Source of the DNA: Granulicoccus phenolivorans DSM 17626 = NBRC 107789 = JCM 15570
Lineage (GTDB): Bacteria > Actinomycetota > Actinomycetes > Propionibacteriales > Propionibacteriaceae
Assembly (NCBI RefSeq): GCF_000423085.1
Contig: NZ_AUHH01000009.1
Coordinates: 62,001 to 126,000, forward strand
Length of the DNA: 64,000 nt
Reading direction: 5' to 3'
Shown here piece after piece: positions 1-64,000 of the stretch (position 1 is the first letter of the stretch; each line of letters starts with the position of its first letter). Position numbers and translations under genes: made by a program. A model generated the notes under the pieces. The model saw only the letters and a program-made list of their open reading frames with translations, was not told the origin of the DNA and made no database searches.

Positions 1-47
1 CCCTTGAGGCCGGTGATCGGGGCCGGGGGGATCCGGGTTTCGGACAT
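1..47 (-). CDS. N-terminal fragment of an unidentified protein
   Basis: Only the first 15 codons lie in the window. The protein begins M-S-E-T-R-I-P-P-A-P-I-T-G-L-K and continues past the left edge. The ATG at 47-45 is preceded by a strong Shine-Dalgarno (AGGAGGAT, complement of 51-58), so the start is convincing. It is divergent from menB, with about 100 bp between the start codons. Too little sequence is present to name a function. Confidence 0.6.
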   Translation of the reverse strand, partial: MSETRIPPAPITGLK

Positions 48-151
48 GACATCCTCCTGAGGAGTGGGTTTTGCCATCAAGACGCCGCCGGGCGTCGAAA
101 TGTGACAGCTGAGCGGCCCCGGGCGGCGGCCGGGCCGGTTACGGTTACCCG

Positions 152-1081
152 GTGAGCGAACAGACCTTTCCCGACCCGGCCCAGTGGCAGCCCGTCCCGG
201 GCTTCGAGTTCACCGACATCACCTATCACCGGGCGATCGACGTGCCCGCGGTACGCATCGCGTTCGACCGGCCGGAGGTACGCAATGCGTTCCGGCCGCA
301 CACCGTCGATGAGCTGTACACCGCGCTGGATCATGCCCGGATGAGCTCCGATGTCGGCTGCATCCTGCTGACCGGGAACGGACCCTCGGCCAAGGACGGC
401 GGCTGGGCGTTCTGTTCCGGCGGCGACCAGCGGATCCGTGGTCGCTCGGGCTATCAGTACGCCGTGGCCGACGAGGCGGGGCGGCCGGCGTTGGGGGAGA
501 CCGTCGAGACGGTGGATCCGGCGCGGGCCGGGCGGTTGCACATCCTGGAGGTGCAGCGGCTGATCCGGTTCATGCCGAAGGTGGTGATCGCGCTGGTCAA
601 CGGCTGGGCCGCCGGGGGCGGGCATTCGCTGCATGTGGTCTGCGACCTGACTCTGGCCAGCCAGGAGCATGCCCGGTTCAAGCAGACCGATGCCGATGTC
701 GGTTCGTTCGACGGCGGATACGGCTCGGCGTACCTCGCGCGACAGGTGGGGCAGAAGTTCGCCCGGGAGATCTTCTTCCTCGGCGACACCTACGACGCCG
801 AGGACGGCTACCGGATGGGGATGGTGAACAAGGTCGTGCCGCACGCCGACCTGGAGAACGTCGGGCTGGAATGGGCGGCCAAGATCTGCGGGAAGTCCCC
901 GACGGCGCAGCGGATGCTGAAGTATTCGTTCAACCTGATCGACGACGGCCTGGTCGGGCAGCAGGTGTTCGCCGGGGAGACGACGCGGCTGGCGTACATG
1001 ACCGACGAAGCGGTCGAGGGACGTGACTCGTTCCTGGAGAAGCGGGATCCGGACTGGTCCAAGTTCCCCTACTACTACTGA
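152..1081 (+). CDS. menB: 1,4-dihydroxy-2-naphthoyl-CoA synthase (MenB)
   Basis: A crotonase-fold enzyme that closes the second ring of menaquinone by turning o-succinylbenzoyl-CoA into 1,4-dihydroxy-2-naphthoyl-CoA in the cytosol. Visible family features are CSGGDQRIRG near residue 90, the oxyanion-hole stretch GWAAGGGHSLHVVCDL near 150-165, and TDADVGSFDGGYGSAYLARQ with LGDTYDA downstream. The 309-residue length matches actinobacterial MenB. The GTG at 152 has no Shine-Dalgarno, but TACGGT at 140-145 lies 6 nt before it, the usual spacing of a leaderless actinobacterial start. No other men gene is in the window; the divergent partner at the left edge is unidentified. Confidence 0.95.
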   Translation: MSEQTFPDPAQWQPVPGFEFTDITYHRAIDVPAVRIAFDRPEVRNAFRPHTVDELYTALDHARMSSDVGCILLTGNGPSAKDGGWAFCSGGDQRIRGRSGYQYAVADEAGRPALGETVETVDPARAGRLHILEVQRLIRFMPKVVIALVNGWAAGGGHSLHVVCDLTLASQEHARFKQTDADVGSFDGGYGSAYLARQVGQKFAREIFFLGDTYDAEDGYRMGMVNKVVPHADLENVGLEWAAKICGKSPTAQRMLKYSFNLIDDGLVGQQVFAGETTRLAYMTDEAVEGRDSFLEKRDPDWSKFPYYY

Positions 1082-1161
1082 GGCAGCGGCCGCCGAATAC
1101 TCACTCAAGACCCACTTCCCCGGGTGAGTGTGCATTTAGGGCACCCCGTAAAGTGACACTC

Positions 1162-2964
1162 GTGGTGAGTTCAGCAGATCAAGCGTCCTTTCAGCCGGGG
1201 GCCGAATTGCTGACGCAGCGTGCCCGGATCAGTGCGGCTGTGGAGGCGTGCCTTCAACAACTGCGTTCTGGAGTGTTACCCGATGCGGCAGAGCGGCAGA
1301 ACGTCGACATCAAGGAGGAGGCTGGTCGTCGGGGCGCAGGGGGCCGGCTGCTTCCCGGGACGGCGGAGAACACCAAGGCTGCGGATCAGCTGGCTGATGA
1401 AGTGGCGTACATGGCCAACACGCCGGGTGGTGGCGCGCTGATCGTTGGCGTGGAGAACAGGACAGGCGACCTTCTGGGGACGGATTTGGATCCCGAATGG
1501 TTGCGTCAGCAGATTTACCGCAGGGTCGATGTTGCCCCTGAGGTTGAAGTGCGGTGGGAAAGAGGCATAAGGCTACTCATCATCCTGGTGGCAGAGGCCC
1601 GCGAGCCGGTCGAGGACACCGGAGATCGGTTGCGCTGGCGGGTTGGTGCGGCCTCAGTTCCGGTGGACCGCGGAGAGTGGTGGCTTCACCGCCAGGGCCG
1701 CGCCGGTTGGGATCAGATGTCACGGCCCAGCCAATTCCGGATTGATCATGTGACCCCAGGGGCGGTCGTCGTGGCTCGCGAGTATCTGGGCCGTCGGGAC
1801 CAGTCGGCTGACGCGATGGCGGACCTTGCCGTTGCTCCCACCGCAGACCTGCTTCGGCAACTCGGACTGCTCACGGTGGATGGATTTCTCACCGAGGCAG
1901 GCGCCCTCTTGTTCTGCCCAGCGCCTCGCCCCTGGTTGAGCTGGACCCGGGTCGACGTCGAGGGGGGTGACATCCTCGCGCGTGAAGAGTCCTATGTCGG
2001 CCTCAGCCTGTTGGAGCAGATTGCCAATATCGAGGCCTTGCTGGAGGCGGCAAATGACCTTGTCACCCTGGGCAGTGAGTTCGCCGAGCGTTCGATACGC
2101 CTGCTTCCGGCCCGCGCTGCACGAGAGGCAGTTCTCAATGGGGTGGTACACCGGGATTGGAACCTTCAGGAGCCAACCGCAGTGACGTGGGTTGAAGCCG
2201 ACTCATCGCTCACCGTCGTCTCCCCGGGAGGATTTGTGGGGGGCGTTTCTGAGCATAACGTGCTGACTCAGCGATTTAGCAGATCCCCGGCGTTGGCTGA
2301 TGCAGTGCGTGCCCTCGGACTGGTCGACAAGCAAGGCATCGGCGTTGATCGGATGTTCCGAGAAATGGTGACTTTGGGTCACCGACCGCCAATGTTTGTA
2401 GCGGAACCCGGACCTCGCGTACGAGTCCGTTTGGTGGGCGGAACACCGGTACTACCGGTCATGCGGCTGACGTCCAGGATCCAACCGACGGTGCGTCAGC
2501 GTGACGTTCAAGTAGCGCTGGCCATACACACCCTTCTCCACGCGCCATTTACAACGGCCGGAAAGCTCTCGCAGGTTCTGCAGCGACCCGAGGCCGAGGC
2601 CGCGGAAGCGCTGGAGATCACGGCTCGGTGTGTGGTCGGCGAGCAGCCACTGATCACTGCCTACAAGGACACCTGGATGCTGACAGAGGCGGCTCGCTAC
2701 GTCGTGCGGAGTGAGAAGGCTGAATCGGACCTGCTGAGGAGGCTCGGCGTTCTGTGGTACGTCAGTCCCCAGCTGGAAGACGCCGCCCAGGTCGTGGATT
2801 CATGGTTCGAAGGACATGATCGGATCACGTCGGGTGACTACGCTGAGATGACGGGGCTGACCAAAGGCGGCGCTCGGGGAGCCTTGGACCGACTTGTCGA
2901 TGAAGGGCTCCTGATTCGCGGCGAGTCCACTGGGCGAAACGCCCATTATCGACGACCCAGTTGA
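1162..2964 (+). CDS. AlbA_2 (Schlafen-type) DNA-binding protein with GHKL-like ATPase domain
   Basis: A putative ATP-dependent transcriptional regulator of about 600 residues. The N-terminal third has the AlbA_2 pattern (VDIKEEAG, then LADEVAYMANTPGGGALIVGVEN). The middle has the ATPase-like motif EAVLNGVVHRDWN and, downstream, GIGVDRMF, as in COG2865-type regulators. The last about 60 residues form a winged helix (DYAEMTGLTKGGARGALDRL). I chose GTG 1162: TAAAGT at 1149-1154 lies 7 nt upstream, a leaderless arrangement. In-frame GTGs at 1153 and 1165 are alternatives. The gene has visibly lower GC and looser codon use than menB and the acyl-CoA dehydrogenase on either side, suggesting acquisition. 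The target is unknown. Confidence 0.8.
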   Translation: MVSSADQASFQPGAELLTQRARISAAVEACLQQLRSGVLPDAAERQNVDIKEEAGRRGAGGRLLPGTAENTKAADQLADEVAYMANTPGGGALIVGVENRTGDLLGTDLDPEWLRQQIYRRVDVAPEVEVRWERGIRLLIILVAEAREPVEDTGDRLRWRVGAASVPVDRGEWWLHRQGRAGWDQMSRPSQFRIDHVTPGAVVVAREYLGRRDQSADAMADLAVAPTADLLRQLGLLTVDGFLTEAGALLFCPAPRPWLSWTRVDVEGGDILAREESYVGLSLLEQIANIEALLEAANDLVTLGSEFAERSIRLLPARAAREAVLNGVVHRDWNLQEPTAVTWVEADSSLTVVSPGGFVGGVSEHNVLTQRFSRSPALADAVRALGLVDKQGIGVDRMFREMVTLGHRPPMFVAEPGPRVRVRLVGGTPVLPVMRLTSRIQPTVRQRDVQVALAIHTLLHAPFTTAGKLSQVLQRPEAEAAEALEITARCVVGEQPLITAYKDTWMLTEAARYVVRSEKAESDLLRRLGVLWYVSPQLEDAAQVVDSWFEGHDRITSGDYAEMTGLTKGGARGALDRLVDEGLLIRGESTGRNAHYRRPS

Positions 2965-3028
2965 TCGCCGGGCAGGTCATCTCCGAGAGTGAGAGGCAAG
3001 TCACCGGGGCACACGATTAAGGAGCATC

Positions 3029-4675
3029 ATGGCATCCGAAACCCATGAGGTGTTGAATCAGCCGCCGCCCCGGGTGGGGCTGAACGAATTTCGGACCAAT
3101 ACGCCGCTGGTCGCCGGGGTGGCGTACCACCGGGCCGGCTGGGCCGAACCGGAGCTGACCGAGATCGGCGCCCTGGTCGGCACCGCGGAGTTCCAGGCCG
3201 ACGCGGAGCTGGCCAACACCTGCGAGCCGGTGCTGCACACCCATGATCGGTACGGGCACCGCATCGACGAGGTCGAGTACCACCCGGCGTACCACCGGAT
3301 CATCGCCGCCGCGGTCGCGCACGGGGCGCACACCAGCGCCTGGGCGGACCCGAAGCCGGGCGCGAATGTGGCCCGGGCGGCGGCGTTCATGCTGTTCGCG
3401 CAGATCGAACCGGGGCACGCGTGTCCGATCTCGATGACGCACTCGGTCGTGCCGGCGCTGGCCGCCGCGCCCGAGTTGGCGGAGGTCTGGCTGCCGCGGT
3501 TGTACGCCCGGGGCTACGACGGGCGGCTCGTGCCGCTGGGGGAGAAACCCGGGGTGTTGTTCGGGATGGCGATGACCGAGAAGCAGGGCGGCTCCGATGT
3601 CCGGGCGAACACCACCCGGGCGATGCCCGACGCCGACGGGTCCTGGGGCCTGACCGGGCACAAGTGGTTCTGTTCGGCGCCGATGTCGGACGCGTTTCTG
3701 GTGCTGGCGCAGACACATCTGGGGTCGGAATGGGCGCTGTCGTGTTTCCTGGTGCCGCGGGTCCTGGCGGATGGGACGCGCAATGTGTTCCGGATCCAGC
3801 GGTTGAAGGACAAGCTCGGGAACCGGTCCAATGCGTCGGCCGAGGTCGAGTTCGACAACACTCGCGGGTACCTGGTGGGGGAGCCGGGGCGCGGCGTGCG
3901 CACCATCATCGAGATGGTCGCCCGGACCCGGCTGGATTGCGTGCTCGGGACCGCCGCCGGCATGCGCCAGTCGGTCGCCGAGGCACTGTGGCACGTCCGG
4001 TACCGCGCGGCGTTCGGGCGTACGCTCATCGAGCAGCCCGCGATGGCGGCGGTGGTCGCCGATCTGGCGCTGGAGTCGGAGGCTGCGACCGCGACCGCGC
4101 TACGGTTGGCCCGGGCCCATGACGCCGATGCGTCGGATGCGGAGGTGGCGTTCCGGCGGCTGGCGACGGCGGTTGCGAAGTACTGGATCTGCAAGCGCGG
4201 GCCGAATCATGCCTACGAGGCCCTGGAGTGCCTGGGCGGCAACGGCTACACCGAGAGCTTCCCGCTGGCCCGGCGCTACCGGGAGCAGCCGGTGCTGACG
4301 GTGTGGGAAGGCTCGGGCAATGTGATCGCGCTGGATGTGCTGCGTGCGATGGCCCGGGAGCCGGAAACCGTGCAGGCCTTCGATGCGGAGCTTGCCCTCG
4401 CTCGCGGCGCGTCCGCGTTGTTCGACGCGCATCATGACCGGCTGCGGCGGACCTGGACCGAGTTGGCCGCCCTGGATCAGGACGGCGCCCAGCGGCGGGC
4501 CCGGGCTGCGGCGGGGGCGATGGCGCTGGGGCTGGAGGCGGCGCTGTTGCTGCGGACCGCCCCGACCGCTGTGGCGGAGGCCTTCCTGGTGGCCCGGCTG
4601 GGGGAGGACCGCGATCTGGAGTACGGCTCGCTGCCGTCCGGGACCGATCTGGAGCCGATCCTGGAGCGGCACTGA
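3029..4675 (+). CDS. AidB-like acyl-CoA dehydrogenase
   Basis: A flavin-dependent acyl-CoA dehydrogenase-fold protein of 548 residues, the length of the AidB subfamily. The N-terminus has the AidB-type segment LNEFRTNTPL, followed by a helical domain (TMTHSVVPAL-type stretch near 140), the FAD-binding MTEKQGGSDVRANTT near 190-205, and the C-terminal YEALECLGGNGYTESFPLARRYRE segment. Escherichia coli AidB is an alkylation-response protein with isovaleryl-CoA dehydrogenase activity, but most actinobacterial relatives are uncharacterised. The ATG at 3029 follows TAAGGAG. The gene stands alone and converges on the exonuclease gene, with 7 bp between stop codons. Confidence 0.88.
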   Translation: MASETHEVLNQPPPRVGLNEFRTNTPLVAGVAYHRAGWAEPELTEIGALVGTAEFQADAELANTCEPVLHTHDRYGHRIDEVEYHPAYHRIIAAAVAHGAHTSAWADPKPGANVARAAAFMLFAQIEPGHACPISMTHSVVPALAAAPELAEVWLPRLYARGYDGRLVPLGEKPGVLFGMAMTEKQGGSDVRANTTRAMPDADGSWGLTGHKWFCSAPMSDAFLVLAQTHLGSEWALSCFLVPRVLADGTRNVFRIQRLKDKLGNRSNASAEVEFDNTRGYLVGEPGRGVRTIIEMVARTRLDCVLGTAAGMRQSVAEALWHVRYRAAFGRTLIEQPAMAAVVADLALESEAATATALRLARAHDADASDAEVAFRRLATAVAKYWICKRGPNHAYEALECLGGNGYTESFPLARRYREQPVLTVWEGSGNVIALDVLRAMAREPETVQAFDAELALARGASALFDAHHDRLRRTWTELAALDQDGAQRRARAAAGAMALGLEAALLLRTAPTAVAEAFLVARLGEDRDLEYGSLPSGTDLEPILERH

Positions 4676-4682
4676 GCGCACC

Positions 4683-5477
4683 TCACCTTCGGCCGCGCGG
4701 TGGATCGTGGTCGAACTCGACCGGATACCAGGCCGGTCGTGACCGGGCAGCGCGCAACGCTTCTTGCTGTCGTCGAGCGAACTCCAGGTCATCCTGGGCT
4801 TGCTTCTTTGCCAAAGCGTTCAACTCAGCCTCGGCGATGGCTGCATCCAGGCGTCGCTGAGCTACTTCATACGGGACCATCTCGACGCCGAGGCTCCGCG
4901 CAGCGTTGTGCATCTTGTCCACGGCAGTCGGGGTCTCGGTGGCCAGCCATGTCACCGTCTTGGTCACGTTGACGGCGAGCCGCGCGCCGTACTCCCTGGC
5001 GGTTGCGCGCAGATTCTCGGCGTCGGAGCCATCCGCGATAGCGATCCGCAATTTCTTGAGCCACGTCGCATGCTCCGACGCAGGAGCGTCCGCCATGGCT
5101 TCGATAATCCGTGTGAGCTCGGCCACGATGGCATCCAGACCCAGGCCATCCGCGGCGGTAAGCATCTCCCGACGTCGGACCGGGGTCAGTGTGCTCCAGT
5201 CCCCTTCGGCGTCTGTACCAAACGCAGCCGACCAGGCGGACCAGTGCAACTGCCTGAGCTGGTCAGCCGTCAGGCCGGACCTACGTGCTTGGGTGACAAG
5301 GGTCTCGATCTCGTGTGGGCTCAGGTGTCCGTCGTCCAGCACCTGGGCCAGCAGGTTCTGATATCCGGCCTTGGCTTGCTCGGACCCAGGTCGTTCGGCA
5401 GAACTGTGGGAAAGGATTCCAAAAGTGCTGACAGCGACGGCCGGGCAAGTGGAACGGGCCGACACACCATGGCGCAA
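4683..5477 (-). CDS. C-terminal half of frameshifted exonuclease (TerB-like region)
   Basis: This frame carries a segment (QAKAGYQNLLAQVLDDGHLS, then HEIETLVTQARRSGLTADQLRQLH) resembling the small helical domain that follows the exonuclease domain in many actinobacterial DnaQ-like proteins. Next comes a stretch like the degenerate BRCT-type tail of the same proteins and a charged helical C-terminus. The reading frame is entered by a -1 shift relative to the upstream 5321-6445 frame, around 5380-5390. The first about 30 residues from the nominal start are probably not translated. No slippery heptamer is obvious, so a real single-base loss or a sequence error is more likely than programmed frameshifting. 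Confidence 0.6.
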   Translation of the reverse strand: MRHGVSARSTCPAVAVSTFGILSHSSAERPGSEQAKAGYQNLLAQVLDDGHLSPHEIETLVTQARRSGLTADQLRQLHWSAWSAAFGTDAEGDWSTLTPVRRREMLTAADGLGLDAIVAELTRIIEAMADAPASEHATWLKKLRIAIADGSDAENLRATAREYGARLAVNVTKTVTWLATETPTAVDKMHNAARSLGVEMVPYEVAQRRLDAAIAEAELNALAKKQAQDDLEFARRQQEALRAARSRPAWYPVEFDHDPPRGRR

Positions 5478-6445
5478 TGTGGACGAGGGCCCAGATCGGA
5501 CTCCGGCTGCTCGAAGCCTGGTGGCATGTTCAGTGGGGAAGGCGCTTCACGTAACAGCCAGAGCAGGACTTGCATGACTGCGCGGGCATCGGCCAGCGCG
5601 GAATGTCCGTTCTCGAGGGCGTCACCCGTGGCCACGCGATAGAGGTTGGTCAGGGTGTATGACCTGCTGTCGAACTGTCGACGGGACGTCTCCAGCGTGC
5701 ACAGACCCAAGGTCCCGGGCACCGCGACACCGGCCTGGTTCGAACCAGCCAGAAGGAACTTTGCCTCGAATTCGAGATTGTGAGCAACCATGACGCTGCC
5801 ATTGATGAAATGCCAGAGTTCGCGCAGGACGGGTGCGAGATCCGGGGCGCTGTGGAGTTCAGCCTCATCAATACCGTGGATCTCGCGAGCGCGTAGTTGC
5901 GACCCCGGCGTCCGGACCAGGGTGGCGAACTCGTCGAATACCTCACCTCGGCCGTTGAACTTGACCAAGCCGACCTCCACGATCCCTCCAGTGAAAGGCT
6001 CGAGGCCGGTCGTCTCCAAGTCCACCGCGGTGAAGACCTGGTCGTGCGCCGGGATCCGGGTAGGTCGACGCGTGAGGTCGATTCGCCGGATCCCATGCAG
6101 ACCAAGTGCCTCGGGTGTACGGCGAAACAGACCACGACTGCGATTGATCTGTGACACATGCTCGAGCCAGCGCGCCAGTTGCTGGAACTCGCCCTGCTGC
6201 CACGGAGCAAAAAGAACCGTCGTGGGTTCGCTCATCGAGGGCACGCCGGCCGGACGCACAGCCGACACCACCTGCAGGTGGCCATTCGTGACGGCGCCAG
6301 CTGGCCGGAACCGGATCCCGCGTACTTCGGGCAATCGAATGCGCACGCCGTCCCCGGAGACAAGCGATGCGATTCGACCGCTCACCTTTGTGATCGTGTC
6401 GTCCTCGATCACGAACTTTGCCCCGTAGCCCTGCGTCACCGACAT
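5321..6445 (-). CDS. DnaQ-type 3'-5' exonuclease, N-terminal DUF4429-like domain; frameshifted near its end
   Basis: Residues about 1-60 (GYGAKFVIEDDTITKVSG) resemble the small beta-rich DUF4429/PH-like domain. A DEDDh exonuclease domain follows, with FTAVDLETTGLEP, NLEFEAKFLL and NGHSALADARAVM carrying the acidic and His residues. It probably removes nucleotides in repair or proofreading-like reactions. The ATG at 6445 is chosen because TACGGT (complement of 6453-6458) lies 7 nt upstream, a leaderless signal; the longer frame from 6529 has none. The last about 35 residues of this frame (after PNDLGPS) look unnatural, while the expected continuation is in the -1 frame (4683-5477). The intact product would be about 585 residues. 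Confidence 0.75.
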   Translation of the reverse strand: MSVTQGYGAKFVIEDDTITKVSGRIASLVSGDGVRIRLPEVRGIRFRPAGAVTNGHLQVVSAVRPAGVPSMSEPTTVLFAPWQQGEFQQLARWLEHVSQINRSRGLFRRTPEALGLHGIRRIDLTRRPTRIPAHDQVFTAVDLETTGLEPFTGGIVEVGLVKFNGRGEVFDEFATLVRTPGSQLRAREIHGIDEAELHSAPDLAPVLRELWHFINGSVMVAHNLEFEAKFLLAGSNQAGVAVPGTLGLCTLETSRRQFDSRSYTLTNLYRVATGDALENGHSALADARAVMQVLLWLLREAPSPLNMPPGFEQPESDLGPRPHCAMVCRPVPLARPSLSALLESFPTVLPNDLGPSKPRPDIRTCWPRCWTTDT

Positions 6446-6544
6446 GGCTCTGACCGTAACGGAGTGGTCCGACACTTCCTGACTGGCCCCGCAAGGCTCG
6501 GGCTCCGACCCGATCGCCGTGTGAAGCACATTCGGAGCGACGAC

Positions 6545-6624
6545 GTGTCCCGATTGTGACTCCAGACGGCCCGAAAGCCCCGAAAACGCCCCGATTTCGC
6601 CATCTGGCGGCAGGATCGGGACAC
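6545..6624. repeat. 80-bp palindromic repeat, copy A
   Basis: It starts GTGTCCCGAT and ends ATCGGGACAC, with arms that pair for about 26 positions with a few interruptions. It lies between the divergent exonuclease and acyl-CoA ligase genes. Copies are at 8399-8478 (same orientation, about 71 of 80 bases identical by hand) and 30002-30081 (opposite orientation, diverged). Confidence 0.85.
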
Positions 6625-6723
6625 CTACGCGTGTTTACGGCAAACCGGGGGAGCCGTTCGGCCCGCAGGGCTACAGTTATTGGTGCCTCATTGGGGGAGA
6701 GCCGCTCTCGACAAAGGAGTCCG

Positions 6724-8343
6724 ATGACCAGCACAGCTTCCTACGCCAAGGGACCCACCGACGTTCCGTTGCTCGACGAGACGATCGGGGCCAACTTCGA
6801 GCGAACCGTCGCCGCGCACGGCAGCCGGGAAGCTCTGGTCGAGGTCGCCAGTGGCCGCCGCTGGACCTACGCCGAACTCAACCGGGACGTCGACCGGCTC
6901 GCCCGCGGCCTGATTGCGGCCGGGATCGAGCAGGGGGACCGGGTCGGGATCTGGGCGCCGAACTGCGCCGAATGGGTGATCACCCAGTACGCCACGGCCA
7001 AGATCGGCGCGATCCTGGTCAACGTCAACCCGGCCTATCGCACCCACGAGTACAGCTACGCGGTGAACCAGTCGGGGCTGAAGCTGCTGCTGTCGGCGAG
7101 CTCGTTCAAGCTGTCCGACTATCGCGCCATGGTCGAGCAGACCGCTGCTGAGACGCCGAGGCTGGAGCGGGCGGTCTACGTCGACACCGATGACTGGGCC
7201 GCGCTGATCGCCGAGGGGGAGAACGTGCCGGTCGAGGTGCTGCGCGAGCGCTCGGCCGGGCTGCGGCCGAGCGACCCGATCAACATCCAGTACACCTCGG
7301 GCACCACCGGCTTCCCCAAGGGCGCCACGCTGAGCCATCGCAACATCCTCAACAACGGCTACTTCGTCACCGAGACGATCAACTTCACCGAGCAGGACCG
7401 GCTGGTCATTCCGGTGCCGTTCTACCACTGCTTCGGCATGGTGATGGCGAACCTCGGCTGCACCTCGCACGGGGTGACGATGATCATCCCGTCCCCGGGC
7501 TTCGACCCGAAGGCCACCCTGAAGGCGATCCAGGACGAGCGGGCCACGGCGGTGTACGGCGTACCGACGATGTTCATCGCGATGCAGAGCCACCCCGATT
7601 TCGCCACCTTCGACCTGTCGAGCCTGCGTACCGGAATCATGGCCGGGTCGCCCTGCCCGGTGGAGGTGATGAAGCGCTGCATCACCGAGATGGGGATGAC
7701 CGAGGTGTCGATCGCGTACGGGATGACCGAGACCAGCCCGGTGTCGTGCCAGACGCATGCCGACGACGACCTGGATCGGCGGACGGCCACGATCGGCTCG
7801 GTCCACCCGCACCTGGAGATCAAGATGGTCGACCCGGCCGGGGAGACGGTGCCGCGGGGCGAACCCGGTGAGCTGTGTACGCGGGGCTACTCGGTCATGC
7901 TGGGCTACTGGGAGGACCCGGAGAAGACCGCCGAGGCCATCGACGCCGACGGCTGGATGCACACCGGCGACCTGGCCACGATGCGCGAGGACGGCTACTG
8001 CAACATCGTCGGCCGGATCAAGGACATGGTGATCCGGGGCGGGGAGAACATCTACCCGCGCGAGATCGAGGAGTTCCTCTACACCCATCCCGACGTGGAG
8101 GACGTGCAGGTCGTCGGGGTGCCGAACGAGCGGTACGGCGAGGAACTGTGCGCCTGGATCAAGCTGCGCCCCGGCGCCGCACCGCTGGATGCCGAGGGCG
8201 TCAAGGCCTTCGCCACCGGCAAGCTCGCCCACTACAAGATCCCGCGCTACGTCGTGCTGGTCGAGGAATTCCCGATGACGGTCACCGGCAAGATCCGCAA
8301 GGCCGAAATGCGGGAACGCAGCGTCGCCCTGCTCGGGCTGTGA
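6724..8343 (+). CDS. Fatty acid-CoA ligase / AMP-binding acyl-CoA synthetase
   Basis: An adenylate-forming enzyme of 539 residues that activates a carboxylic acid to acyl-AMP and then acyl-CoA. Visible motifs are the P-loop [12 protein letters not shown] near 195-206, YGMTETSP near 330, [38 protein letters not shown] near 420-448, and the C-terminal lysine motif TVTGKIRK. It is most like the medium/long-chain (ACSF2/FadD) group. ATG 6724 has AAAGGAG 7 nt upstream; a longer in-frame reading would run back through the upstream repeat and is rejected. The gene sits between two direct copies of the 80-bp repeat. The substrate cannot be read from sequence. Confidence 0.92.
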
Positions 8344-8398
8344 CGACCCTGCCCGGCCCGTGGACGCCGGGCTGAGCCGGCGTTCGCACCGGGAATCC

Positions 8399-8478
8399 GT
8401 GTCCCGATAGTGACGCCAGTCGGCCCGAAAGCCCCAAAAATGGCTCGATTTCGCCGTCTGGTGGCAGGATCGGGACAC
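8399..8478. repeat. 80-bp palindromic repeat, copy B
   Basis: Same length, ends and orientation as the copy at 6545-6624. The two bracket the acyl-CoA ligase gene as direct repeats. The outer 10-bp arms are perfectly complementary and most differences between the copies are internal. Confidence 0.85.
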
Positions 8479-8513
8479 TATGCCGGGGCGCCGACGGCCG
8501 ATAGCGTGAACCG

Positions 8514-8891
8514 ATGCGACGCAGATTCCTCCAACTGCTCAAACACAGCCTCAACCGCGCCACGACGCGGCTGGCCCGATCCGGCCGCGGGCCGTTCTCC
8601 CTGGTCCGGCATGTCGGACGCAGGTCCGGGAAGGAATACGAGACCCCACTCAGGGTCGCCCCGGCACCCGGCGGCTTCATCGTCGAACTCACCTACGGCG
8701 AGCGGGTCGACTGGTATCGCAACATCGTTGCCGCCGGAGGCTGCGACCTGCTGGTCAAGGGCGGGTGGCACCGGATCGTCGCCGTGGAGCCCTACCCCGC
8801 CGAGGCGGGGCCGCGGGCCTTCGGCTTCCCGGCCGCCTGGGTGTTGCGCCTGACCCGCCGAACCGAGTACCGGCTGCTGCGGACGGCCTGA
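8514..8891 (+). CDS. Ddn/DUF385 nitroreductase-family (deazaflavin-dependent) protein
   Basis: A small 125-residue split-barrel protein of the F420-dependent Ddn family. The hallmarks are the R-HVGRRSGKEYETPL segment near residues 30-45, a GxxV-hydrophobic strand, and YGERVDWYRNIVAAG near 65-80, followed by VKGGWHRI. Family members reduce quinones or nitro compounds with F420H2. ATG 8514 is supported by TAGCGT at 8502-8507, 6 nt upstream (leaderless). It lies just downstream of repeat copy B and is probably monocistronic. The physiological substrate is unknown. Confidence 0.88.
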   Translation: MRRRFLQLLKHSLNRATTRLARSGRGPFSLVRHVGRRSGKEYETPLRVAPAPGGFIVELTYGERVDWYRNIVAAGGCDLLVKGGWHRIVAVEPYPAEAGPRAFGFPAAWVLRLTRRTEYRLLRTA

Positions 8892-9019
8892 GCCAGCGCC
8901 TGCCGTCAACCCGGCCCACACCGCCGGCGCCCGGGCCCATGGTCTGCCGGATTCCCCCGGGCTAGGCTGGATGGACTGTTCCGTACGATCGAGGTTCGGC
9001 CACCACCGGAAGGAATCCA

Positions 9020-9667
9020 TTGTCCCAGCCCACGATCAACCCGATCGATACCGCCGCGGTGCAGTGGCGGGAAGCCGTCGGCGGCCGTGCCGGCTCGCCC
9101 CTGCTGCTGCTCCTGCACGGGGTCGGATCCAACGAGCACGACCTGTTCTCCTTCGCGCACCTGCTCCCGGAACGGTTCACCGTCGCCTCGCTGCGCGGCC
9201 CGTTGCCGTGGCCCGGCGGGGGAGCGGCCTGGTTCGATCTGACCCCCTTCTATGACACCGACACGACCAAGATCGCCGCGACGGTCGCCGGAATCCTGGC
9301 CTGGCTGGACGGCCTGGGCGAGGAGTTCTCCTCCGTCGGCCTGCTCGGCTTCTCCCAGGGCGCGGCCACCTCGCTGCAGTTGGTCCGCACCGACCCCGAC
9401 CGCTTCGGTTTCGTCGTGGCCCTGTCCGGGTTCGTGTTCAACGGCGGCACCGACAACGACGCGGCCCTGGCCGCCCGGCAACCACGGATCCCGGCCTTCC
9501 AGGCCATCGGCGACCGGGATCGGGTGATTGCCCCCGACAAGGCCGCCGCGACCGTGCGGTGGCTGCCCGAGCACTTCGACGCCGAAGTGCACCACTACCC
9601 GATCGAGCACACGATCAGCGCCGAGGAGCTCGGCGATGTGATCGCGTTCCTGGATCGCGTGAGCTGA
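9020..9667 (+). CDS. Carboxylesterase/phospholipase-type alpha/beta hydrolase
   Basis: A 215-residue serine hydrolase of the phospholipase/carboxylesterase family. It has LLLLHGVGSNEHD (oxyanion region, about 28-41), the nucleophile elbow GFSQG with Ser112, an acid in IGDRDRVI and His in EHTIS near the C-terminus. No signal peptide is visible, so it is cytoplasmic. The start is a TTG at 9020 following AAGGAA; the next codons (SQPTINPID) read naturally. No operon partner is evident. Confidence 0.88.
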   Translation: MSQPTINPIDTAAVQWREAVGGRAGSPLLLLLHGVGSNEHDLFSFAHLLPERFTVASLRGPLPWPGGGAAWFDLTPFYDTDTTKIAATVAGILAWLDGLGEEFSSVGLLGFSQGAATSLQLVRTDPDRFGFVVALSGFVFNGGTDNDAALAARQPRIPAFQAIGDRDRVIAPDKAAATVRWLPEHFDAEVHHYPIEHTISAEELGDVIAFLDRVS

Positions 9668-9808
9668 TCGCCATGACCGGATTCGCATCCCGGACCGCCG
9701 ACACGACCTGTCGGGCGTTCCTCGATGCGGACCTTCCGGGGCGATCGGTTGTCAGGTTCCCCCAATCAGGTCACAAGCCTTTGTAAGGGAATGCACAAAC
9801 TCCTAAGT

Positions 9809-9840
9809 TACGGTTACGTAGGTGTTGGTTAACCCCAACC
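9809..9840 (+). promoter_or_regulatory. Candidate promoter and operator upstream of the indolepyruvate oxidoreductase gene
   Basis: TACGGT at 9809-9814 fits an actinobacterial -10 element, placing the transcript start near 9821. A GGTTAACC-centred imperfect palindrome at 9821-9840 lies on that start site and could be an operator. The inter-gene stretch 9668-9861 contains nothing else recognisable. Confidence 0.4.
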
Positions 9841-9861
9841 GGATTGGACATAGTGGTCCCC

Positions 9862-12800
9862 ATGACCGAGCTCGATGCACGTCCTGCCACTACCCACAAG
9901 GTGCCCCGGCAGGATCGCAATAATCAGCCGCCCTCGGAACGGCTCAGCAGTTACCAACCAGCAGACCGTTTCCGACCGGGTGCTCGCCCCGTGGTGCTCA
10001 CCGGCGCCCAGGCGATCGGTCGCCTACTTACCGAGCAGCACGTACGCGACCTCGACGCGGGCCTGCGTACCGCCTCCTTCGTGTCGGGATACCCCGGCAG
10101 CCCGCTCGCCGGCATCGAGAAGGTGATCAAGTCGATCCCCTCGTACCAGTCCGAGCACGGCATCCACTTCCAGCACGGAGTGAACGAGGAACTCGCTGCC
10201 ACCGCTGTCTGGGGTTCCCAGCAGCAGCTGCCCGGCAGCACCCGGACCGTCGACGGCGTGGTCGGCGTCTGGTTCGGCAAGGGACCCGGCGTCGATCGGT
10301 CCGCCGACGCGCTGCGCCACGCCAACCTGTACGGCGTGGACCCCCGCGGTGGCGCGGTGCTGTTCGCCGGCGACGACCCCGCCTCGAAGTCCTCCAGCGT
10401 GCCCTGCGTGAGCGAGCGTACGCTGGCCAGCCTGCACATCCCGACGTTCTACCCGCGCAACGCCGCCGAGGTGGTCCGCTACGGGCTGCACGCCATCGCG
10501 CTGTCCCGGGCGTCCGGCTGCTGGATCGCGGTCAAGATCACCTCCGACGTCGCCGACGGCCTGTTCACCGTCGACGAGGACTTCGGCACCCCGCCGATCA
10601 TCCCCGAGATCGAGTGGGACGGCAAGCCCTGGGCCTACCAGCAGCACGTCCTGGCCAACCCGGTCGAGTCGGTCATCCCGGAAGCCGACCTGTTCGGGCC
10701 GCGGCACGCGATGATCGAGGCGTACCAGGAGGCCAACCACCTCGACACCGTCGACTTCGACAGCCCCAACGCCCGGATCGGGATCGTGGCCTCCGGCATC
10801 CAGTTCGACGCCGTGCACGAGGCGCTGGCCGATCTGGGGCTCGACGACGCCGCGCTGCGCCGCGCCGGGGTCCGGATGCTGCGCGTGGCAATGCCATGGC
10901 CGTTGGCCGCCGAACCGATCCGTCGCTTCGCCGAGGGGCTCGAGGAGATTCTGGTGGTGGAGGAGAAGACCTCCTTCATCGAGGCCCAGATCAAGGAGAT
11001 CCTGTACGGCCGGGCCGACGCTCCCGTGGTCCTCGGCAAGCACGACCGCGAGCGGCGGGCCCTGGTCCCGGCCGGCGGTCAGCTCACGGCAGACCTGCTC
11101 AAGCCCGCCCTGCGCCGGGTCTTCGCCGAGTTCGTTCCCGCACCGCTGGCACCGGCCACTGCGTCCCTGATCGGACAGCGGCTGCCGCTGGCCACCAACC
11201 GGATCCCGTACTACTGCTCCGGCTGCCCGCACAACCGCTCCACCGTGGTGCCGGAGGGGTCCCTGGCCGCCGGCGGCATCGGCTGCCACACCATGGTCAC
11301 CATCGCCCCGCGCGCCACCTCCCAGGTGGTCGGGCTGACCCAGATGGGCGGCGAGGGCGGCCTGTGGGTCGGCCAGTCCCCGTTCGTCACCGATGTCGAC
11401 CACATGTTCCAGAACCTCGGCGACGGCACCTACTTCCACTCCGGCCAGCTCGCGCTGCAGCAGGCGATCGCCGCCGGGGTCAACATCACCTACAAGATCC
11501 TCTACAACGACGTCATCGCGATGACCGGCGCCCAGCAGCCGCAGGGCCAGATCGGGGTGCCCGCGCTCACCCGCAAGCTGGCCGCCGAGGGCATCCACAC
11601 GATGATCGTGCTGGCCGAGGACCCCGCCAAGTACGCCCGCGGCGCCAACCTGGCCCCCGGGGTCAAGGTGTGGCACCGGGACCGGCTCGACGAGGCGCAG
11701 AAGGTGCTGCGCGACACCAAGGGTGTCACCGTCCTGATCTACGACCAGCACTGTGCCGCCGATGCCCGCCGGCTGCGCAAGCGTGGGGAACTGCCGACCA
11801 AGCAGACCAAGGTCATCATCAACGAGGCCGTCTGTGAGGGCTGTGGCGACTGCGGGGTGAAGTCGAACTGCCTGTCGGTCCAGCCGATCCACACCGAGTT
11901 CGGCCGCAAGACCCGGATCGACCAGACCACCTGCAACACCGACTACACCTGCCTGCAGGGGGACTGCCCGTCCTTCATCACCGTGCAGGCGCCCGATCCC
12001 AAGGACGCCAAGTCGGCGGCCGCGGCCACCGGGAAGGCCGCCTTCCAGACCCCGCCGAAGCTTGCCGACGTTGCCCCGGCCAAGATCCACGGTGAGTACA
12101 ACATCTTCCTCGCCGGGATCGGCGGCACCGGGATCGTCACGGTCAACTCGATCCTGGCGCACGCGGCCCTGCTCGACGGGATCTCCGCGTCCGGGCTGGA
12201 TCAGACCGGCCTGTCCCAGAAGGCCGGTGCGGTCACCTCGCACCTGCGGCTGACCACCACGGCCACCGAGACCGCGAACCGGATCGGGGCCACCGACGCC
12301 GACCTGATCCTGGCCTTCGATCTGATGGTCGCCGCGAACAGCCAGAACCTGGCCCTGGCCGCGCCCGCCCGCACCACCGTGATCGCCTCCACCTCGGAGA
12401 CCCCGACCGGTGAGATGGTCTACGACCCGAGCGTCGCCTACCCCGCCGAGGACGACCTCGCCGGACGGCTGCAGGAGGTGTCGCACCGGTTCGAGGCCTT
12501 CGACATGATCAGCTGCGCCGAACAGCTCCTCGGCTCCGCCGAATCGGCCAACCTGATGCTGGTCGGCGCCGCGATCCAGGCCGGGGTGCTGCCGATCAGC
12601 ATCGAGTCGGTACGCCGCGCGATCGAAATGAACAAGGTGGCCGTCAAGGCGAACCTGGCCGCCCTGGAATGGGGCCGCGTCGCGATCGCCGACCCGGCGA
12701 CCTTCGCCCAGGCCAGCGCCAAGCCCGGCGCCCGCGTCCCGGACGGCTCGGCGTACCTGACCGACTCGCCGCTCCAGGGGGAGACCCGGCGGGCCACCTC

Positions 12801-13431
12801 GATCCGGGCCGCCGGGGTCGCCGCCCACACCGACGCGAAGGCCGCCCGCCGCTACGTCGGGATCGTCGATCAGGCCTGGGCCGCCGAGCAGGCGATCACC
12901 GGCAGTTCGGCGTACGCGACCGCGGTCGCCCGTGGCGCGCATCACCTGATCGCCTACAAGGACGAGTACGAGGTGGCGCGACTGCTGATCGACCCGGATC
13001 AGGAAGCCGCCGTGCTCGCCCAGGTGCCCGGCGCGAGCAAGGTCGAATATAACCTGCATCCGCCGATGCTGAAGGCGCTCGGGATGAACTCCAAGATCCG
13101 CTTCGGCAAGGTCGGCCGCCCGGCCCTGGTCGCCCTGGCCAAGATGAAGCGGGTCCGTGGCACCAAGGCCGATCCTTTCGGCGCCACCCGGATCCGGCGC
13201 CTGGAGCGGGCGCTCATCGTGGACTACCTCGACCTGATCGCCGAGCTGGATCGGACCCTGACCGCCGACAACCTCGCCGTGGCCACCGAGCTGGCCGAGC
13301 TGCCGGAGATCATCCGGGGCTACGAGGACGTCAAGTTGCGCAACGTCGCCGCCTACATCGCCCGCCGGGCCGAGCTGGGGCATCCGGTCTCCGCCGAGGT
13401 CGCCGAACTGGCCGGTCGCAGCGAGCACTGA
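9862..13431 (+). CDS. Indolepyruvate:ferredoxin oxidoreductase, fused single-chain form
   Basis: A 1189-residue thiamine-diphosphate/iron-sulfur enzyme that oxidatively decarboxylates aryl-2-oxoacids to aryl-acyl-CoA with ferredoxin as electron acceptor. The N-terminal part is the pyrimidine/TPP half (FVSGYPGSPLAGIEK, then GCPHNRSTVVPEGS and GGEGGLWVGQSPF). The middle has Cys-rich EAVCEGCGDCGVKSNC with further Cys in CNTDYTCLQGDC. The last third is the gamma-type domain (LAGIGGTGIVTVNSIL). The long fused form is common in aerobic actinobacteria and proteobacteria. I prefer the ATG at 9862 over TTG 9844. A GC-rich hairpin without a T-run follows at about 13445-13483. Confidence 0.92.
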   Translation: MTELDARPATTHKVPRQDRNNQPPSERLSSYQPADRFRPGARPVVLTGAQAIGRLLTEQHVRDLDAGLRTASFVSGYPGSPLAGIEKVIKSIPSYQSEHGIHFQHGVNEELAATAVWGSQQQLPGSTRTVDGVVGVWFGKGPGVDRSADALRHANLYGVDPRGGAVLFAGDDPASKSSSVPCVSERTLASLHIPTFYPRNAAEVVRYGLHAIALSRASGCWIAVKITSDVADGLFTVDEDFGTPPIIPEIEWDGKPWAYQQHVLANPVESVIPEADLFGPRHAMIEAYQEANHLDTVDFDSPNARIGIVASGIQFDAVHEALADLGLDDAALRRAGVRMLRVAMPWPLAAEPIRRFAEGLEEILVVEEKTSFIEAQIKEILYGRADAPVVLGKHDRERRALVPAGGQLTADLLKPALRRVFAEFVPAPLAPATASLIGQRLPLATNRIPYYCSGCPHNRSTVVPEGSLAAGGIGCHTMVTIAPRATSQVVGLTQMGGEGGLWVGQSPFVTDVDHMFQNLGDGTYFHSGQLALQQAIAAGVNITYKILYNDVIAMTGAQQPQGQIGVPALTRKLAAEGIHTMIVLAEDPAKYARGANLAPGVKVWHRDRLDEAQKVLRDTKGVTVLIYDQHCAADARRLRKRGELPTKQTKVIINEAVCEGCGDCGVKSNCLSVQPIHTEFGRKTRIDQTTCNTDYTCLQGDCPSFITVQAPDPKDAKSAAAATGKAAFQTPPKLADVAPAKIHGEYNIFLAGIGGTGIVTVNSILAHAALLDGISASGLDQTGLSQKAGAVTSHLRLTTTATETANRIGATDADLILAFDLMVAANSQNLALAAPARTTVIASTSETPTGEMVYDPSVAYPAEDDLAGRLQEVSHRFEAFDMISCAEQLLGSAESANLMLVGAAIQAGVLPISIESVRRAIEMNKVAVKANLAALEWGRVAIADPATFAQASAKPGARVPDGSAYLTDSPLQGETRRATSIRAAGVAAHTDAKAARRYVGIVDQAWAAEQAITGSSAYATAVARGAHHLIAYKDEYEVARLLIDPDQEAAVLAQVPGASKVEYNLHPPMLKALGMNSKIRFGKVGRPALVALAKMKRVRGTKADPFGATRIRRLERALIVDYLDLIAELDRTLTADNLAVATELAELPEIIRGYEDVKLRNVAAYIARRAELGHPVSAEVAELAGRSEH

Positions 13432-13490
13432 TCCGCCGCCCACTTCCCGCCCCCCGGTCCGTGAAATCGGGGGGACGGGAGGGTGATGGC

Positions 13491-13496
13491 TATGAT
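13491..13496 (+). promoter_or_regulatory. -10 element for the GT2-DUF2304 operon
   Basis: TATGAT lies 32 bp upstream of the ATG at 13529. No good -35 is evident. Confidence 0.45.
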
Positions 13497-13528
13497 GAGG
13501 CGACCCGACTGTCTATGGAAGCTGCCCA

Positions 13529-14197
13529 ATGAACGAAGACACTTGGCTGGTAGTGCCGCTCTACAACGAGGGAACCGTTGTGGGGGACGTCATTTCCGAT
13601 GCCAGGCGTACCTTCCCCAAGATCGTCTGCGTCAATGACGGATCCAAGGACAACTCCGCGGAAGTCGCGACCAACGCCGGGGCGATGGTGGTGAACCACC
13701 CGATCAACCTCGGGCAGGGAGCCGCCCTGCAGACCGGCCTGAAGTACGCGATGAACGACCCCGCGGCCCAGTACTTCGTGACCTTCGACTCCGACGGCCA
13801 GCACGGGGTCGAGGACGCGTCCCGGATGGTGCAGCGGCTGCGGACCGAGCCCTACGACGTGGTTCTCGGATCGCGCTTCCTGGGCACCAAGGTCGAGGCC
13901 GGGGCGCTCAAGCGCGCGGTGCTCAAGGCCGCGGTCGGGTTCGAGCGGATGACCACGGGGATGAAGGTGACCGACACCCACAACGGGCTGCGGGCGCTGA
14001 ACCGGGAGGCGGTCGGCAAGATCCGGATCCGGCAGGACCGGATGGCACACGGCTCGGAGTTCCTTCGCGAGATCTCCAAGAACAAGCTGCGCTACGTCGA
14101 GGAACCCGTGCACATCATCTACACCGACTACTCCCGGGCCAAGGGACAGTCGGTCTGGAACTCGGTCAACATCCTGGCCGACCTGCTGTTCGGCTGA
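13529..14197 (+). CDS. Family 2 glycosyltransferase
   Basis: A 222-residue GT-A glycosyltransferase of the dolichol-phosphate-mannose-synthase-like type. It has VVPLYNEGTVVGDVI at the N-terminus, VNDGSKDNS near 43, and the metal/nucleotide motif FDSDGQHG (DxD) near 90. GSRFLG and KVTDTHNGLRALNREA follow, with YTDYSRAKGQS near the C-terminus. There are no transmembrane helices, so it would act on the inner membrane face. It is followed 14 bp later by a DUF2304 gene, the usual partner, suggesting both work in transfer of a sugar to a polyprenyl phosphate for wall glycans. The acceptor is unknown. Confidence 0.9.
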   Translation: MNEDTWLVVPLYNEGTVVGDVISDARRTFPKIVCVNDGSKDNSAEVATNAGAMVVNHPINLGQGAALQTGLKYAMNDPAAQYFVTFDSDGQHGVEDASRMVQRLRTEPYDVVLGSRFLGTKVEAGALKRAVLKAAVGFERMTTGMKVTDTHNGLRALNREAVGKIRIRQDRMAHGSEFLREISKNKLRYVEEPVHIIYTDYSRAKGQSVWNSVNILADLLFG

Positions 14198-14211
14198 GGA
14201 GGTAACCGCAC

Positions 14212-14637
14212 ATGACCGCACAGAACGTTTTTCAGATCATCCTGATCATCGTGTTCGCCATGCTGGCGTTCGTGGTGATCTTCCCGCGCAGCGGAACCCG
14301 GGGCACCGCGATCCGTCGGCTGGTTTCGGTGCTGCTGCTGCTCGCCGGCATCGTCCTGGTGGTTTTCCCGGACTGGCTGACCGCGATCGCCAACCTGCTC
14401 GGCATCGGCCGCGGCACCGACCTGCTGCTGTACGCCCTGGCCGTGGTGTTCGTCGGACACCTGATCGCCTCCAAGCAGAACCAGGTGGAGCGCAATCGCA
14501 AGTTCACCGAACTCGCCCGCGAGATCGCGATCAGCGAGGCCACCCCCGCCGGGGAAGCCGGTAGCCGGCTGGTGGCCGAGGTGAAGCAGCTGGGGCCGGC
14601 CCCCGCGCCGAACCCGGCGCCCGACACCGAACGCTGA
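14212..14637 (+). CDS. DUF2304 membrane protein, partner of the GT2 enzyme
   Basis: A 141-residue membrane protein with three hydrophobic helices (about 5-24, 38-56 and 68-86). A conserved amphipathic C-terminal segment (NQVERNRKFTELAREIAI) is typical of DUF2304. Family members occur almost always beside DPM-type GT2 genes. The ATG follows GAGGAGGT, and the gene sits 14 bp after the glycosyltransferase, so co-transcription is nearly certain. The biochemical role is not established. Confidence 0.88.
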   Translation: MTAQNVFQIILIIVFAMLAFVVIFPRSGTRGTAIRRLVSVLLLLAGIVLVVFPDWLTAIANLLGIGRGTDLLLYALAVVFVGHLIASKQNQVERNRKFTELAREIAISEATPAGEAGSRLVAEVKQLGPAPAPNPAPDTER

Positions 14638-14650
14638 ACCCCGACGCACC

Positions 14651-14681
14651 GAGGGCCGGTCACCGATGGTGACCGGCCCTC
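14651..14681. terminator. Bidirectional hairpin terminator
   Basis: A perfect 14-bp stem (GAGGGCCGGTCACC and its complement) with a 3-nt loop lies between the convergent DUF2304 and galE genes. There is no long T-run. Confidence 0.8.
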
Positions 14682-14720
14682 AGCCGTTTCCCGGCCCGGC
14701 AGCAGGAGCCGGGATGCGGA

Positions 14721-15701
14721 CTACTTCTCGATCCGCCGCGGCCCGGCCTGCCAGGCCTCCCAGGCACTGGAGATGATCTCCGGCAACTGCGCGGTCGCGG
14801 TGAAGTCCATGTCGGCTTTGATCCGATCGGCCGAGGCGATCAGCTTCGGCGGATCGCCGGCGCGCCGCTCCTCGATCACCGGGGTGGCGTCCAGCCCGGA
14901 GACCGACCCGATCGTCTCGACGACCTCCTTGACCGACGCGCCGGTCCCGGTACCGACGTTGTAGACCCGGTTCGGCAGGTCGCCGTCCAGCGCGTGCATG
15001 GCGGCAATGTGGGCCTGGGCCAGGTCGCGTACGTGCACGTAGTCGCGGATGCAGGTGCCGTCGGGGGTGGGGTAGTCATCGCCGAAGACCCGCGGCTGCT
15101 CGCCCTTGGCGAGCCGGTCGAGCACCATCGGGATCAGATTCATCACCGCCGAGTCGCCCAGTTCGGGCCAGCCGGCGCCGGCCACATTGAAGTAGCGCAG
15201 CCCGACCCACTTCAGCCCCCAGGCGCGTTCGCAGTCGGCCAGGATCCACTCGCCGATCAGCTTGGTCCGGCCGTACGGATTGATCGGCTCGGTCCGGGAG
15301 TCCTCGACCACGACGGCCTCCTCGGGCTCGCCGTAGACCGCGGCGGAGGAGGAGAAGATCATCTTCTTGACCCCGGTCTCCTCCATCGCGGCCAGCAGGT
15401 TCACCATTCCGCCGATGTTCTGCTGGTAGTAGTACAGCGGCTTCGCGACCGATTCGCCGACCTGCTTGCGGGCGGCGAAATGGATCACCGCGTCCACGTC
15501 GTGGTCGCGGATCACCTCGACGATCCGCGCGGTCGCGCCCTCGGCCGCCACATCGAACCGGACCAGAGGGACCGAACCGATCCGGTCGGCGGTGGAGGTC
15601 GACAGGTCGTCGATCACCACGATGTCCTGGCCGTCGTCGGCCAACAGGCGGACCACGTGTGCGCCGATGTATCCGGCTCCGCCGACTACGAGTGTCGCCA
15701 T
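14721..15701 (-). CDS. galE: UDP-glucose 4-epimerase
   Basis: An extended short-chain dehydrogenase of 326 residues that interconverts UDP-glucose and UDP-galactose using bound NAD. It starts MATLVVGGAGYIGAHVVRLL (Rossmann GxxGxxG). It has FSSSAAVYGEP for the catalytic Ser region, and NPYGRTKLIGEWIL holding the YxxxK pair. RVYNVGTGTGASV lies near the C-terminus. ATG 15701 has AAGGAG upstream; the longer reading to 15797 is rejected. It shares the strand with upp, which ends about 60 bp upstream, so a read-through transcript is possible. Confidence 0.94.
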   Translation of the reverse strand: MATLVVGGAGYIGAHVVRLLADDGQDIVVIDDLSTSTADRIGSVPLVRFDVAAEGATARIVEVIRDHDVDAVIHFAARKQVGESVAKPLYYYQQNIGGMVNLLAAMEETGVKKMIFSSSAAVYGEPEEAVVVEDSRTEPINPYGRTKLIGEWILADCERAWGLKWVGLRYFNVAGAGWPELGDSAVMNLIPMVLDRLAKGEQPRVFGDDYPTPDGTCIRDYVHVRDLAQAHIAAMHALDGDLPNRVYNVGTGTGASVKEVVETIGSVSGLDATPVIEERRAGDPPKLIASADRIKADMDFTATAQLPEIISSAWEAWQAGPRRIEK

Positions 15702-15762
15702 CGAGAATGCTCCTTCGGTTGGTGTTTCTGTGCTGAGCTGTGGGGCACGCCCCGGGGTGCGG

Positions 15763-16404
15763 CTACTCGGCCAGCCCGTACAGCCGGTCCCCGGCATCGC
15801 CGAGGCCGGGCACGATGTAGCCGTGGTCGTCGAGATGATCGTCGATCCCGGCCACCACCAGAGTGCACGGCACCTGCAGATCCTCGGTCAATTCCTGGAC
15901 CCGCTCGATGCCCTCCGGGGCGGCGATCAGGCAGATGCAGGTGATGTGGTCGGCGCCGCGATTCACCAGGAAGTTGATGGTGCCGCCCAGTGAGCCGCCG
16001 GTGGCCAGCATCGGATCCAGCACGTAGCACTGCCGACCCGACAGGTCCTTCGGCAGCCGCTCGGCGTACGTGTAGGGCTCCAGGGTCGCCTCGTTGCGGA
16101 TCATCCCGACGAACCCGACCTCGGCGGTCGGCATCAGCCGCAACATGCCTTCCAGCATCCCCAGCCCGGCGCGCAGAATCGGCACCACCAGGGGCGGCGG
16201 ATCGTCCAGATGCACCCCGGACGCCTGCGCCACCGGGGTCTGCACCTCGACCCCGTGGACCCGGACATCGCGGGTGGCCTCATAGCCGAGCAGGGTGACC
16301 AACTGCTCGGTGAGCCGACGGAACGTCGCCGAATCGGTGTTCGTCCGGCGCAGCATGGTCAGCTTGTGTGCCACCAGGGGGTGGTCGACGGCGATTACCT
16401 GCAC
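15763..16404 (-). CDS. upp: Uracil phosphoribosyltransferase
   Basis: A pyrimidine salvage enzyme that joins uracil and PRPP to give UMP. At 213 residues it has the standard length. Visible motifs are [16 protein letters not shown] near 80, the PRPP-binding [18 protein letters not shown] near 125-142, and the C-terminal [15 protein letters not shown] uracil-binding segment. The GTG at 16404 has no Shine-Dalgarno but TAAGTT (complement of 16411-16416) sits 6 nt upstream, consistent with a leaderless start. That promoter lies in the 3' end of the preceding gene. Confidence 0.95.
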
Positions 16405-16413
16405 GCGTTCAAC

Positions 16414-17523
16414 TTACTTGTTCGCCAGCGCGTGGGCATTTTCTTCCGGCGTGGCGTACCCGGCCCCCTCGGCGGAGTGCTCATAGGGCACCTCATCGGC
16501 CGGCCGGGGCGGAGGCGGCGGGGTGCCGTCCCCGAACGGGCGTCCGCCGAGATCCTCCCGGCCGTGCGGGGTCAGCCAGTTCTCCAGCGAGGGGCCCATC
16601 GGCACGATCCGGGTCGGGTTCACATCCTCGTGGACCATGTAGTAGTGCTGCTTGATCTGCACGAAATCGATCGTGTCGCCGAAGCCGGGGGTCTGGAACA
16701 GGTCCCGGGCGTACGCCCACAGGGCATCGAACTCCGACAGCTTCTGCCGGTTGCACTTGAAGTGGCCGTGGTAGACCGGATCGAACCGGGCCAGCGTGGT
16801 GAACAGCCGGATGTCGGCCTCGGTGATCGTGTCCCCGACCAGGTAGCGCTGGTCGCTCAGCCGCTCCTCGAGCCAGTCCAGCGCGGTGAACAGCCGCTCG
16901 TACGCCGACTCGTACGCCTCCTGCGACCCGGCGAAGCCACACCGATAGACCCCGTTGTTGACCTCGGTGAAGACCCGCTTGTTGACCTCGTCGATCTCCT
17001 CGCGATGCTTGTCCGGATAGAGCTCGGGGGCACCGTCGCGGTGCAGCGCGGTCCATTCGGTGTCGAAGTCCAGGGTGATCTGGGCGTAGTCGTTGGTGAC
17101 CACGGCCTTGGTCCCGATATCCACGATCGCCGGCACCGTGATGCCCCGGGGGTAGTCGTTGAAGCGGTTGAAGTACGCCTCCTGCAGCCGGTGCAGCCCC
17201 AGCACCGGATCGACCCCGTCGGGATACAGGTCGAAGGTCCAGGACCGGGCGTCGTGGGTGGGGCCGGGCATCCCCAGCGACAGGGCATCCTCCAGGCCCA
17301 GCAGCCGGCGGTGGATCAGGGTCCGGTTGGCCCAGGGGCAGGCCCGCGCGGCGACCAAGTGGTACTTGCCGGCCTGCACCGGCCACAGCTGGCGGCCCTG
17401 CGCATCGGTGCCGGGGGAGGCGTCGGCGACGATGCGGTCCTCGATGTAGTTGGTGTCGCGGTTGAACTCGCCACCGGTGACATAGCTGCCGGCGGTGGAG
17501 TACTGGTCGCTCTCATTGCCCAT
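16414..17523 (-). CDS. Glutathionyl/mycothiol-type S-transferase (ECM4/YqjG hydroquinone reductase family)
   Basis: A 369-residue xi-class GST-like oxidoreductase. The catalytic motif is RACPWANR with Cys62. Family stretches ITVPAIVDI, NNGVYRCGFAGSQEAYE and LVGDTITEADIRLFTTLARFD (alpha-helical domain) follow. Family members reduce glutathionyl-hydroquinones; actinobacteria use mycothiol, so the natural thiol here is probably different. The start ATG 17523 is set by TACGGT (complement of 17530-17535) 6 nt upstream, a leaderless signal. It is divergent from the TadA-associated gene and ends 9 bp before upp. Confidence 0.9.
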   Translation of the reverse strand: MGNESDQYSTAGSYVTGGEFNRDTNYIEDRIVADASPGTDAQGRQLWPVQAGKYHLVAARACPWANRTLIHRRLLGLEDALSLGMPGPTHDARSWTFDLYPDGVDPVLGLHRLQEAYFNRFNDYPRGITVPAIVDIGTKAVVTNDYAQITLDFDTEWTALHRDGAPELYPDKHREEIDEVNKRVFTEVNNGVYRCGFAGSQEAYESAYERLFTALDWLEERLSDQRYLVGDTITEADIRLFTTLARFDPVYHGHFKCNRQKLSEFDALWAYARDLFQTPGFGDTIDFVQIKQHYYMVHEDVNPTRIVPMGPSLENWLTPHGREDLGGRPFGDGTPPPPPRPADEVPYEHSAEGAGYATPEENAHALANK

Positions 17524-17628
17524 GGCGATACCGTATGCCGTTGCGGACGGGGATTTAAGGGCGGGCCTGAGTTTGCCACCCCGGTAGGGTCTGCGACGAT
17601 AGTGCCGGGCTTCTGGGAAGGGTGCAGC

Positions 17629-18261
17629 ATGGCTGATTTCGATGATGACGAGGAGTATGACTCCTTCGACCTGTCGCGCGATGACGACCGTGCCGACACC
17701 GACGACGCAGCGGCCGGCGATCAGGACGATGCCGACGACGACCTCGATGACGACTACGACGACGACTTCATCGATGACGCCCTGGCCGACGACATCGACC
17801 TGGTCATCGGGGCGTATCGCGAGGACGGCCAGCCGGTCGCGGTCGCGATGAACCTGGACCTGGCCAACGACCTCGACGAACTGATCAACCAGTTGCGCCG
17901 CCAGCCCGCCGACGCGGGTGTGATCGGGTTCGTCTCGCTGGTGGAGGACGTGTTCGTGATCGTCCGGGTCCGCGGCCGCAACGTGCAGGCGCTGCTGTCG
18001 GATGCCGGGGCCGCCAATGATTGGCCGATCGCCCGCGACGTCGCCGATTTCCTCGGCGAGGATCCGCCGGAGGACGACGAGGATGACGATTCCGCACCGA
18101 TGGGTGACATCGGCATCCTGGCCGACCTGGGGGTCCGGGAGGAGGAGATGGAGTTGATCTGTGAAGACTTCGACTCCTCCAGCACCGAGCTGCTGATGCG
18201 GATCGCGGACCGGATCGGGATGGGAGCGGCATTCAACCGCGCCCTGGAGTCCTTCGAATGA
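17629..18261 (+). CDS. TadA-associated acidic protein
   Basis: A 210-residue protein whose first about 60 residues are strikingly acidic (long Asp runs), followed by a folded domain (VIGAYREDGQPVAVAMNLDLANDLDELINQL). It corresponds to the tRNA adenosine deaminase-associated protein that precedes tadA in many actinobacteria; its function is not known. The ATG follows GGAAGGG, and a TAGGGT -10 lies at 17585-17590. It sits 40 bp before tadA on the same strand and is likely co-transcribed. The acidic tract is encoded by low-complexity GAC/GAT repeats. Confidence 0.88.
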   Translation: MADFDDDEEYDSFDLSRDDDRADTDDAAAGDQDDADDDLDDDYDDDFIDDALADDIDLVIGAYREDGQPVAVAMNLDLANDLDELINQLRRQPADAGVIGFVSLVEDVFVIVRVRGRNVQALLSDAGAANDWPIARDVADFLGEDPPEDDEDDDSAPMGDIGILADLGVREEEMELICEDFDSSSTELLMRIADRIGMGAAFNRALESFE

Positions 18262-18301
18262 TGCCGGCCCCGGTGCTTCGGCTGTCGGCCTGAGCGCAGC
18301 G

Positions 18302-18754
18302 GTGGGCCGTTTCGACGCCGCGATGGACCTCGCCCTGAGTGAGGCCCACGCGGCGTTGTCGCATGCGGATGTGCCGATCGGTGCGGTCGTGCTGGGCCCG
18401 ACCGGGCAGGTCCTCGGCGTCGGGCACAACGAGCGGGAGCTGACCGCCGACCCGACCGCGCATGCCGAGATCGTGGCGGTACGCCGGGCCGCCCGAGCAC
18501 TGGGGGAGTGGCGCCTGGCCGGGTGCACCCTGGTGGTCACCCTCGAGCCGTGCACCATGTGCGCCGGCGCCATCGTCGCGGCCCGGATCGAGCACCTGGT
18601 GTTCGGGGCGTACGACCCCAAGGCCGGCGCGGTCGCGTCCCTGTTCGATGTCGTTCGTGACCCCCGGCTGAACCACCGGCCGCGGGTCACCGGCGGAATC
18701 CGGGAGGCGGAGTGCGCGGCCGTCCTGGCGGACTTCTTCGCCGACCGTCGCTGA
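18302..18754 (+). CDS. tadA: tRNA-specific adenosine deaminase
   Basis: A zinc deaminase that converts A34 to inosine in tRNA-Arg(ACG). It is 150 residues long. The zinc/catalytic residues are visible as H54-A-E56 and P-C84-T-M-C87. The RNA-binding tail includes DPKAGAVASLFDVV and LNHRPRVTGGI. The start GTG 18302 (MGRFDAAMDLAL) is reasonable; no strong Shine-Dalgarno is visible, so coupling to the upstream gene is likely. It is followed directly by a tRNA-Ser gene. Confidence 0.93.
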   Translation: MGRFDAAMDLALSEAHAALSHADVPIGAVVLGPTGQVLGVGHNERELTADPTAHAEIVAVRRAARALGEWRLAGCTLVVTLEPCTMCAGAIVAARIEHLVFGAYDPKAGAVASLFDVVRDPRLNHRPRVTGGIREAECAAVLADFFADRR

Positions 18755-18811
18755 GGTCCCGGAAGGTGAACGATTGGCGCCCAACCGGTGACGTGCGCTA
18801 TTTTTGTCGAC

Positions 18812-18896
18812 GGTGACGTGTCTGAGCGGCCGAAAGAGCTCGCCTCGAAAGCGAGTGTGGGGCAACCCACCGCGGGTTCAAATCCCGCCGTCACCG
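18812..18896 (+). tRNA. tRNA-Ser (CGA)
   Basis: The acceptor arms GGTGACG and CGTCACC pair, with G as discriminator. The anticodon stem CTCGC/GCGAG encloses loop CTCGAAA, giving anticodon CGA at 18846-18848. There is a long variable arm and the T-arm GGGTTCAAATCCC. CCA is not encoded. A TATTTT -10 is at 18799-18804 with TTGGCG 19 nt before it. Confidence 0.96.
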
Positions 18897-18901
18897 CCGA
18901 T

Positions 18902-18933
18902 GTCCGCCCCGGGTCTCCCGGGGCGGACTTTTT
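18902..18933 (+). terminator. Intrinsic terminator after tRNA-Ser(CGA)
   Basis: A GC-rich perfect stem (GTCCGCCCCGGG with its complement) is followed by a run of five T. Confidence 0.9.
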
Positions 18934-18970
18934 GCGTGCTGCGGCAGCCACCCGGTCCCCTGGCCGGATC

Positions 18971-19056
18971 GTCGTTTTCGGTGCAGCAGATTTCCAAAAT
19001 CGCGATTCGGCTCCAGTCAGCGGGCAGTTGGAAATTTCTGCTGCACCGAAAACGAC
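18971..19056. repeat. 86-bp palindromic repeat, copy 1
   Basis: It starts GTCGTTTTCGGTGCAGCAGA and ends with the exact complement of those 20 bases. A second copy of the same length lies at 45743-45828 in the opposite orientation (about 85% identical by hand alignment). It is located between the tRNA-Ser terminator and the M50 protease gene. Confidence 0.85.
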
Positions 19057-19092
19057 GGTCGGCGCGTTGTACCCCGCTGGCACACTGGCCGG

Positions 19093-19848
19093 GTGCATCC
19101 GATGGCAGTGTCCCAGGCGTTCAACGGGTTCAGCGACTTCATGAAGGAGCTGGGCCGGCGGATGTCGAGCACCCAGCAGGTCCCCGACGTGACCGTCGTC
19201 GGCATCCTGGCCCTCGTGGCGCTGGCCGCGGTCATCTTCTTGTGGCCGATCACCCGGATGCTGATCACGATCATCCACGAGGCCGGGCACGCCATCGTCG
19301 CGACGCTGTGCGGGCGCACCCTGTCGGGCATCAAGCTGCACTCCGACACCTCCGGGCTCACCGTCTCCCGGGGCAACCCGCGCGGGCCCGGGATGGTCGC
19401 GACGATGCTGGCCGGCTACCTGTTTCCCGGCCTGGTCGGCCTCGGCGCCGCGGCGTTGCTCAGCCACGGTCGGGCGGTGCTGTTGCTGTGGTGCTTCACG
19501 ATCCTGTTGTTGCTGATGCTGATCTACATCCGCAACTGGTACGGCCTGCTGGTTACCCTGTTCGCCCTGGTCGCAGTGGCCCTGCTGTCCTGGTTCGCTG
19601 CGCCGCAGTGGCAGTCCGCGGCGGCGTACCTGCTGACGTGGATCCTGCTGCTGGCCGCGCCGCGCCCGGTGCTGGAGCTCGCCCGGCGTCCGGCGGCGGG
19701 CAGCGATGCCGCGCAGTTGGCCAAGCTGACCCGCATTCCGACCGGGTTCTGGGTGTTCCTGTTCGCCGCGGTGAATGTGGTCTGCCTGGTCCTGGGGGTC
19801 CTCGTGCTGGCGCCGACCCTGGTCGACGCGTTCCCGCGCCGGGGCTGA
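19093..19848 (+). CDS. M50-family integral membrane metallopeptidase-like protein
   Basis: A 251-residue polytopic membrane protein. A zinc-protease signature HEAGH lies in a transmembrane helix (LITIIHEAGHAIVATLCGR) near residue 60. At least five further hydrophobic segments follow, including a long stretch LLLWCFTILLLLMLIYI. This fits the M50/peptidase-like family often annotated in actinobacteria; a second zinc ligand motif is not clear, so activity is uncertain. Start GTG 19093 is nominal and ATG 19102 is an alternative. No operon partner is on this strand. Confidence 0.8.
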   Translation: MHPMAVSQAFNGFSDFMKELGRRMSSTQQVPDVTVVGILALVALAAVIFLWPITRMLITIIHEAGHAIVATLCGRTLSGIKLHSDTSGLTVSRGNPRGPGMVATMLAGYLFPGLVGLGAAALLSHGRAVLLLWCFTILLLLMLIYIRNWYGLLVTLFALVAVALLSWFAAPQWQSAAAYLLTWILLLAAPRPVLELARRPAAGSDAAQLAKLTRIPTGFWVFLFAAVNVVCLVLGVLVLAPTLVDAFPRRG

Positions 19849-20409
19849 CTACTGGGTCGCCGGCGGCTTCGGCAGGCAGATGGTGGGCGCGGAGTACTCC
19901 AGCGAGCTCGGCGCATTGGAGACCATCGAGTCGTAGTCGGCCCCGATCACGACCTCGACGCCGTGATCCTGCCGCCCGTTACCGACCACCTTGGCGTTCT
20001 TGAAGTGCTTGGCCACCAGCTGCACCTCCGGCGAATCCGGGGAGTATCCGGTGATGGTGGTCTCGGCGTACTTCTGATCGGTGTTGCCGCCGACGCCGGA
20101 CTTGAAGCCCATCGACTTCAACTGCTGCGAGACATCACCGGCCTTGCCGCGCTGATCAGACCCGTTGAGCACCTGCACGATGATCTGGCTGGACTGCAAC
20201 TGCCCACCCTGGACCGGGGTTTCCACACACGGGTCGTAGTACTTCGGCACCGGCTCGGTGACGCGGTCCCACCCCCACTTGCCACCCAGCAGCAGCAGGC
20301 CCAGCAGCGCCAACAGAACGACGGGGGTCTGGATCACCCGCCAGACCCGCAGCAGGCGTTCTCCGGTGGTCTCCTCGGGGGTCTGTTGCTGCGTCACACT
20401 CAACCTCAC
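19849..20409 (-). CDS. LytR C-terminal domain protein, membrane anchored
   Basis: A 186-residue protein with a single transmembrane helix at about 27-44 (VVLLALLGLLLLGG), then an extracytoplasmic LytR_C domain (IIVQVLNGSDQRGKAGDVSQQLKSMGF, ending VVIGADYDSM). Such domains also occur at the C-terminus of wall-teichoic-acid/arabinogalactan ligases, but the catalytic LCP domain is absent here. Its GTG start overlaps the stop of the upstream 96-residue gene (GTGA), so the two are translationally coupled. An alternative GTG lies four codons later. Confidence 0.85.
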   Translation of the reverse strand: MRLSVTQQQTPEETTGERLLRVWRVIQTPVVLLALLGLLLLGGKWGWDRVTEPVPKYYDPCVETPVQGGQLQSSQIIVQVLNGSDQRGKAGDVSQQLKSMGFKSGVGGNTDQKYAETTITGYSPDSPEVQLVAKHFKNAKVVGNGRQDHGVEVVIGADYDSMVSNAPSSLEYSAPTICLPKPPATQ

Positions 20410-20696
20410 AGTTCCAGGACACGGGCATGCATCGTCTGCCGCTGCTGCAGGGCAGCTCGCAGCGCGCGATGCAGTCCATCTTCAAGGTACAGCTCGCCCC
20501 GCCACGCCACGACATGCGCAAAGAGGTCACCGTAGAACGTGGAGTCCTCCTCCAGCAGGGCCTCCAGATCGAGGGTCCGCTTGGTGGTGACCAGCTGATC
20601 GAGCCGAACCTGGTGCGGCGCAATTGCGGCCCACTGTTTCTGCACGTAACCGTGGTCCGGGTACGGCCTGGTATCGCCCACGCGCTTGAAGATCAC
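20406..20696 (-). CDS. Conserved small protein (often labelled VapB-like antitoxin)
   Basis: A 96-residue protein beginning M-I-F-K-R-V-G-D-T-R-P-Y-P and containing KQWAAIAPHQVRLDQLVTTKR and STFYGDLFAHVVAWRG. This compact, highly conserved actinobacterial protein is sometimes annotated as a type II antitoxin, but no toxin gene is adjacent, so I do not endorse that role. GTG 20696 is chosen because TACAGT (complement of 20703-20708) is 6 nt upstream (leaderless) and it gives the conserved N-terminus. It forms a two-gene operon with the LytR_C gene, by a 4-bp overlap. Confidence 0.8.
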   Translation of the reverse strand: MIFKRVGDTRPYPDHGYVQKQWAAIAPHQVRLDQLVTTKRTLDLEALLEEDSTFYGDLFAHVVAWRGELYLEDGLHRALRAALQQRQTMHARVLEL

Positions 20697-20777
20697 CACG
20701 CCACTGTACGCAAGAACACTGGCGAACCACGCACAGGGGCGATTACGATTTGGACACCCGTGTGCCAATCTTTCCCT

Positions 20778-22421
20778 ATGACTGCGGAGAACGCACCCGA
20801 AGAAAAGCCTGCCTCGCCGACCCCTGCCGAGGCCCCGAAAGAGTCAGCACCCACCGGCGGCGCGCTCTCGAAGAATGCTCAGACCATTGCCGCCGGTTAC
20901 ACCTTCGAGGAGCCGGCCATCCAGCTCGGCGTCCTGGTCGAGGACGACGCGCCGGTCCCGGCAGCAGGCGTACGCATCCCGCTCGGGATGCTGAACCGGC
21001 ACGGCCTGATCGCCGGCGCGACCGGTACCGGTAAGACCAAAACCCTCCAGGTCCTGGCGGAGGCCATCTCCGCCGCCGGAGTGCCGGTCTTCGCCGCCGA
21101 CGTGAAGGGCGACCTGTCCGGACTGGCCAGCCCGGGCCAGAGCAGCGACAAGCTGACCGCCCGCACCCAGAAGCTCGGCCAGGAATGGACGGCGCTGGCC
21201 TCCCCGGTGGAGTTCTACGCCCTGGGCGGTAACGGCACCGGGATCCCGGTCCGGGCGACGGTGTCGGCGTTCGGGCCGGTGCTGCTGTCGAAGGTGCTCG
21301 GGCTCAACGACGTCCAGGAGTCCTCGCTGGGCCTGGTCTTCCACTACGCCGACCAGCAGGGGCTGCCGCTGCTGGACCTGTCGGATTTGCGTGCGGTCCT
21401 CACCCACCTGACCAGCGACGACGGGAAGGAAGAACTGAAGGCGGTCGGCGGCCTGTCCAGCGCCACCGTCGGCGTCATCCTGCGCAGCCTGATCACCTTC
21501 TCCGACCAGGGCGCCGAGGCCTTCTTCGGCGAACCGGAGTTCGACTCCGCCGACCTGATGCGCACCGCAACCGACGGCCGCGGCATCATCTCCCTGCTCG
21601 AACTGCCGAACCTGCAGTCCCAGCCGGCGGTCTTCTCCACCTTCCTGATGTGGCTGCTGGCGGACCTGTTCACCGACCTGCCCGAGGTGGGCGACGTCGA
21701 CAAGCCGAAGCTGGTCTTCTTCTTCGACGAGGCGCACCTGCTGTTCAATGGCGCCTCCAAGGCCTTCCTGCAGTCGATCGCGCAGACCGTCCGGCTGATC
21801 CGGTCCAAGGGGGTCGGCATCTTCTTCGTCACCCAGACGCCCAAGGACGTCCCCGATGAGGTCCTGGCCCAGCTCGGCTCCCGGGTCCAGCATCAGTTGC
21901 GGGCCCACACCCCGAACGACGCCAAGGCGCTCAAGCAGACCGTGGCGACCTTCCCCAAGTCCGCCTACGACCTGCAGGAGGTGCTGCAGACCCTCGGGAT
22001 CGGTGAGGCGATCGTGACGGTGATGGACCCCGACGGTGCCCCGACGCCGGTCGCGTGGACCCGGATGTACGCCCCGCAGACGCTGATGGCCCCCACCCCG
22101 GATGCCGAGATGCAGCAGATCGTGTCCGCCTCGCCGCTGTACAGCAAGTACGCCGAGCCGATCGACCGGGACTCGGCCCGGGAGATGCTGGCGCGCAAGC
22201 TGGAGGAGGGCGCCAAGGCCCACGAGGCTGAACAGCAGGCCCAGGCCGAGGCGGAGGCCGCCCAGTCCGAGGCGAAGGCCGAGCCGAAGCCGCGGGCCTC
22301 GCGCAAGCAGGAGAAGTCGATGATCGAGGAGGTCGTCGGGTCCTCGGTGTTCAAGGACATCGCCCGGACCGCCGGGCGCGAGATCGTCCGCAGCATCTTC
22401 GGCACCGCGCGCCGGCGCTGA
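20778..22421 (+). CDS. HerA-like/DUF853 helicase-family ATPase
   Basis: A 547-residue P-loop ATPase. It has Walker A GATGTGKTKTLQVL near 79-90, FAADVKGDLSGLA, Walker B-like LVFFFDEAHLLF near 315-326, and a sensor stretch GVGIFFVTQTPKDVPDEVL. This is the DUF853 branch of the HerA/FtsK superfamily. An alanine/glutamate-rich coiled segment (EEGAKAHEAEQQAQAEAEAA) precedes a basic C-terminus. The ATG at 20778 is chosen; TACGAT at 20744-20749 is a candidate -10. It is divergent from the 96-residue gene. The substrate (DNA or membrane partner) is unknown. Confidence 0.85.
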   Translation: MTAENAPEEKPASPTPAEAPKESAPTGGALSKNAQTIAAGYTFEEPAIQLGVLVEDDAPVPAAGVRIPLGMLNRHGLIAGATGTGKTKTLQVLAEAISAAGVPVFAADVKGDLSGLASPGQSSDKLTARTQKLGQEWTALASPVEFYALGGNGTGIPVRATVSAFGPVLLSKVLGLNDVQESSLGLVFHYADQQGLPLLDLSDLRAVLTHLTSDDGKEELKAVGGLSSATVGVILRSLITFSDQGAEAFFGEPEFDSADLMRTATDGRGIISLLELPNLQSQPAVFSTFLMWLLADLFTDLPEVGDVDKPKLVFFFDEAHLLFNGASKAFLQSIAQTVRLIRSKGVGIFFVTQTPKDVPDEVLAQLGSRVQHQLRAHTPNDAKALKQTVATFPKSAYDLQEVLQTLGIGEAIVTVMDPDGAPTPVAWTRMYAPQTLMAPTPDAEMQQIVSASPLYSKYAEPIDRDSAREMLARKLEEGAKAHEAEQQAQAEAEAAQSEAKAEPKPRASRKQEKSMIEEVVGSSVFKDIARTAGREIVRSIFGTARRR

Positions 22422-22453
22422 CCCGCCCCGCACCGCAGCACCCGGACACCGCA

Positions 22454-22483
22454 CCGGCCCGGCCCCCACGGGGTCCGGGCCGG
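22454..22483. terminator. Hairpin between convergent genes
   Basis: CCGGCCCGG pairs perfectly with CCGGGCCGG around a short loop. It lies between the HerA-like gene and the tauD-like gene and could serve both. Confidence 0.65.
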
Positions 22484-22505
22484 CGCTGGTCGGGAGGTGT
22501 CCGGG

Positions 22506-23408
22506 TCAGGAGATCAGGTCGTCGAGGACGAACCCGGACGCATCGCCGGTGACGACCTCGGAGGTGCGCCCGTCAACGGCCACCGGGATGTCGCCGGCGA
22601 CGGTGACCCGGCGTACGGTCCGGGGCTGGTCGAAATCGGCGATGGCGTAGTGCTGGGTGGCCCGGTTGTCCCAGATCACCACGTCACCGGTGGACCAGAC
22701 CCAGCGCGCGGTGTTCTCCGGCTTGGTCACCCGCGCCTGCAGCAACCCGAAGAGCTGCTGGCTCTCCGACGGCCTGAGGCCGACGAACTGCTTGACGAAA
22801 TGCCCCAGCAGCAGGGAACGCTTGCCGGACTCCGGATGTACCCGTACCACCGGATGCCGGGTCTCGAAGGACAGCCGGGTGAACTCCTCGAAGCGACGCT
22901 CGGCACCGTCGAAGGCATCGGCGTAGTCGTAATCGTTGCTGTGGATCGCCCACAGGTTGTCCGCCAGCACCCGCAGCGGCTCGGGCAGGTCGGCGTACGC
23001 CGCCTCGGTGTTGGCCCACAGGGTGTTGCCGCCGTACTCGGGGATCGTCAGGCCGCGCAGCACGGAGAAGGCCGGGGGATTCTGCAGGAAGGTCACATCG
23101 GTGTGCCAGGAGCTCGCGGCGCGACCGCCGGCGGAGGCGAGGGTGAGGAAGGCGCCCTCGGTCGAGGACTGGATGGTCGGGTGGCCCGGGGTCACCGAGC
23201 CCAACCGGGCGGCGAAGGCCTGGTGGGTGGCGTCATCGAGGTGCTGTCCCCGAAAGAAGACCACCTTGTGCTCGACGACGGCAGCGCGGATCCGGGCCAC
23301 GACCTCGGCGGGCAGGTCGCCGGACAGCTGTATGCCGTCGATGATCGCGCCGATGCGGGAGCCGGTTCGGCGGATCGTCAGCTGGGTGGGTTCGGTGGTG
23401 AGAGTCAT
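22506..23408 (-). CDS. TauD/TfdA-family Fe(II)/2-oxoglutarate dioxygenase
   Basis: A 300-residue dioxygenase that couples 2-oxoglutarate decarboxylation to substrate hydroxylation. The iron triad is H102-x-D104 (WHTDVTF) and H253 (TQHYAI), with R266 as the likely 2-oxoglutarate ligand. Taurine, sulfonates, alkyl sulfates and phenoxy acids are substrates in relatives; the sequence does not decide. The gene is divergent from a ROK-family regulator across an AT-rich region with an inverted repeat, so that regulator probably controls it. No sulfonate transporter is adjacent, unlike classic tau loci. Confidence 0.9.
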
Positions 23409-23509
23409 GTCGGGTCCAATCCGGAGTGAGGGGCCACGGTCGCGGCCGGGAAGTGCTCACAGGTTGGGCTCCCGCCGGGCGCTGCGGCAATCGATCCGAT
23501 CAGCATGAA

Positions 23510-23547
23510 CATAACGCAGTCAAATAGATGCATCGGATATCGTTATG
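23510..23547. promoter_or_regulatory. Inverted repeat in tauD-like/ROK divergent region
   Basis: CATAACG (23510-23516) and CGTTATG (23541-23547) are perfect inverted arms in an otherwise GC-rich context, with GATGCATC at 23528-23535 between them. This is a candidate operator for the ROK regulator. Confidence 0.45.
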
Positions 23548-23607
23548 GTGCTTAGCTGGTTCGACCACGCGTTTTGCGACCACTCGATCCGTACTTCAGG
23601 AGGACCC

Positions 23608-24747
23608 ATGGGCCTGCTCGCACCCGGCCGATCCGCCACCCCGGCCAGTCGCGTCCTCGAGTGCGTTCGCTCCGGTGGGACCGTCGCCCGGGAGGAGATC
23701 GTGCGACGGACCGGCCTGAGCGCGGCGACCGTGGCCCGGGCGGTGTCGACGCTGGTCGCGGCAGGCATGCTGCGGTATCGCCCCGACCACTCCGGGGTGC
23801 GTACGCCGGGCCGCCCGAGCACCCCGGTGGAGATCGACGACCGGCGATTCGGGGTGATCGGCCTGCACCTGGGCTGGCGCGCGACCACGGTTTCCTTCGC
23901 CGATCTGACCGGCAAGGTGATCGCGAGCTGGGTGCATGAGGTGCCGGCGGCCGATCTCGATCTCGCCCGGGTGGGCGAGTGGGTGGTGGAACTGCTGTCC
24001 ACCCAGCCGGGCCGGCAGCCGCTGGCGGTCGGTGTGGTCGCCCCGTGGCGGGACGCGCCCTGGACCGAGACCGCGGTCAGCGATGCCCTGCGCGAGCTGC
24101 TCGGCCTCGACCTGGCCAGTGCCGATCACGTCGCCGCGATGGCCGCCGCCGAGTTCCTGGACCACCGGCAGGGGAGTACGCCGGGGGTGACGGCCTACCT
24201 GTACGCCCGGGACACCGCCGGGGTCGTCCTGGTCGAGGAAACCGACGACCGGGTGGAACTGTCCCGGCTGACCAGCCTGGTGCACTATCCCACCGGGGAG
24301 AGCGCCCCCTGCGCCTGCGGGCGGACCGGCTGCCTGATCGCCACCGTCGGCGACCATGCGGTCGCCGCTCGGGCCGTGGCCGACGGGATCGTGCCCGAGC
24401 CGCGGATCGAGCAGGTGCTGTCGGCCGCGGAGGCGGGTGATCCGGCAGCCCGCCGGCTGCTCGGCGAGCGGGCGCGGATCCTGGGCCGGATCGCCGCCGA
24501 TGTCCGGGACATGGTGGACCCGGATCGGCTCGTCCTGGTCGGTCAGGCGTTCACCGGCTACCCGACCGCGCTGTCCGACACGGTGGCCGAGTTGCGGTCG
24601 CGTACCCTGCTGGGCGACATCGATATCTCGGTGACCCGGTTCGGCTCGGCGATCCAGGCCATCGCCTCCTGCACGGTCGCGCTCGGGCCGGTGTATCGCA
24701 GCCCGCTCGAGTTGGTCCCCAAAAGGCCCGCGGTAGCCAGCGCCTAG
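23608..24747 (+). CDS. ROK-family transcriptional regulator
   Basis: A 379-residue repressor with an N-terminal winged helix (about 12-60; EEIVRRTGLSAATVARAVSTLVAAGML) and a C-terminal ROK sugar-kinase-like domain. The zinc motif CACGRTGC lies near 232-239. The ATP/kinase residues are weak, as is normal for ROK repressors that only bind sugars. ATG 23608 follows CAGGAGG; a longer frame from 23545 lacks a ribosome site. It is divergent from the TauD-like dioxygenase gene, its likely target. The effector is unknown. Confidence 0.88.
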   Translation: MGLLAPGRSATPASRVLECVRSGGTVAREEIVRRTGLSAATVARAVSTLVAAGMLRYRPDHSGVRTPGRPSTPVEIDDRRFGVIGLHLGWRATTVSFADLTGKVIASWVHEVPAADLDLARVGEWVVELLSTQPGRQPLAVGVVAPWRDAPWTETAVSDALRELLGLDLASADHVAAMAAAEFLDHRQGSTPGVTAYLYARDTAGVVLVEETDDRVELSRLTSLVHYPTGESAPCACGRTGCLIATVGDHAVAARAVADGIVPEPRIEQVLSAAEAGDPAARRLLGERARILGRIAADVRDMVDPDRLVLVGQAFTGYPTALSDTVAELRSRTLLGDIDISVTRFGSAIQAIASCTVALGPVYRSPLELVPKRPAVASA

Positions 24748-24792
24748 CTCGACTCGGCAGTTCCGGGCCCGCGCCGCGACTAGGCTGAGACC

Positions 24793-25617
24793 ATGTCGGT
24801 CTCGCAGTACGGCCCGCCCCGGGACAACGAGGTGATCCACCTCGCGTCCCGGGAGGAGCTGGGTGAATGGATCTCCTCGGCGCCGGTCGCCATCAAGTCC
24901 AACAAGCGGGCCTCGATCGGCTGTCTCGCGGTCGGTGTGGTCCTGCTGGTGATCGGCCTGTTCTGGGGGCTGCTGCGCCCGGAGGGGGTCTCCGGCTGGA
25001 TCGGATTCGCGGTCACCCTGCTGTTGGCCCTGGCCACGCTGTGGTTCGGGAACTACCTGCGGCTGCGCGGCAAGGACCTGCAGGGCCTGCTGATGTATGA
25101 GTACACCAATGGGCTGATTCTGCCCGAGCGGATCGGCTACTTCGTGGCGCCCTACGACGAGGCCGGTTTCACCATGGACGGCCGGGTCTCGGTCGATGGC
25201 CGGATCGACGACCCGGTGGTGACCAAGGTCTATCGCGGCGACAAGCGGTGGAACCTGTCCGGTGACATCGACGCCGACCTGCAGCCGGTGCTGCGGGTGG
25301 CCGCCCAACGCTCGATGGACCGCCAGCGCGACGATGTCGCCACCACGGTTGCCCGGGGCGGCGAGGCCGTGTTCGGGCCGTTGCGGCTGACCAGCGAGGG
25401 GATGCACACCGACTTCCCGGACCGGCAGGCGGTGCCGTGGCGGGGCACCGAGGTGATCGAGATCCGCACCGATCCGGATACCGGCACCTCGGCCATTTTC
25501 ACCAAGCCGTGGGGCGGGATGGCGGAGAAGTTCATGCCGTGTGCCGATGTGCCGAATCTGCCGTTGGCCTTCGACATGATCATCGCCACCTGGCAGGCCC
25601 ACCGGTACGACACCTAG
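24793..25617 (+). CDS. Conserved membrane protein of unknown function
   Basis: A 274-residue protein I do not recognise. Two adjacent transmembrane helices (about 41-62 and 67-86) separate a short cytosolic N-terminus from a long beta-rich C-terminal region (YEYTNGLILPERIGYFVAPYDEA onward) that has the feel of a PH-like domain. ATG 24793 is supported by TAGGCT at 24781-24786 with a 6-nt gap (leaderless). It is isolated between the ROK regulator and convergent small genes. Confidence 0.75.
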   Translation: MSVSQYGPPRDNEVIHLASREELGEWISSAPVAIKSNKRASIGCLAVGVVLLVIGLFWGLLRPEGVSGWIGFAVTLLLALATLWFGNYLRLRGKDLQGLLMYEYTNGLILPERIGYFVAPYDEAGFTMDGRVSVDGRIDDPVVTKVYRGDKRWNLSGDIDADLQPVLRVAAQRSMDRQRDDVATTVARGGEAVFGPLRLTSEGMHTDFPDRQAVPWRGTEVIEIRTDPDTGTSAIFTKPWGGMAEKFMPCADVPNLPLAFDMIIATWQAHRYDT

Positions 25618-25632
25618 GATCCCGGGCGGAAC

Positions 25633-26031
25633 TCACTCGCCCGGGTAGGAGCCGACCGAGAACTGGTTCCCCTCGGGGTCGCGGAAGCCGGCGGTACGCC
25701 CGCCGTACTCGACACCGGCGGGCTCCTGGAGCGAGGTGCCCCCGGCCGCGATCGCGCGGGCGTGAACCGCGTCGACCTCCGCATCGGTGGGGACGACCAG
25801 GTACATGTCGCCGGTGCCGACCGGCCGGGCGAACGGACCGTCGGATCGACTCGCCGAACCGCACATCACCCCGCCGGCCGCGCCCCAGCCGAACTCGGCG
25901 TGATCGATCTGGGTCGGGTCGGACTCGTTGCGGTACAGCGCCGTCCGGGTGAAGCCGAGCGCGGTCAGGAAGGCCATGCCGGCCTCGGCGTCGGTGAAGT
26001 GAAGGGCTGGGAAAATGGTGGGTTTCGTCAT
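25633..26031 (-). CDS. VOC-family (glyoxalase/bleomycin-resistance fold) protein
   Basis: A 132-residue two-module VOC protein: IFPALHFTDAEAGMAFLTALGF at the start and GGRTAGFRDPEGNQFSVGSY at the end, including the usual terminal Glu/Asp-containing strand. It could be a dioxygenase, lyase or binding protein. Its ATG lies 4 bp after the stop of the AraC-family gene on the same strand, so the two form an operon and the regulator probably governs it. Confidence 0.85.
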   Translation of the reverse strand: MTKPTIFPALHFTDAEAGMAFLTALGFTRTALYRNESDPTQIDHAEFGWGAAGGVMCGSASRSDGPFARPVGTGDMYLVVPTDAEVDAVHARAIAAGGTSLQEPAGVEYGGRTAGFRDPEGNQFSVGSYPGE

Positions 26032-26035
26032 GACT

Positions 26036-26860
26036 TCAGCCTGCCCGTCGGGAGAACGCCGGGTCTTGTACCGATGGGAACATCTGCGTCAGCCACCGTT
26101 GCGGGGTCTGCCCGGACAGGGTGCGGAATTCCCGTGCCAGGTGGGCCTGGTCGGCGTACCCGGCGCGGGCAGCCACCTCGCTCCACCCGGTCCCGGCCCG
26201 CGCGTACGCCTGGGCGGCGCCGAAGCGATGCAGCCGGGCAAGCTCACTGGGGGCCAGCCCGAACTCCGCCCGGAACCGGGTCACCAGGTGCCGCCGGGAC
26301 CAGCCGACCTCCGCGGCGAGATCGGCGACCCGGACCCGCCCGGCGTACCGCCCCAGCACCTGCCAGGCGTGCGCCAGGTCGGCCGGCAGGTCGCGGCCGG
26401 GTTCGGCCGGGTCGGCGGACCGGGCCAGCAGATGCTGTTCCAGCAGCCGCAGCCGGGTGGACCAGCCCGCCGCGGCCATCCGGGCATGCAATGGGGCGGG
26501 AATGCCGAACGGCACATCGGCCTGGTCGACCACCTCGTGGGCCAGCGCGCCGATCGGCAGGCCGAGCAGCGCGCGACAGCCGGCCGGGGTCAGGTCGATC
26601 TCGATGCCCACTTGGAGGCCGTGGGTGAAGATCAGCGCGGGCGCCAGGTGCAGTCCGGCCGCGCTCAGCCAGTGTCGGTCGCGGGGGCGGGAGCCATCCG
26701 GCCACCCGACATCGAGGGGGTCGTCGAAGGCGATGATCACCGTCGCGGTCGGCCCCGGCACCCCGTGATGGACCGAGCCCGGTGGGGGACAGTACGCGTA
26801 CCCCTCCATCCGCGCGACCAGGCCGCGCAGCGCGGGGTGCACCCGGTGCGGGATCTGCAT
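26036..26860 (-). CDS. AraC-family transcriptional regulator
   Basis: A 274-residue regulator with a C-terminal double helix-turn-helix (about 180-270). WSRRHLVTRFRAEFGLAPSELARLHRF and GYADQAHLAREFRTLSGQTPQRWL are typical of the AraC/XylS signature. The N-terminal about 150 residues are the effector domain. ATG 26860 is chosen because TAGGCT (complement of 26868-26873) is 7 nt upstream. The downstream VOC gene follows 4 bp later. The effector is unknown. Confidence 0.88.
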   Translation of the reverse strand: MQIPHRVHPALRGLVARMEGYAYCPPPGSVHHGVPGPTATVIIAFDDPLDVGWPDGSRPRDRHWLSAAGLHLAPALIFTHGLQVGIEIDLTPAGCRALLGLPIGALAHEVVDQADVPFGIPAPLHARMAAAGWSTRLRLLEQHLLARSADPAEPGRDLPADLAHAWQVLGRYAGRVRVADLAAEVGWSRRHLVTRFRAEFGLAPSELARLHRFGAAQAYARAGTGWSEVAARAGYADQAHLAREFRTLSGQTPQRWLTQMFPSVQDPAFSRRAG

Positions 26861-26983
26861 GGCTTCCAGCCTACGTCCGGCCACCGGCGCGGCTTCCGCA
26901 CCGCTGAGGTCTGTCGGCGGGCGGGGTCTGTCGGCGAGCGAGGTCTGTTGGCAAGATGGGGACACCCGATCGTGGAGGTGGCC

Positions 26984-27316
26984 ATGAGCCCGACCCAGAA
27001 GCTGCTGGTGAGCAACCTGGAGAAGTCGTTGACGTTCTACCTCAGCCTGCTGGGATTCGAGGTCGAGCGGCACGACGAGATCGCGGTGCTGCGCCTTCCG
27101 CACGAGCAGGTGCTCGAGTTGCGGGAACAGCACGGGGCCGCACCGGGGATGGCCCGCCTGCTGATCGATGATGCCCAGTCCCTGCACGCGCACGTGGAGT
27201 TGCATGCTCTGGCGCCGTTCACGAAGCTGAAGCGGCAGCGCTGGGGGACCTGGGAGTTCGCGCTGCTGGATCCGGACCAGAATCAGCTGACGGTCTATTC
27301 GATGAAGGTCACCTAG
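26984..27316 (+). CDS. Small VOC-family protein
   Basis: A 110-residue glyoxalase-fold protein with TQKLLVSNLEKSLTFYLSLLGFEV near the start and WGTWEFALLDPDQNQLTVYS at the end. ATG 26984 follows GTGGAGGTGG, which decides the start over a very long upstream frame. The stop overlaps the convergent flavin-reductase-like gene by 4 bp. The substrate is unknown. Confidence 0.82.
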   Translation: MSPTQKLLVSNLEKSLTFYLSLLGFEVERHDEIAVLRLPHEQVLELREQHGAAPGMARLLIDDAQSLHAHVELHALAPFTKLKRQRWGTWEFALLDPDQNQLTVYSMKVT

Positions 27317-27816
27317 CCGGCGAACCGGAATCGGGTGCAGTCGGTGGGGAAGTGGGCCCAGGCCAGCACCAGGGTGGGGGTGATCACCCGCAGACCGCCG
27401 CCGTCGGTGCCTGCCCAGGAGTCGGGCCCGGGCTGATAGCCGGCGTCGGCGTACTTGGTGAAGGCTGCGGCCAGTTGCGCGCCAAGGCCGTCCGGGTCGG
27501 CGCGGGTGGCATGCGATTCGCCCTCGACGATCACCACATCGGTCCCGCTCTCCAGGGTGAGGGTGACCGCCGGGTTCGCTTCGACGTTGCGGGTGTGCCG
27601 GGTGGTGGGGGCGCCGTCGTAGAAGAAGCGACCCGCCAGCCACACGCCCCACCGGGGCACCGAGTGGGGGCGGCCGTCCGGGCGGACACTGGCGATCCAG
27701 TAATGGTGGGCGGCGATCAGCTTGGGTTCCACATCGGACCAGGCGAGCACGCCGTCGATGGTGTCGGGCAGGCCGTAGCCCTGCGGGAAGGTGGGCCGAT
27801 CAACCAAGGGCTCCAT
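27313..27816 (-). CDS. Pyridoxamine 5'-phosphate oxidase-family protein
   Basis: A 167-residue split-barrel flavin/F420-binding protein: HHYWIASVRPDGRPHSVPRWGVWLAGRFFYDG near 32-63 and RHTRNVEANPAVTLTLESGTDVVIVEGE following are typical. Members use FMN or F420. ATG 27816 has TACGGT (complement of 27823-27828) 6 nt upstream, a leaderless signal, so the shorter start is preferred to 27852. It converges on the small VOC gene. Confidence 0.85.
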   Translation of the reverse strand: MEPLVDRPTFPQGYGLPDTIDGVLAWSDVEPKLIAAHHYWIASVRPDGRPHSVPRWGVWLAGRFFYDGAPTTRHTRNVEANPAVTLTLESGTDVVIVEGESHATRADPDGLGAQLAAAFTKYADAGYQPGPDSWAGTDGGGLRVITPTLVLAWAHFPTDCTRFRFAG

Positions 27817-27872
27817 GGCCCCACCGTACGCCGGTGGCTTCCCCGATGCCACCGGCGTACCGCCTCGCCTTT

Positions 27873-29279
27873 CTACTGATTCCGGGCGGGAATGTTTGCA
27901 TTTCGGTGAAAAATGTTTTGCGGATCATAGGTGTTCTTGATCTCCACCAGTCGATCATATTTGTCGCCGTACGCCGCCCGGACCCGACTTTCCTCACCGG
28001 TCTGGGCCAACGAATTCACATAGGCGCCCTCATCGATCATGAACGGAGTGAGGGCCTGGTACATCGCGCGAAGCCAATCGCGTTCGCCGGACAATAGGGC
28101 CGGATCGGGGCAGATCCCGAGCATAAAGGCACCGAACCGCGGCGAGCGGCCGCCGCCGAAGGCGGTCGCATCCTCGGGCACCTCCGAGTACGCCTGATCC
28201 AGCCGGTAGAGCAGCATGACCGACAGCGGTGAGGTCCGCCGCGGCAGGTGCTCGGCCAGCACGGCGATGGCCTCATCGCTGAGTTCGGCGAAGCTGGCGC
28301 CCTTCTCGTAGTCCCAGAAGCCCGCGGCGTTCCCGGCGTCGACCAGCGACTGGAGCCCGGTGTAGGGCATCGGCGTGACGAACTCGAACGTGGGAGGCAG
28401 GGCCGCGCGCATTCGCTCGAGCACGCCCTCATGTTCGGCCGCGTCGCCGAAGCCGGCCACCAGCAGGGCGTAGCCCTGCTTCCCCTGATGCTCCGGCGGC
28501 ACGAACGGCGCCGGCGGCATGGTGATCCCCAGCGCGGGGACGGCGTTGACCGAGTGCGGCAGGTCGACCATGACCTCGCGGATCGCCCGCATCGCCGCGA
28601 CGCCCTGGTCCAGTGACCAGAACAGCAGGGCGAAGTGAACCATGGGGCCGACCGGATGCAGCCGGAACTCGAACTCGGTCACCACGCCGAAGTTTCCGCC
28701 GCCCCCGCGCAGCCCCCAGAACAACTCCGGGTTCTCCTCGGCGGAGGCCCGGACGATCTGCCCGTTTGCGAGGACCACTTCGGCCGAGAGGAGGTTGTCG
28801 ATGCTCAATCCGTGCAGGCGGGTGAGCCAGCCCATCCCACCGCCCAGGGTCAGTCCACCGACGCCGGTGTGGCTCACCAAGCCGAACGGCGTCGCCAGGC
28901 CGTGTTCCTGAGCCGCCCGGTCCACGTCACCCAGCAGGGCTCCGCCGCCCACCCGGGCGCGGCGGTTCTCGGGGTCGACGTGGACGCTGTTCATCTTCCG
29001 CAGATCGATCACCAGCGTGTCATCGCCGGTGGAGGCTCCCGACATGCTGTGGGCGCCACCGCGGACGGCGATCTCCAATCCACCGGCTACCGCCGAGCCG
29101 ATCGCCGCGGCGACATCGGCGGCCGATTCGCACTGCACGATCAGTGCCGGTCGGCGGTCGTGTGCGGCATTCCAGACCGCCCGCGCGGCCTCGTACTCGG
29201 CGGATTCGGGGCTGATTACCGATCCCTGAACTCTCTCGCGCAGAGCGCTCATTTCGGATTCTGCGAGCTGGGTCATCAT
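27873..29279 (-). CDS. FAD-linked oxidase (BBE/VAO family)
   Basis: A 468-residue flavoprotein oxidase. The FAD domain holds VRGGAHSMSGAS, with His77 as the expected covalent FAD site. GGLTLGGGMGWLTRLHGLSIDN follows; bicovalent relatives have Cys where Ile160 is here, so the flavin is probably held through one bond only. The berberine-bridge-like C-terminus reads YDPQNIFHRNANI. Substrates are typically sugars, alcohols or alkaloid-like molecules. The start is ATG 29279 or the adjacent ATG 29276, behind TTGGAG. Divergent from the macro-domain gene. Confidence 0.88.
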   Translation of the reverse strand: MMTQLAESEMSALRERVQGSVISPESAEYEAARAVWNAAHDRRPALIVQCESAADVAAAIGSAVAGGLEIAVRGGAHSMSGASTGDDTLVIDLRKMNSVHVDPENRRARVGGGALLGDVDRAAQEHGLATPFGLVSHTGVGGLTLGGGMGWLTRLHGLSIDNLLSAEVVLANGQIVRASAEENPELFWGLRGGGGNFGVVTEFEFRLHPVGPMVHFALLFWSLDQGVAAMRAIREVMVDLPHSVNAVPALGITMPPAPFVPPEHQGKQGYALLVAGFGDAAEHEGVLERMRAALPPTFEFVTPMPYTGLQSLVDAGNAAGFWDYEKGASFAELSDEAIAVLAEHLPRRTSPLSVMLLYRLDQAYSEVPEDATAFGGGRSPRFGAFMLGICPDPALLSGERDWLRAMYQALTPFMIDEGAYVNSLAQTGEESRVRAAYGDKYDRLVEIKNTYDPQNIFHRNANIPARNQ

Positions 29280-29490
29280 GTCTCCAATGCGTGGAAATGC
29301 TGTTACAAATATTCTCCTTGCGCGGTTCATCGGCAACGGTTCCGGCAGATTCAGGCAGTCCCAAAAAGTGGTGACAAGGCGGTCGAAATAGGTCGTCCCA
29401 GGTGCCCTGATAGCCCTGGGCAAGGTCACCCAGGACCTAGTTTCCGGCAACCCTGAAGGCGCGGACGGTGTCGCCGGTGCACAATCGAGC

Positions 29491-29991
29491 ATGCCTTCAC
29501 TCGAAGCTGTGCTCGGCGATATCACCGCCATCCACGCCGATGCCCTGGTAAACGCCGCCAACACCCGGATGCGGGGTGGCGGAGGGGTCGACGGAGCGAT
29601 CCACGCCGCGGGTGGTCCGCAGATCCTGGCCGACTGCATCAAACGCTTCCCCGACGGGTTGGCCGTGGGGGATGCGGGCTGGACGACGGCCGGGCGGTTG
29701 CCGGCCCGATGGGTGATCCACACCGTGGGGCCGAATGTGCATGCCGGCCAGCGGGACCGCTCGCTGCTGGTCTCCTGCTACCGCCGCTGCCTGCAGGTGG
29801 CCGACGAACTCGGGGTCGCCAGCATCGCCTTTCCCTTGATCAGTGCCGGGGTCTACGGCTGGCCCAAGGCCGACGCGATCGCCGCCGCGGTGGAAACTCT
29901 GTCGGCGACTCCGACGCAGGTCTACCGGATCGCCGTGGTCGGGTTCGATCGCTCGACCTACACCGCCATCGGTGCCGCGATCGGCGGGTGA
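29491..29991 (+). CDS. Macro-domain protein (O-acetyl-ADP-ribose deacetylase type)
   Basis: A 166-residue MacroD-type domain. It has LGDITAIHADALVNAANTRMRGGGGVDGAIHAAGG near 8-42 with the Asn and the GGGGVDGA loop, and FPLISAGVYGWP near 110-121 for the phosphate-binding loop. It removes ADP-ribose modifications or deacetylates O-acetyl-ADP-ribose. It stands alone. The 211-bp region upstream holds only candidate promoters and a weak CCTGGG/CCCAGG hairpin. Confidence 0.93.
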   Translation: MPSLEAVLGDITAIHADALVNAANTRMRGGGGVDGAIHAAGGPQILADCIKRFPDGLAVGDAGWTTAGRLPARWVIHTVGPNVHAGQRDRSLLVSCYRRCLQVADELGVASIAFPLISAGVYGWPKADAIAAAVETLSATPTQVYRIAVVGFDRSTYTAIGAAIGG

Positions 29992-30001
29992 ACCACGGAG
30001 C

Positions 30002-30081
30002 GTGGTCCGATCCTGCCGCCAGTTGCCCCCACCGGGCCGAATCAGGGGCACAGGGGTCCACTGGTGTCAGGATCGGACCAC
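30002..30081. repeat. 80-bp palindromic repeat, copy C (diverged, inverted)
   Basis: It starts GTGGTCCGATCC and ends GGATCGGACCAC. The length is the same 80 bp, and 19 of the first 21 bases match the complement of copy A. Two base pairs in the outer stem differ from copies A and B on both arms, so pairing is kept. It lies between the macro-domain gene and tRNA-Ser(GGA). Confidence 0.75.
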
Positions 30082-30109
30082 CTCCGGTACTCGACCGCCC
30101 GGAAACGAC

Positions 30110-30140
30110 GAACGCCGCCCCCAAGTCGGGGGCGGCGTTC
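30110..30140. terminator. Strong hairpin terminator downstream of tRNA-Ser(GGA)
   Basis: A perfect 13-bp stem (GAACGCCGCCCCC with its complement) and 5-nt loop. It could also stop transcription from the macro-domain gene. Confidence 0.8.
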
Positions 30141-30146
30141 GATCCG

Positions 30147-30231
30147 CGGAGGATAGGGGATTCGAACCCCTGAGGGCGTTAACCCAACCCGCTTTCCAAG
30201 CGAGCGCCATAGGCCACTAGGCGAATCCTCC
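30147..30231 (-). tRNA. tRNA-Ser (GGA)
   Basis: On the minus strand the acceptor GGAGGAT pairs with ATCCTCC, with discriminator G. The anticodon loop TTGGAAA gives GGA (complement of 30195-30197). There is a long variable arm, and the T-arm reads GGGGTTCGAATCCCC. CCA is not encoded. Candidate promoter: TTGGCA and TACCCT (complement of 30264-30269 and 30239-30244). Confidence 0.96.
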
Positions 30232-30293
30232 GCCGAGAAGGGTACCCGAGGTTGGTCACCTTTTGCCAACTGGAGCGTTACCGGAAGTTCGAC

Positions 30294-30299
30294 TACACT
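30294..30299 (+). promoter_or_regulatory. -10 element of the SRP RNA gene
   Basis: TACACT ends 7 nt before the first base of the RNA. The region also carries the divergent tRNA-Ser promoter. Confidence 0.55.
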
Positions 30300-30306
30300 G
30301 TTTGTC

Positions 30307-30394
30307 GGTTCCCCGTGTGGCGTTACCTCGCCCAACTCCCCCAGGACCGGAAGGTAGCAAGGGTAAGTGAGCTCTGGCGGGTGCGCGGGGAACC
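30307..30394 (+). ncRNA. ffs: Bacterial small signal recognition particle RNA (4.5S type)
   Basis: The conserved apical domain CAGGACCGGAAGGTAGCAAGGG is recognisable at about 30342-30363. The ends GGTTCCCCG and CGGGGAACC pair to form the long helix. A T-run (CCCCTTTTT) ends the transcript at about 30401. It binds Ffh for co-translational targeting. The location near tadA/tRNA-Ser and upstream of dnaX is usual in actinobacteria, although here 15 kb separates it from dnaX. Confidence 0.92.
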
Positions 30395-30423
30395 CCTTTT
30401 TGTGTCACCGGCCCGAGTCGGCA

Positions 30424-31425
30424 TCACCGCTGCGCGGTGGCTCGGGATGCGCTCTCGCTCCGGCCGAAGCGGGGCGCGGTCGCGGGTACCTCCCGCCCCT
30501 GCAGGTAGCGAAACGTCCGGACCGTTTGCGCCCACAGATGTTCCCCACTCGGTACCGCCGGGTAGCGCGTGGCGGCCGAGTCCTCCAGTTCGGGCAGTGG
30601 GGACACCATCGTGTGATGATCGACGGTGAAGAACAGTGGGTAGGCGTAGCGGTCCTGGGTGACCCGGCGCACCCGGTGTGTGGTTGCGGTGAACCGGCCC
30701 CCGGTCCAGACCTCCATCAGGTCGCCGATGTTGATCACCATCGCGTCCGGATCGAACGGCACCGCGATCCACTCGCCCTGTTCGTTGAGGACCTCCAGGC
30801 CCGGTGCGGTGGGCCGCAGCAGAGTCAGGACCTCGTAGTCGGTGTGCGCCCCGATCCCGGGCCGGTCCTGTCGTGACGGGTCCGGGGGATAGTGCAGCAG
30901 CCGCAACTGGGCCGGCGGCAGATTCACGTGCCGGGTCAATCGATCCGGGGCCAGCCCGAGTCCGAGCGACCAGGCGCCCAGAATCTCTCGCCCCAGTGCG
31001 AACGTTGCGGCGTACCAGGCCTCGACCGGCTCCCGGAACCCGGGCAGGTCCGGCCACTGGTTCGGTCCGAGCATCCGGGCCGGCCCAACTGCCGGATGGT
31101 CGGCCGGCAACTCGATGCTGAGGTCGTAGGCCTCCTTCAGATCCGGCGCCTGGCCGGCGAAGAACTCCTCACCGGGCGGCACCCAGCCGCGGTGATTGGT
31201 CGAGTTCCCGATCCAGACCCGACGCTTCTCCGCCTCCGGCTGAGCGAAGAACCGTTGCGAGGCCGCATGCATGGCCTCGAACACGGCCGGGTCGATACCG
31301 TGCCCGGTCACCTGCAGGAACCCAACCTCGGCCCCGGCCGCAGTCAGCGCCTCGATCACCGGCTGCGGATCGCTGCCACTGCGCAGCGGGGTCAGATCGA
31401 TGCTCGGAATCGTGGTGAAGGTCAT
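30424..31425 (-). CDS. Isopenicillin N synthase-like Fe(II)/2-oxoglutarate oxygenase
   Basis: A 333-residue double-stranded beta-helix oxygenase. The iron ligands are H194 and D196 (GAHTDYEVLTLL) and H250 (THRVRR). R259 in DRYAYPLFF is the likely 2-oxoglutarate anchor; the usual RxS motif reads R-Y-A here. The N-terminal helical half (GFLQVTGHGI, then FFAQPEAEKRRV) is typical of IPNS-like enzymes, a group that includes ethylene-forming enzyme and (homo)arginine hydroxylases. ATG 31425 follows AGGAG and overlaps the upstream stop (ATGA). It is the last gene of the symporter operon under the shared TetR-type operator. I infer a guanidino-compound substrate, not shown by sequence. Confidence 0.88.
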   Translation of the reverse strand: MTFTTIPSIDLTPLRSGSDPQPVIEALTAAGAEVGFLQVTGHGIDPAVFEAMHAASQRFFAQPEAEKRRVWIGNSTNHRGWVPPGEEFFAGQAPDLKEAYDLSIELPADHPAVGPARMLGPNQWPDLPGFREPVEAWYAATFALGREILGAWSLGLGLAPDRLTRHVNLPPAQLRLLHYPPDPSRQDRPGIGAHTDYEVLTLLRPTAPGLEVLNEQGEWIAVPFDPDAMVINIGDLMEVWTGGRFTATTHRVRRVTQDRYAYPLFFTVDHHTMVSPLPELEDSAATRYPAVPSGEHLWAQTVRTFRYLQGREVPATAPRFGRSESASRATAQR

Positions 31426-32039
31426 GTCCACTCCTGTTCGATCGTCCACTGGTGCAGTCCCTGCGGGGTGGTCAGGGCCACCTGGTCGGCGGTGCGGTTC
31501 AGCTGCACCGGGTGGCCGACCCAGTCCGGGGCACTGGCTCGGCGGATCTGCCAGCCGTCCGGGTCGGTCTCACCCATCGCGATCACCGGCGCGAACAGCG
31601 ATGTCCCCAGAGCGAACCGGCCATTTTCCGGAGGACCCAGTTGCAGCAGCACGGCCTTTCGGTCCCCACTGCGCAGCAGCAGTTCAAGCGTGATCGGGTG
31701 CGGCGCGGGCTGCCAGAGCTCCCGGTAATCCGCCTCGACCCCGAGCTCCAGGATCATGCCGTCTGCTTCGGTACGGAGCCGGCCCCGGTCGTCGGCCCCG
31801 GTCGGGGCGATATCGATCAGCCGGTCCCAGCAGGTGACGCCGTCCTCGATCCGGGTGCGGCCGGCGAATCCCTCGACGATGTCGCCCAGGCGCAGGTCCA
31901 CGTGCAGTTCCCGGCCTTGGAACCAGCGCACCCAGGTGCTGCAGTCGGTCTGCTGGGGATCTTGGTACAGCAGCCGGGTGAAGACGTGGCCGGCCAGGTC
32001 GGTCAGGCCCGGGGATCGGGTGTTGGTGAGCGCGGTCAT
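31422..32039 (-). CDS. Unrecognised conserved protein between symporter and oxygenase
   Basis: A 205-residue soluble protein that I cannot place in a family. It has no signal peptide or membrane segment. Regularly spaced charged/aromatic strands (DCSTWVRWFQGRELHVDLRLG, RIEDGVTCWDRLIDIAP, DYRELWQP) suggest a beta-rich, lipocalin-like or cupin-like fold. Its ATG overlaps the symporter stop (TGATG) and its stop overlaps the oxygenase start (ATGA), so all three are translationally coupled. A role in processing the same substrate is the simplest inference. Confidence 0.8.
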   Translation of the reverse strand: MTALTNTRSPGLTDLAGHVFTRLLYQDPQQTDCSTWVRWFQGRELHVDLRLGDIVEGFAGRTRIEDGVTCWDRLIDIAPTGADDRGRLRTEADGMILELGVEADYRELWQPAPHPITLELLLRSGDRKAVLLQLGPPENGRFALGTSLFAPVIAMGETDPDGWQIRRASAPDWVGHPVQLNRTADQVALTTPQGLHQWTIEQEWT

Positions 32040-33571
32040 CAGGCCGGAACCAGAACGGTGTCGGTGTCGGTATCGGTGTCGCGGTCGCTGTCGCCGCGCT
32101 CAAGGGCGAGCTTCTCCAACTCCCGCTCGCTGGTCGCCAGTTCCGCCTCGGTACGCGGTCGCACGAGGGCGATGATCACGAAGGTCAGGATGCTGGCGGC
32201 CGCGGAGATCAGGCTGGCCCAGCCGTCCATCTCGGTGCCCATGATGTTGTTCGGGATGTAGAGCAGGGTGTTCTCCACGCCGTACAGGGTCGGGATCAGC
32301 ACCAGGAACATGAGCCGCAGGACCAGGCCCACGCCGGCCGAGGCCAACGCGGCGACCACTCCGGGGCGCTTCCAGTACAGCCCGATCAGCATGGCCGGAG
32401 CCAGGCAGGCGAGCATCAGGTCGAAGGCAAGGGTGAGCAGGATGCCGGTCTCGCTGACCCGGGCCGCCAGGAGTACGCCGATCAGGGTCAGTGGGATCAT
32501 CACCAGGCGGGTCCACCGCAGCAGCGGATCATTCGGGCTCTCGGCCTGCCGGCGGACCTGGAACATGTTCCGGACGATCATTCCGGAGGTGGCCAGAATG
32601 GCGCCCGATGCCGTGGAGAACGAGGCGGCGACCACGCCGGAGAGCACCAGCACCGCCAGCAGCGGGGGAGCGTACTCACCCAACAGTTGATACAGGATCG
32701 GCGCCTTCTCACTGCTCAGCCCCAGCGCCCCGACAGCAGTCAGCGAAACCAGCGCGAACACGGTGCCGACGAAGAAGACCATCCCGGCGCCCACGAAACA
32801 GGCCTTGCGGGCGGTCTCTGGGCTTTTTGCTGCCAGGATGCGCTGCATGAAGTCGATCGCCACCAGGTCGCCGATACCCAGCGCGATCAGCGTCGCCCAG
32901 TTGATCGGCGCGCCCTGCGCCGGGTCGGTGAGCTGCCCGGTGTCGAAGGGCCCCATCCCCTGGGGGATCACAATGCCGTAGCTGACCGCGACCCAGACCA
33001 GCATGGACACGGTCGCGACCAGGGTGATCGCCACCTGGATGATCGAGGTGTACGCGTCGGAGAACAGCCCACCGGCGATCGTGTAGGCCAGGACCAGGAT
33101 CGCCGCGACGCTCAACCCGATCACGTAGGGAATGTGGGCGAAGTACTCCAGCAGGTACCCGCAGGCGACCAGGTTCCCGGCCAGCAGGACGGTGAAGGCG
33201 ATGGTGATGATCGCCGAGGACGTCAGCTCGGTGGCGCGGCCGTACCGCACCCGGTAGAAGTCGCCCAGGCTGTACAGCCGCATCCGGTTCATCGGCTTGG
33301 CGATGAACAGGCCGGCGAACAGCAGGCAGAACGCCAGGCCGATCGCCAGGGAACCGCCGGCCCAGAAGCCGAACTGTGAGGTCAGGTCGGTGTTGCCAAC
33401 GGTTCCGTTGGCGTCGACCGCAGCTGCGGTGAGGGACACCGCGACCAAGGGCAGGCCGAGCGTACGCCCGGCGACGAGGTAGTTGTCGGAGTCGCCGTCG
33501 ACCTTGCGGGCGACCGCAATCCCGACGACGATGACGGCAATCACAGTGATTGCGACACCAAGAATGATCAT
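32039..33571 (-). CDS. Sodium:solute symporter (SSS family)
   Basis: A 510-residue transporter with about 13 transmembrane helices. It has SDNYLVAGRTLGLPLVAVSLTAAAVDANGTVGN near 28-60 and LYSLGDFYRVRYGR near 100, both typical of SSS proteins. A central helix pair carries SGVVAASFSTASGAIL, resembling the sodium-binding TM8. The C-terminal tail ends in a Asp/Thr repeat (RDTDTDTDT), encoded by a short GTGTCG-type repeat at 32056-32085. ATG 33571 has GGGAG upstream. The operator at 33655-33674 lies just upstream. It imports an organic solute with Na+; a guanidino or urea-type substrate is inferred from context. Confidence 0.9.
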   Translation of the reverse strand: MIILGVAITVIAVIVVGIAVARKVDGDSDNYLVAGRTLGLPLVAVSLTAAAVDANGTVGNTDLTSQFGFWAGGSLAIGLAFCLLFAGLFIAKPMNRMRLYSLGDFYRVRYGRATELTSSAIITIAFTVLLAGNLVACGYLLEYFAHIPYVIGLSVAAILVLAYTIAGGLFSDAYTSIIQVAITLVATVSMLVWVAVSYGIVIPQGMGPFDTGQLTDPAQGAPINWATLIALGIGDLVAIDFMQRILAAKSPETARKACFVGAGMVFFVGTVFALVSLTAVGALGLSSEKAPILYQLLGEYAPPLLAVLVLSGVVAASFSTASGAILATSGMIVRNMFQVRRQAESPNDPLLRWTRLVMIPLTLIGVLLAARVSETGILLTLAFDLMLACLAPAMLIGLYWKRPGVVAALASAGVGLVLRLMFLVLIPTLYGVENTLLYIPNNIMGTEMDGWASLISAAASILTFVIIALVRPRTEAELATSERELEKLALERGDSDRDTDTDTDTVLVPA

Positions 33572-33654
33572 GTGTGCTCCCGAGAATGGCGCGCCGCAGC
33601 GCAGAGGGGTCCGGGTGGGCACCGGCCGCCCCGACGGGAGGTCGCGACCGGCAT

Positions 33655-33674
33655 TTTCTGTCTGACAACAGATA
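33655..33674. promoter_or_regulatory. TetR-type operator upstream of the symporter operon
   Basis: TTTCTGTCTGACAACAGATA matches the operator at 36078-36097 at 16 of 20 positions. It is placed 84 bp before the symporter start. Confidence 0.7.
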
Positions 33675-33753
33675 TTGGCCGGGGCGTGTTTCAGTGGATC
33701 GTTGGCAAAGGTCGGGAAGGTAACGCGATCGGGCAGGGCGTGACGAGGATGTT

Positions 33754-35226
33754 TCAGCGCCTGCCGAACCGGCGCCCGCGCGGCTGATCCACCACCTGCC
33801 AGGCCGGCATGTCGGTGCCGGGCAGCACCGCGTCGGCCAGTTGGTAGCGGGACCAGGCGTAGCGCACCTGCCGGCCTTCGACGATCGGGTCGGTGCTGTC
33901 GCGGAGCTGGCGGACCACCGCCCGGAGATTGGCCGCGCACTCGGCGTAGGTCTTGTCGTCGGTGCGGAAGAGATCGCGCTCGCCCACCGCCCGTAGCCCC
34001 CGGGTGACCGCGCCCCGGTCCGGGTGCTCCGGGTCCAGCGGATGCACGCGGAACGTCACCTCGACCCGTTTGGCCGCGATGTCGCGGTCGAGTTCGGCCG
34101 GCGTACAGACGTGGCCCTGGTGCGGCAACCAGACCGCGGTGACGCGGCCGCCGGCGGTAATCATCTGGGTCACGAGAAAACCGGCCAGCTGCGACGCTTC
34201 CTCGGCAGGGCCGGAGGAGTTCCCGCTGGGGACGGCGGAGGTCAGGGTCACCACGCTGCGATGCCCGGCCACCGCGGCGGACAGGGCGGAGTTCCCGCGC
34301 GCGGCGGTGTCGATGGCCAGCGCGGGCTCCTCGAGTGGGTCGGGGGACAGGGTCAGCCGGACGTGGGTGCCCGCGACCGGCAGCACGTACTCGGTCTCCG
34401 CCGACTCCGCCAGGGCGGCGGCCGGCTCCGGCAGCACACTGCCGAACACCTCGCCCAGGTGCCGGGCCGGCTCACCCAGCAGGAGGTGGATCGCCCAGGT
34501 GTCCAGGACCACGTCACCGCGGCTCGGATCGATGACCGCCGAGATGCCCGCCGCCGAGAGGCGGTCCAGCAGCGCGTCTCCGCCGTTGGGGGTCGTGACC
34601 TTGTACGCCAGCTCGGCCGCAGTGATCGGGAACACCGCCAGATAGTCGGTATCGCCCTCGGGGGTGGTGGCCCGCATGAGCGCCGGTGGGTAGCCCAGCG
34701 GTGGGCCGATCAACGCTGCGGCGAACGGAGCCGAGTCATCGAACAGCATGTTGTCCTGATCGGTGATCGTGTGCCCCCAGGCCAGGAAGCTGTCGTAGGT
34801 CTGCGGAATCCGGGCCACGTCCTTCAGCATCCGGATCGGCCAGAAGTTGGCTTCCTTGTCCAGCTCCGCCTCGTTGATCGGGTCGAGGCCGGGCCACCCG
34901 GCCGGAAGACCGATCATCAGTTCGAGCCGGGCATGCTCGAACCCGTCGGGCACGGCCATCGGCAGATCCGACATGCCGGCGGTGACCAGGGTCAGATGGG
35001 GGTAGTCCTGGCTCGGCGGGAACACGTGGAGATCGAGGGTGATGCCCCAGCTGCGTCGTTCGGACAACGTGATGTACTCGTCCCCGAGGTAGCGGCGCAG
35101 ATGGAACTCATTGGCCCTCCGGCGTTGCTTGTCGCGCGGGGCGGGGGTCAGTCCCTCGATCGGGTCGATGTGGCGGTAGATCGGGTCTCCGTTGGGAGCG
35201 AACTCCTCATCACCGGGATCACTCAT
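33754..35226 (-). CDS. Suppressor-of-fused (SUFU) domain protein
   Basis: A 490-residue protein. Residues about 50-200 have the bacterial SUFU pattern: ERRSWGITLDLHVFPPSQDYPHLTLVTAGMSDLPM, HARLELMIGLPAGWP and FLAWGHTI. The rest is a less familiar alpha/beta region that ends in a basic tail. Bacterial SUFU proteins are often linked to toxin-immunity or stress loci, but their function is mostly unknown. ATG 35226 follows CAGGAGAGG. It lies between the TetR gene and the symporter on the same strand; membership in the regulon is uncertain. Confidence 0.82.
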   Translation of the reverse strand: MSDPGDEEFAPNGDPIYRHIDPIEGLTPAPRDKQRRRANEFHLRRYLGDEYITLSERRSWGITLDLHVFPPSQDYPHLTLVTAGMSDLPMAVPDGFEHARLELMIGLPAGWPGLDPINEAELDKEANFWPIRMLKDVARIPQTYDSFLAWGHTITDQDNMLFDDSAPFAAALIGPPLGYPPALMRATTPEGDTDYLAVFPITAAELAYKVTTPNGGDALLDRLSAAGISAVIDPSRGDVVLDTWAIHLLLGEPARHLGEVFGSVLPEPAAALAESAETEYVLPVAGTHVRLTLSPDPLEEPALAIDTAARGNSALSAAVAGHRSVVTLTSAVPSGNSSGPAEEASQLAGFLVTQMITAGGRVTAVWLPHQGHVCTPAELDRDIAAKRVEVTFRVHPLDPEHPDRGAVTRGLRAVGERDLFRTDDKTYAECAANLRAVVRQLRDSTDPIVEGRQVRYAWSRYQLADAVLPGTDMPAWQVVDQPRGRRFGRR

Positions 35227-35313
35227 CGAAAGCCTCTCCTGAGGGGCCGGACGGCGTCACTGTACGCCGGGACCGGGCGAGTACGCCGGATCGGGCGATC
35301 AGGCCGGCCCGGA

Positions 35314-35973
35314 TCAGGGCAGGGCATGCAGTGGTTCGGGCCCGGGCAGCGCCGCGGCCAGGGCCTGGCCCGAGCGTCGGTCCGCTTCGCGAATCGGTGC
35401 CCGGGCCACCAGCAGGACGGCAGCATCGGCGACCTGTTCGGCCGGCAGCGCGGCGTCGGTCCCGCGGTGCCGCGCCAGGATCACCGACTCCACCAGGCCG
35501 ATCACCAGCGACGCCTCGGCCCCGGCTCCCGGCCGGCACTGCTCGGCCAGCGCGGAGTAGCGTCGCTCCACCTGCTGCCAGGCGTCCCGGAACCGTGCGA
35601 AGGCCTCGTCCTGCACCTCCGGCAGCAGGTACAGGGCGCCCAGGTTCACCTCCCCCTGGCCCAGTTGCCGGGCGTCCCACCAGGTCAGTGCCCACAGCCG
35701 GGCCGCAGCCGGCTCACTGCCGACGAGCAGGTCACCGGCCAGGTCGATCGTCGGCTGCACCGTGTCCAGCAACAGGGTGAGCAGGATCTCCTCCCGGTTC
35801 GGGAAATAGTGGTAGAGCGTCGCCTGGGAGATTCCGGCCTTCTCGGCGATGGCGTGGGTGCTGGCCTGGAATCCGTGGACCGCGAACAGTGCCGCGGCGG
35901 CGTACAGGATGTCGGCCCGGGTCCCGCGCCCGGTGGGGGATTCGCTCTTGCGGGGTCGTCCGCGTCCTGCCAT
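35314..35973 (-). CDS. TetR/AcrR-family regulator of the carboxylase and symporter operons
   Basis: A 219-residue repressor. The N-terminal helix-turn-helix (GTRADILYAAAALFAVHGFQASTHAIAEKAGISQATLYHYFPNREEIL) is a standard TetR domain, and the C-terminal ligand domain is variable. It is divergent from the DUF1989/carboxylase operon. A perfect 8+8 palindrome at 36078-36097 lies between them, and a near copy precedes the symporter operon. I infer that it binds both sites and its own promoter. ATG 35973 precedes AGRGRPRKSE. The ligand may be guanidine, urea or the imported compound. Confidence 0.88.
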   Translation of the reverse strand: MAGRGRPRKSESPTGRGTRADILYAAAALFAVHGFQASTHAIAEKAGISQATLYHYFPNREEILLTLLLDTVQPTIDLAGDLLVGSEPAAARLWALTWWDARQLGQGEVNLGALYLLPEVQDEAFARFRDAWQQVERRYSALAEQCRPGAGAEASLVIGLVESVILARHRGTDAALPAEQVADAAVLLVARAPIREADRRSGQALAAALPGPEPLHALP

Positions 35974-36077
35974 GCGGTCCAGCTTTGCCGACGCCGACCC
36001 GGCCCGGCAACCGCAACACAGCCGTAACGCCGCTCGAACAGCCCGGTCACATCCGTCGATTTGACTACCTTCAACAG

Positions 36078-36097
36078 TTTCTGTCGGACGACAGAAA
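36078..36097. promoter_or_regulatory. TetR-type operator upstream of the carboxylase operon
   Basis: A perfect inverted repeat, TTTCTGTC-GGAC-GACAGAAA, in the divergent region between the TetR gene and the first DUF1989 gene, 53 bp before the latter's start. It is AT-richer than its surroundings and shared with 33655-33674. Confidence 0.82.
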
Positions 36098-36149
36098 AAC
36101 CGCGACGCCGGCTCTGCCCAGCATCCGCCGACCACCGAAGGAGACCGCC

Positions 36150-36986
36150 GTGACCACTGCGACCGCCACCACCGCCGGGGCTCGGGAGCACGCCCGGGCC
36201 CAGGCGGGGACCCCCTGCGACACGATGCCGATCCTGCCGGCGACCGACTTCCCCGACGTCCCCGCCGGCATCGACCCGGCGACCCTGGTCTGGGCCGAGC
36301 GGGTCGCCGGAGGCAACTACACCCACAAGGTCCTGGCCCGCGGCACCCTGCTGCAGCTGACCGACCTCACCGGCGACGCCTGCGCCCATGTCCTGCTCTA
36401 CAACGCCCTGGAACCGGTCGAACGACTCAACGTCGCCGACACCCAGAAGGTGCAGTGGCAGGTCTATACCGACACCGGTCAGCTCCTGCTCAGCGACCAG
36501 GGCCGCGTCCTCGCGTCGGTCGAGGCGGCGACCGCCGGCCGCCACGACTCGATCTTCGGCACCAGCACCCGCGCCCGCAACGAGGAGCGCTACGGCGACG
36601 GCGCCCCGCACGGCCCGTCCCCGGCGGGTCGCGAACTGTTCAAACTGGCCGGCCTCAAGCACGGCCTGGAGGCCCGCGACCTGCCGCCGAACGTCTCCTT
36701 CTTCCAGGGCGTCCGCATCGACGCAGACGGCCACCCGCACTGGGAGGGCTCGGCCGGGCCCGGCGCCGGCATCACCCTGCGGATCGAGATGCCCGCGATC
36801 GTCCTGATCGCCAACACCGCCCATCCGCTGGACCCGCGCCCGGCGTACCACTGCGGCCCGCTCGAGGTGCTCGCCCGCCGTGACCGCCCCACCACCGATA
36901 CCGACCCGCTCTGGTCGCGCAGCCCCGAGGGGCGCCGCGCGTACGCCAACACTCTCGACTACCTGACCGCCCGCGGTCTGGCCTGA
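36150..36986 (+). CDS. DUF1989 protein 1 (urea carboxylase-associated; carboxyguanidine deiminase subunit)
   Basis: A 278-residue DUF1989 protein. It has WAERVAGGNYTHKVLARGTLLQLTDLTGDACAHVLLYNA near 50-90 and later PLEVLARRDRP. The family was long called urea carboxylase-associated protein 1 (UAAP1). In characterised systems the two DUF1989 proteins form carboxyguanidine deiminase, which turns N-carboxyguanidine into allophanate and ammonium. GTG 36150 follows GAAGGAGA. It is the first gene of a five-gene operon and is followed 11 bp later by its partner. Confidence 0.88.
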   Translation: MTTATATTAGAREHARAQAGTPCDTMPILPATDFPDVPAGIDPATLVWAERVAGGNYTHKVLARGTLLQLTDLTGDACAHVLLYNALEPVERLNVADTQKVQWQVYTDTGQLLLSDQGRVLASVEAATAGRHDSIFGTSTRARNEERYGDGAPHGPSPAGRELFKLAGLKHGLEARDLPPNVSFFQGVRIDADGHPHWEGSAGPGAGITLRIEMPAIVLIANTAHPLDPRPAYHCGPLEVLARRDRPTTDTDPLWSRSPEGRRAYANTLDYLTARGLA

Positions 36987-36997
36987 AAGGACCCGAG

Positions 36998-37633
36998 ATG
37001 ACCACGCTCATCCGACCCGACTTCGGCACCGTGCTGTCCCGCCACACCGTGGCCCCGCGGGCCCCCTGGTCGGCGATCCTGACCGCCGGCCAGGTGCTCA
37101 CCATCGTCGACCTCGACGGCAACCAGGCCGTGGACTTCCTGTGCTACGACGCCCACGACACCTCCCGCGCCTACTCCGTCCAGGCCACCCTGCAGGGCCA
37201 GGGCTCGGTCTACCTGACCGAGGGCTCGATCCTGCGCGACAACGAGTACGACCCGCTGCTCGTCGTGGTCGCCAACGACGTCGCCCGCCAGGACACCCTC
37301 GGCGGCGCCTGCTCCAAGGAATCCAACACGCTGCGCTACGGCCACCACACCTGGCACCAGCACGGCTGCGTCGACAACTTCCTGATCGAACTGAGCAAGT
37401 ACGCGATGGGCAAGCGGGACCACGTCTCCAACGTCAACTGGTTCATGAACGTCCCGGTCGACCCCGACGGGGCGTTGGGCATCGTCGACGGCATCTCGGC
37501 CCCCGGCCTCCGGGTCAGCCTGCGGGCCGCCAAGGACACCCTGGTTGTCGTCTCCAACTGCCCGCAGATCAACAACCCCTGCAACGGCTTCGACCCCAGT
37601 CGCGCCGAGATGATCATCCAGGAGGGCCGATGA
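36998..37633 (+). CDS. DUF1989 protein 2 (urea carboxylase-associated; carboxyguanidine deiminase subunit)
   Basis: A 211-residue DUF1989 protein, UAAP2 type. It has QVLTIVDLDGNQAVDFLCYDA near 30-50, and Cys/His-rich segments SKESNTLRYGHHTWHQHGCVDNF and a C-terminal NCPQINNPCNGFDPS. It is the expected partner of the preceding protein in carboxyguanidine deiminase. Its stop overlaps the carboxylase start by 4 bp (ATGA), so translation is coupled. The adjacency of both subunits with a carboxylase points to guanidine rather than urea use. Confidence 0.88.
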   Translation: MTTLIRPDFGTVLSRHTVAPRAPWSAILTAGQVLTIVDLDGNQAVDFLCYDAHDTSRAYSVQATLQGQGSVYLTEGSILRDNEYDPLLVVVANDVARQDTLGGACSKESNTLRYGHHTWHQHGCVDNFLIELSKYAMGKRDHVSNVNWFMNVPVDPDGALGIVDGISAPGLRVSLRAAKDTLVVVSNCPQINNPCNGFDPSRAEMIIQEGR

Positions 37634-40600
37634 CCACCCCGCTGCCGACGACCCTGCTGATCGCCAACCGTGGCGAGATCGCCGTCCGGATCATCCGGAC
37701 CGCCAAGCGCCTGGGCCTGCGTACGGTCGCGGTCTTTTCCGAGGCCGACCGGGGTGCGCTGCACGTGCACCACGCGGACGAGGCCGTCCTGCTGGGCGGC
37801 GAGGCGGCCGCCGATTCCTATCTGCGCCAGGACCGGATCATCGAGGCCGCCCGGGCCACCGGCGCCACCCTGATCCACCCCGGCTACGGCTTCCTGTCCG
37901 AGAACGCCGACTTCGCCCGGGCCTGCGCCGCGGCCGGGATCACCTTCGTCGGCCCGACCCCCGAACAACTCGAACTGTTCGGCGCCAAGCACACCGCCCG
38001 GGCCGCCGCCGAAGCCGCCGGTGTCCCGATGCTGCCCGGCACCGGTCTGCTCGCCGACCTGACGCAGGCGTACGCCGCGGCCGACCGGATCGGCTATCCG
38101 GTGATGCTCAAGGCGACCGCCGGCGGTGGTGGCATCGGCATGCAGGCCTGCCACACCCCGGCCGAACTCGGTGCCGCCTGGGACAACGTACGCCGCCTCG
38201 CCGGCGCCAATTTCGCCTCCGCCGGGGTCTTCCTGGAGCGCTTGGTCACCCACGCCCGACACGTCGAGGTCCAGATCTTCGGCGACGGCGCCGGCACCGT
38301 GATCAGCCTCGGCGACCGCGACTGCAGCCTGCAGCGCCGCAACCAGAAGGTGCTCGAGGAATCCCCGGCCCCCGACCTGCCCGATACCGTCCGCGCCGAG
38401 ATCGCCGACGCCGCCCGCCGGCTGTGCGCCGCGGTCGACTACCGGTCGGCCGGCACCGTGGAATACATCTACGACGCCGTCCGCCAGGAGGCCGCCTTCC
38501 TGGAGGTGAACACCCGCCTCCAGGTCGAGCACCCGGTGACCGAGGCCCGCTACGGGATCGACCTGGTCGAATGGATGCTGCGGCTGGCGCTGGGGGAGAC
38601 CGACGTGGTCGCCGAACCGGCCGCTCCGACCGGGGCCGCGGTGGAGGCCCGGATCTACGCCGAGAACACCGACCTGGGCAATGTGCCCAGCTCCGGCACG
38701 ATCACCGCCGCCGAGTTCCCCGAAGGCGTCCGCGTCGACGGCTGGATCGAGGCCGGCAGCGCGGTCTCCACCAGCTACGATCCGCTGCTGGCCAAGCTCA
38801 TCGTGCACGGCACCGATCGCGCCGACGCCTGGGCCAAACTCGGCGCGGCGCTCGCCGCCACCCGGGTCCAGGGCGTGGCGAGCAACCTCGGCCTGCTGCG
38901 CACCGTCGCCGAGGAAGAGACCGTCCTCGCCGCGACCCACTCCACCGACACCCTCAACCACGTCGTCAACACCCAGCCGCGGTTCGAGGTCCTCAAGGGC
39001 GGCCTGCTCACCACCATCCAGGACTGGCCCGGCCGGGTCGGGTACTGGCCGGTGGGCATCCCGCCGTCGGGCCCGATGGACGACTGGTCCTTCCGGGCCG
39101 GGAACCGGGCGCTCGCGAACGCCGAGGGCGCACCGGGCCTGGAGATCACCATGGCCGGGCCCACGCTGCGCTGTCACACCGAGACCCGGCTGATCGTCAC
39201 CGGCGCACCCACGCCGGTCACGGTCGATCAGGCCCCGGTCCCGCAGTGGGAACCGATCACCGTCCCCGCCGGCGGCGTCCTGGAGATCGGGACCCCGACT
39301 GCCGGCATGCGCAGCTACCTGCTCGTCGAGGGCGGCCTCGACGTCGCCCCGGTGATGGGCTCGGCGGCCACCTTCACCGACGGGAAGATCGGTGGTCTCA
39401 CCGGCGGTCCGTTGCGCCCCGGCGACATCGTCCCGCTGGCCACCCCCGCCGAGCCGCAGCAGGTCTGCATCGTGCCGAGCGCCGAGCGGCCGGACTTCTC
39501 CGCGCGCTGGGAGATCGCCGCCCTGGAGGGCCCGCACGCCGCGCCGGAGTTCTTCACCGAGTCCGACATGGAGACCTTCTACAACACCGACTGGGAGGTG
39601 CACTTCAACTCCGCCCGCACCGGCGTACGCCTGGTCGGACCGAAACCGGAATGGGCCCGCAGTGACGGCGGCGAGGCCGGGCTGCACCCGAGCAACATCC
39701 ACGACACCGCGTACAACGTCGGTGCGGTCGACTTCACCGGCGACATGCCGATCCTGCTCGGCCCCGACGGACCCAGCCTGGGCGGATTCACCTGCCCGGT
39801 GACCGTGCCGACCGCGCACCGCTGGATGCTCGGCCAGCTGCGTCCCGGGGACCGGGTCCGGTTCGTGCCGATCTCGATGCCGCAGGCGCACGGGCTGCGC
39901 CGCTCGCCGCTGGCGGCGCCGGTGCCCGACCGCGGTTGCATCGTCGACGGCGGGATCCTGCTGACCGACCCCGGCCGCCCCAGCGGCCCTGGAGAAGCGG
40001 GCCGCCCCAGCGCCCCCGCAGCAGGGATCCGCCATGACGATCTGCCGTCGATGACCGTACGCCGCCAGGGCGACGCGGCACTGCTGGTCGAATACGGCCC
40101 GATGCAACTGGACCTGGTGGTCCGGATGCGGGTGCATGCCCTGGCCCAACGGATCAGCGAACTCGCCGATCACGACCGACTGGCCGGGATCATCGAGCTC
40201 ACCCCCGGCATCCGGTCCCTGCAGATCCACCTGGATCCCGACGTGGCCGACCCCGAAGCCCTGGTCAACCTGCTGCGCGACCTCGACTACGCGCTGCCCT
40301 CGACCAAGGACCTGCGGGTCCCCAGCCGGACGGTGCACCTGCCGCTGTCCTGGGACGACCCGGCCACCCGGGAGGCGATCCAGCGATACATGGCCGGCGT
40401 CCGCGACGACGCCCCCTGGTGTCCGTGGAACATCGAGTTCATCCGCCGGATCAACGGGCTCGCGAGTGTCGAGGACGTCTACCGGACCGTGTTCGACGCC
40501 GAATACCTGGTCATGGGCCTGGGCGACGTCTACCTCGGCGCCCCGGTCGCGACCCCGCTGGATCCGCGGCACCGGCTGGTCACCACCAAGTACAACCCGG

Positions 40601-41310
40601 CTCGCACCTGGACTGCGGAGAACTCGGTCGGCATCGGCGGGGCGTACCTGTGCATCTATGGAATGGAGGGCCCCGGCGGTTACCAGTTCGTCGGCCGGAC
40701 CACCCAGGTCTGGTCCACCCACCAGCAGCGCGGCGCGTTCGAGCCCGGGGTGCCGTGGCTGCTGCGCTTCTTCGACCGGATCAAGTGGTTCCCAGTCAGC
40801 ACCGAGGAACTGGCCGAAATGCGCGCCGACATGGCCGCCGGCCGGCTGGAGCTGAAGATCGAGGAGGGCACCTTCGGGGTGGCCGAGTACGCCGAGTTCC
40901 TGGCCGAGAACGCCGACTCGATCGCGGAGTTCCGGAACAAGCAGCAGGTAGCGTTCGCCGCCGAGCGGGCGGCCTGGGAGGCGTCCGGGGAGTTCGAGCG
41001 GGCCTCGGTGGCCGGGGGAGCCGAGCCGGAATCGGCCGAGGTGGAGATTCCGCCGGGCTGTACGGCGGTGGAGGCACAGTTCGCCGCGAACGTGTTCCGG
41101 ATCGACGTGGCCCCCGGGGACCGGGTCCGCGCCGGCCAGACGCTGCTCGCGGTCGAGGCGATGAAGATGGAGGCCGCGGTGGTCAGCCCGGTCGACGCGG
41201 TGGTGGTCGAGGTCCTCACCCGCTGCGGCGCCCAGGTGGCGCCGGGGACACCGCTGGTCGTGGTGCGTACGCAGAACGAAGAGCTGGACGAGATGGAGGC
41301 AGTGGCATGA
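37630..41310 (+). CDS. Biotin-dependent urea/guanidine carboxylase
   Basis: A single-chain carboxylase of 1226 residues. An N-terminal biotin carboxylase (about 1-455; ATP-grasp loop KATAGGGGIGM, then EVNTRLQVEHPVTE) is followed by the carboxyltransferase halves. These are an AHS2/KipA-like domain (TIQDWPGRVGYWPVGIPPSG near 460) and an AHS1/KipI-like domain (MTVRRQGDAALLVEYG). The C-terminal biotin carrier has VEAMKMEA with Lys1179. The Gly/Pro-rich linker between AHS2 and AHS1 is encoded by a short duplicated GC block near 39970-40015. It carboxylates urea to allophanate or guanidine to N-carboxyguanidine; the neighbouring DUF1989 pair favours guanidine. Confidence 0.93.
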   Translation: MTTPLPTTLLIANRGEIAVRIIRTAKRLGLRTVAVFSEADRGALHVHHADEAVLLGGEAAADSYLRQDRIIEAARATGATLIHPGYGFLSENADFARACAAAGITFVGPTPEQLELFGAKHTARAAAEAAGVPMLPGTGLLADLTQAYAAADRIGYPVMLKATAGGGGIGMQACHTPAELGAAWDNVRRLAGANFASAGVFLERLVTHARHVEVQIFGDGAGTVISLGDRDCSLQRRNQKVLEESPAPDLPDTVRAEIADAARRLCAAVDYRSAGTVEYIYDAVRQEAAFLEVNTRLQVEHPVTEARYGIDLVEWMLRLALGETDVVAEPAAPTGAAVEARIYAENTDLGNVPSSGTITAAEFPEGVRVDGWIEAGSAVSTSYDPLLAKLIVHGTDRADAWAKLGAALAATRVQGVASNLGLLRTVAEEETVLAATHSTDTLNHVVNTQPRFEVLKGGLLTTIQDWPGRVGYWPVGIPPSGPMDDWSFRAGNRALANAEGAPGLEITMAGPTLRCHTETRLIVTGAPTPVTVDQAPVPQWEPITVPAGGVLEIGTPTAGMRSYLLVEGGLDVAPVMGSAATFTDGKIGGLTGGPLRPGDIVPLATPAEPQQVCIVPSAERPDFSARWEIAALEGPHAAPEFFTESDMETFYNTDWEVHFNSARTGVRLVGPKPEWARSDGGEAGLHPSNIHDTAYNVGAVDFTGDMPILLGPDGPSLGGFTCPVTVPTAHRWMLGQLRPGDRVRFVPISMPQAHGLRRSPLAAPVPDRGCIVDGGILLTDPGRPSGPGEAGRPSAPAAGIRHDDLPSMTVRRQGDAALLVEYGPMQLDLVVRMRVHALAQRISELADHDRLAGIIELTPGIRSLQIHLDPDVADPEALVNLLRDLDYALPSTKDLRVPSRTVHLPLSWDDPATREAIQRYMAGVRDDAPWCPWNIEFIRRINGLASVEDVYRTVFDAEYLVMGLGDVYLGAPVATPLDPRHRLVTTKYNPARTWTAENSVGIGGAYLCIYGMEGPGGYQFVGRTTQVWSTHQQRGAFEPGVPWLLRFFDRIKWFPVSTEELAEMRADMAAGRLELKIEEGTFGVAEYAEFLAENADSIAEFRNKQQVAFAAERAAWEASGEFERASVAGGAEPESAEVEIPPGCTAVEAQFAANVFRIDVAPGDRVRAGQTLLAVEAMKMEAAVVSPVDAVVVEVLTRCGAQVAPGTPLVVVRTQNEELDEMEAVA

Positions 41311-42614
41311 GCGAGTCGAGCGAAATCACCGGCGTGGCCAAGGTGGCCGAGGCGTACGCCCGGGTCGCGGCGGCCGACCGGCCGGAGGTCTGGATCACCT
41401 TGCGCGACCGTGACGAGGTGGCAGCCGAGTTCGCCGCGGTGCAGGCCGCCGTGGCGGCGGGGGAGCCCCTGCCGCTGGCCGGGACCCTGTTCGCGGTGAA
41501 GAACAACATCGACGTGGCCGGGATCGTGACCACCGCCGGGTGCCCCGCGTACGGTTTCGAACCGGTGAGCGACGCACCGGTGGTCGCTCGGCTGCGGGCC
41601 GCCGGGGCGGTGGTGCTCGGGTCGACCAACCTGGACCAGTTCGCCACCGGCCTGGTCGGGGTCCGCAGCCCGTACGGGGCGGTCCGCCATGCAACCCATC
41701 CGGACCTGGTCTCCGGCGGTTCCTCCAGCGGCTCCGGGGTGGCCGTCGCGCTCGGCTTCGTCGACTTTGCCCTGGGCACCGACACGGCCGGCTCGGGACG
41801 GGTCCCCGCCGCGTTCCACGGCCTGTACGGGGTCAAGCCGACCCGCGGTCTGGTGCCGACCACCGGGGTGGTCCCGGCCTGCGCCTCCTTCGACGTGGTG
41901 ACCGTGCTGGACACCGACCCGGTCCGGGCCGCCCTGATCGCGCAGATCATGGCCGGCCCCGATGCCGGGGACCCGCTGTCCCACCGGCCGGCGGCCCCGG
42001 CCCGCCTGGTCCGCCGGGTCGGGATCGCCACCACCGAACAGCTCGGCGAACTCGCCCCCGGCTGGGCCGAGGCGTACGCCGCCGAGGCCGACCGGCTCGC
42101 CGAGCGTGGTCTGGAGCTGGTCGAGGTCGACATCACGATGCTGCTGGACACCGCCCGGATGCTCTACGACGGGGCTTTCGTCGCCGAGCGGTACGCCGCG
42201 GTCGGCGAGTTCGTCGACGCGCACCGCACCGAGGTCGACCCGACCGTCGGCGGCATCATCGCCAAGGCCCGCGACATTCCGGCCTGGCAACTGGCCCGGG
42301 AGAGCCGCGACCTGGATCGGCGCCGGGTCGAAGCAGCCCGGATGTTCGAAACCATAGATGCGCTACTGCTCCCGGTCACCACCCAGCATCCGAGTATCGC
42401 CGCGGTGCAGGCCGATCCGGTCGGGATCAATCGGGACCTGGGCCGGTTCACCAACTTCGTCAATCTGCTCGACCTGGCCGCCCTGGCCTACCCCGCCGCG
42501 GAGGTGAATGGGCTCCCGTTCGGGGTCCAGCTCGTGGGTCCGGCCTACAGCGACGCCGAACTGCTGGTCGCCGCCGGGGTCGGGGGGCGGGAATCGGTGG
42601 GGGCGGCCGGATGA
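41307..42614 (+). CDS. atzF: Allophanate hydrolase, amidase domain
   Basis: A 435-residue amidase-signature enzyme that hydrolyses allophanate to ammonium and CO2. Lys65 (LFAVKNNID), the GGSSSGSG loop near 137-144 with the cis-Ser, and nucleophile Ser163 in TDTAGSGRVPA are visible. Characterised AtzF/DUR1-type enzymes carry a further C-terminal domain of about 130 residues; it is missing here and is encoded by the next gene. Its ATG overlaps the carboxylase stop (ATGA), and its own stop overlaps the next start (ATGA). Confidence 0.93.
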   Translation: MSESSEITGVAKVAEAYARVAAADRPEVWITLRDRDEVAAEFAAVQAAVAAGEPLPLAGTLFAVKNNIDVAGIVTTAGCPAYGFEPVSDAPVVARLRAAGAVVLGSTNLDQFATGLVGVRSPYGAVRHATHPDLVSGGSSSGSGVAVALGFVDFALGTDTAGSGRVPAAFHGLYGVKPTRGLVPTTGVVPACASFDVVTVLDTDPVRAALIAQIMAGPDAGDPLSHRPAAPARLVRRVGIATTEQLGELAPGWAEAYAAEADRLAERGLELVEVDITMLLDTARMLYDGAFVAERYAAVGEFVDAHRTEVDPTVGGIIAKARDIPAWQLARESRDLDRRRVEAARMFETIDALLLPVTTQHPSIAAVQADPVGINRDLGRFTNFVNLLDLAALAYPAAEVNGLPFGVQLVGPAYSDAELLVAAGVGGRESVGAAG

Positions 42615-43012
42615 GGCTTGCGGTGGTGGGTGCGCATCTGGCCGGGCAGCCGCTGCATCACCAGCTCAGCGACCGGGCTGCCGTGCTGGTGGCCGTGACC
42701 CGGACTGCCCCGGCGTACCGGTTGTGGGATCTGGGCACGACGCCGGCCAAACCGGGCCTGGTCCGCGACCCCGACGCGGGCGCGGCGATCGTGGTCGAGG
42801 TCTGGGACCTGGGCGGGGAGGCGTTCGCCGGCTTCGTCGACGCCCTGGCCACCCCGATGGCGATCGGGCATGTGGAACTGGGCGACGGGTCCTGGGTGAA
42901 CGGCTTCCTGGTCGAGCCGTACGCGCTCACCGGCGCGACCGAGATCACCGAGTACGGCGGCTGGGCGGCCTACCTGGCCGGCCGCGCGGTGAGCCAGTCG
43001 GCAAAGGTGTGA
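42611..43012 (+). CDS. Stand-alone allophanate hydrolase C-terminal domain
   Basis: A 133-residue protein: MRLAVVGAHLAGQPLHHQLSD at the start, RTAPAYRLWDL near 35-45, and ITEYGGWAAYLAGR at the end. This matches the C-terminal domain normally fused to AtzF, a gamma-glutamylcyclotransferase-like fold thought to act on N-carboxycarbamate. As a separate, overlapping gene (ATGA), it implies a two-subunit allophanate hydrolase. Its last 43 bp overlap the 3' end of the convergent LysR gene. Compare with fused AtzF to judge whether this is ancestral or a fission. Confidence 0.88.
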   Translation: MRLAVVGAHLAGQPLHHQLSDRAAVLVAVTRTAPAYRLWDLGTTPAKPGLVRDPDAGAAIVVEVWDLGGEAFAGFVDALATPMAIGHVELGDGSWVNGFLVEPYALTGATEITEYGGWAAYLAGRAVSQSAKV

Positions 43013-43845
43013 GCCAGCGATTCCAGCTCCGCGGCGCGGAAGTGGTCCGGGAGCCAGGCGGCGTACAGGGGCACCACCACCGCCTGGCCGTCGTACCGCA
43101 ACGGGCGGGAGACCAGGCCGAAATGGGACTCTTCCACGCCGATGGTGACCCCGCTCCCGTGGGAGATGTGGGCCTGGGCGAGCAGGCCGGTGCTGACGAA
43201 GCCGACCTTGGGCGGCACCCGCCCGACCCCGGTCAGCAACCCCGACACGGTCTCGGCGACCGCGGTGTTCACTGCGGGCAGCAGGATGTGCTCGGCAGCC
43301 AACTCGGTGACCTCGAGTCCGGCCGGGGCGTCGGCGGCCAGCGGGTGCTCGGCGGGCAGCTGGACCAGCAGCGGAATGTCACCGACCCGGTGCAGCGCTG
43401 CGCGCCCGGCGGCCGGTCGGACGCTGCTCAGGGCCAGATCGGCACGGCCGGACAGCTCCCCGACCACCTCGTGCGGCGGGGTCGCGATGAATTCGGTGAT
43501 CGGCGCACCGGTGGCGGCCACGAACGGCACCACATAGAGCTCACTGATGCCCGGCATGCTTGCCAGCACCAGGCCGGAATCGCCGGTCTCCGCGGTGGAG
43601 AAGGCTGAGCGGACCCGGAGCGAACGTGCCCACAGGTCCCGCGCCATCGGCTCCAGGCGACGTCCCGCCGGGGTCAGCGTGAGTCCGGTCGGGGTCCGGA
43701 AGAACAACGTCGCCCCCAATTCCTCCTCCAGTGCGCCAATCCGTTTCGAAATCGCCGATTGGGTCAAGTAGGTGCGGCGCGCGGCCTCGCTCATGCTCTG
43801 GGCATCGAGCACAGTCAAGAAGATGCCGATCGTCCGATCATCCAT
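42970..43845 (-). CDS. LysR-family transcriptional regulator
   Basis: A 291-residue regulator with an N-terminal helix-turn-helix (MSEAARRTYLTQSAISKRIGALEEELGATLF) and a periplasmic-binding-like effector domain. ATG 43845 has TAGGGT (complement of 43852-43857) 6 nt upstream, so it is probably leaderless. It is divergent from the VOC/ABM gene pair at 43980-45732, its most likely target. Its 3' end overlaps the urea-operon terminal gene by 43 bp. Confidence 0.9.
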   Translation of the reverse strand: MDDRTIGIFLTVLDAQSMSEAARRTYLTQSAISKRIGALEEELGATLFFRTPTGLTLTPAGRRLEPMARDLWARSLRVRSAFSTAETGDSGLVLASMPGISELYVVPFVAATGAPITEFIATPPHEVVGELSGRADLALSSVRPAAGRAALHRVGDIPLLVQLPAEHPLAADAPAGLEVTELAAEHILLPAVNTAVAETVSGLLTGVGRVPPKVGFVSTGLLAQAHISHGSGVTIGVEESHFGLVSRPLRYDGQAVVVPLYAAWLPDHFRAAELESLAHTFADWLTARPAR

Positions 43846-43979
43846 GCCGCGACCCTATCCCGCCATTCCGCCCTGGAATATCCCCAGTCGAGACCGTCGT
43901 CGCGTACCTCTCGACAGCGACGGTGGGGCTGCCTAGGGTTTTGTGCGGGAGTCCCCGGCCACAAGGAGAGGCAGGAAGC

Positions 43980-45005
43980 ATGGCAGACAACGGAGTGGTC
44001 CTGAAGCGGGTGGGAGTGGTCGTTCGCGATCTGGCCACCGCGCAGGCAGCCTATGAGAAGTACCTCGGCATCACCGACTGGGCCACCGCGGAGTACCCGG
44101 CCGAGGCGCTGCGCGATGTCCGTGCGGCGAACGGCCGCGAGACCACCGGTGCCTACCGCTCGGCGATCGGCCGCTGGGGTGCGGCCGAGGGGGTGGTCTT
44201 CGAACTGGTCGAGCCGATCTCCGGCGAGACTCCCTTCAACGAGTACCTGCTGACCAAGGGGCCGGGCATCGCCTGGCTGACCGTGGTCGACAAGGACCCG
44301 AGCAACCCGAACACCCTGGCGAGCCGGTTGACCGGGCTCGGCATCGCGGTGTCGAACTCCTGGGAGACCGCGGAGGGCCGCCGGGAGTTCTGGGACACCC
44401 GCGACGCCCTGGGCGGCTACCTGCTGGAGGTCGCCGACCCCGCCGCGGCCGACCCGATCGCGCCGAATGCCGCCGACGCCACCTCGCCGCTGCCGTTCAC
44501 CCAGGTCTTCCACTTCGGCGTGATCGTGAACAACGTGATGAAGGCCAACGAGGCCTACCATGCGATCTTCGGGATCACCGAGTTCCCGATCAAGGCCTGG
44601 AACGCCGAGATGGGCCGGCTGGATTCGCCGCAGTACCGCGGCAAGTCCGTCGAGCACGGGTACTTCACCTCCCAGGGCATGTGCGAGAACTTCGGCTTCG
44701 AGATCATCGAAACCACCTACGGCGACAGCCACTACAACCGCGAGTTCTCCGACCGCCGCGGACCGGGCATCCATCACGTGTACGCCTGGATGGCCAAGGA
44801 CGAGAACGAGTGGGTAGCCACCATCGACACGATGACCGGGCTGGGGGCGCCGATCTGCATGGGCTCCCCGTTGCGCGGCGGGGCCGCGGAGTTCGCGTAC
44901 TTCGACACCGCCGAACTCGGCTTCCTGATCGAGGGCGTCATCCGTCGGCGTCCGGCGGAGCCGCAGTACCAGGCGCCCGACTGGGTGGTGACCTTCCATG
45001 GCTGA
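43980..45005 (+). CDS. Two-domain VOC-family protein
   Basis: A 341-residue protein with two VOC repeats (about 1-150: LKRVGVVVRDLATAQAAYEKYLGI; about 165-341: VFHFGVIVNNVMKANEAYHAIFGI). The second repeat carries GIHHVYAW, a metal-ligand-like His. Two-module VOC proteins include extradiol dioxygenases and hydroxyphenylpyruvate-like enzymes. ATG 43980 follows AAGGAG. It overlaps the next gene by 8 bp and is divergent from the LysR gene. The reaction is unknown. Confidence 0.82.
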   Translation: MADNGVVLKRVGVVVRDLATAQAAYEKYLGITDWATAEYPAEALRDVRAANGRETTGAYRSAIGRWGAAEGVVFELVEPISGETPFNEYLLTKGPGIAWLTVVDKDPSNPNTLASRLTGLGIAVSNSWETAEGRREFWDTRDALGGYLLEVADPAAADPIAPNAADATSPLPFTQVFHFGVIVNNVMKANEAYHAIFGITEFPIKAWNAEMGRLDSPQYRGKSVEHGYFTSQGMCENFGFEIIETTYGDSHYNREFSDRRGPGIHHVYAWMAKDENEWVATIDTMTGLGAPICMGSPLRGGAAEFAYFDTAELGFLIEGVIRRRPAEPQYQAPDWVVTFHG

Positions 45006-45732
45006 GGCGATCGCGCGGCAACTGCGGACCCTGCACATCCTGCCCGACCACCCCGATCCCCGAGCTCTGGCCGCGGCCCTGGCCCCGGTCCGGGAGGCCG
45101 CGGGCTGCGTGACCGCCGAGGCGTACGAGTCCTGCACCGGCGCGTCGCACCTGGTGCTGACCACCCAGTGGGAGTCGGAGGTGGCCTTCTCCGCGTGGTG
45201 GCGGGACGCCGAACGCAATGGCACCGATGTGCTGGTGGCGGCGTTACTGGCCGAGGGCGTGGAGCACGAGTTCTATCCGCGCTCGGAACAGTTCAGCCCG
45301 GTCAACGGGATCTGGCAGCGTGATGTCGACTCGCTGATCACCTGGCCGGCCGGCAGCGGCGGGGTCCGGATCCTCATCGAGTACGCGGTGACCCCCGACG
45401 ATCAGACATACGCGGTTCTCGAACGGGAAGTTCCGGAGACCCTCCGGGAAACCGGCTGCGAATTTTACGACTGGCTCCGCAACGTCGAGCTGGCCGACCA
45501 TCTGCTGCTGGTGGAGTTGTGGGCCGACCAGGAAATCTACGACATGCACAACGACCTGCGGATGGTCACCGCGGAATACCGCGGGCCGAGCCATCGGCAG
45601 CCGGTGGAGTCGACCCGGGGCGGGACCAGTCGGGAGTTCTATCGACAGCACGGCTACCGCCCGATGTACGGGCGCTGGCAGCCGATCGAGGATGCCGATC
45701 AGTCGATCGGGGTCAAGTGGGGGCCCGCCTGA
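44998..45732 (+). CDS. Two-domain ABM (antibiotic biosynthesis monooxygenase-like) protein
   Basis: A 244-residue protein that appears to be two ABM/dabb-type ferredoxin-like domains (TLHILPDHPDPRALAAAL ... LVLTTQWESEVAFSAWW; then ILIEYAVTPDDQTYAVLEREV ... LLLVELWADQEIYDMHNDLRMV), plus an extended C-terminal tail. ABM proteins act as small cofactor-free monooxygenases or heme-degrading enzymes. Together with the VOC gene it forms a two-gene operon under a LysR regulator. The substrate is unknown, probably aromatic (inference). Confidence 0.72.
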   Translation: MAEAIARQLRTLHILPDHPDPRALAAALAPVREAAGCVTAEAYESCTGASHLVLTTQWESEVAFSAWWRDAERNGTDVLVAALLAEGVEHEFYPRSEQFSPVNGIWQRDVDSLITWPAGSGGVRILIEYAVTPDDQTYAVLEREVPETLRETGCEFYDWLRNVELADHLLLVELWADQEIYDMHNDLRMVTAEYRGPSHRQPVESTRGGTSREFYRQHGYRPMYGRWQPIEDADQSIGVKWGPA

Positions 45733-45742
45733 GGTGCGGATC

Positions 45743-45828
45743 GTCGTTTTCGGTGCAGCAGAAATTGTGAACTGCCTTCTGACTGGAGCAGAACGGCTGA
45801 TTTCGAAATCTGGTGCACCGAAAACGAC
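45743..45828. repeat. 86-bp palindromic repeat, copy 2
   Basis: Ends GTCGTTTTCGGTGCA and its complement are perfect arms. It is inverted relative to copy 1 (18971-19056) and the same length. It lies between the ABM gene and dnaX, with the dnaX -10 77 bp further on. Confidence 0.85.
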
Positions 45829-45917
45829 GGTGCGGTCGTCGGGTCGGCCGGCAGGTGGGCCAGTGCGCATCCGGGCAGCGGGCACAAGTGTCGGACCGGC
45901 CGACTAGGGTGCAGCTT

Positions 45918-48530
45918 GTGGATCCCGAGGAAGATGACGATCAGCTCGACGAGTACGGCTTCGAGCCCTCGTTCGAGCAAGACGGACCGTCTCTGCTGGG
46001 GGACGAACCGGACGAACCGGAGGACGCCCCCGACCCCGCGGCCGAATCCGACCCGGAGCCCGCACCCGCGCCCCCGACCGACTCGGTAGCGACCCCGCCC
46101 GCCGCAGCGACGCACCGGACGGAGCCGCCGCGCGAGGCACCCCTGGCGCTGTACCGGCGCTATCGGCCGGACACCTTCGAAGAGGTGATCGGCCAGGAGC
46201 ACGTCACCAAGCCGCTGCAGCGTGCCCTGGCGAACAACCGGGTCAACCACGCCTACCTGTTCTCCGGTCCGCGCGGCTGTGGCAAGACCACTTCCGCGCG
46301 GATCCTGGCCCGCTGCCTGAACTGCGAGCAGGGCCCGACCCCGACGCCGTGCGGGGAGTGCGAGTCCTGTCGCGAGCTCGCCACCGGTGGTCCGGGCTCG
46401 CTGGATGTGATCGAGATCGACGCCGCCTCGCACGGTGGCGTGGACGATGCCCGCGACCTGCGGGAGAAGGCGTTCTTCGCCCCGGTCAAGGCCCGCTTCA
46501 AGGTCTACATCGTCGACGAGGCACACATGGTGACCCCGGCCGGCTTCAACGCCCTGCTGAAGGTCGTGGAGGAGCCGCCGCCGCATGTGAAGTTCATCTT
46601 CGCCACCACCGAGCCGGAGAAGGTGATCGGCACGATCCGATCCCGGACCCATCACTACCCGTTCCGGCTGGTGCCGCCGAAGGTGCTCGGTGGCTACCTC
46701 GGGGAGATCTGCCGGTCCGAGGGGATCGCGATCGAGCAGAGCGTGCTGCCCCTGGTGGTCCGGGCCGGCGCCGGGTCGGTCCGCGATTCGCTCTCGGTGC
46801 TCGACCAGTTGCTCGGTGGGGCCGCCGAGCAGGGCGTCAGCTACGACCAGGCGACCGGACTGCTCGGCTTCACCCCCGATTCCCTGCTCGACGCGATGCT
46901 GGACGCCTTCGCCGCCGGTGATGCCTCGAGTGTGTTCAGCACGATCGACCGAGTGATCGAGATCGGCCAGGATCCCAAGCGGTTCGCCGAAGACCTGCTG
47001 CAGCGGCTGCGGGATCTGGTCATCTTCGCCGCGGTGCCGGACGCGATCGCGGCCGGCCTGATCGACGCGGCCGAGGATCAGACCGAGCGGTACCGGGCGC
47101 AGACCGCCCAACTCGGCGTCGGGGAACTGACCCGCGCCGCCGAGGTGCTGGCGACCGGCCTCACCGAGATGCGCGGCACCACTGCACCCCGGCTGCACCT
47201 GGAACTCATGTGTGCCCGGGTCCTGCTGCCCGGGGCAGACGCGGGGGATCGGGGTGTCCACGCCCGACTGGACCGACTCGAGCGGCGCGTCGGCATGGAC
47301 GGTGCCCCCGGGGCCGCCGAACCGGCGCTGACCGCTCCGATCTCGGCCCCGCCGCCCGCTGTGACCCCGGCCGCTCCGGCCCCGGCTGCTCAGGTACCGT
47401 TTGCCGCGCCGGTGCCCCCGAGCGCGGCCGTGCCGAGCCCGGCCCCGGCGGCACCCGAGCCCGCTCGCCGACCGGCTCCGGCACCTCGCCCCGCGGCGAC
47501 CGCCCCTGAGCCGGTGGCGCGCCCCACCGCCCCGGCCCACCCGGTCCGCGAACCGGAGCCCGCGCCGGCAGCACCGGCGGCCGGACCGGGTCCCGCCGCT
47601 GCCGCCGAGCAGCCGGCCGGTGCGGGGCCGACGCTGGCCGATGTACGCCGGCTGTGGCCCGACGTCCTGGAAACCCTCAAGGGGATGCGTCGCTTCGCCT
47701 GGATCCTGATCAGCCAGAACGCCCAGGTGGGCGGAGTCCACGACGGGGTGCTCACCCTGATGCTGCGCAACGACGGGGCCCGGGATCGCTTCCATCGCGG
47801 CGGCAATGAGACCGTGCTGCGCGAGGCGTTGATCCAGGTGATGGGCGTCGATCTGCGGATCGAGGCCGTGGTGGAAGGGACAACCGCACCCCAGGGCGGG
47901 TCGGGCCGGGGCCCACAGGCCCGCCAGTCGGGTCCGGCCCCGCGGCAACCTGCCCCGGCACCCACACCGGACGCACCCGCGCCGATGGATCGGCAGCCGG
48001 AGCAGTCCCGCCCCGCGCCGCCGCAGCCCGCGCCGCAGCAGCCCGCGCCGCAGCAGCCCGCACCGCAGCAGCCCGCACCCCAGCAGGGCGGGCCCGCAGC
48101 AGCGCCGCCCGCACCGCCACAGCGGGTCCCGGCGCAATCACAGCGGGAGCCCGGTCACCGAACCGGACCCGAGCCGACCGACCCCCCGGTCCGCGGGACC
48201 CGCACCGGCCCGGCGAATCGTCGCCCGGCCGCCCCCCATCAGGTCGAACCGCCGCCCTACGACGAGGAGCCACCACCCCCGGAGGATGAGCCCCCTTTCG
48301 TTGATCCCGGCCCGCCGACCAGGCCCGCGGCGCCCCACCGGGACTCAGCCGGGGCCAGGTCCGCCATTCGTCCGATGGCGGCCGCGCGACCGCGTACGCC
48401 CACCCCCGACCCGGAGCCCGAGGTCGAACCCGACCGCAACGACACCACCGTCGAGGGGGACAACGAATCGACCGCCGAACTCCTGGCCCGCCACCTCGGT
48501 GCCGAACTCATCGAGGAGGATGTTGTCTGA
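45918..48530 (+). CDS. dnaX: DNA polymerase III subunits gamma and tau
   Basis: The clamp-loader ATPase, 870 residues. The AAA+ core has Walker A FSGPRGCGKTTSARIL near 115-130 and Walker B YIVDEAH near 197-203. The zinc cluster CLNCEQGPTPTPCGECESC lies at 133-151. An unusual acidic N-terminal extension of about 75 residues precedes LALYRRYRP, where most DnaX proteins start. The C-terminal half is Pro/Ala/Gln-rich, with a tandem APQQP repeat (48014-48080). GTG 45918 is set by TAGGGT at 45905-45910 with a 7-nt gap (leaderless). It precedes ybaB and recR. Confidence 0.95.
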   Translation: MDPEEDDDQLDEYGFEPSFEQDGPSLLGDEPDEPEDAPDPAAESDPEPAPAPPTDSVATPPAAATHRTEPPREAPLALYRRYRPDTFEEVIGQEHVTKPLQRALANNRVNHAYLFSGPRGCGKTTSARILARCLNCEQGPTPTPCGECESCRELATGGPGSLDVIEIDAASHGGVDDARDLREKAFFAPVKARFKVYIVDEAHMVTPAGFNALLKVVEEPPPHVKFIFATTEPEKVIGTIRSRTHHYPFRLVPPKVLGGYLGEICRSEGIAIEQSVLPLVVRAGAGSVRDSLSVLDQLLGGAAEQGVSYDQATGLLGFTPDSLLDAMLDAFAAGDASSVFSTIDRVIEIGQDPKRFAEDLLQRLRDLVIFAAVPDAIAAGLIDAAEDQTERYRAQTAQLGVGELTRAAEVLATGLTEMRGTTAPRLHLELMCARVLLPGADAGDRGVHARLDRLERRVGMDGAPGAAEPALTAPISAPPPAVTPAAPAPAAQVPFAAPVPPSAAVPSPAPAAPEPARRPAPAPRPAATAPEPVARPTAPAHPVREPEPAPAAPAAGPGPAAAAEQPAGAGPTLADVRRLWPDVLETLKGMRRFAWILISQNAQVGGVHDGVLTLMLRNDGARDRFHRGGNETVLREALIQVMGVDLRIEAVVEGTTAPQGGSGRGPQARQSGPAPRQPAPAPTPDAPAPMDRQPEQSRPAPPQPAPQQPAPQQPAPQQPAPQQGGPAAAPPAPPQRVPAQSQREPGHRTGPEPTDPPVRGTRTGPANRRPAAPHQVEPPPYDEEPPPPEDEPPFVDPGPPTRPAAPHRDSAGARSAIRPMAAARPRTPTPDPEPEVEPDRNDTTVEGDNESTAELLARHLGAELIEEDVV

Positions 48531-48617
48531 GCCAGCGCCTACTCTGGGTGCAGCCAGATCCGTCTGCCTACCCGAACCGACAGATCCGCCGGATCCCCGA
48601 CCCATGGAGAAACGCTC

Positions 48618-48935
48618 ATGATGCCCGAGAACCTCGACATGAACGCCCTGCTCGCCCAGGCCCAGCAGATGCAGGCCCAGATGGCCAAGGCCCAGCAGGA
48701 ACTGGCCGAGTCCAAGTTCAGCGGATCCGCCGGCGGCGGCCTGGTCACCGCTGAGGTCACCGGCGACGCCGAACTGGTCGCGCTGACCATCAAGCCCGAG
48801 GCCTGCGATCCCGAGGACACCGAATCCCTGGCCGACCTGATCATCGCCGCCGTCCGCGACGCCCAGGCCCAGATGCGTGCCCTGGCCCAGGCGAAGTTCT
48901 CCGGGATGCCCGGGATGGACGGCTTCGGGCTCTGA
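48618..48935 (+). CDS. YbaB/EbfC nucleoid-associated protein
   Basis: A 105-residue DNA-binding protein. MNALLAQAQQMQAQMAKAQQELAES is the helical N-terminus and GGGLVTAEVTGDAELVALTIKPEAC the beta core. The C-terminus is Met/Gly-rich. Between dnaX and recR, the canonical location in actinobacteria. The ATG follows a weak purine-rich leader (GAGAAACGCTC). Confidence 0.93.
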   Translation: MMPENLDMNALLAQAQQMQAQMAKAQQELAESKFSGSAGGGLVTAEVTGDAELVALTIKPEACDPEDTESLADLIIAAVRDAQAQMRALAQAKFSGMPGMDGFGL

Positions 48936-48997
48936 TCCCACCCCGGCCGGCCGCCCCCGCGCGGCCGGCCACATCCGTTTGACCGAGAACGAGGTTT

Positions 48998-49597
48998 GTG
49001 TTGTACGAGGGTCCCGTCCAGGATTTGATCGACGAACTCGGGCGGCTGCCCGGGGTGGGGCCCAAGAGCGCCCAGCGGATTGCGTTCCACCTGCTCGCCG
49101 CCGACGCCGAGGACGTGGAGCGCCTGGCCGACACATTGCGCCGGGTCAAGGAGAAGGTCCGCTACTGCGAGGTCTGTTTCAACGTCTCCCAGGAGGAGCG
49201 CTGCCGGGTCTGCCGTGATCCACGCCGCGACCCGACCATGATCTGCGTGGTCGAGGAGTCCAAGGACGTGGTCGCGATCGAGCGGACCAACGAGTTCCGC
49301 GGCACCTATCACGTCCTGGGCGGCGCCATCAGCCCGATCGACGGGATCGGCCCGGGCGACCTGCATGTCCGCGAACTGATGCAGCGGCTGGCCGACGGCA
49401 CCGTCACCGAGGTCATCCTGGCCACCGACCCCAATCTCGAGGGGGAGGCCACCGCCACCTTCCTGAGCCGGATGCTGGCCTCCTTCGAGGACATTCGGGT
49501 CACCCGGCTGGCGTCCGGGCTGCCGGTGGGCGGCGACCTCGAGTACGCCGACGAGGTCACGCTCGGACGGGCGTTCTCCGGACGCCGGGTGCTCTGA
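48998..49597 (+). CDS. recR: Recombination protein RecR
   Basis: A 199-residue recombination-mediator protein (RecFOR pathway). It has the helix-hairpin-helix [17 protein letters not shown] near 14-30 and the zinc finger C57-x2-C60-x8-C69-x2-C72. The Toprim segment [19 protein letters not shown] follows. The start is GTG 48998, adjacent to a purine-rich region. It completes the dnaX-ybaB-recR cluster. Confidence 0.95.
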
Positions 49598-49754
49598 GCG
49601 CCCGCACGGCCGCCGCCGGGATTCGCCTTAGCAACCGGACAGTAGTTTTCACCCGCATAAATTGAGGGCCTTCGGGTGGCATAAGCGCAAATTTGCTGGC
49701 TAGGGTTCGTGCGCGTGGCAGCGGTTGCCACACATTTGCGCAAAGGAAATCTCG

Positions 49755-51473
49755 GTGGACCAACGAAGTGATGTTCACGGTTCTGACGCGACAGGAAATC
49801 CGGCCCGGCCCGGAGTCTCGCGGCGTACGGTCGTCGCCGGCGTGGCCTGGGCCACTCCGGCAGTGATCGTCTCCAGCACCCTGCCTGCGGTGGCGGCCAG
49901 CCCGGGCCGCCCGTGTGATGCCGTCACCTATACCCAGATCCATGCCGCGGCCCAGTTTCTCAGCGGGACGTTGCTCGGCACGCGCCTGAGCCAGGTCTTC
50001 GACGACCCGAGCTGGACCGGCGCCTCCCTCGCCCAGGTGCGGGGCCTGAAGGTCTCGACCATTCCGCCGGCAGCGCCGGTGGCCGACCCGACCAGTGCCC
50101 AGCAGGTCACCACGGCGTCGGGCCCGGCGTACCGGATGCCGTTGGATGTCGATGCCCTCGGGGCGGTCCAGGTCACCGCGGGTATCCCGCTGGGGAACCT
50201 GATCCGGACCGATCTCGGTGTGCTGAACCAGTTCGCCCAGGCCCTGGCGAACGGGCGGGCCGTCGGCTCGACCGGGGCGGTGGACAACAGCAGCGGCGCG
50301 ATCGACCTGAGCAACACCGCCCGGTCCACCACATACGCCAGCATCAACCTGAAGAACCTGCTCAACGAGGCGCTCAGCGGGGGACTGGCCGGGCTGGGCA
50401 GCGGGGTCTCCGAGATCACCGATCTCACCCTGAACGTCGGAGCCGTGGCCGGCCGGGCGTACGAACAGGACTGTGCGGTCTGCATCACCCGGGACTACCT
50501 GCTGGCCTGGCTCCGCCTGGCCCTCGATTCGCCGCTGATCGGTGCGGTCACCAGCGGGCTGGAAAGCACCCTGAACACCGTGATCGGCGAAAGCGGCGTG
50601 GTCAACTCACTCCTCAGCGACCTGACCAGCGCCCTCAGCCTGCTCGGCATCGACGCCACCGCCCAGCCGTCGATCACCACCGACTACACCGGAGCCGGCG
50701 ACCTGCTGCCCGACAGCGACCTCGTCGACCTCCGCCTGGGGTCGGCGCAACCGCTGACCATCGATATCGGTGCCCTGCTCGGGGGCGCGTACCGGCCGGA
50801 CGGGACCAACTCCGCCCTCAACGGGCTCGCCCCGAATACCAGCCTGGTGGTCAACCCGAGCGCGATCACCAACACCGTGACCGAACTCGGCAAGCTCGCC
50901 GCCAACCTGACCGGCAGCACCGGCGCCTCGACCGGAATCACGGCCACCGACACGATCCGGGTCAAGCTGGTACTGAACCTGAGCGCCCCGCTGCTGGGTA
51001 CTGCCGCGATCACCGTCGATGACACCCTGACCAAGATCATCGCCGGCGACTTCACCCCCAGCACGACCGGCAGTGCCGGCATCATCGGACTGCTGACCGC
51101 GTTCCTGTCCGGCACCCTGAAGACCACCCTGCGGACCCTCGGTGGCACCATCCGCGACCTGCTGGCCAGTCAGGCCGTGACCACCACCGTCAACACGGCT
51201 GTCACGAACCTGTCCTCCGTCGTGGGCGCGCTGCTGAACGCGCTGTTCATCACCCCCGGGGTGCTGCAACTGACCGCCAATGCGCAGAACGATCCGCAGA
51301 TCGCCTGCCAACCGCCGGGCAATGCCGGCGCCGAGCCGGCGGACTGGGCCGGTCTCGCCGACGGGGAGTACGACGTCGCCGCCCTGCGGATCGGGGTGCT
51401 GAATGCGCTCAGCGACAAGCTGGTCACGCTCTACCTGGCCCGGGGTGCGGTCGGTCCGATCGCGCACCTGTGA
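49755..51473 (+). CDS. Tat-exported choice-of-anchor G family surface protein
   Basis: A 572-residue exported protein. The signal is of twin-arginine type: SRRTVVAGVAWATPAVIVSSTLPAVAAS near residues 22-50. A long, Ala/Leu/Thr-rich body of beta-repeat character follows (NLKNLLNEALSGGLAGLGSGV, LVVNPSAITNTVTELGKLAAN, SVVGALLNALF), matching the choice-of-anchor G family. There is no obvious sortase motif. GTG 49755 follows AAAGGAAA. A candidate TAGGGT -10 lies at 49702-49707. A strong terminator follows. Confidence 0.82.
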   Translation: MDQRSDVHGSDATGNPARPGVSRRTVVAGVAWATPAVIVSSTLPAVAASPGRPCDAVTYTQIHAAAQFLSGTLLGTRLSQVFDDPSWTGASLAQVRGLKVSTIPPAAPVADPTSAQQVTTASGPAYRMPLDVDALGAVQVTAGIPLGNLIRTDLGVLNQFAQALANGRAVGSTGAVDNSSGAIDLSNTARSTTYASINLKNLLNEALSGGLAGLGSGVSEITDLTLNVGAVAGRAYEQDCAVCITRDYLLAWLRLALDSPLIGAVTSGLESTLNTVIGESGVVNSLLSDLTSALSLLGIDATAQPSITTDYTGAGDLLPDSDLVDLRLGSAQPLTIDIGALLGGAYRPDGTNSALNGLAPNTSLVVNPSAITNTVTELGKLAANLTGSTGASTGITATDTIRVKLVLNLSAPLLGTAAITVDDTLTKIIAGDFTPSTTGSAGIIGLLTAFLSGTLKTTLRTLGGTIRDLLASQAVTTTVNTAVTNLSSVVGALLNALFITPGVLQLTANAQNDPQIACQPPGNAGAEPADWAGLADGEYDVAALRIGVLNALSDKLVTLYLARGAVGPIAHL

Positions 51474-51504
51474 GCTGACCGCCACCGGCGTACGCCGGAC
51501 CCCA

Positions 51505-51536
51505 CCGGGGGCGTGCCGATGCCGGTACGCCCCCGG
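51505..51536 (+). terminator. Hairpin terminator after the Tat-exported protein gene
   Basis: CCGGGGGCGT and ACGCCCCCGG form a perfect 10-bp stem. No T-run follows. Confidence 0.75.
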
Positions 51537-51597
51537 ATCCGTCCCGGGACCACGCCGGCCGGGCCGCAGCGGACTACCCGTCTTCGGATCAGCGCAC

Positions 51598-51603
51598 TAC
51601 AAT
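51598..51603 (+). promoter_or_regulatory. -10 element of the ileS T-box transcript
   Basis: TACAAT, placing the start near 51610. Everything from there to 51793 is leader. Confidence 0.6.
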
Positions 51604-51609
51604 GGCGCC

Positions 51610-51790
51610 GTCGCACGGCATTGATGGGGCCATCACCTCGGAGCTGCCGGAAGAACGGCACCGCTCGGTGCTCACTAGACCCGGCCGCGACAGGCTTGAG
51701 TGGGCCGGTTCCCGGCCAACGAGGGTGGTACCGCGGGCCCTGCCGGCTCGTCCCTCGACGTTCGACTCCACCCTTCGTTGAACCCGAGGA
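51610..51790 (+). promoter_or_regulatory. T-box riboswitch (isoleucine) upstream of ileS
   Basis: The conserved T-box AGGGTGGTACCGCGGG is at 51722-51737, with UGGU able to pair with the ACCA end of uncharged tRNA. ATC at 51632-51634 in the Stem I region is the likely Ile specifier. GGGTGG in the T-box can instead pair with CCACCC at 51768-51773, next to the Shine-Dalgarno GAGGA at 51786-51790. There is no T-run terminator, which fits the translation-controlling ileS T-boxes known in actinobacteria. Confidence 0.9.
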
Positions 51791-51793
51791 CCG

Positions 51794-54700
51794 ATGACCG
51801 CCAATCGCTACCGCAGCGTCCCCGCCCAGATCGATCTGCCCGCCATGGAGCGGGAGATCCTGCAGTTGTGGGAGCAGCAGGACACCTTCGAGAAGTCGCT
51901 GGCGCGGACTGCCGACGGCGAGCCGTGGACCTTCTACGAGGGACCGCCCACCGCGAACGGGATGCCCGGTACCCACCACATCGAGGCCCGGGTCTTCAAG
52001 GACCTGTTCCCCCGCTTCCGCACCATGCAGGGCCGCTTCGTCGACCGCAAGGCGGGCTGGGACTGCCACGGTCTGCCGGTCGAGCTCGCGGTGGAGAAGG
52101 AACTCGGGATCAACGGCAAGCCCGAGATCGAGGCGTACGGCGTGGAGGCCTTCAACGCGAAGTGTCGCGAGTCGGTCACCCGCCACGTGGATGCCTTCGC
52201 CGCGCTGACCGAGCGGATGGCGTACTGGGTCAACATGGACGACGCGTACTGGACGATGAAGCCGTCCTACATCGAGTCGGAGTGGTGGGCGCTCAAGCAG
52301 ATCTTCGAGAAGGGCTGGCTGACCGAGGAGCAGCGGGTCGCCCCGTACTGCCCGCGCTGCGGTACCACCTTGTCCGACCACGAGCTGGCCCAGGGCTACG
52401 AGGACGTCCACGACGAGACGGTGTACGCCCGCTTCCCGCTCACCTCCGGCCCGTACGCCGGCACCGCGGACCTGATGATCTGGACCACCACCCCGTGGAC
52501 GCTGATCGCGAACGCGCTGGTCGCGGTCGGGCCGGAGCTGACCTACGTGACCGCCACCGACGGCGAGTCCACCCTGATCATCGCCGAAGAGGCCGTCGAG
52601 CACCTGCTCGGCGAAGGCTGGACGGTCCAGGACCGGTTCACCGGCGCGGAGATGGTCGGCTGGACCTACCAGCGTCCCTTCGAGGTGATGGAGCAGCCCG
52701 GAACGGCCCATTTCGTGGTCGCCGAGGACTACGTCACCACCGGCGAGGGCACCGGCCTGGTGCACCAGGCGATGGCCTTCGGTGCCGATGACTACCAGTC
52801 CTGCAAGCGCAACGGGATCGAGTTCGTCAACCCGATCGGACCCGACGGGCGGTTCTACGAGGGGCTGGGCCTGGTCTCGGGAGTCTTCTTCAAGGACGCC
52901 GACGACATCATCCTGGAGAACCTGCGGCATCGGGGCCTGGCCTTCAAGACCGTGGTGCACGAGCACGCCTACCCGCACTGCTGGCGCTGCCACACCCGGC
53001 TGCTCTACTACGCCCAGCCGTCCTGGTACATCCGCACCACCCAGTTCAAGGACGCCCTGCTGCGGGAGAACGAGGCGACCAACTGGTACCCGGAGACCAT
53101 CAAATGGGGCCGCTACGGCGACTGGCTGAAGAACAACGTCGACTGGGCGCTGTCGCGCACCCGCTACTGGGGTACGCCGCTGCCGATCTGGCGCAACGAC
53201 GTCGACCCGACCCGGATCGTATGTGTCGGATCCCTGGCCGAACTCGGTGAACTGGCCGGGCGGGACCTGACCGGATTCGACCCGCACCGCCCGTTCATCG
53301 ACGAGGTCACCTTCACCCAGCCGGGCGTGCCGGGCACCTTCCGCCGCGTCCCGGAGGTGATCGACGCCTGGTTCGATTCCGGCTCGATGCCGTTCGCGCA
53401 GTGGGGCTACCCGTACGCCGAGGGCTCGCAGGAGAAGTTCGAGAAGCACTTCCCGGCCGACTTCATCTGTGAGGCGACCGACCAGACCCGCGGCTGGTTC
53501 TACTCCCAGATGGCGGTCAACACCGCGGTGTTCGACCAGAACGACTACCGCAATGTGCTGTGCCTGGGTCACATCATGGCCGAGGACGGCCGCAAGATGT
53601 CCAAGCACCTGGGCAACATCCTGGAGCCGATGCCGCTGATGGACCGGCACGGCGCCGACGCGGTGCGCTGGTTCATGGCCTGCTCCGGGTCCCCGTGGAT
53701 GGCCCGTCGGGTCGGGGACACCACGATCCAGGAGACCGTGCGCAAGGTCCTGCTGACCTACTGGAACACCGTCGCGTTCCATGCGCTGTACGCAGGCGTG
53801 AACGACTGGACCCCGACCGGTTCGGCCCCCGCGGTCGCCGATCGCCCGGTGCTGGATCGCTGGCTGGTCTCGGTGACCCAGGTCCTGGTACGCGAGGTGA
53901 CCGCGGCGCTGGAGGACTTCGACACCCAGCGCACCGGCACCCTGCTGCAGAAGTTCGTCGACGACCTGTCCAACTGGTATGTCCGGCGCTCCCGCCGGCG
54001 CTTCTGGGCCGGCGACCCGGCTGCTCTGTGGACCCTGCACGAGGTGCTGCACACCGTGACCCGGCTGATGGCGCCGCTGATCCCGTTCATCACCGAACGC
54101 GTCTGGCAGGACCTGTTCGTCGCCGCCGATCCCGCCGAGGTGGAGTCGGTGCACCTGTCGACCTGGCCGGTGGCGGAGGAATCGCTGATCAGCGAGGACC
54201 TCGATGCCGCGATGGAACTGACCCAACGCATCGTGGAGCTCGGTCGCTCGGCCCGCTCGGAGGCGAAGGTGAAGATCCGCCAGCCGCTGTCCCGGGCGCT
54301 GGTGCCGAGCGCGGCGTACGCCCAGCTGACCGATGAACTGCGCCAGGAGATCGCCGCAGAGCTGAACGTGGAGCGGATCGAGTCCTTCGCCTCGGCGGGC
54401 GACCTGGTCGACTACTCCGCGAAGGGCAACTTCCGCAGACTCGGCAAGCGGTTCGGCAAGCAGACCCCGCTGGTGGCGCAGGCGATCGCCGACGCCGATG
54501 CAGCCGCGCTGAACGATCAGCTGCGCGAGCACGGGAAGGCGATCGTGCAGGTGCCCGAGGTCGGCGAGGTCGAGGTCGGGCCCGATGAGGTCCTGCTGTC
54601 CGAGCGTCCGCGGGAGGGCTGGTCGGTGATCAACGACCAGGGCGAGACGATCGCGCTGGACCTGGAGCTGACCCCCGAACTGGTCCGGGCCGGGCTGGCC

Positions 54701-54937
54701 CGGGAAGCGATCCGGCTGATCCAGGAGACCCGGAAGAACACCGGGCTCGAGGTCTCGGACCGGATCACCCTGCACTGGTCGGCGGAGGGGGAGATGGCCG
54801 AGGCGCTGCAGGCCCATGGCGCGCTGGTGGCCGATGAGGTGCTGGCCACCGAGACCGTCGAGGGGACGCCCAACGGCGAGTGGACCACCGACGCCGACCT
54901 GGGCCTGAGCATCCGGGTGGTGCGCGCCGAGGCGTGA
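51794..54937 (+). CDS. ileS: Isoleucyl-tRNA synthetase
   Basis: A class I synthetase of 1047 residues. The HIGH-like motif is PPTANGMPGTHH near 51-62 and KMSKHLGN near 600. The CP1 editing domain is present (TTTPWTLIANALVAVG). Sequence and length fit the eukaryote-like (type 2) IleRS found in many actinobacteria, often less sensitive to mupirocin. The ATG follows the T-box leader, so expression responds to uncharged tRNA-Ile. Confidence 0.96.
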   Translation: MTANRYRSVPAQIDLPAMEREILQLWEQQDTFEKSLARTADGEPWTFYEGPPTANGMPGTHHIEARVFKDLFPRFRTMQGRFVDRKAGWDCHGLPVELAVEKELGINGKPEIEAYGVEAFNAKCRESVTRHVDAFAALTERMAYWVNMDDAYWTMKPSYIESEWWALKQIFEKGWLTEEQRVAPYCPRCGTTLSDHELAQGYEDVHDETVYARFPLTSGPYAGTADLMIWTTTPWTLIANALVAVGPELTYVTATDGESTLIIAEEAVEHLLGEGWTVQDRFTGAEMVGWTYQRPFEVMEQPGTAHFVVAEDYVTTGEGTGLVHQAMAFGADDYQSCKRNGIEFVNPIGPDGRFYEGLGLVSGVFFKDADDIILENLRHRGLAFKTVVHEHAYPHCWRCHTRLLYYAQPSWYIRTTQFKDALLRENEATNWYPETIKWGRYGDWLKNNVDWALSRTRYWGTPLPIWRNDVDPTRIVCVGSLAELGELAGRDLTGFDPHRPFIDEVTFTQPGVPGTFRRVPEVIDAWFDSGSMPFAQWGYPYAEGSQEKFEKHFPADFICEATDQTRGWFYSQMAVNTAVFDQNDYRNVLCLGHIMAEDGRKMSKHLGNILEPMPLMDRHGADAVRWFMACSGSPWMARRVGDTTIQETVRKVLLTYWNTVAFHALYAGVNDWTPTGSAPAVADRPVLDRWLVSVTQVLVREVTAALEDFDTQRTGTLLQKFVDDLSNWYVRRSRRRFWAGDPAALWTLHEVLHTVTRLMAPLIPFITERVWQDLFVAADPAEVESVHLSTWPVAEESLISEDLDAAMELTQRIVELGRSARSEAKVKIRQPLSRALVPSAAYAQLTDELRQEIAAELNVERIESFASAGDLVDYSAKGNFRRLGKRFGKQTPLVAQAIADADAAALNDQLREHGKAIVQVPEVGEVEVGPDEVLLSERPREGWSVINDQGETIALDLELTPELVRAGLAREAIRLIQETRKNTGLEVSDRITLHWSAEGEMAEALQAHGALVADEVLATETVEGTPNGEWTTDADLGLSIRVVRAEA

Positions 54938-55011
54938 CCGGTCCCGTCGAGCGGCGGACGAGGCGGCCTGCTGATGAGTAACCTGGAGGCTCAGCAGCAG
55001 GAGGGAGCACG

Positions 55012-56070
55012 GTGTCCACCCAGCCCACCCCGCCGCCCGGATGGGCCGGACCACCTCGACCGGCGGTACCCGTCCCGCGCTGGGTCAAGCCCCGGCCGCC
55101 ACAGCCCGGCAGCATCCCACTGGGGCCATTGAGCATCGGGGAGATCTTCGGCGGCACGTGGAAGACGATGACCCGCAACCGCCCCGGCACCATCGGACTG
55201 GCCGCGGTGGTGTGCCTGGCGGCGCTGATCCCGCTCAGCCCGATCCTGATCGTGGTGCCGCCCCAGGTGGGGGCGTTGGTGGTCGAGTCCCTGGCGTACG
55301 AGGACTTCTTCGGCGTCGGCCGGCTGATCGCCTCCTTCGTGATCCTCGCGGTGCCGTTTCTGGTGCTCGGGATCGCCCAGGCGTACCTGGTGCCCCCGTT
55401 GACCGTCTCGGCCGCCGAGGCCTCCACCGGACGCCGCCCCGGGATCAGCGAACTGCTGCGGGCGAGCAACCCGGTCGCGCTGGGCAACATTCTGTGGCAC
55501 CTGCTGTGGCCGGGGCTGTTCTACACCATCGGGATCCTGGTCGATCTGGGGATCCGATTCGGGGCCGCCGGGGGCGGGGCGCTGCTGATCCTGGCCTGGT
55601 GGACCGTGCTGCTGATACTGAACTACTACTTCGGGACCCGGTTCGCCTTCGTCCCGACCGTGCTGACCCTGGAGCGGTTGCCGCTGCCGGCGGCGATCAA
55701 GCAGTCCTGGTTGCTGACCCGCGGCAAGGTCTGGAGCACGCTCGGGCACCAACTCGCGATGGCCGCGATCTGCGGCACGCTGGTCGGCATCGGCTGGGCC
55801 CTGGTGGCCCTGATCTGGATCAGCACCCTCACTGCGGCCGAAAGCACCACCGGCTTCGGGTCGACCTTCCTGGTGCCCACCATCGGCGGGACGGTGCTCG
55901 CGCTGCTGGTCGGGATCTTCGGCGTACCGGCGATGACGCTGTCGACGACCTACCTGTACCAGTCACGGCGCTTCGAACTCGATCCCGGGTACGCCGATCA
56001 GCTGCTCACCAGCCATCGCACCGGGCAGGCCCCCTGGCTGGCCCCGGAATCGGAACCGTCGAAGGACTAG
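55012..56070 (+). CDS. Polytopic membrane protein, unrecognised function
   Basis: A 352-residue protein with a proline-rich cytosolic N-terminus (about 1-45) then about six transmembrane helices in two groups. The segment SIGEIFGGTWKTMTRNRPGTIGLAAV resembles the membrane domain next to glycerophosphodiester phosphodiesterases in actinobacteria, but no catalytic domain is present. The GTG follows CAGGAGGGAGC, a very strong Shine-Dalgarno. It is 2 bp from the next hydrolase gene and probably co-transcribed. Confidence 0.78.
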   Translation: MSTQPTPPPGWAGPPRPAVPVPRWVKPRPPQPGSIPLGPLSIGEIFGGTWKTMTRNRPGTIGLAAVVCLAALIPLSPILIVVPPQVGALVVESLAYEDFFGVGRLIASFVILAVPFLVLGIAQAYLVPPLTVSAAEASTGRRPGISELLRASNPVALGNILWHLLWPGLFYTIGILVDLGIRFGAAGGGALLILAWWTVLLILNYYFGTRFAFVPTVLTLERLPLPAAIKQSWLLTRGKVWSTLGHQLAMAAICGTLVGIGWALVALIWISTLTAAESTTGFGSTFLVPTIGGTVLALLVGIFGVPAMTLSTTYLYQSRRFELDPGYADQLLTSHRTGQAPWLAPESEPSKD

Positions 56071-56072
56071 CC

Positions 56073-56822
56073 ATGGACCTCAGCGCTGCGCGGCCACTCG
56101 CCGGCGGCATCACCGAACGCGAGTTCACCCTCGACGCGGTCCCCGGCATCCTGTGGACGCCGGCCCGGGCGTCAGCGAGCGCACCGGTGCCGCTCATCCT
56201 GCTGGGCCAACCGGGCGGGATCGGGCTGCGCCGGATGTATCCCGCGCTGGCCGCCCGGGCCCGCAGCGCGGCTGCCGACGGTATCGCCACGGTCACCCTC
56301 GAGCTGCCCGGCGCGGGCCAGCGGCCCCCGTTGCCGGGAGCGGACGCGGTCCGCGCGGAGCTGCGTCAGGCACTGGCGGCGGGTGAGCAGCCGACCGAAG
56401 AGGTGATCGATCGGCTGATCCTCCCACTGGTCGAGGCCGGTGTGCCGGAATGGCAACGGACCCTCGACGCGGTGCTCGGCCTCCCCGAGATCGGCGGGCG
56501 GGTCGGGGTGTCCGGTGGTGTGATCGCCATGGGCGTACGCCTGGCGCTGGTCGATTCGCGGATCGCGGCGGCGGGTCTGTTCGCCGGCAGCTTCGTGCCC
56601 CGGACGACCCTGGCCGAGGCCCGCCGGGTGAGGATTCCGCTGCACGTGCTGCTGCAGTGGGACGATGAAGGAAACGACCGGGGACGGGCGCTCGAGCTGT
56701 TCGATGCGTTCGGTTCGCCGGAGAAGACGCTGTACGCCAACATGGGCGGCCACACCGGTGTCCCGGCCTTCGCCGGGGCGGACGCTGCCCGGTTCTTCGC
56801 GCGGCACCTGGGCCGTCGCTGA
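56073..56822 (+). CDS. Alpha/beta hydrolase-family protein
   Basis: A 249-residue hydrolase-like protein. LILLGQPGGIGLRRMYPALA near 30-50, the elbow-like GVSGGVIAMG near 150, and a late HTG (GGHTGVPAFAG) could supply Ser and His. LLQWDDEGN is a candidate acid region. The nucleophile position is not certain. The gene begins 2 bp after the membrane-protein stop and precedes a VOC gene by 51 bp. Confidence 0.78.
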   Translation: MDLSAARPLAGGITEREFTLDAVPGILWTPARASASAPVPLILLGQPGGIGLRRMYPALAARARSAAADGIATVTLELPGAGQRPPLPGADAVRAELRQALAAGEQPTEEVIDRLILPLVEAGVPEWQRTLDAVLGLPEIGGRVGVSGGVIAMGVRLALVDSRIAAAGLFAGSFVPRTTLAEARRVRIPLHVLLQWDDEGNDRGRALELFDAFGSPEKTLYANMGGHTGVPAFAGADAARFFARHLGRR

Positions 56823-56873
56823 ACCTGCGTGCAGTGGTGCTGAACTGTCGACCGAGGAGAACAGGAGCCAACG

Positions 56874-57236
56874 ATGCGAGTTGTCCGCGTGACTGCCGAC
56901 CTGACGGTGCCCGACCTGGCCGAGGCCACCGCCTTCTACACCGAGTTCCTGGGGCTGGAACTGGAGGACATGGGCCTGGACTGGGTGACACGCGTCGTCG
57001 CCCCGGCCACCGGCGAGCACATCCAGTTGCTCCGGCGGGATGCGACGGGCCCGGAGAATCCGCTGCTCACGATCAAGGTCGATGACGTCGAGGAGGCCTG
57101 GGCGATCGCCCAGCGCCGCGGTTACGAGATCGTCCACCCGCTGACCACCGAAGCGTGGGGGATCCGCCGATTCTTCGTCCGGGCACCGGGTGGGATCGTG
57201 CTCAACATCGCCCAGCACCACGACCCGGACGCGTAG
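56874..57236 (+). CDS. VOC-family protein
   Basis: A 120-residue glyoxalase-fold protein: VRVTADLTVPDLAEATAFYTEFLGLELE at the start and WGIRRFFVRAPGGIVLNIAQHH at the end. The ATG follows a good ribosome site (ACAGGAGCC). Likely the third gene of a short operon with the membrane protein and hydrolase. Function unknown. Confidence 0.84.
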   Translation: MRVVRVTADLTVPDLAEATAFYTEFLGLELEDMGLDWVTRVVAPATGEHIQLLRRDATGPENPLLTIKVDDVEEAWAIAQRRGYEIVHPLTTEAWGIRRFFVRAPGGIVLNIAQHHDPDA

Positions 57237-57375
57237 GCCCGCGGCGGTCCGGCCGGTCGAGTGGGCTCGTGCCGGTCCGGCCGGTCGCGATGTCTTGCCC
57301 CAGTGCGGACGAGCATTGTGCCAGCGCGGCAGACTAGAGTGACTGGCGAAGTTTCCGCAGCCGGAAGGGGACCAC

Positions 57376-58653
57376 GTGACCCGGGTAGTTCAGAAGTTCG
57401 GTGGCTCGTCAGTGGCCGATGCCGAGAGCATCAAGCGTGTCGCCAGGCGGGTGCTGGCCACCAAACAGGAGGGCCACGACGTCGTTGTCGTCATCTCCGC
57501 GATGGGGGACACCACCGACGAGCTGATGGACCTTGCACTGCAGGTCTCACCGCTGCCGGCGCCGCGGGAGTTGGACATGCTGCTGACCACCGGGGAGCGG
57601 CAGAGCGCCGCGCTGTTGGCGATGGCGCTGTCCGATCTGGGCTCGGAGGCCCGCTCCTACACCGGGTCGCAGGCCGGCGTCATCACCACCGGCAAGCACG
57701 GGGACGCCCGCATCATTGACATCACCCCGGGCCGGATCGAGTCCGCGCTGGCCGCGGGCCATGTCGTGATCGTGGCCGGCTTCCAGGGCGTCGCCCAGGA
57801 CACCAAGGACATCACCACGCTGGGCCGGGGCGCCTCCGACACCACCGCGGTGGCCCTGGCCGCCGCTCTCGGCGCGGAGTACTGCGAGATCTACACCGAC
57901 GTGGACGGCATCTTCACTGCCGACCCGCGCATCGTGCCCAGTGCCCGTCAGGTCCCCGAGATCAGCTACGAGGAAATGATGGAGATGGCCGCCTCCGGGG
58001 CGAAGGTGCTGCACCTGCGCTGTGTGGAGTACGCCCGTCGCGAGAACGTCCCGGTCCATGTCCGATCCTCGTTCTCCACCCGTCCCGGCACCTGGGTCCG
58101 CGACATCAACCTCACCAATCGGAAGGAATCCAGCATGGAGCAGGCACTCATCTCCGGGGTGGCCCATGATCGCAACGAGGCGAAGATCACCATCGTCGGG
58201 GTCCCTGACAAGGTGGGCATGGCCGCGCGGATCTTCAGCGCGATCGCCCAGGCGGACATCAACATCGACATGATCGTGCAGAACCAGTCGGTCACCGAGA
58301 CCTCGCGTACCGACATCTCCTTCAGCCTGCCCATGGGCGACGGCCGCCGGGCGATGGAGACCCTGGACGCGCTGAAGGACAAGATCGGCTACAGCGAACT
58401 GCTGTTCGACGACCAGATCGGCAAGGTCTCGGTGGTGGGGGTCGGCATGAAGTCGCACCCGGGGGTCACCGCCAAGTTCTTCTCGGCCCTGGCCGAGGCC
58501 AACGTGAACATCCACATGATCTCGACCTCGGAGATCCGGATCTCGGTCGTGGTCTCCGCCGAGGATGTCGACACCGCCGTCCGCGCCGCACACACCGCGT
58601 TCGGCCTGGACGCCGAGGGCGAGGCCGTGGTGTACGCCGGGACCGGCCGCTGA
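57376..58653 (+). CDS. lysC: Aspartate kinase (with in-frame beta-subunit start)
   Basis: It catalyses the first step of Lys/Thr/Met synthesis. At 425 residues it has [15 protein letters not shown] at the N-terminus, [18 protein letters not shown] near 155, and two C-terminal ACT domains for feedback control. In the middle, ATG 58135 (Met254, starting MEQALISGV) follows GGAAGGAA. It could produce a 172-residue ACT-only beta subunit, as known for Corynebacterium LysC. Main start GTG 57376 follows GGAAGGGG. asd is not adjacent, unlike in Corynebacterium. Confidence 0.94.
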
Positions 58654-58679
58654 GCCCCGAGCGGTAACCGACGACCAAC

Positions 58680-58710
58680 GAGGGGGATCTCCGGTTCGGA
58701 GATCCCCCTC
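58680..58710. terminator. Hairpin terminator after lysC
   Basis: GAGGGGGATCTCC pairs perfectly with GGAGATCCCCCTC around a 5-nt loop. It lies between convergent genes. Confidence 0.85.
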
Positions 58711-58741
58711 GCGCATGCCCGGATCAGGGCGTAAGCCCGGA

Positions 58742-59224
58742 TCAGTACTGGGGCGAGCTGCCCCACTCCTGCGCCGGGGCAGCGGCCTGACCGTACGGCT
58801 CCCCCTGCGGTACGGCCGGGTACCCGCCCGGCGCGGAATGACCCGGCGCCTGGGTCCAGTACGCGGGCCCGCCGTCCCCGAACTGCACTCCGGCGGCAGG
58901 CGTCGACAGTACGGCCCGGTCGGCCTCCGCCGGCGTCAACACGGCCATCAGCAGCAACGCGATTCCGCCGAGGAACAGCAGCATGTCGAACACCGAGCGA
59001 AGCGTGAACAGGGTGAAGTAGGTGTCCTGGGAGAGGCCGGTGCCGCTCAGGCTCAGCACGAATCCGATCATCATGCGCAGCACCAGGGCAGCGATCCCCG
59101 CCACGGCGTACACCCGCCGTCGCCCGGTCGCCCGGATTCCCACCAACACACCGCCGGCCAGCAGGCCGATCAGGATGACGACGCTGAAGACCGCGCTGAT
59201 CACGCCGAGTGTGCTCCAGGACAT
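58742..59224 (-). CDS. Small conserved membrane protein
   Basis: A 160-residue protein I do not recognise. It has four hydrophobic segments (about 8-30, 39-58, 68-72 region and 82-100) and a proline/glycine-rich soluble C-terminus ending WGSSPQY. ATG 59224 has GGAGG upstream. It converges on lysC. Confidence 0.75.
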   Translation of the reverse strand: MSWSTLGVISAVFSVVILIGLLAGGVLVGIRATGRRRVYAVAGIAALVLRMMIGFVLSLSGTGLSQDTYFTLFTLRSVFDMLLFLGGIALLLMAVLTPAEADRAVLSTPAAGVQFGDGGPAYWTQAPGHSAPGGYPAVPQGEPYGQAAAPAQEWGSSPQY

Positions 59225-59290
59225 GTTGCCTCCGCTCGTGGGTTGCGGTCAGCCTAGTCGGGCGGCGTGTCAGCCCCGCCCGGTTCCGGC

Positions 59291-59304
59291 TTGATCTGCG
59301 TCAA
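59291..59304. promoter_or_regulatory. FNR-type box upstream of the metal-chaperone gene
   Basis: TTGATCTGCGTCAA agrees with the FNR consensus (TTGAT-N4-ATCAA) at all but one arm position. Its centre lies about 41.5 bp before the transcript start expected from TACCTT at 59327-59332, the position of a class II activator site. The Crp/Fnr gene is at 61568-62251. Confidence 0.65.
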
Positions 59305-59382
59305 GGCGTACCGGGCGCCATTTTCGTACCTTCATAGCAACGCTTCACCAATCCGGTGCAGCGACACGAAAGGAACGAAACC

Positions 59383-59619
59383 ATGACTGCCCCGACCACC
59401 CTCACCACCACGATCCTGCGGGCGGAGGGATTCTCCTGCCCCTCCTGTGTCGCCAAGATCGAGAAGCAGGTCGGCCGCCTGGCCGGGGTGGACTCGGTGA
59501 AGGTGCACTTCGCCTCCGCCCGGATCGAGGTCACCCACGATCCGGCCGTCGCCTCGGTCGAGGACCTGGTGGCCGCGGTCGCCAAGGCGGGCTACACCGC
59601 CCGTCCGTCCGCGTTCTGA
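59383..59619 (+). CDS. Heavy-metal-associated (HMA/CopZ-like) chaperone
   Basis: A 78-residue ferredoxin-like metal-binding protein. It has the motif GFSCPSCVAKIE with Cys-x2-Cys near residue 18-21, and HFASARIEVTHDPA later. It presumably passes a soft metal to the P1B ATPase 54 bp downstream, which has no N-terminal metal-binding domain. ATG 59383 follows AAAGGAA. Confidence 0.9.
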   Translation: MTAPTTLTTTILRAEGFSCPSCVAKIEKQVGRLAGVDSVKVHFASARIEVTHDPAVASVEDLVAAVAKAGYTARPSAF

Positions 59620-59672
59620 CGCACATTCGACCCAACCCGCAAGACATTCGAAGAACCAGAAAGAAGGACATC

Positions 59673-61628
59673 ATGAACAGGGTCAAGGCTGTGTGGCACG
59701 GTCGCTGGACCGTGCCCGGCCTGGCCGGCGGATTGATCGTCGTCTCCCTCCTCCTGACCCGGGCCCTGAACCTGCCCGGGTGGGGCGACCTGACGATGAT
59801 CGCGGCGGCCGTCGTGGCCGGTACGCCGGTACTGATCAAGGCGGTGCGGGCGCTGCTGAATCGGGTGATCGGGATCGACCTGTTGGTCTCGATCGCCGCG
59901 ATCGGCGCCATCATCATCGGCAACTACTGGGAGGCGGCCGCGGTCACCTTCCTGTTCGCAATCGGCCATGCGCTGGAAACGGCCACCCTCAACAAGACCC
60001 GCTCCGCGCTCGCCGAACTGGTCGCTGTCGCCCCCGATACCGCGATCGTGCTGCGGGACGGGGAACAGGTCGAGGTCGCCGCCGGTGCGGTGGCCCCGGG
60101 GGAGACGGTCCTGGTGAAGAACGGGGCCCGCGTACCGGTCGATGGCGTCGTGATCGGGGGCGCCGGGGCGGTGGACGAGGCGTCCATCACCGGGGAATCG
60201 ATCCCGGTGGAGAAGACCACCGACGATCCCGTGTACGCCGGCACCGTCGCCACCGGCGGGCTGCTGCAGGTCCGCGCCACCGGCGTCGGGGCCGACACCA
60301 CCCTGGCCCGGATCATTCACCGGGTCGAGGAGGCCCAGGACGCCAAGGCGAAGACCCAGACCTTCATGGAACGGTTCTCCACCTGGTACACCCCGGCGAT
60401 CATGGTGCTGGCCGTCGTGGTCGGCCTGATCACCCGCGATGTCACGCTCGCGCTGACGCTGCTGGTGATCGGCTGCCCCGGTGCGCTGGTCATCTCGATC
60501 CCGGTCGCGATCGTCGCCGGAATCGGCCGCGGCGCCCGCGACGGCATCCTGATCAAGGGCGGGGAGTACCTGGAGACCGCGGCCCGGATCGACGTGGTCG
60601 CCGTCGACAAGACCGGCACGATCACCGAGGGCCGCCCACGGACCACCGACGTGATCCCGCTCGACCCGGACCTGTCGGCCGACGACGTGCTGGCGCTGGC
60701 CGCCCGCGCGGAGGCCGGCTCCGAGCACCCGCTGGCCCGCCCGATCCTGGAGGCCGCCGCCGAACGCGGCCTGACGGTTCCCGGACTGCCCGAGCACACC
60801 GAGCCGGTGGCCGGCAAGGGCATCGTGGCCGTCGTCGACGGGCAACGGATCGCGGTCGGGAACCGGGCCCTGCTCACCGCCGAAGGGGTCCCCGGGCCTG
60901 AGGTCGACCGCCTCGATGCCGTGGTCACCGAACTGGCCGCGGCGGGCCGGACGCCGATGGCGGTCGCCCGCGACGGACGGCTGCTCGGCGTGGTCGCGGT
61001 CGCCGATCAGATCCGGGCCGATGCCGCCGAGATGGTCGAAGGACTGCATGCCGCCGGCGTACGCCGGGTGGTCATGCTGACCGGCGACATCGAACCGGTC
61101 GCCCGGGCGGTCGGGGACGCGGTCGGAGTGGACGAGGTCCGCGCCGGCCTGCTGCCGGAGGACAAGCTGGACGCGGTCCGCGAACTCCAGGCCGAGGGGC
61201 ACGTGGTCGCGATGGTCGGTGACGGCGTGAACGACGCCCCGGCCCTGGCGGCCGCCGATATCGGGGTGGCGATGGGCGCGGCCGGAACCGCGGTCGCGAT
61301 CGAGACCGCCGATATCGCCCTGATGGCCGACGACCTGCGCAAGCTCCCGCAGGCGATCTCGCTGGCCCGGCGTACGGTGCACAACATGCGGCAGAACATC
61401 GCGGTCGCGCTGGTCACCGTGGCGGCCCTGCTGGCCGGGGTGCTCTTCGGTGGGGTGACGATGGCGATCGGCATGCTGGTCCACGAGGCGTCGGTGCTCG
61501 TGGTGATCGGGAACGCAATGCGACTGCTGCGCCGCCCCCGCGAGCGGCGACGCACCCGGCGGGGGAGTCAGCCGGTCGCGGCGAGCTCGGTCAACGCATC
61601 GGGATCCAGGAGCCTGATCAACTCCTGA
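59673..61628 (+). CDS. P1B-type heavy-metal-translocating ATPase with CPG motif
   Basis: A 651-residue pump. TGES at 173-176, D312-KTGT phosphorylation site, SEHP near 350-353 (the P1B HP motif) and GDGVNDAP are all present. The membrane metal-site motif is C268-P269-G270 instead of CPC/SPC, so specificity cannot be inferred from the usual CPx rule. The N-terminus has no HMA domain; the separate chaperone supplies it. The C-terminus is arginine-rich and overlaps the convergent Crp gene by 61 bp. ATG follows AGAAAGAAGGA. Confidence 0.92.
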   Translation: MNRVKAVWHGRWTVPGLAGGLIVVSLLLTRALNLPGWGDLTMIAAAVVAGTPVLIKAVRALLNRVIGIDLLVSIAAIGAIIIGNYWEAAAVTFLFAIGHALETATLNKTRSALAELVAVAPDTAIVLRDGEQVEVAAGAVAPGETVLVKNGARVPVDGVVIGGAGAVDEASITGESIPVEKTTDDPVYAGTVATGGLLQVRATGVGADTTLARIIHRVEEAQDAKAKTQTFMERFSTWYTPAIMVLAVVVGLITRDVTLALTLLVIGCPGALVISIPVAIVAGIGRGARDGILIKGGEYLETAARIDVVAVDKTGTITEGRPRTTDVIPLDPDLSADDVLALAARAEAGSEHPLARPILEAAAERGLTVPGLPEHTEPVAGKGIVAVVDGQRIAVGNRALLTAEGVPGPEVDRLDAVVTELAAAGRTPMAVARDGRLLGVVAVADQIRADAAEMVEGLHAAGVRRVVMLTGDIEPVARAVGDAVGVDEVRAGLLPEDKLDAVRELQAEGHVVAMVGDGVNDAPALAAADIGVAMGAAGTAVAIETADIALMADDLRKLPQAISLARRTVHNMRQNIAVALVTVAALLAGVLFGGVTMAIGMLVHEASVLVVIGNAMRLLRRPRERRRTRRGSQPVAASSVNASGSRSLINS

Positions 61629-62251
61629 TCCACCATGATCACCCCGGAGTCCTGAAGTCGGCGCAACTGCCGGCTGAGGGACTCCGGGGTGGTGTCCAGC
61701 AGGGACGCGATGTCCTTCTTCGGCAGTGGCAGCTTCACCGCCATCCGATCCGCGTCGGTGATCGCCGGCAGCGAGAGCAGGTACGCGGCCAGCCGCGAGC
61801 TGACGTCGCCGGAGATCACCGAGGCCAGCCGGTGTTCGGTGTCGGCGAGCCGGCCACTGACCGTACGCAGCATCCGGAACCCGATCGAGGGAAACTCGCG
61901 CATCAGCCGGTCCAGGTCCCGATGGCGGAACACACACATGCTGCCGGGCCCCAGGCTGGTGGCGAAGTGTTCGGGCGGGCGTCCGGTCAGGAAGGCCGAC
62001 TCACCCAGGAAATCGCCGGGCCGGACCACCCGAAGAATCTGCTCGCGGCCCTCGGCATCGATCCGGGCCACCTTGATCGCGCCGGTGTGCACCACCATCA
62101 GCTGCGCGTTCCCGGTGCCGGGACCGGATACCTGTTGGTCCCGGACCACCTGAACCGGCCGGGCCAATCCGGCCACCTGAACCTGTTCGGCGGGGGAGAG
62201 CCCCTGGAACAGCGGCACCCGCGCGACACACAGGTCCTGGGACTGAGGCAT
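61568..62251 (-). CDS. Crp/Fnr-family transcriptional regulator
   Basis: A 227-residue regulator. The cyclic-nucleotide-like domain (about 15-125; RPGDFLGESAFLTGR) and a C-terminal winged helix are clear. Recognition helix TTPESLSRQL carries the E-S-x-S-R pattern of FNR-type TTGAT readers. It lacks the four cysteines of iron-sulfur FNR, with only C8 and C106, so it probably does not hold an oxygen-sensing cluster. ATG 62251 follows AAGGA. The FNR-type box ahead of the metal-chaperone gene is the likely target. Confidence 0.9.
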   Translation of the reverse strand: MPQSQDLCVARVPLFQGLSPAEQVQVAGLARPVQVVRDQQVSGPGTGNAQLMVVHTGAIKVARIDAEGREQILRVVRPGDFLGESAFLTGRPPEHFATSLGPGSMCVFRHRDLDRLMREFPSIGFRMLRTVSGRLADTEHRLASVISGDVSSRLAAYLLSLPAITDADRMAVKLPLPKKDIASLLDTTPESLSRQLRRLQDSGVIMVDQELIRLLDPDALTELAATG

Positions 62252-62401
62252 GACCATCCTTTGCAACGCTTCCCCCGACGATATCCCGGCCGGGTCGTGG
62301 CGATGTGTGCAGGTGCGGCGCGCTTGAGCCGGCTTCAACCTGTCCCGGACCCGGTGGGACAGCGGACAGATTCTGTCCGGATCACCGAGCAGACTGGTTG
62401 C

Positions 62402-62974
62402 ATGACCGAGCAGCAGGAACCCGAACCGATGACTCTCGCCGGGCCGGACGCCTGGCGGGAATGGCTGATCGAGCACGAGGCGACCTCCGACGGCGTGTGG
62501 TTGCGACTCGCCCGGAAGGGCGTCACCGTCCCTACCTCGCTGACCTATCCGGAGGCAGTGGAGGAGGCGCTGTGCAGCGGGTGGATCGACGGGCAGCGCC
62601 GATCGTACGACGCGACCACCCTCCTGCAGCGCTTCACCCCGCGCCGATCCCGGTCGGTGTGGTCGCGCCGCAATGTCGAGCTGATCGGCCGGCTCACCGC
62701 GGCGGGGCGGCTGCGGGAACGTGGGGCAGCAGAGGTGGAACGGGCCCGCCGCGACGGCCGCTGGGACCGGGCGTACGCCGGCCCGGCGACGGCGGAAGTC
62801 CCCGATGAACTGGCGGCAGCCCTGCGGGCCCACCCGGACGCGGCAGCCGCCTTCGCCGCACTCGGCCGCAGCGCCCGGTACAGCGCCTTGCATCCGATTC
62901 TCATCGCCGCCGGCGAGGCCACCCGGGAACGTCGGATCAGGGCGCTGATCGAACGGCTCCAGGCTGCGCAGTGA
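62402..62974 (+). CDS. YdeI/OmpD-associated family protein
   Basis: A 190-residue protein: WREWLIEHEATSDGVWLRLARKGV near 18-41, and EALCSGWIDGQRRSYDATTLLQRFTPRRSRSVWSRRNVELI near 58-98, are typical of the YdeI/OmpD-associated (bacteriocin-protection-like) family. The C-terminus is alanine-rich helical. Its role is not established. Divergent from the Crp/Fnr gene. Confidence 0.85.
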   Translation: MTEQQEPEPMTLAGPDAWREWLIEHEATSDGVWLRLARKGVTVPTSLTYPEAVEEALCSGWIDGQRRSYDATTLLQRFTPRRSRSVWSRRNVELIGRLTAAGRLRERGAAEVERARRDGRWDRAYAGPATAEVPDELAAALRAHPDAAAAFAALGRSARYSALHPILIAAGEATRERRIRALIERLQAAQ

Positions 62975-62989
62975 GCCCTCGGCCGGCAA

Positions 62990-63685
62990 TCAGGCCTCGG
63001 CGTCGACTGCTTCCATCCGGCAGAGCGCTTCCACCACGCCGTCCTTGGTGCGGGTGATGTGACGCGACAACAGCAGGGTCGCCGCTTCGGTGTCCCGCCG
63101 GATCGTTGCGTCCAGGATGGCCTCGTGCTCGGCCGACTTGAACCGAGGTGTCGCGCGATGCGACGCCGAGAAGCGCCGATAGCGTTCGGCCTGATCGAAC
63201 AGCGTCGAGCACAGTTCCATCAGCCGCACCGACCGCGTCGCCGAAATCAGGCTCATGTGGAACTCCTTGTGCTGGACGCTCCACTCGGCGTTGAGCGCGA
63301 GCGGACCACTGGGGAAGCGTTCCTCGATCTTCTGCAAGCGGTAGAACGCGGCGACCGCGCGGGCCTCCCACTCGTCGTCACCGAGCTCCATGGATTCCTG
63401 CAGGGCTTCGAGATCGAGCAGCAGCCGAAGGCGGGTGATGTCGGCGAAATCGTCGACGGACAGCGGTGCGGCACGAAAACCTCTGCGCTGGTCGGCGACC
63501 ACCAGACCTTCCTGCGTCAACCTGCTCAGCGCCTCGCGCAGAGGACTGCTCGAGAAGCCGTACATGCCCCTGAGCGCATCAATCTTCAGCTTGCCTCCGG
63601 GCTGGTGCACCCCGGACAGCAGATCCTGGCGCAGCCGCTCCACTGCCTGATCTACCAGGGGCGGTGCTTGCGTGACCGTGCTCAT
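62990..63685 (-). CDS. GntR-family regulator (FCD subfamily)
   Basis: A 231-residue regulator with winged helix (VERLRQDLLSGVHQPGGKLKIDALRGMYGFSSSPLREALSRL) and an all-helical FCD ligand domain containing the metal-site His segments (KEFHMSLISA; SAEHEAILDATI). ATG 63685 is set by TAGAAT (complement of 63693-63698) 7 nt upstream (leaderless). It lies just downstream of, and on the same strand as, a zinc alcohol dehydrogenase gene, which it may regulate. Confidence 0.9.
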   Translation of the reverse strand: MSTVTQAPPLVDQAVERLRQDLLSGVHQPGGKLKIDALRGMYGFSSSPLREALSRLTQEGLVVADQRRGFRAAPLSVDDFADITRLRLLLDLEALQESMELGDDEWEARAVAAFYRLQKIEERFPSGPLALNAEWSVQHKEFHMSLISATRSVRLMELCSTLFDQAERYRRFSASHRATPRFKSAEHEAILDATIRRDTEAATLLLSRHITRTKDGVVEALCRMEAVDAEA

Positions 63686-63750
63686 GAAGCTGATTCTATG
63701 CACAAATCAGAGATCCATCGAACTGCCACGACAAGCCCGCCTCCGGTTGG

Positions 63751-64000
63751 TCAGCGTGCGCTCGGCGACACGATGAAGTTCGTGAAGCCGCCGTTGCGCG
63801 AACTGATGTCGCTGATCGCCTCGTTTACCTCGGTCAGGGGGCGGACCGAATGCTCGAGCGGGCTCAGGTCCAGGACGCCCGCGGCGACCATGTCGGCCAT
63901 CTCCTGGCATTCGGCGGCCGTGGACCACGCCGATCCCAGGATCGTCTTCTGCTGATCCATCAGGTTGTGCAGATCCACCGGGATATCTCCCATCAGCGCC
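63751..64000 (-). CDS. Zinc-type alcohol dehydrogenase, C-terminal fragment
   Basis: Only the last about 83 codons are in the window. ALMGDIPVDLHNLMDQQKTILGSAWSTAAEC, then VLDLSPLEHSVRPLTEVNEAISDI, fit the C-terminus of medium-chain zinc-binding dehydrogenases (segment after the Rossmann domain). The rest lies beyond 64000. It ends 65 bp before the start of the GntR gene. Confidence 0.8.
   Translation of the reverse strand, partial: ALMGDIPVDLHNLMDQQKTILGSAWSTAAECQEMADMVAAGVLDLSPLEHSVRPLTEVNEAISDISSRNGGFTNFIVSPSAR

Follow-up and report, generated by a model that had tools for sequence, protein, structure and literature searches.

Two neighbouring operons in the 64-kb window (the whole stretch of DNA that was analysed) very probably constitute an AmtR-controlled regulon for scavenging nitrogen from methylguanidine and guanidine. 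This reading is built on gene content, homology, signature residues and the AmtR boxes with their conservation, from which we infer the enzyme activities, repressor binding, import substrate and inducer. A first-pass annotation had proposed an undescribed TetR regulon that frees guanidine from a guanidino amino acid. Its shared regulator, guanidine breakdown and linkage of the two operons were supported, whereas the novelty of the regulon and the amino acid substrate were not.

Gene content of the locus

The genes of both operons, and the TetR gene between them, are arranged as the first-pass annotation had described (Table 1). Two details had been missed: the region between the operons holds a SUFU-domain gene as well, and two overlapping ORFs encode the allophanate hydrolase.

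Table 1. Genes and predicted operator sites of the locus (window coordinates).
Feature	Position	Strand	Evidence or remark
mgdH-like Fe(II)/2OG dioxygenase (P0001), predicted methylguanidine hydroxylase	30424..31425	-	DIOX_N + 2OG-FeII_Oxy
mgdL-like protein (P0002), predicted N-(hydroxymethyl)guanidine lyase	31422..32039	-	E 1.5e-10 to L191 MgdL
SSS-family Na+/solute symporter (P0003), predicted guanidine/methylguanidine importer	32039..33571	-	PF00474
Predicted AmtR box, symporter-mgdL-mgdH operon	33655..33674	.	Pattern match; mgdL in L056, L064 has same box
SUFU-domain gene	33754-35226		Between the two operons
AmtR-type TetR repressor (P0004)	35314..35973	-	Top PDB match 5e57, M. smegmatis AmtR
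Predicted AmtR box between amtR and gca operon	36078..36097	.	Pattern match
UAAP1 / cgdA, carboxyguanidine deiminase subunit	36150..36986	+	TIGR03425 277 bits, above cut-off
UAAP2 / cgdB, carboxyguanidine deiminase subunit	36998..37633	+	TIGR03424 301 bits, above cut-off
Guanidine carboxylase (gca)	37630..41310	+	TIGR02712 1731 bits
Allophanate hydrolase, amidase part	41307..42614	+	PRK08186 536 bits, PF01425
Allophanate hydrolase C-terminal part, separate ORF	42611..43012	+	PF21986 AH_C; ATGA overlap

The carboxylase operon carries guanidine signatures

Asp at positions 1330 and 1584 (numbering of the K. lactis enzyme) marks guanidine carboxylases (PMC11410670). Asp701 of Gca aligns with K. 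lactis N1330 (GAVDFTGD versus GAINFTGD), and the Asp of its GLGD motif is conserved at the position of K. lactis D1584. Together with the TIGR02712 domain order, the two Asp residues predict a preference for guanidine, in agreement with the guanidine-type carboxylase first proposed, and an assignment as urea carboxylase was rejected on these signature residues. The UAAP1 and UAAP2 ORFs adjoin each other beside the carboxylase and both score above their profile cut-offs, which supports the earlier view of this DUF1989 pair as a carboxyguanidine deiminase (CgdAB).

In gene content and in the guanidine-carboxylase Asp signature the operon resembles the Gca-CgdAB-AtzF pathway (review PMC12186494). 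It differs from that pathway in having a repressor protein, while no guanidine riboswitch (Gd-I/II/III/IV aptamer) was found in the window or in the Rhodococcus loci L056 and L064.

The oxygenase and its neighbour are homologues of MgdH and MgdL

MgdH and MgdL of Vreelandella boliviensis were reported in 2025 to convert methylguanidine to guanidine and formaldehyde (PMC12508155). The MgdL of this species is a beta barrel with the catalytic residues Asp49 and Arg51 (PMC12508155). As reference sequences we used those of locus L191, whose operon (Gd-I riboswitch, cgdA, cgdB, Gd-II riboswitch, gca, mgdH, mgdL, atzF) matches the published V. boliviensis layout and whose MgdL has Asp49-Leu-Arg51 at the catalytic positions named in PMC12508155; the two were equated by this riboswitch and gene order and by D49/R51, not by accession.

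Judged by sequence, the oxygenase and the adjacent protein are homologues of this pair. P0001 matches L191 MgdH with 53% identity (313 aa, E 6e-121), retains the Fe(II)/2OG residues (HTD194–196, H250 and R259) and groups in a tree with Rhodococcus MgdH; by similarity and residues it would be classed as MgdH. P0002 is 28% identical to L191 MgdL over 147 aa (E 1.5e-10), and its D48 and R50, the catalytic Asp-x-Arg, are invariant along with 12 more residues among 25 MgdL sequences. Its structure model is all-beta (pLDDT 94.1, pTM 0.89), consistent with the beta barrel of MgdL. The protein is short and divergent, without the insertion present in Vreelandella-type and Rhodococcus MgdL. Profile searches against Pfam and NCBIfam gave no match, neither a sequence relative in the PDB nor a fold relative among solved structures was meaningful (best TM 0.18), and a search for homologues on plasmids returned none. 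A weak match to P0002, L010/L018, proved to be an unrelated enzyme and was rejected. The first-pass annotation had assigned no role to this protein, for which we predict an N-(hydroxymethyl)guanidine lyase function.

P0002 is what decides the substrate of the oxygenase/lyase pair. Because P0001 and P0002 are homologous to MgdH and MgdL, their predicted substrate is likely methylguanidine and not arginine or homoarginine. Oxidative release of guanidine, as first suggested, fits this assignment, whereas the guanidino amino acid named as its source does not: the pair matches a system of methylguanidine demethylation (PMC12508155). In the amino acid scheme the oxygenase would hydroxylate arginine or homoarginine at the carbon beside the guanidino group, with guanidine then released as by ethylene-forming enzyme (EFE) or plant homoarginine-6-hydroxylase, and P0002 would be an accessory. 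EFE-type proteins are indeed among the PDB matches of P0001, enzymes of this type do free guanidine (PMC12508155), and the product would enter the same gca operon. However, the bacterial EFE entries match P0001 at only ~1e-15, against 6e-121 for the MgdH of the riboswitch operon, and the neighbouring MgdL homologue, with its Asp and Arg kept, would have no role in an EFE-type reaction, whose hemiaminal breaks down without assistance. We consider this scheme highly improbable and rejected an EFE-like function on the much weaker similarity. P0001 shares the IPNS-type 2OG oxygenase fold and guanidine-freeing chemistry with EFE and the homoarginine-6-hydroxylases (PMC11018352), but is far less similar to them, and has another predicted substrate and a dedicated putative lyase partner.

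As in V. boliviensis (PMC12508155), a 2OG dioxygenase and a predicted beta-barrel lyase with the catalytic Asp-x-Arg accompany gca, cgdA/B and allophanate hydrolase. In the window, an actinobacterial sequence, the pair sits in a separate operon, an SSS symporter takes the place of the ABC importer, and predicted AmtR boxes that of the Gd-I and Gd-II riboswitches.

An AmtR-type repressor with boxes at both promoters

The PDB search with P0004 returned M. smegmatis AmtR (5e57) first (E 1.9e-31) and C. glutamicum AmtR second. AmtR matches span 1e-31 to 1e-23 and the next TetR protein follows only at 8e-9, placing P0004 in the AmtR branch. It is the single AmtR-type regulator in the genome, and AmtR-type TetR genes were found at 35 of the 47 gca loci examined.

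The near-identical 20-bp operators described earlier were confirmed ahead of both operons. TTTCTGTCTGACAACAGATA (33655-33674) and TTTCTGTCGGACGACAGAAA (36078-36097) have 17 of 20 bases in common, and the latter is a perfect palindrome, TTTCTGTC-N4-GACAGAAA. Both fit the pattern with 0 mismatches, where chance would give 0.19 matches in the 64-kb window even if 3 mismatches were allowed, and they are the sole matches to TTTCTGTCNNNNGACAGA with 0–1 mismatch in the whole genome of 4,117,723 bases. In 1.6 Mb of loci, boxes with at most 2 mismatches numbered 45, versus 0 for a reversed control. The window palindrome equals the published AmtR consensus TAtCTGTCa-n2-cGACAGATAT (PMC8864220), and CTGTC-N4-GACAG is present at both target promoters. 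A single TetR-type regulator with predicted binding sites at both operons is supported.

From these sequences, P0004 and its boxes are the known AmtR regulon and not an undescribed one; the notion of a new TetR regulon was discarded, as the PDB search led to AmtR and the literature to the same box (PMC4222082, PMC8864220). Control of this type of carboxylase operon by AmtR was reported in 2013 and interpreted as urea metabolism, with repression in M. smegmatis demonstrated by deletion and gel shift (PMC4222082). The actinobacterial regulon (PMC4222082, PMC5137332, PMC8864220) likewise combines an AmtR-type TetR protein, the CTGTC-N4-GACAG box and a urf1/urf2/'urea' carboxylase/amidase operon as target. 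Here, the box additionally stands ahead of the symporter-mgdL-mgdH operon, and we interpret the carboxylase operon as guanidine, not urea, metabolism.

Occurrence in other genomes

The linkage of both operons and the palindrome is conserved in other genera: Rhodococcus L056, Rhodococcus L064 and Mycobacterium sp. IS-1742 carry the full gene set and have a box at each of the two promoters, the last with a different importer. Copies of the symporter, 46–47% identical, lie downstream of mgdLH in Rhodococcus, and a 65% identical copy adjoins AmtR/gca in L174, which yielded no mgd genes. UAAP2 scores above cut-off in 36 of 45 MgdL genomes versus 42 of 395 in the class, counts that are uncorrected for phylogeny. 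Within the window's own family, mgdL was absent from all 117 other genomes sampled.

Mycobacterial mgdLH genes belong to another kind of catabolic operon, with an Opp-type importer, an isochorismatase, a lactonase-like hydrolase and sometimes an allantoinase, and some of these genomes lack UAAP2; the MgdL/MgdH family may therefore have other substrates. The pair could accordingly dealkylate some other small N-methyl compound, for example one derived from creatinine, hydantoin or a ureide, with guanidine an incidental product and the gca operon merely co-regulated for nitrogen scavenging. The hydantoin/ureide-type genes of the mycobacterial operons and the absence of UAAP2 there are in keeping with this, as are the Frankia pair, which follows amidohydrolase genes, and the creatine/creatinine genes regulated by C. 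glutamicum AmtR (PMC8864220). We nevertheless regard it as unlikely, given that the genes accompanying the pair make up precisely the guanidine pathway in the window, in Rhodococcus and in Vreelandella-type operons, and that the assayed MgdH/MgdL system prefers methylguanidine (PMC12508155).

Proposed pathway

In the methylguanidine pathway that we favour, AmtR would leave its two boxes and both operons would be switched on, the inducer most likely being guanidine or methylguanidine itself. The symporter would import both compounds. MgdH would hydroxylate the methyl group of methylguanidine using Fe(II), O2 and 2-oxoglutarate, and MgdL would act as N-(hydroxymethyl)guanidine lyase, the two yielding guanidine and formaldehyde. 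By the established pathway, Gca would carboxylate guanidine, the UAAP1/UAAP2 deiminase would form allophanate, and allophanate hydrolase would release ammonia and CO2. For the formaldehyde, the probable fate is oxidation by a mycothiol-dependent dehydrogenase encoded elsewhere; a mycothiol formaldehyde dehydrogenase gene is present in the genome.

AmtR as a candidate guanidine sensor

AmtR may have no small-molecule inducer, because neither urea nor amino acids elicited a response from the M. smegmatis protein, whose role is secondary to that of GlnR (PMC4222082). It would then sense no guanidine compound and act as a general nitrogen-status repressor, relieved by GlnR competition or another signal, to which we give close to an even chance. 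Nitrogen control of these genes in M. smegmatis requires GlnR, competition of AmtR with GlnR and antisense RNA control of AmtR have been reported (PMC10704036), and a PII protein releases C. glutamicum AmtR. On the other hand, the regulon is tiny and pathway-specific, this genome having two good sites; the clustering of AmtR genes with gca is what one expects of a pathway-specific TetR protein; and guanidine and methylguanidine are absent from the effectors listed in the M. smegmatis paper (PMC4222082). Among the hits listed in a search of mainly open-access literature, no paper joined AmtR and guanidine, and no test of guanidine as an effector was found.

The new part of our proposal is that AmtR replaces the riboswitches and is a candidate guanidine-sensing transcription factor. 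Tentatively, and at somewhat less than even probability, actinobacterial AmtR could be a repressor that responds to guanidine or methylguanidine and takes the place of guanidine riboswitches throughout the Actinomycetes, which would make it the first protein transcription factor for guanidine. The AmtR regulon assigned to 'urea' would then be a guanidine regulon, extended in this lineage to methylguanidine demethylation. With a structure available (5e57) and a defined box, this named candidate lends itself to a simple test. The guanidine reading would also offer a resolution of two oddities, the indifference of M. smegmatis AmtR to urea and amino acids and the failure of the strain to grow on urea. 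The locus gives predicted roles to an unnamed protein family (P0002) and to an SSS symporter, and would add actinobacteria to the halophilic proteobacteria as carriers of methylguanidine demethylation.

The carboxylase operon and its regulator

The plus-strand genes of the locus run closely spaced from UAAP1 and UAAP2 (the DUF1989 pair, subunits of carboxyguanidine deiminase) through the carboxylase to a two-piece allophanate hydrolase. UAAP1 and UAAP2 passed curated cut-offs in a profile search. Aligned with the full-length urea amidolyase of K. lactis (5i8i), the carboxylase has Asp701 facing N1330 and keeps the GLGD aspartate of position 1584; guanidine carboxylases (Gca) are called by these two aspartates (PMC11410670). 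Judged from its sequence, the operon is thus a guanidine carboxylase pathway, as the first-pass annotation had proposed. The allophanate hydrolase is split in the window; relatives from Streptomyces and mycobacteria have it as a single protein of about 540–560 aa.

Features of the locus (window positions)
Feature	Position	Strand	Remark
tRNA gene and SRP RNA gene	30147-30400		directly adjoin mgdH 3' end
P0001, Fe(II)/2OG oxygenase (mgdH-like)	31425-30424	minus	
P0002, 205 aa (mgdL-like)	32039-31422	minus	no Pfam or NCBIfam match
Symporter	33571-32039	minus	first gene of oxygenase operon
Palindrome	33655-33674		84 bases before symporter ATG
SUFU-domain protein gene, 490 aa	33754-35226	minus	between amtR and symporter operon
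P0004, TetR gene (amtR)	35314-35973	minus	between both operons, adjoins SUFU-domain gene
Palindrome	36078-36097		53 bases before UAAP1 GTG
UAAP2	36998-37633	plus	
Allophanate hydrolase C-terminal domain	42611-43012	plus	own ORF, overlaps amidase ORF by ATGA

Among solved structures, the TetR protein P0004 is closest to AmtR from M. smegmatis (5e57, E 1.9e-31), then to that of C. glutamicum; no other TetR scores better than 8e-9. Both palindromes proved real and genome-specific, and they match the AmtR consensus TAtCTGTCa-n2-cGACAGATAT quoted by PMC8864220. An AmtR-type TetR lies near 35 of 47 gca loci checked, and a box (≤4 mismatches) just upstream of UAAP1 in 24 (none in the reversed control); many remaining loci carry it at the TetR or permease promoter instead. 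Across 88 loci (1.6 Mb), 45 boxes with ≤2 mismatches were found versus 0 in the control, and all five other gca loci examined from the window's own family have AmtR and box. The regulator and carboxylase half is thus the known AmtR regulon, hitherto read as urea metabolism. A 2013 study (PMC4222082) reported that in ten actinobacteria amtR accompanies a 'urea carboxylase', an amidase and two unknown frames, and that M. smegmatis AmtR binds and represses this operon, its binding unaffected by urea or amino acids. The regulon was therefore wrongly termed undescribed.

The oxygenase operon

Start-to-stop overlaps join the symporter, P0002 and P0001 genes. In V. boliviensis, MgdH, a 2OG dioxygenase, and MgdL, a beta-barrel lyase with catalytic D49 and R51, turn methylguanidine into guanidine and formaldehyde; their genes belong to a gca operon that also contains Gd-I and Gd-II riboswitches (PMC12508155, 2025). 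A gammaproteobacterial operon of the same layout (L191: Gd-I, cgdA, cgdB, Gd-II, gca, mgdH, mgdL, atzF; a second, L190, is similar) encodes an MgdL with Asp49-Leu-Arg51. P0001 and the L191 MgdH share 53% identity over 313 residues. P0002 is similar to the L191 MgdL (E 1.5e-10) and retains D48-L-R50. P0002 is shorter than its relatives. It is a predicted all-beta barrel (pLDDT 94), and 14 residues are invariant across 25 homologues, including D48, R50, W39, W71, E98, E107 and W109. In the tree, P0001 joins Rhodococcus MgdH proteins (support 93/91), nested in a clade (96/90) holding L191/L190 and mycobacterial proteins. Unlike the single riboswitch-controlled operon of V. boliviensis, the window has the pair in a separate operon with AmtR boxes.

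Conserved linkage and origin

The expected linkage of both operons in relatives was found. In Rhodococcus rhodnii (L056) and Rhodococcus sp. HNM0569 (L064), UAAP1-UAAP2-Gca-allophanate hydrolase diverges from amtR, mgdL, mgdH and symporter; one box precedes UAAP1 and another sits at mgdL. In Mycobacterium sp. IS-1742 (L058, L122), a single contiguous stretch holds the gca operon, amtR, an Opp-type importer and mgdLH and has a box at either end. UAAP2 exceeds its cut-off in 36/45 MgdL-bearing genomes versus 42/395 genomes of the class, and in 6/8 MgdL-bearing genomes when the count is confined to that class sample (Fisher p 2.5e-5, kinship ignored).

In Rhodococcus the AmtR box GTCGTATGACAG (L056:9949-9968, L064:9964-9983) contains the start codon of mgdL, so that the transcript would be leaderless.

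The window's UAAP2 is 78–79% identical to the Rhodococcus copies and about 58–63% to own-family copies (L208-L212), which suggests that the locus, or some of it, was transferred horizontally. The tRNA and SRP RNA genes directly adjoin mgdH, and mgdL was found in none of 117 other genomes of the family; this edge is therefore a possible insertion point for a transferred block.

Mgd genes in other settings

In mycobacterial and Nocardia mgdLH operons (L012, L014, L016, L038, L041, also L058) the pair is accompanied by an Opp-type ABC importer, an AHL-lactonase-like hydrolase and an isochorismatase akin to biuret/N-carbamoylsarcosine hydrolases, with allantoinase and a racemase-like protein in L012; an AmtR-type TetR whose box is perfect or nearly so heads several of these operons. 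Given these different partners, other N-methyl compounds may be the substrates of some members of the family. A diverged second mgdH-mgdL pair (L192; 42% and about 27% identity) outside the gca operon in the L191 genome possibly has another substrate. Streptomyces L017 and L043-L045 encode MgdL-like proteins, and no MgdH was found close by; the gene adjoins a gca operon in L017 and L045, where no AmtR-type TetR was found. MgdL homologues in L187 and L189 likewise had no MgdH within the stretch examined; a guanidine-I riboswitch lies a few kilobases away.

Pathway and signal

The symporter would import the substrate. By homology to assayed enzymes, MgdH would then hydroxylate it and MgdL cleave the product; the remaining steps, carboxylation, deimination and hydrolysis of allophanate, would follow the established pathway. 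A mycothiol-dependent formaldehyde dehydrogenase in the genome (608 bits) would deal with the formaldehyde. L174, where no mgd genes were found, has a 65% identical symporter next to amtR and gca, so the symporter probably carries guanidine as well.

Guanidine and methylguanidine are natural candidates for the signal releasing AmtR, given how small and pathway-specific the regulon is and that both compounds bind the Gd-II riboswitch of the Vreelandella operon (PMC12508155); a GlnR-linked, ligand-free release is possible.

On sequence grounds the regulon is real and conserved. Each half was already known, one of them labelled as urea metabolism; what is new is their combination under AmtR. From this combination follows the hypothesis that AmtR may be a guanidine sensor, which is new and cheap to test.
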